A stretch of 11,477 bases of DNA from Tannerella sp. GTDB lineage: Bacteria > Bacteroidota > Bacteroidia > Bacteroidales > Tannerellaceae. Shown here piece by piece: positions 1 through 11,477 of this stretch. The stretch lies in contig JAITPL010000080.1 in NCBI GenBank assembly GCA_031289445.1, positions 1 to 11,477 on the forward strand. The letters run 5' to 3'. The stretch's first letter is position 1. Each line of letters opens with the position of its first letter. The notes beneath the pieces were generated by a model. That model saw only the letters and a list, made by a program, of their open reading frames with translations, searched no databases and was not told the DNA's origin. A program made the translations under genes and the position numbers.

Positions 1-633
1 ACGCCGGAAGAAGTTGCCGCCCTGTATCAGCAACATACCGATGAAAGCGGACAACTCTTCGAGCCGGATGCTGTTAGCCTTGTGTGGGAAAAGACGCAGG
101 GACAGCCCTGGCTCGTAAATGCCATAGCTTACGAGATTATTGACGGACAGTTAGATCGCGATTATTCGCAGACCGTAACTGCCGATATGGTTTTGAAAGC
201 CATTAATGCTATTCTTGTTCGTCGGGATACTCATGTTGACAGCCTCTTGTATCGACTGAAAGAGCCACGAGTTAAACGCATCGTTGAGCCTATGATTTTG
301 GGGGATGACGTTACTTTCGACTGGGCTTCGGACGATTTTCAGTACGTCTGCGATCTCGGCCTGATACACCCTGCCATACGCCCTGTGCAACCGGCTAATC
401 CTATTTACAACGAGATGATTTGCAGGGCGCTTTCGTACAGTTTTCAAGAAAATATGGCCAATAGCGAGACGCCTTACGTCATGCCGCGTTACCTTCGCGA
501 CGGAAAGATTGACATGGACTATTTAATGCGTGATTTTCAACAGTTCTGGCGCGAAAACAGTGCGATTTGGCAGGAGAAATGCGACACCCCAAACAAGTGT
601 CGCAATATTGCTTACAGTATAATAACCAAATAG
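1..633 (+). CDS. AAA-type ATP-binding protein, 3' part only, probably C-terminally truncated
   Basis: The frame is open from base 1, so the start and the nucleotide-binding (Walker) part lie before the window. What remains reads as the middle and lid region of a bacterial AAA-ATPase-like family that usually carries a PD-(D/E)XK nuclease-like C-terminal domain. I recognise characteristic stretches: TPEEVAALYQQHT near the start, TQGQPWLVNAIAYE (about 97-140), RRDTHVDSLLYRLKEPRVKR (about 223-280), an ANPIYNEM segment (about 394-417) and MDYLMRDFQQFWRENSAIW (about 514-570). In relatives, as I recall them, the last motif is followed by a domain of over 100 residues; here the match stops after WQEK and a stop comes 17 codons later. 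Neither other forward frame continues the family pattern, so deletion or recombination fits better than a frameshift. Family assignment is by pattern memory; function is unknown. Probably a decayed gene. Confidence 0.7.
   Translation, partial: TPEEVAALYQQHTDESGQLFEPDAVSLVWEKTQGQPWLVNAIAYEIIDGQLDRDYSQTVTADMVLKAINAILVRRDTHVDSLLYRLKEPRVKRIVEPMILGDDVTFDWASDDFQYVCDLGLIHPAIRPVQPANPIYNEMICRALSYSFQENMANSETPYVMPRYLRDGKIDMDYLMRDFQQFWRENSAIWQEKCDTPNKCRNIAYSIITK
580..604. repeat. 8-bp perfect inverted repeat at the truncation point of the ATPase gene
   Basis: TGCGACAC (580-587) and GTGTCGCA (597-604) are perfect inverted copies around a 9-base loop. They fall exactly where the upstream protein stops resembling its family, so they could mark an old recombination or insertion scar. 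There is no T-run directly after the stem, so a plain intrinsic terminator is less likely. Confidence 0.5.
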
Positions 634-701
634 TTATGTGATTGTCAATAAATATTATGGTGAAGTCAGAAGAAAAAAATTGCATATCGGAAATTTTTCG
701 T

Positions 702-730
702 ATCTTTCCTCTGTAAAAAACTTTTTTCAT
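702..730 (+). promoter_or_regulatory. 29-bp upstream element shared with the yciO promoter (copy 1)
   Basis: Read rightward, the block starts ATCTTTCCTC and ends with a near-palindromic A6-C-T6 core (715-727) followed by CAT. It ends 8 bp before the CTTG -33 box of the susC promoter. The reverse complement of 8302-8330 is identical at 28 of 29 positions (T712 is the difference) and lies at exactly the same distance from the yciO -33 box. The position suggests an upstream activating or bending element, or an operator. The role is inferred; the identity and spacing are read directly. Confidence 0.65.
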
Positions 731-738
731 TCCTCGTG

Positions 739-769
739 CTTGGATTCTTAAAAATTTTTTGTAATTTTG
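739..769 (+). promoter_or_regulatory. Bacteroidota-type promoter of the susC-susD-peptidase operon
   Basis: CTTG (739-742), 19 bases, then TAATTTTG (762-769) matches the Bacteroidota primary sigma factor consensus TTTG-N19-21-TAnnTTTG, with C for T at the first -33 position. Transcription should start near 775-777, giving a leader of roughly 25 nt before the susC start at 801. The three downstream genes have no comparable promoter between them, so this probably drives all of them. Confidence 0.75.
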
Positions 770-800
770 TTGCCGATATGTAACCAAAAACTTGATAATT

Positions 801-3800
801 ATGTGTAAAATTCTTATGATTCTTGCATTTATGATGCAATTTGTTGTTCTTAATGCGCAGACTACGGTAACCGGTACGGTTACTTCGTCCGAAGACGGCT
901 TACCGCTTGCAGGCGTGGCAGTCTTGGATAAGCAGACGCTCAATGGCGATGCTACCGATGCGGACGGACGTTTTGTCATCCCTTTGACCACTCGTAGCAA
1001 GGTACTGCAACTGTCTTATATCGGCTATAAGACAATCGAGATTGATATTACTTCGCAAAGCGGTGATATCAAAGTAGTTATGGACCCGGATGTAATTGCT
1101 ATGGACGAGGTAATGGTCATAGCTTACGGAACCGGTAAAAAGTCAACCTTCACCGGCTCGGCTACCGTTGTAAAGAGCGAATCACTGGAGAAAATCAAGA
1201 CCTCGAACATAACGCAGGCCTTGCAGGGACAGAGTAGCGGCGTGCAGGTCATCAATTCGAGCGGGCAGCCCGGAGATGACGCTACCGTACGTATCCGCGG
1301 CATAGGCTCTATCAATGCTTCGAGCGCCCCCTTGTATGTCGTTGACGGCATCGCTTACGACGGTTATATCAATGCCATCAGCCCTAATGACATAGAGAGT
1401 ATCACCGTCCTGAAAGACGCTTCGGCAACAGCTCTCTACGGCTCTCGTGCCGCCAACGGAGTAGTGTTGATTACTACTAAAGGAGGACTGTCGGAGAAGT
1501 CGCAGATAAACGTCCGTTCGACATGGAGCTATTCGGCTCTGGCAGTGGATTTGCCCCGTTCGCTGACGCCTCAGGAATTTACCGAGCTGACATGGCTGGC
1601 AATGAAAAACGGTCGGATGGATAATGCACAGGTCTCGGACGCCGAAGCCTCGCAGTTTGCAACCGATAACCTTATCAACGAACTGAAAATCAATCCTTTC
1701 AGCATTAACAAGCCGGTAGGTATAAACGGTCGAGTGGATCCTTCGACACAATTGATGTTTCAAGGCGATTGGCGGGGAGAGCTGCTGGTATCCAAACCCA
1801 GACAGGAATACTCGATTGACGTCAGCGGCAAAAGCGCTAAAAGCGATTACTTCGTGTCGGGCAGTTTCGTCAGCGACAAGGGAATATTTTCGATACAAAG
1901 TTTCAAGCGTTTCAGCACTCGTGTTAACCTTAACTATCAGGCCAATAACTGGTTGAAGGTAGGGTCGAACATAGCTCTCTCGGAGGGCAAACGCGAGTTG
2001 TGGGTAGATGGTTCTACGATATGGTTTCTGCGCACTATCTCACCCAACTATCCTGTATATGAATGGGATTACGACAAGGGTGAGTACAAACTCGACCCTA
2101 AAGGTAACCGTATCTATGACTATGGCGACGACCGTGCAGCTTGGGCCGGCTGGAGTCCACTTGCCGATGCCGCCTATAATCCTGCGCCCGAAACTACGGA
2201 TAATATCTCAAACCGCTCATATTTAGAGCTTACTATCCTTCCCGAACTGAAATTTCGTACTAATTTCAGTGTGGACTTTTATCTTTCCTCCTACGACGGA
2301 TATACTAACAGTCAATATGGATATGCGGCAGGTTACGGAGGCGAGGCCTACAAAACAAATTCACGCAATTTCTCTTATACGCTGAATAATCTTTTGACGT
2401 ATAACAAGAACTTCGGCGACCATACAGTCAGCGTTTTAGCAGGGCAGGAGGCATACGCTATGCAGTATAAGTATCTTGCAGCTTCAAAGCGGGGATTCCC
2501 TTTCGGCGGTCTGACCGAGATAGGCTCTGCTTCCGAAATGAACAGTATGAACTCGTATCAGGACAATTACCGGCTACTCAGCTGGTTGAGCCGCATAGAG
2601 TACGATTACAGCGACAAATATTATCTGTCGGGCAGTTTCCGTTCCGACGGTTCTTCACGCTTCCATCCTAATAGTCGCTGGGGACAGTTCTGGTCGATAG
2701 GCGCTTCGTGGCGTCTGTCCAATGAGGGATTTCTGGAACAGTACGACTGGATTGATAACCTGAAGGTGAGGGCAAGTTTGGGCGCTGTCGGAAACGACAA
2801 CCTGTCAACCTATTACGTATATCAGGGATTGTACGGCACAGGCCAAAACGACTATACCGATCCGGGAGTGATGATTAGTCGCCTGCCTAATGAGAACTTG
2901 AAGTGGGAAAGCAATGTACAGACAACGGTGGGCGTTGATTTTGTACTGTTTAACCGGCTAAGCGGCTCGGTTGAATGGTTTCTGCGCAAGTCCAAAGACC
3001 TGCTGTTCCCCATGCCGCTGGCGCCTTCGACAGGCTTTGGCAGTATCGACCGCAATATCGGCGACGTCAAGAACGAAGGCTTCGAGTTTGAGATCAACTA
3101 TGTGCCTGTCAGCAACCGCAACCTGCGCTGGTCAATCGACCTCAACGGAACATCCTACAAAAATACTATCACTCGATTGCCTCAGGAAGAGATGAATTCT
3201 GGTTATTTCAAGTGGCGAGAAGGCGAATCGCGTTTCAACTATTTCATGGTTGAATATGCCGGCGTCAATCCCGAAACCGGCAACGACCTGTATTGGCAGA
3301 ACATTTATGAAACCGTTGATGGGGAGAAAGTTATGACGGGTAGAGAGAAGACCGAAAATCTTAATGCTCTGACAAGCGACGACCAGAAACAATATGTCGG
3401 CGATGCGCTGCCTACTTTGTTTGGCGGATTGACTAACACGCTGTCGTACAGGGGAATAGACGTATCTTTCATGATTTATTACAGTGTAGGCGGCAAAATG
3501 TATGATACCGACTATTCGCAGATGATGACGTATCATACAGGCTACAGTATGCATTCCGACATGTTGAAAGGATGGGCGCCCGCGAATGCCGATGCTAAAT
3601 TTCCGCGCATATCAACTGCTTATGCTACGACTTTGAACGGCCATTCCACGAAATTTATATTTGATAATACTTTCGCCCGCCTGCGAAATATTACTCTTGG
3701 CTATACACTGCCTAAGGCGTTTACTCAGCAAGCTTTAATCAATTCGCTGCGGGTCTTCGTTCAGGCAGATAACGCACTTACTCTGGGAAGCGCTCAGAAA

Positions 3801-3896
3801 CGAGGCACCGACCCAGAACAGTCGATTGATGGGGGCACCAATAACCGCTTCCCAACGACTAAATCAATCTCTTTCGGTTTGCAATTGAATTTTTAA
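801..3896 (+). CDS. SusC/RagA-family TonB-dependent outer-membrane transporter
   Basis: 1031-residue outer-membrane protein that should form the barrel of a SusCD nutrient importer powered by TonB-ExbBD. Residues 1-19 are a signal peptide (cleavage at NA|Q). About 21-100 form a carboxypeptidase-D-regulatory-like beta-sandwich domain (VTGTVTSSEDGLPLAGV... to SYIGYKTIEI), which is typical of SusC proteins. A TonB-box-like stretch DEVMVIAYG is at 102-110. The plug follows, with the SusC signatures LYVVDG (178-183) and ITVLKDASATALYGSRAANG from 201. The rest is barrel, ending in the aromatic terminus FGLQLNF. Length is normal and the gene is intact. I chose ATG 801 because it directly begins the signal peptide; a TTG at 792 would only add three residues. 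susD follows after 21 bp. Substrate cannot be read from sequence; the peptidase neighbour suggests peptides, as for RagA. Confidence 0.95.
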   Translation: MCKILMILAFMMQFVVLNAQTTVTGTVTSSEDGLPLAGVAVLDKQTLNGDATDADGRFVIPLTTRSKVLQLSYIGYKTIEIDITSQSGDIKVVMDPDVIAMDEVMVIAYGTGKKSTFTGSATVVKSESLEKIKTSNITQALQGQSSGVQVINSSGQPGDDATVRIRGIGSINASSAPLYVVDGIAYDGYINAISPNDIESITVLKDASATALYGSRAANGVVLITTKGGLSEKSQINVRSTWSYSALAVDLPRSLTPQEFTELTWLAMKNGRMDNAQVSDAEASQFATDNLINELKINPFSINKPVGINGRVDPSTQLMFQGDWRGELLVSKPRQEYSIDVSGKSAKSDYFVSGSFVSDKGIFSIQSFKRFSTRVNLNYQANNWLKVGSNIALSEGKRELWVDGSTIWFLRTISPNYPVYEWDYDKGEYKLDPKGNRIYDYGDDRAAWAGWSPLADAAYNPAPETTDNISNRSYLELTILPELKFRTNFSVDFYLSSYDGYTNSQYGYAAGYGGEAYKTNSRNFSYTLNNLLTYNKNFGDHTVSVLAGQEAYAMQYKYLAASKRGFPFGGLTEIGSASEMNSMNSYQDNYRLLSWLSRIEYDYSDKYYLSGSFRSDGSSRFHPNSRWGQFWSIGASWRLSNEGFLEQYDWIDNLKVRASLGAVGNDNLSTYYVYQGLYGTGQNDYTDPGVMISRLPNENLKWESNVQTTVGVDFVLFNRLSGSVEWFLRKSKDLLFPMPLAPSTGFGSIDRNIGDVKNEGFEFEINYVPVSNRNLRWSIDLNGTSYKNTITRLPQEEMNSGYFKWREGESRFNYFMVEYAGVNPETGNDLYWQNIYETVDGEKVMTGREKTENLNALTSDDQKQYVGDALPTLFGGLTNTLSYRGIDVSFMIYYSVGGKMYDTDYSQMMTYHTGYSMHSDMLKGWAPANADAKFPRISTAYATTLNGHSTKFIFDNTFARLRNITLGYTLPKAFTQQALINSLRVFVQADNALTLGSAQKRGTDPEQSIDGGTNNRFPTTKSISFGLQLNF

Positions 3897-3917
3897 TAAC
3901 CTGATAACAAGAATTAT

Positions 3918-5375
3918 ATGAAAACTGTTAAATATTTATGTTTATATATAGCGCTGAGCTGCCTGGCGGCTTGCAGCGGCTTTTTGGAGACTAATCCTTC
4001 GACTTCCGTAGCCGATTCGGAAGTTTTTAAGACTATTTCGGGCGCTCAGGCAGCATTGAACGGATGCTACTATCAGATGCGCGCCTACAGCAGCGGAGGC
4101 GCTAATCGCGCGGACGATTACGGCTTGCCTTCCGTCCGTATTATTTCGGATGCTTGCGGCGAAGATATGATTTACTGGGGCGGATGGTATATCTATAACT
4201 ATAATTACTGGGGCGAAACGCGAGCCGACATCTATCGTTCGAGCCAGTTGTGGACTTTCCACTATCGTCTGATTAATAACCTCAATTCGGTTATAGCCTA
4301 TATCGACGAGTGTGAAGGCTCGGACGACGACAAGCGACATATCAAGGGACAAGCGCTTGCGATGCGGGGATGGGCTTATTTCGACCTGATACAGCTCTTT
4401 CAGCAGACCTATTCCATTGCTCAACAGATGCCCGGAGTGCCGATATATACCGAACCTACTACCGACGAGACTGTCGGCAAACCGCGAGGAACGGTTGAAG
4501 ATACTTATAAACAGGTACTTGCCGACCTTAATGCGGCTGAAGGGATGTTGAGCGATTTCGAGCGAGGCAATCATATCAACCGCTTCGACCTGTCAGTAGT
4601 GCAGGGAGTCCTGTCCGAAGTGTATCAGGTGATGAACAACTGGCCTAAATCCGAAGAATACTCGCATAAGGTGCTCGAAAAATATCCGCTGACAACTAAC
4701 GAACAGTATCTTGCAGGCTTCAATGACGAAACTACGCCTTCGTGGATTTGGGGCATGAGGCAGACAGAAGAACAGAGCATGGGCGACTATTCGATTTTTG
4801 CAATGTGGGGCAACGGTACGCGCAAATGCTGGACTTTTGCAGGATGGTTTCTTTCCGACCCTTTTGTCGCTCTCTATGATAAAGAAGATATACGAAGTCA
4901 GTTTGAATACTGGTGGGATCAGATATATGCCTCTTTCAAGTTTCGTGATAACGATGACTGTCGCGGCTCTATGGTTTTCATGCGTGCCGAAGAGATGCTG
5001 CTGAACGAAGCGGAAGCCTTGGCTCGACAGAACAAAGAAAGCGCCGCACAGGAACTGCTATGGAAACTGCAGGATATGCGTAAGGCAAAACGCTCTGTAT
5101 CAAGTGGCAACTATCTGATTGAAGATATTTTGCTGGAACGTCGCAAAGAGATGTATGGTGAAGGATATGCGCTGTTTGACATGCTGCGTAACCGTAAACC
5201 GCTGCTGCGCGAAGGTAATCACGCCAACTACGGCGGAGGAGTGAAATTCCCGGCTCAATCGTGGAGGTTTATCTTCCAGCTTCCTAACGCCGAAATGAAA
5301 AATAACAAGTCGTTGATTGACGGTATCTGGCCTAATGGCGACCAAAATCCTTACGACGGTGTTTATACCCCTTGA
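3918..5375 (+). CDS. SusD/RagB-family surface lipoprotein
   Basis: 485-residue nutrient-binding lipoprotein expected to cap the SusC barrel on the cell surface. The N-terminus is a lipoprotein signal peptide with lipobox LAAC; Cys19 is the predicted lipidated residue and is followed by SGFLETNPS, a usual SusD beginning. GAQAALNGCYYQMR (about 42-55) is the typical first helix. RGWAYFDLIQLF and the C-terminal ERRKEMYGEGYALFDMLR (starting near residue 407) are strong SusD-family signatures, and the C-terminus is complete. The gene lies 21 bp after susC and 19 bp before the peptidase gene, so the three are probably co-transcribed. The binding-face residues do not allow me to name the ligand. Peptide binding, as in RagB, is an inference from the operon; glycan binding remains possible. 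Confidence 0.94.
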   Translation: MKTVKYLCLYIALSCLAACSGFLETNPSTSVADSEVFKTISGAQAALNGCYYQMRAYSSGGANRADDYGLPSVRIISDACGEDMIYWGGWYIYNYNYWGETRADIYRSSQLWTFHYRLINNLNSVIAYIDECEGSDDDKRHIKGQALAMRGWAYFDLIQLFQQTYSIAQQMPGVPIYTEPTTDETVGKPRGTVEDTYKQVLADLNAAEGMLSDFERGNHINRFDLSVVQGVLSEVYQVMNNWPKSEEYSHKVLEKYPLTTNEQYLAGFNDETTPSWIWGMRQTEEQSMGDYSIFAMWGNGTRKCWTFAGWFLSDPFVALYDKEDIRSQFEYWWDQIYASFKFRDNDDCRGSMVFMRAEEMLLNEAEALARQNKESAAQELLWKLQDMRKAKRSVSSGNYLIEDILLERRKEMYGEGYALFDMLRNRKPLLREGNHANYGGGVKFPAQSWRFIFQLPNAEMKNNKSLIDGIWPNGDQNPYDGVYTP

Positions 5376-5394
5376 TTTAATTTCTATATTTATT

Positions 5395-7620
5395 ATGAGA
5401 CGTATTATTCTATTAATCGGTTTATTATCCTTGCCGTTCTTGATTACGGCTCAGGATTTGAAAGAGAAATATCGCCGTGCGGATGATTTCTCGAAGAAGT
5501 ATAACGACCTGTATTACAACAGTTTGTTGCAGGTCGAGAATATTCGCGAAACCAACTCGTTCTGGTATCTGACGAACACGACGGAAGGACGACGGTATTA
5601 TATTGTGGACGCCGAAAAGTCGGAGAAACGTGACGCTTTCGATAGCTCGCGCCTCGCCGATTCGCTTGGCGTTTTTCTGGGTGATACTGTTGTAGATGCG
5701 GCGAAGTTGAGCCTGCAAGCCTTGCGCTTCGACAAAGACCTCAAGAAAGTATCATTTATGGCCGGCGGCAAACGTGTTGACTGTGATCTCGACGATTACA
5801 GCATCCGTGAAGACCGTCGTGAAGGATTTCGCAGGGATGACGGTTACTGGCAGAAAGTATTTCAGGAAGACAGAAAAGAGCCGGTTAAGTCGCCCGACGG
5901 CAAGAAGGAGGCTTATATCTCGGAGGGCAACCTCTGGGTGCGCGACATTGCGACTAAGGCAACCAAGGTCTTGAGCAGCGACGGCTCGCCCTACGAGTAC
6001 TATGCGTCGAGCATTGTCTGGTCGCCCGATTCGCGCCGCCTCGTCTCGTGCAAGTATCGCCCTGTAGGGACGCGGCAACTGTATCGTATCGAATCATCGC
6101 CGACCGACCAGCTACAGCCGAAGTTGAGCAATATAGACTACGTCAAGCCCGGCGACGCGCTGCCGGTGCGCCATCCTGTAGTCTTTGACGTCGAGACAGG
6201 TCTAAGTTTCCGGTCGGATGCGCCCGGCATCGAAAATCAGTACGAGATATCGAATATTGAATGGTACGACAGCCTACAATTCACCTTCGCTTTCAATAAA
6301 CGCGGCCATCAGGAATATATCATCTATAAAACCGATGCTTTGAGCGGTGCAACTGCGCCGGTAGTGCACGAGAAAAGCCCTACTTTCATCTATTATAATG
6401 CCGTTTACAGTTATTTTTTGAAGGAGGCGGGCGAGATGTTGTGGATTTCGGAACGCGACGGCTGGAGACATATCTATCTCTACGACTTCGCGACAGGCGC
6501 AGTCAAACGTCAGCTTACAAAAGGCGAATGGGTGGTAAAGTCGGTCGTCAATGTGGATACGAAAAACCGCACGCTAATCTTCAAGGGATGCGGGCGGGAA
6601 AAGGGCGAAGACCCTTATTTGGAGAAGTATTATTCGCTGAATATCGACAATGGTAAAATCATCCTCCTGACGCCCGAAAACGCAACTCATCTGGCTACTT
6701 TCGACCAATCCTGCGCTTATATGATTGACAATTACTCGCGTGTAGATTTGCCGCCGGTAGCAGTTCTGCGCTCGGCAGCCGACGGAAAGGTGTTGATGAC
6801 GCTCGAAAAGGCCGATATAAGCAAGGCAGTCGAGGCCGGATGGCGGATGCCGGAGGTGTTCTCGGCTAAGGGACGCGACGGCAAGACGGATATTTGGGGA
6901 ATGATTATCCGTCCTACCGATTTCGACCCTGCGAAAAGCTATCCCATAGTCGAATATATCTACTCGGGGCCTCACGATTCGCATGTACCCAAGTCATTTT
7001 CAGCCGTTTATCGCTGTTCCGCACTCGCCGAGACAGGTTTTATAACGGTGCTTATCGACGGCATGGGAACGGCCAATCGCTCGAAGGCTTTCCATGATGT
7101 ATGCTGGCAAAACCTCAAGGATGCAGGCTTGCCCGACCATATAGCATGGCTCAAGGCCGCAGCCAAGAAATATCCTCACATGGATATTACGCGCGTCGGT
7201 ATCTATGGCGGCTCGGCGGGCGGGCAGAACTCGACAGGCGCCGTGCTCTTTCATCCCGACTTTTACAAGGTGGCCGTCTCGTCCTGCGGATGCCATGATA
7301 ACCGCATGGACAAGATATGGTGGAACGAGCAGTGGATGGGCTATCCTATAGGCAAACACTACGAAGAATCGTCAAATGTCTGCAACGCTCATCTTCTACA
7401 GGGCAAACTGATGCTTATACTCGGCGAGATGGACGATAACGTTGACCCGGCGAGTACTTTGCAGGTTGTTGACGAGCTGATAAAACATAACAAGGAATTT
7501 GAGTTTGTGATGCTGCCCGGCGTGAAGCACACTCTCGGCGAGACCTACGGCGAACGCAAACGGCGCGACTTTTTCGTCCGGCATCTGATAGGAATTGAGC
7601 CGCCGGAGTGGAACAGATAA
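5395..7620 (+). CDS. Secreted S9-family (DPP IV-type) prolyl oligopeptidase-like serine peptidase
   Basis: 741-residue exported peptidase. Residues 1-19 are a signal peptide (FLITA|Q). About 90-480 is a DPP IV-type beta-propeller, with blade motifs such as WSPDSRR and WISERDGWRHIYLYD; about 495-741 is the alpha/beta-hydrolase domain. The catalytic serine is Ser607 in YGGSAGG, the aspartate is Asp680 in GEMDDNVDP, and the histidine is His712 in PGVKHT; Tyr523 in YIYSGP fits the oxyanion tyrosine. All catalytic residues are present, so it is probably active. The acidic Glu-Glu motif that dipeptidyl peptidases IV use to hold the substrate amino terminus is not evident: the corresponding stretch reads SPYEYYASSIVWSPDS (198-213). 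Strict dipeptide release is therefore uncertain. ATG 5395 starts the signal peptide 19 bp after susD; an in-frame ATG at 5317 would put 26 unlikely residues before it and overlap susD. Confidence 0.9.
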   Translation: MRRIILLIGLLSLPFLITAQDLKEKYRRADDFSKKYNDLYYNSLLQVENIRETNSFWYLTNTTEGRRYYIVDAEKSEKRDAFDSSRLADSLGVFLGDTVVDAAKLSLQALRFDKDLKKVSFMAGGKRVDCDLDDYSIREDRREGFRRDDGYWQKVFQEDRKEPVKSPDGKKEAYISEGNLWVRDIATKATKVLSSDGSPYEYYASSIVWSPDSRRLVSCKYRPVGTRQLYRIESSPTDQLQPKLSNIDYVKPGDALPVRHPVVFDVETGLSFRSDAPGIENQYEISNIEWYDSLQFTFAFNKRGHQEYIIYKTDALSGATAPVVHEKSPTFIYYNAVYSYFLKEAGEMLWISERDGWRHIYLYDFATGAVKRQLTKGEWVVKSVVNVDTKNRTLIFKGCGREKGEDPYLEKYYSLNIDNGKIILLTPENATHLATFDQSCAYMIDNYSRVDLPPVAVLRSAADGKVLMTLEKADISKAVEAGWRMPEVFSAKGRDGKTDIWGMIIRPTDFDPAKSYPIVEYIYSGPHDSHVPKSFSAVYRCSALAETGFITVLIDGMGTANRSKAFHDVCWQNLKDAGLPDHIAWLKAAAKKYPHMDITRVGIYGGSAGGQNSTGAVLFHPDFYKVAVSSCGCHDNRMDKIWWNEQWMGYPIGKHYEESSNVCNAHLLQGKLMLILGEMDDNVDPASTLQVVDELIKHNKEFEFVMLPGVKHTLGETYGERKRRDFFVRHLIGIEPPEWNR

Positions 7621-7627
7621 GCGCGTA

Positions 7628-7644
7628 AAACTTAGGTTAAGTTT
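7628..7644. terminator. Possible bidirectional terminator between convergent genes
   Basis: AAACTTA (7628-7634), loop GGT, TAAGTTT (7638-7644): a perfect 7-bp inverted repeat with A's before and T's after it. It sits between the peptidase stop and the end of the leftward gene and contains the latter's stop codon. The stem is AT-rich and the loop small, so it is a weak candidate. Confidence 0.35.
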
Positions 7645-8243
7645 ATTTCGCCTTTGCCTTGGCGAAGTATGGTAAACGGCTCGGAGGTGCAATTGATTAC
7701 GGTTGAGCCTTCGACGTCGCCATATCCGCCGTCGATGACCAGATCAACATCCTCGGCATAGCGCTCGAAAATCAGTTCGGGGTCGGTAGAGTACTCCGGC
7801 TCGTCTTCGTCGTACTGCACCGACATTGTCAGCACCGGATGTCCCAGCTCCCGGCAGATGACTTGGATAATTGGGCTGTCGGGCATACGGATACCTACCT
7901 CCCTGCGGTTCTTGTAAATCTTCGGCAGGCCGCTGCTGGTGGGCAGAATAAAGGTATAGGGGCCGGGCAGGTAGTCGCGAATAAGTTTGAAAACCTGATT
8001 GCTGACCTTGGCATACTCGCTGATATTCGACAGGTCGTAGCATATAATCGAGAGGTTGCTTTTTTCGGGATTCACATTCTTTATCTTGCAGATACGCTCT
8101 ACAGCGCGAACATTCAGCGCATCGCAACCGATAGCATACATGGTATCCGTCGGGTAGATAGCCAACCCGCCGTCTTGTAGCGTCCGCACTACTCGATCAA
8201 TCTCCTTAGTATTAGGACTGTCAGGATAAATCTTTATCAGCAT
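7632..8243 (-). CDS. yciO: YciO-type member of the Sua5/YciO/YrdC family
   Basis: 203-residue single-domain cytosolic protein. The YrdC fold is recognisable from GGLAIYPTDTMYAIGCDA (about 25-42), RAVERICKIK (46-55), LPGPYTFIL (92-100) and VGIRMP (116-121). The family includes the enzymes that make threonylcarbamoyl-adenylate for tRNA t6A (TsaC/YrdC, Sua5). Details here fit the YciO branch instead: the K-x-R of TsaC becomes K55-N-V57, and the S-A-N motif becomes S141-V-Q143, similar to the R-Q-L and S-L-M that I recall in E. coli YciO. E. coli YciO is reported not to replace YrdC, so this gene should not be taken as the cell's t6A synthase. It is transcribed alone from its own promoter and converges on the peptidase gene. 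Sequence looks intact with normal length. Confidence 0.85.
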   Translation of the reverse strand: MLIKIYPDSPNTKEIDRVVRTLQDGGLAIYPTDTMYAIGCDALNVRAVERICKIKNVNPEKSNLSIICYDLSNISEYAKVSNQVFKLIRDYLPGPYTFILPTSSGLPKIYKNRREVGIRMPDSPIIQVICRELGHPVLTMSVQYDEDEPEYSTDPELIFERYAEDVDLVIDGGYGDVEGSTVINCTSEPFTILRQGKGEINLT

Positions 8244-8262
8244 ACTGTTTTAATTAAGGCTG

Positions 8263-8293
8263 CAAAAGTACATAAAATCTTTTGATTTACAAG
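8263..8293 (-). promoter_or_regulatory. Leftward promoter of the yciO-type gene
   Basis: On the minus strand, CTTG (plus CAAG 8290-8293), 19 bases, then TACTTTTG (plus 8263-8270) matches the Bacteroidota consensus with the same CTTG variant and the same 19-nt spacer as the susC promoter. The start site would be near 8256, about 12 nt before the ATG at 8243, so the leader is very short. Confidence 0.72.
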
Positions 8294-8301
8294 CGCGTGA
8301 G

Positions 8302-8330
8302 ATGAAAAAAGTTTTTTACGGAGGAAAGAT
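8302..8330 (-). promoter_or_regulatory. 29-bp upstream element shared with the susC promoter (copy 2)
   Basis: Read leftward, this is the same block as 702-730 with one change (C instead of T at the eleventh position). It ends 8 bp before the CTTG box at 8290-8293. It also lies 53 bp upstream of the rightward copper ATPase -33 box, so it could touch both promoters, but the fixed 8-bp spacing links it to yciO. On the plus strand it begins with ATG and could be read as a short ORF (MKKVFYGGK...); I consider that incidental. Confidence 0.62.
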
Positions 8331-8383
8331 CATGCTTATTTTTCAGAAAAAAACGCATGAAATTGGGCGTTCGCGAAAAAATA

Positions 8384-8415
8384 TTTGGATTTATCCGAAA
8401 TTTGTTGTACCTTTG
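8384..8415 (+). promoter_or_regulatory. Promoter of the copper ATPase gene
   Basis: TTTG (8384-8387), 20 bases, then TACCTTTG (8408-8415) is a full match to the Bacteroidota promoter consensus. The start site should be near 8421-8423, giving a leader of about 80 nt, much longer than those of the two other gene promoters here. No 29-bp upstream block is present at the equivalent position. Confidence 0.75.
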
Positions 8416-8426
8416 TGATGATTTTT

Positions 8427-8459
8427 CGGCAGAGTTTTTAACGGGCTTCGGCTCTGTCG
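8427..8459 (+). promoter_or_regulatory. Stem-loop in the copper ATPase leader
   Basis: CGGCAGAG (8427-8434) can pair with CTCTGTCG (8452-8459), eight pairs with one G-U, closing a 17-base loop. It begins about 5 nt after the predicted start site and ends about 45 nt before the ATG. It may stabilise the mRNA or serve regulation; no T-run follows, so it is not an obvious attenuator, and no known riboswitch is recognised. Confidence 0.4.
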
Positions 8460-8503
8460 TAAAGATAAATTAACAGAAGCCCCCTAATTCTTATGCAATC
8501 ATT

Positions 8504-10705
8504 ATGGATTCAAGAAAGAATGCTGTTAAAAAAACATTTCCCATATTACAAATGGGATGCGCTGCTTGTGCGGCAAGGGTAGAAAGTGCGATTCGCAAAC
8601 AAGCCGGAGTGTTTGAGGTCTCCGTCAACTACGCATCGGCCAACGCTCTTGTTGAGTTTGACCCCGCCCTCACCGACGCTGAAAATATACGCAAAGCCGT
8701 TCGGGACGCCGGATACGATCTGGTTATCGAAGAAGACGGCCCGGCAATCAACCCCGAAAAAAAAAACTTTAATTCTTTAGTAGTAAAGACCGTTTTCTCT
8801 TTTCTCCTGACCTTGCCTGTCGTTGTAATAAGCATGTTTGATACCGGTTTGTCGGATTCCAACGAGATACTGTTGATTCTCTCCTTTCCGGTTGTGTTTT
8901 ACTTTGGAAGGGATTTTTTTCTGAGGGCATGGAAACAGGCTATCCATCGTTCAATGAGCATGGATACGCTGGTCGCTTTAAGTACCGGCATTGCTTTCGC
9001 CTTCAGCGTTTTTAATACCTTGCGGCCGGATTTTTGGATTGAGAGGGGCGTACATCCGCATGTTTACTTCGAAGCATCCTGCGTAATCATTACTTTTGTC
9101 CTCTTGGGGCGCATGTTGGAAGAGAAGGCCAAAGGCAACACCGCCCTCGCCCTGAAAAAACTTATCGGTTTGCGGCCTAAAACGGTAAGCCTGCTTTCCG
9201 ACGATGGAGAGGCCGTCGAGGTTGCCATTGAAAAAATAGCGCTCGGAGATACAATCATCGTAAAACCGGGTGAAAAAATTGCTGTTGACGGCTCTGTGGT
9301 TTGGGGAAGTTCCTACGTGGACGAAAGTATGTTGAGCGGAGAGCCTGTTCCGGTTTTGAAACAGGAGAACGACAAGGTTTTTGCCGGTACAATCAACCAA
9401 AAAGGAAGTTTTCGGTTTGTAGCCGAGAAGGTAGGCGCCGACACATTGCTCTCCCAAATCATCCGAATGGTAGAGGAAGCGCAGGGAAGCAAGGCTCCGG
9501 TACAGAAATCGGTGGACAAAATTGCCGGAATATTTGTTCCTGTAGTGGCGGCTATTGCTGTGTTTGCGTTTATTATTTGGTTGATTTTCGGCGGCGTCAA
9601 CGGATTTGCACAGGCCTTGCTCGCTTTGGTTACGGTCTTGATTATTGCTTGTCCCTGCGCTTTAGGGCTTGCCACGCCCACTGCCATTATGGTGGGCGTA
9701 GGTAAAGCGGCCTCAAAAGGTATTCTAATCAAAGATGCAGGCAGTTTGGAATCGGCCGGAAAAATCAACGCAATCGTGCTTGATAAAACAGGGACAATAA
9801 CCGAAGGCAAACCGGTAGTAACCAATGTTTTATGGTTGGATGAAGATGACAGTAAAAAATCCGTCTTATGCAGTATTGAAAAGCAATCGGAGCATCCGCT
9901 GGCCGAAGCTATAGTCAATCACTACGCTGGTTTGTACCTTCATCCGGTAAGCGAGTTTGAAAGCATAAGCGGTATGGGTCTTAGAGCCTGCGTCGATGGC
10001 CGGACGTACTTTGCGGGGAATCTCAGGTTGCTTGCCGAAAACAGGATAGAAATCAACGAAAACCTCCTGAAAAAATCCAGGGAATGGGATAGTACAACGA
10101 TATGGTTTGCCGACGAAACCAAGGCAATTGCCGTGCTCGCTATTGCCGATGAAATCAAGGAGACTTCAATTGCTGCCGTCCGACAACTGCAATCTTCCGG
10201 CATTACAGTTTATATGCTTACCGGCGATAATGAAACCACAGCCGGGTCTATTGCCCGAAGAAGCGGCATCAGTAGCTATAAGTCCGCCGTCCTACCTCAA
10301 CAAAAAGCGGAGTTTGTCAAACACTTGCAGGCTGAAGGAAAAGTTGTGGCGATGGCCGGCGATGGCATCAACGACACCGCCGCTCTCGCCCAATCCGACC
10401 TGAGTATCGCTATGGGTACAGGCAGCGATATTGCCATAGACGTGGCCGGAATGACAATTATCTCGTCCGACCTGACTAAAATCCCCGAAGCTTTGAGATT
10501 ATCCCGACAAACAATGACTGCTATCCGTCAGAATCTTTTTTGGGCCTTTATATACAATATTATATGTATTCCAATTGCCGCCGGCATACTTTATCCTGTC
10601 TGCGGATTCCTGTTAAACCCCATGATTGCGGGAGCGGTTATGGCGCTCAGCAGCGTAAGCGTAGTCTGTAACAGCCTTAGAATAAAGGTAGAAGGTAGAA
10701 AGTAG
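8504..10705 (+). CDS. copA: Cu+-exporting P1B-type ATPase
   Basis: 733-residue inner-membrane pump that expels Cu+ from the cytoplasm using ATP. One N-terminal HMA metal-binding domain carries M17-G-C19-A-A-C22. About eight membrane segments are visible (near 92-112, 121-138, 154-172, 187-203, 343-363, 370-392, 676-697 and 703-724). Catalytic marks are all present: actuator SGE (278-280), the membrane metal site C383-P-C385, the phosphorylated Asp427 in DKTGT, His464-Pro465, TGD (573-575) and GDGIND (619-624). Y684-N685 in the seventh helix and M713-A-L-S-S717 in the eighth are the Cu+ (P1B-1) signature. ATG 8504 directly precedes the HMA domain. No metalloregulator or chaperone gene is adjacent. 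The last residues (KVEGRK) and the stop are encoded by a heptamer repeat. Silver export is an alternative or additional substrate. Confidence 0.95.
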   Translation: MDSRKNAVKKTFPILQMGCAACAARVESAIRKQAGVFEVSVNYASANALVEFDPALTDAENIRKAVRDAGYDLVIEEDGPAINPEKKNFNSLVVKTVFSFLLTLPVVVISMFDTGLSDSNEILLILSFPVVFYFGRDFFLRAWKQAIHRSMSMDTLVALSTGIAFAFSVFNTLRPDFWIERGVHPHVYFEASCVIITFVLLGRMLEEKAKGNTALALKKLIGLRPKTVSLLSDDGEAVEVAIEKIALGDTIIVKPGEKIAVDGSVVWGSSYVDESMLSGEPVPVLKQENDKVFAGTINQKGSFRFVAEKVGADTLLSQIIRMVEEAQGSKAPVQKSVDKIAGIFVPVVAAIAVFAFIIWLIFGGVNGFAQALLALVTVLIIACPCALGLATPTAIMVGVGKAASKGILIKDAGSLESAGKINAIVLDKTGTITEGKPVVTNVLWLDEDDSKKSVLCSIEKQSEHPLAEAIVNHYAGLYLHPVSEFESISGMGLRACVDGRTYFAGNLRLLAENRIEINENLLKKSREWDSTTIWFADETKAIAVLAIADEIKETSIAAVRQLQSSGITVYMLTGDNETTAGSIARRSGISSYKSAVLPQQKAEFVKHLQAEGKVVAMAGDGINDTAALAQSDLSIAMGTGSDIAIDVAGMTIISSDLTKIPEALRLSRQTMTAIRQNLFWAFIYNIICIPIAAGILYPVCGFLLNPMIAGAVMALSSVSVVCNSLRIKVEGRK

Positions 10706-10710
10706 AAGTA
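10681..10710 (+). repeat. Heptamer repeat at the 3' end of copA, inverted copy of 11151-11180
   Basis: AATAAAG is followed by GTAGAAG, GTAGAAA, GTAGAAG (10688-10708), a strict 7-bp period. The reverse complement of 11151-11180 matches at 28 of 30 positions, including the non-heptamer AATAAAG end. The copA stop codon (10703-10705) lies within the third unit, so the repeat has become coding sequence. Confidence 0.75.
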
Positions 10711-10781
10711 ATAAGAAACAGATTGAAGCATTAAAAAAATTAACTGCTTATGCTTTTCGGTCAAGTAAACAAGTGTTTTTT

Positions 10782-10797
10782 TGTCCTGAAAAGGACA
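10782..10797 (+). terminator. Possible copA terminator
   Basis: TGTCCT (10782-10787), loop GAAA, AGGACA (10792-10797): a perfect 6-bp stem with a stable tetraloop, followed by TAATTTT. It lies 77 bp after the copA stop. The downstream T-run is short and interrupted; a weaker stem AAGCAT/ATGCTT (10726-10755) followed by T's is an alternative. Confidence 0.35.
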
Positions 10798-10805
10798 TAA
10801 TTTTC

Positions 10806-10967
10806 ATAACCGCAGGTCGTTGACATGCGGTTATAGCAACAATAGTATAGCTGCCTGAAAGGCAGGACTCTAGTTTCACTTGATTGCAGTTGCCGGACAG
10901 TCCTGCCTTTCAGACAGTCGTTGTTGTGTGCAGTTTTCCGCAGGTCGATGACCAGTCGTGTTCGGAA
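10806..10967. other. Three consecutive stem-loops, possible structured RNA or palindromic element
   Basis: First stem: ATAACCGCA (10806-10814) pairs perfectly with TGCGGTTAT (10826-10834), with an inner GTC/GAC pairing. Central stem: 10851-10868 pairs with 10900-10917 over 18 positions with one mismatch, around a 31-base loop; CAACAA (10837-10842) and TTGTTG (10921-10926) can extend it. Third stem: TTCCG (10936-10940) with CGGAA (10963-10967), enclosing GGTC-GAT-GACC. The first and third stems share a direct repeat, CCGCAGGTCGTTGAC (10810-10824) and 10938-10952, with 14 of 15 identical. The strand of any transcript is unknown. It matches no RNA family I can recognise. A MITE-like or REP-like element is an alternative. 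Confidence 0.5.
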
Positions 10968-11094
10968 GAAAAATCGGTGAATAGTCCGGGTGTGTGTTTA
11001 ACGTTTTTCAAATACTAAAATCAATACAATACCGTTAATCGAAACGTATCAGGTTACGCTCACCACTTGTATTCTTTGCTCTCATACGAATATC

Positions 11095-11115
11095 AATTAA
11101 AAATTAAGAATTAAA
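11095..11115. repeat. Heptamer tandem repeat, AATTAA(A/G) family
   Basis: Three perfect 7-bp units: AATTAAA, AATTAAG, AATTAAA. They are distinct in sequence from the neighbouring tract at 11132 but share its period. Low-complexity AT sequence could give this by chance, yet the exact register argues for a real repeat. Confidence 0.55.
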
Positions 11116-11131
11116 AGGGCTGTTCACTGAA

Positions 11132-11180
11132 TTTCTACCTTCTACTTTCCAACTTCTACTTTCTAACTTCTACCTTTATT
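11132..11180 (-). repeat. Heptamer tandem repeat, (G/T)TAGAA(A/G) family
   Basis: Seven consecutive 7-bp units read on the plus strand: TTTCTAC, CTTCTAC, TTTCCAA, CTTCTAC, TTTCTAA, CTTCTAC, then CTTTATT. The units alternate, giving a 14-bp super-period. The right-hand 30 bases are the inverted partner of 10681-10710. The tract begins, in the leftward direction, at the predicted start site of the promoter at 11187-11217. Confidence 0.75.
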
Positions 11181-11186
11181 TCGATG

Positions 11187-11217
11187 CAAAGGTAGGCATA
11201 TTTTTTAAAAATACAAG
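11187..11217 (-). promoter_or_regulatory. Leftward promoter with no recognisable gene downstream
   Basis: On the minus strand, CTTG (plus CAAG 11214-11217), 19 bases, TACCTTTG (plus 11187-11194). This is as good a match as the two CTTG promoters of susC and yciO, with identical spacing. A transcript would start near 11180 and run through the heptamer tract into the stem-loop region. It could drive a non-coding RNA, be the remnant of a lost gene's promoter, or be a chance match in AT-rich DNA. Confidence 0.5.
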
Positions 11218-11299
11218 AAAATAGAAAACAACCACACGGATTAACAGATTCACCTCATTCACCATACTCGGCTTGGCCGTAGCGTCTCGCGATGTCGAG

Positions 11300-11351
11300 G
11301 CTAAAAGCCAACCTCCGACCGGCATTGCAAGGCAAGAGCCTTGCTTTTAGC
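11300..11351. repeat. Nested stem-loops with GCTAAAAGC/GCTTTTAGC arms
   Basis: GCTAAAAGC (11300-11308) and GCTTTTAGC (11343-11351) are perfect 9-bp inverted arms. Inside them GCAAGGC (11327-11333), loop AAGA, GCCTTGC (11338-11344) forms a second perfect stem that overlaps the right arm by two bases. Function unknown; it resembles an intergenic palindromic repeat. Confidence 0.55.
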
Positions 11352-11352
11352 A

Positions 11353-11376
11353 CGGCGAAGTCTGGAGACTTCGCCG
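11353..11376. repeat. Strong 10-bp GC-rich hairpin
   Basis: CGGCGAAGTC (11353-11362), loop TGGA, GACTTCGCCG (11367-11376): a perfect stem adjoining the nested structure at 11300-11351. There is no T-run on either side, so it is not a classic intrinsic terminator, though it lies downstream of the possible leftward gene ending at 11437. Confidence 0.55.
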
Positions 11377-11436
11377 AACAGAGCCGGGATCGGGATTTAC
11401 TGTAATCATAGTTGCCGTTTTTATTGTAATACAAAA

Positions 11437-11477
11437 TTATTTTTCAGATGACTGGCGTTGCATTTCTTCCAGCTGTC
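11437..11477 (-). CDS. Possible 3' end of a leftward gene (fragment)
   Basis: On the minus strand the window edge reads QLEEMQRQSSEK followed by TAA (11439-11437). The polar, heptad-like composition resembles a real C-terminus of a coiled-coil or helical protein, and the sequence turns AT-rich after the stop. With only 12 complete sense codons visible this cannot be confirmed; the other two minus frames also stop soon (at about 11447 and 11421). Confidence 0.25.
   Translation of the reverse strand, partial: QLEEMQRQSSEK

Follow-up and report, generated by a model that had tools for sequence, protein, structure and literature searches.

A dispersed ~70-bp promoter-bearing unit, probably copied onto existing promoters, in a Tannerella genome

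The window (the whole 11,477-nucleotide stretch of Tannerella sp. contig JAITPL010000080.1 that was analysed) carries a susC-like gene and, on the opposite strand, a gene of the yciO/Sua5 family, each preceded by a copy of a 29-bp block (Table 1). The first copy reads ATCTTTCCTCTGTAAAAAACTTTTTTCAT, and the reverse complement of the second departs from it at base 11 alone (T/C); direct reading of the window thus bore out the agreement at 28 of 29 positions reported in the initial annotation. The same reading confirmed that each block is followed by an 8-nt gap (731-738 for copy 1; 8301-8294 for copy 2), CTTG, a 19-nt spacer and TAnnTTTG. Searching the window with the 29-bp pattern and up to three mismatches returned these two matches, compared with none in each of 200 dinucleotide shuffles. 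The plain promoter of a divergent gene, which lacks the unit described below, provides a contrast to the two units within the window.

Table 1. Features of the window. Both promoter units were among the 38 training copies of model R1.
Feature	Position	Strand	Basis
Promoter unit 1, 5′ of susC (predicted)	701..769	+	Full-unit model R1, C79:702-770, E 2.2e-14
Left end TATCTTT, unit 1	701..707	+	Remnant of older -7 box by interpretation
29-bp block, copy 1	702..730	+	Direct reading and shuffle test
A6-C-T6 UP-like element, unit 1	715..727	+	Sequence; inverted repeat I2
-33 box CTTG, unit 1	739..742	+	Sequence; TTG in at least 90% of 38 aligned units
-7 box TAATTTTG, unit 1	762..769	+	Sequence; TA and TTT fully or almost fully conserved in 38 aligned units
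susC-like TonB-dependent receptor gene, downstream of unit 1	801..3896	+	Pfam Plug, CarbopepD_reg_2
Promoter unit 2, 5′ of yciO (predicted)	8263..8331	-	Model R1, C79:8262-8330, E 1.4e-17
Left end GATCTTT, unit 2	8325..8331	-	Decayed older -7 box by interpretation
29-bp block, copy 2	8302..8330	-	Direct reading and shuffle test
A6-C-T6 UP-like element, unit 2	8305..8317	-	Sequence
-33 box CTTG, unit 2	8290..8293	-	Sequence
-7 box TACTTTTG, unit 2	8263..8270	-	Sequence
yciO/Sua5-family gene, downstream of unit 2	7632..8243	-	Pfam PF01300
Plain promoter TTTG...TACCTTTG of divergent copper-ATPase-type gene, without unit	8384..8415	+	Sequence; regular expression

The block accounts for no more than the 5′ 40% of a promoter unit of ~70 bp with sharp edges, TAYCTTT-CCTCTGTA6-7CT6CAT-N8-CTTG-N19/20-TA[AC]TTTTG. 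Across 26 units of this genome, mean identity was 82% within the unit versus 29% and 34% in the flanks, and information, mostly 1 to 2 bits per base inside, was 0.17 bits/base in the left flank and 0.27 in the right. Two units with identical bodies precede different genes in this genome, and their flanks are unrelated. The fixed 8-bp spacing proposed for the block held for both window copies but not elsewhere: in 39 units that carry the block, drawn from many genomes, CTTG follows after 8 nt (14 units), 9 nt (14), 10 nt (7), 7 nt (3) or 4 nt (1). The consensus of the unit also differs by species (gap CCCTCGCG in this genome, TTCGTGCGCG in genome G002). The initial annotation had taken the differing gaps and spacers of the two copies as a sign that this was not simply a recently copied promoter; both segments, however, are parts of the repeated unit that have drifted further apart than the block has.

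The block as an independent element was rejected, given that the -33 and -7 boxes accompany nearly all copies. All 19 places matching the block with up to three mismatches, found in 8 of 100 genomes, have the two boxes downstream when one odd letter is allowed. Stretches with the label Bacteroidales (27 in all) hold 28 exact copies, of which 22 are followed by strict boxes and three (L028, L038 and L042) by boxes with one odd letter; L050 is without a -7 box, while both boxes are missing from L049 and L053. Neither box accompanies the three exact copies outside Bacteroidales (Defluviitaleaceae, Archaeoglobaceae and Bacillus), and the five block copies without any promoter look like chance occurrences. 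A small open reading frame on the opposite strand (MKKVFYGGK...) was also considered and dropped: block and promoter share a strand, and other copies, inspected by eye, do not continue the frame in a similar way.

The window pair are not the sole copies in the genome, which had been left open at first: four places match the block with up to three mismatches, and a shorter, 27-base pattern retrieved a fifth. The full-unit model R1, built from 38 units that partly came from this genome itself, matched 51 places at E ≤ 0.01 in the 1.68-Mb assembly. Across the genus, R1 found a match in 39 of 41 genomes and a strong one (below 1e-10) in 18, with 121 matches in G002 and none in G031 and G038. A core model restricted to the -33/-7 portion, with no block sequence in it, gave 65 places in this genome at E ≤ 1. 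Upstream of the 61 that could be assessed (four had too little upstream sequence), the 16-mer A6CT6CAT was present with up to three mismatches at 25/30 places scoring at least 23.5 bits, 7/16 at 15 to 23.5 bits and 4/15 below. The exact pattern CTTG-N14-18-TTCATGTANTTTTG occurs 17 times in this genome and 34 times in G002, versus 0 for the reversed pattern. By estimates that are biased upwards, the site sets having been picked by similarity, the unit holds ~85 bits in this genome (36 sites) and ~70 bits in G002 (47 sites), whereas finding as many sites requires 16.5 and 17.4 bits, respectively. Because this information is far above that required for site recognition, the unit appears to have been copied.

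Copies in this genome are placed and oriented as promoters. Among units scoring at least 30, 29/32 lie within 60 nt of the ATG of an open reading frame of at least 60 amino acids, a count that skipped six further units; the controls gave 4/25 in the reverse direction and 177/640 at random positions. Units of G002 are looser: 26/48 have an ATG no more than 60 nt away, and 35 have one within 120 nt. The absence of any fixed distance or orientation elsewhere, which the initial annotation had named as evidence against a promoter element, was therefore not observed in this genome, and G002 is less tidy. The genes downstream are functionally unrelated by Pfam (DnaN, an acyl transferase, RbfA, a class-V aminotransferase, glycosidases, efflux and SusC). 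In this genome, 35/39 downstream open reading frames have no match among the others and 4/39 do; 2/39 match any of 49 in G002, both in multi-copy families. An operator of a regulon would be expected to show related function and retention at orthologs, and neither was found; so varied a set of downstream genes does not fit a simple regulon.

Orthologous loci show turnover of the unit. The full unit occurs solely in this genome among 30 yciO loci (120 nt upstream read) and among 30 fabD loci (140 nt read; 46 nt for one), with core-like promoters lacking the block in G028 (yciO) and G022 (fabD). The sister genome G019 (FabD 95% identical) is, like this one, an incomplete bin (completeness 59% and 61%, respectively). 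Across 14 loci compared with it, eight show an ordinary TAYCTTTG box where the unit of this genome aligns, one shares the unit, one is ambiguous and four are uninformative. The downstream edge of the unit coincides with the -7 box at 8/8 informative G019 loci. Presence and absence at orthologous loci therefore argue for copying of the unit; gain in this genome rather than loss in G019 is supported by outgroups at fabD alone. A long yet ordinary promoter type of the lineage, vertically kept and immobile, would fit the close orthologs that share the unit (the L135 gene here and L070 of G019, 80% identity; L024 of G002 and L013 of G011, 92.5%). We consider this account highly improbable, given that the full unit is confined to this genome at yciO and fabD, that 8/14 sister loci are without it and that two units share a body within unrelated flanks.

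Selection by a shared DNA-binding regulator could also maintain similarity at many independently evolved promoters. On this explanation, a lineage-specific activator or repressor would bind the unit, with putative sites in the block (about -71 to -43) and in a dyad, TGGAAAWC-N4-GWTTTTCA, between -33 and -7. The spacer dyad covaries: among 38 units, 0/500 shuffles reached the observed covariation score or percentage paired, although G-T was counted as a pair and two of the five measures were reached by 119 and 90 of 500 shuffles. With Watson-Crick pairs only, 570/832 cells in 104 distinct spacers are paired (2,000 shuffles: mean 529, maximum 548). Pair 5:12 stands above shuffles in G002 and other genomes and pair 4:13 in this genome, but of the eight dyad pairs 1:16 is mismatched in 103/104 spacers and 6:11 has no excess (33 versus 32.3). 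Moreover, the shuffles leave relatedness in, and copied subfamilies inflate covariation. The species-specific consensus of the unit is what coevolution with a protein would yield; the unrelated functions of the targets, the lack of retention at orthologs (yciO and fabD), the presence/absence differences from G019 and a similarity far beyond the needs of site recognition speak against such a regulator, which we regard as rather unlikely.

At fabD and the L004 gene, two of five loci with an alignable left flank, the flank aligns through TAYCTTT and the unit comes next, as if inserted cleanly within the box. At dnaN an A-run holds the left edge, at the L101 gene the edge is ~10 to 20 bp upstream of the old box, and at the fifth locus, L104, it is ambiguous. 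With clean insertion at two of the five loci, "insertion" is partly "replacement". By analogy with the empty orthologous sites at fabD and the L004 gene, TATCTTT at unit 1 is presumably an old -7 box and GATCTTT at unit 2 a decayed one; the first letters of the block (ATCTTT) may thus be remains of an older promoter. In left ends of this genome, TTT is kept in 21/24 and the preceding TA in 13/24, and CTTT, being better kept, may belong to the cassette itself.

The boxes at the two sides differ in this genome: positions 3-4 are YC in 22/24 left boxes, whereas the new -7 boxes have AT or CT in 29/34. One tentative reading is of a coding-free cassette of ~63 bp, with a -7 box at either end, that would target the -7 boxes of other promoters specifically (TAYCTTT^G). 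Each insertion would then retire the old box, bring a new UP element, -33 and -7 box and create a fresh target for the next insertion, perhaps by way of the DNA that RNA polymerase melts there; in this manner core genes (dnaN and fabD) would have had their promoters rewired wholesale between sister species. We judge box-targeted insertion the less likely course, slightly more so in view of plain promoters selected by a simple rule, which have YC in only 2/9 cases here and 4/8 in G002. With these counts and YC in 17/35 left boxes of G002, the argument from old-box composition is weak outside G019.

Many short, dispersed copies with sharp edges, together with tandem and divergent copies in G002 (tandem units join as TAGTTTT directly followed by CCTTTGTG at L174), resemble a nonautonomous transposon of the MITE or REPIN kind, moved by a transposase encoded elsewhere in the genome. 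We hold this to be improbable. No terminal inverted repeats were found in the three units searched, which have only central A/T dyads and short internal pairs, and no target duplication was seen; boxes do flank the unit, but as those on the left and right differ in this genome, a simple duplication seems less likely. A mariner-like TA duplication is likewise disfavoured, the new boxes here being AT/CT and those of G019 at eight loci YC. Copies in this genome are almost all at promoter position. Y1 transposase (PF01797), the sole transposase family covered, was found in 0/4 genomes (G000, G002, G009 and G327; completeness 61, 86, 94 and 93%), compared with 5/14 control genomes. Origin from a phage or plasmid was rejected: searches of plasmids and phages gave no unit match at E ≤ 0.01, the exact 21-base block core is in 0 viral contigs, and A6CT6CAT-N7-11-CTTG occurs in seven viral contigs, by eye without the remainder of the unit in any.

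The A6-C-T6 core is likely an UP-like element, judging from its position and the presence of an alpha-subunit C-terminal domain (alpha-CTD) in RpoA of this genome (PF03118, 82.9 bits), whose contact residues are probably intact; PF03118 was not found in G002, an incomplete genome. The core ends 11 nt before the -33 box in the window, which fits an A-tract/T-tract at about -60 to -40. Its invariance in 38 aligned units is no test, as the units were picked by the block. The UP element consensus of Escherichia coli is AAAWWTWTTTT at about -57 to -47. AAAAACTTTTT agrees with it at 10 of 11 positions and, with the -7 box taken as -11 to -4, would fall at about -58 to -46. Unlike the E. coli element, the candidate here belongs to a repeated unit whose conservation extends beyond it in the upstream direction.

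Sequence comparison establishes the unit itself, how many copies exist, how sharply they are delimited, which way they face in this genome, their presence or absence at orthologs and the 3′ edge at the -7 box (eight loci). On this basis we favour, with fair confidence, a dispersed promoter cassette of ~70 bp with an UP-like element, of primary-sigma type, copied onto existing promoters within each lineage. The initial annotation's candidate of a promoter-bearing repeat is backed by the unit copies and the differences at orthologous loci. From 5′ to 3′, the cassette would comprise (i) the remnant TAYCTTT of an old -7 box, at most loci; (ii) the A6-7-C-T6 element, which would bind the alpha-CTD of RNA polymerase; (iii) CTTG; (iv) the dyad spacer; and (v) a new TA[AC]TTTTG. 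It would act as a general, active and probably strong promoter for the primary sigma factor of Bacteroidota rather than for an alternative one, its -33 and -7 boxes being of the primary type. Its 3′ edge would land at the -7 box of the target, leaving the spacing to the start codon unchanged, and it presumably spreads by recombination at short homologies (the -7 box and A-tract) rather than by a dedicated enzyme.

Promoter evolution is usually thought to proceed mostly by point mutation in place. Here, a whole promoter has apparently been copied before dozens of genes in a termite-gut Bacteroidales bacterium, apparently replacing promoters of core genes (dnaN and fabD) since two sister species diverged. 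Wherever the junction could be checked (eight loci), it coincided with the old -7 box. If so, regulatory change in these gut symbionts is partly spread by repeats, with the -7 box as a landing site. Unusually long "conserved motifs" in Bacteroidota promoters may accordingly be copied cassettes rather than binding sites.

A literature search over titles and the starts of abstracts, with subscription papers and preprints outside its scope, found no paper describing the unit. Putative mobile promoters, reportedly described by Matus-Garcia, Nijveen and van Passel (2012, NAR, "Promoter propagation in prokaryotes"), are said to be short promoter-bearing sequences present in many copies before unrelated genes and differing between relatives. 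The present unit, a promoter as predicted from sequence, is similar in its multiple copies per genome (51 at E ≤ 0.01), nonhomologous downstream genes and presence or absence at orthologous loci (absent from 8/14 in G019). It seems to differ from the mobile promoters so described in its 3′ edge at the target -7 box (eight loci), the -7 boxes that apparently bound both sides, its UP-like element and its tens to more than 100 model matches per genome. BrickBuilt, another dispersed intergenic repeat in Bacteroidales, is reportedly longer than the present unit. According to PMC4596501, BrickBuilt of Porphyromonas gingivalis is MITE-like, with promoter activity measured in E. coli, and contains a tandem repeat of 23 nt together with promoters facing either way, whereas the present unit of ~70 bp is one-directional; the authors of PMC4596501 themselves raise the comparison with mobile promoters, and both PMC4596501 and PMC5906472 cite the 2012 paper. 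REPIN/RAYT systems (PMC8049555) are likewise small dispersed repeats with hairpin potential; the unit differs from them in its promoter position and orientation and in that no Y1 transposase was found in the four genomes. Finally, the unit shares its boxes and their spacing with the canonical primary-sigma promoter of Bacteroidota (-33 TTTG, -7 TAnnTTTG), as given for Bacteroides thetaiotaomicron in PMC7366714, where section 8, on a motif search from -50 to +1, describes two short motifs and no 29-bp upstream block or 70-bp unit.

Direct reading bore out the initial annotation's account of two near-identical blocks in the window, which agree at 28 of 29 positions, each standing 8 bp before a CTTG that is followed by a 19-nt spacer and then TAATTTTG or TACTTTTG. 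No block match arose in 200 shuffles of the window sequence. Within the source genome assembly (1.68 Mb, 234 contigs, 61% complete), four block copies were found at up to three mismatches; a 27-base pattern added one more, and all five keep the same order of block, 8-nt gap, CTTG, 19 to 20 nt, and TAnnTTTG. The proposed fixed spacing to the -33 box thus holds in these copies but not more widely: across 39 distinct units (copies lacking a core were left out), the gap was 8 nt (14 units), 9 (14), 10 (7), 7 (3), or 4 (1). In many units, pyrimidines and purines alternate along this gap, e.g., TTCGTGCGCG or TGCACGCG.

Among 100 relatives (source genome included), the 27-mer matched 19 places in eight genomes at up to three mismatches, every one in the same genus, and a reversed control pattern matched none. 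Scanning named genomes for an exact 21-mer gave 31 copies in 30 stretches, 28 of them in 27 stretches labelled as Bacteroidales groups; the labels comprised Tannerella, Symbiothrix, Prevotellaceae, Proteiniphilum, Paludibacter, and "Bacteroidales bacterium." We take most isolate codes of these Bacteroidales stretches to denote termite or cockroach gut samples. The pattern [CT]TTG-N-TAnnTTT[GA] follows the block in strict form in 22 of the 28 Bacteroidales copies and, with one odd letter, in three more; of the rest, the -7 box alone is missing at L050, and both boxes are missing at L049 and L053. Neither box followed any of the three copies in other taxa.

Alignment of 38 units of about 70 bp (block, gap, -33 box, spacer, and -7 box) yielded the consensus TAnCTTTCCTCTGTAAAAAACTTTTTTCATTnGCACGCGCTTGGAAATCnCAAnATTTTCATGTAATTTTGC, in which constancy of the block reflects how the units were picked. 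A sequence-only model of the whole unit, trained partly on the source genome's own copies, matched 51 places there (E ≤ 0.01). Across the genus, at least one match was detected in 39 of 41 genomes (none in G031 or G038), with a best E below 1e-10 in 18; counts ranged widely (G002, at least 121; G009, 47; G019, 7). Across 295 genomes of the order (source genome included; at most 16 candidates scored per genome), matches at E ≤ 1e-4 were found in seven, and the strong ones beside the source genome were in only two, G327 and G296, both of other families. A second model, of the -33/-7 core alone and blind to the block, found 65 places in the source genome (E ≤ 1). A6CT6CAT, not used in choosing these places, lay upstream at up to three mismatches in 25/30 places scoring at least 23.5 bits, 7/16 at 15 to 23.5 bits, and 4/15 below (four of the 65 had too little upstream sequence and were omitted). 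Block and core are thus coupled, yet core-only promoters exist.

Flanking information was low (source genome, 0.17 bits per base on the left and 0.27 on the right; G002, 0.15 and 0.16), so conservation ends at both unit edges. Mean pairwise identity was 82% for the bodies of 26 source-genome units against 29% and 34% for their 40-nt flanks, and 79% against 28% and 30% for 44 units of G002; the bodies of L086 and L087 are identical, with different genes downstream. Placement relative to gene starts, to which the initial annotation had pointed, was consistent: 29 of 32 source-genome units scoring at least 30 face an ATG of an ORF of at least 60 amino acids within 60 nt (six units with short sequence skipped), compared with 4/25 in the reverse direction and 177/640 random positions. 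In G002 (three units skipped), 26/48 lay within 60 nt and 35/48 within 120 nt, versus 10/46 in reverse. A Pfam scan covered 26 source-genome proteins, six from the window and 20 served by units elsewhere. The latter included DnaN, acyl transferase (presumably FabD), RbfA, class-V aminotransferase, GT2, GH2, GH20, carbon-nitrogen hydrolase, aldo/keto reductase, AcrB-type efflux, AAA-ATPase_like, and PDDEXK_2; L003 (presumably V-ATPase subunit E), L004, and L096 had no match at 1e-8.

Features of the window and of other contigs
Feature	Location	Strand
Block upstream of susC	window 702-730	+
Block upstream of yciO	window 8302-8330	-
210-aa open frame entering from contig edge; no Pfam match at 1e-3	window 1-633	+
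CTGCTTATGCNTTTCGGTCAAGT	window 10744-10766	
CTGCTTATGCNTTTCGGTCAAGT, just 5′ of unit on contig C210	L003 1573-1595	
Unit L117, without the A6-C-T6 part between CCTCTG and CCTCGCG	C141:10850-10876	
Units of L103 (90% identical tandem paralogs, alike leaders); different subtypes, one with block, one without	C146:452-483 and 779-812	
Block-bearing unit preceding FMN riboswitch, Symbiothrix MAG	L035 1708-1831	-

The recurrence of CTGCTTATGCNTTTCGGTCAAGT marks a possible second dispersed intergenic repeat.

To the nearest genome by FabD (G019, 95%), we compared 14 loci, from 15 rows obtained for 30 source-genome coding starts; a second reading covered 13 of them, omitting an AAA-ATPase paralog. At eight loci (fabD, L113 GT2, L097 DUF362, L003, dnaN, L101 GH2, L004, and L104), a TAYCTTTG box in G019 aligns where the source genome carries a unit, and the leader after the box is similar or partly similar. 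L135 has a unit in both genomes, L107 is ambiguous, and L111, L122, L116, and L114 are uninformative. The cleanest empty site reads AAAAATAATCGCTATCTTT|GCATC in G019 and AAAAATAATCACTGTCTTT|CCTCCGTAATAAAC...CATGTAATTTT|GCAGA in the source genome, and the fabD junction resembles it. The right unit edge lies at the -7 box in all eight; the left edge falls inside an A-run at dnaN (TTTCAAAAA|...), some 10 to 20 bp upstream of the old box at L101, and ambiguously at L104, and the left flank is unalignable at three others. We read the unit as a genuine promoter cassette with sharp boundaries that multiplied recently; its spread and its -7-box edge rest on genome comparison.

At orthologs, upstream regions revealed a unit in the source genome only, both for yciO (present in 36/41 genomes; 30 loci, 120 nt each) and for fabD (37/41; 30 loci, 140 nt except L239, 46 nt, and L232, 106 nt). 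G028 yciO (L203) has a core without the block, the sole such case among its 30 loci, and G022 fabD (L237) has a core-like CTTGGAAAAACGAGTTTTTTCCTGTAATTTTG without it. The source genome and G002 have hardly any unit-served genes in common: only two of 39 source ORFs matched any of 49 in G002, and both belong to multi-copy families. Some of the 49 are one gene counted more than once because it follows tandem units. Units are common to two close pairs (source L135 with G019 L070; G002 L024 with G011 L013) and are therefore inherited over short times. As judged from these comparisons, unit copies are not kept at orthologs.

The 5′ end of the unit, TAYCTTT, resembles an older -7 box. In the source genome, 22/24 left boxes carry YC at positions 3 and 4, and 29/34 right boxes carry AT or CT; YC occurs in 17/35 left boxes of G002 and, among plain promoters picked by a simple rule, in only 2/9 of the source genome and 4/8 of G002. 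Derivation of the block's first letters from an old -7 box is thus direct at two loci; elsewhere, the window included, we infer it. Repeated insertion at the newest -7 box would yield tandem units such as those at L174, L166, and L180 of G002. Tandem and divergent units occur at G002 L166, L174, L179 (a scrambled cluster), L180, and L184, some preceding MARYLDPKND-type genes.

Numbered with the -7 box presumed at -11 to -4, A6-C-T6 of the window spans about -58 to -46, the region of UP elements in E. coli, and may act as the UP element of the cassette promoter. The source RpoA has an alpha-CTD, aligns end to end with the solved alpha chains 8dkc and 9n9p (the CTD also alone), and presumably retains the DNA-contact residues, by E. 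coli positions; no alpha-CTD was found in G002, an incomplete genome. In the L117 unit, the UP-like element seems to have been lost by natural deletion. We infer the strength of the promoter, the function of A6-C-T6 as its UP element, and the enzymatic or other means by which it is copied.

The spacer contains a dyad: across 104 distinct spacers, 570 of 832 cells were paired (Watson-Crick only), against a mean of 529 and maximum of 548 in 2,000 shuffles and a slid maximum of 391. Pair 5:12 exceeded shuffles in G002 (22 versus 12.6) and other genomes (32 versus 20.3), as did 4:13 in the source genome (28 versus 18.2); pair 6:11 showed no excess, and 1:16 was paired in one spacer of 104. With G-T pairs included, the observed score and percentage paired were reached in 0/500 shuffles and two other measures in 119/500 and 90/500. 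Relatedness of the copies weakens this covariation; a dimeric protein binding the spacer would be compatible with it.

No Y1 transposase was detected in four genomes searched and no terminal inverted repeats in three units. A literature search (titles and abstract openings of open-access journal papers) found no description of the unit. In the B. thetaiotaomicron promoter map (PMC7366714), the motif search spans -50 to +1 and gives two short motifs. The nearest known kind is the putative mobile promoter, as cited in PMC4596501 and PMC5906472.
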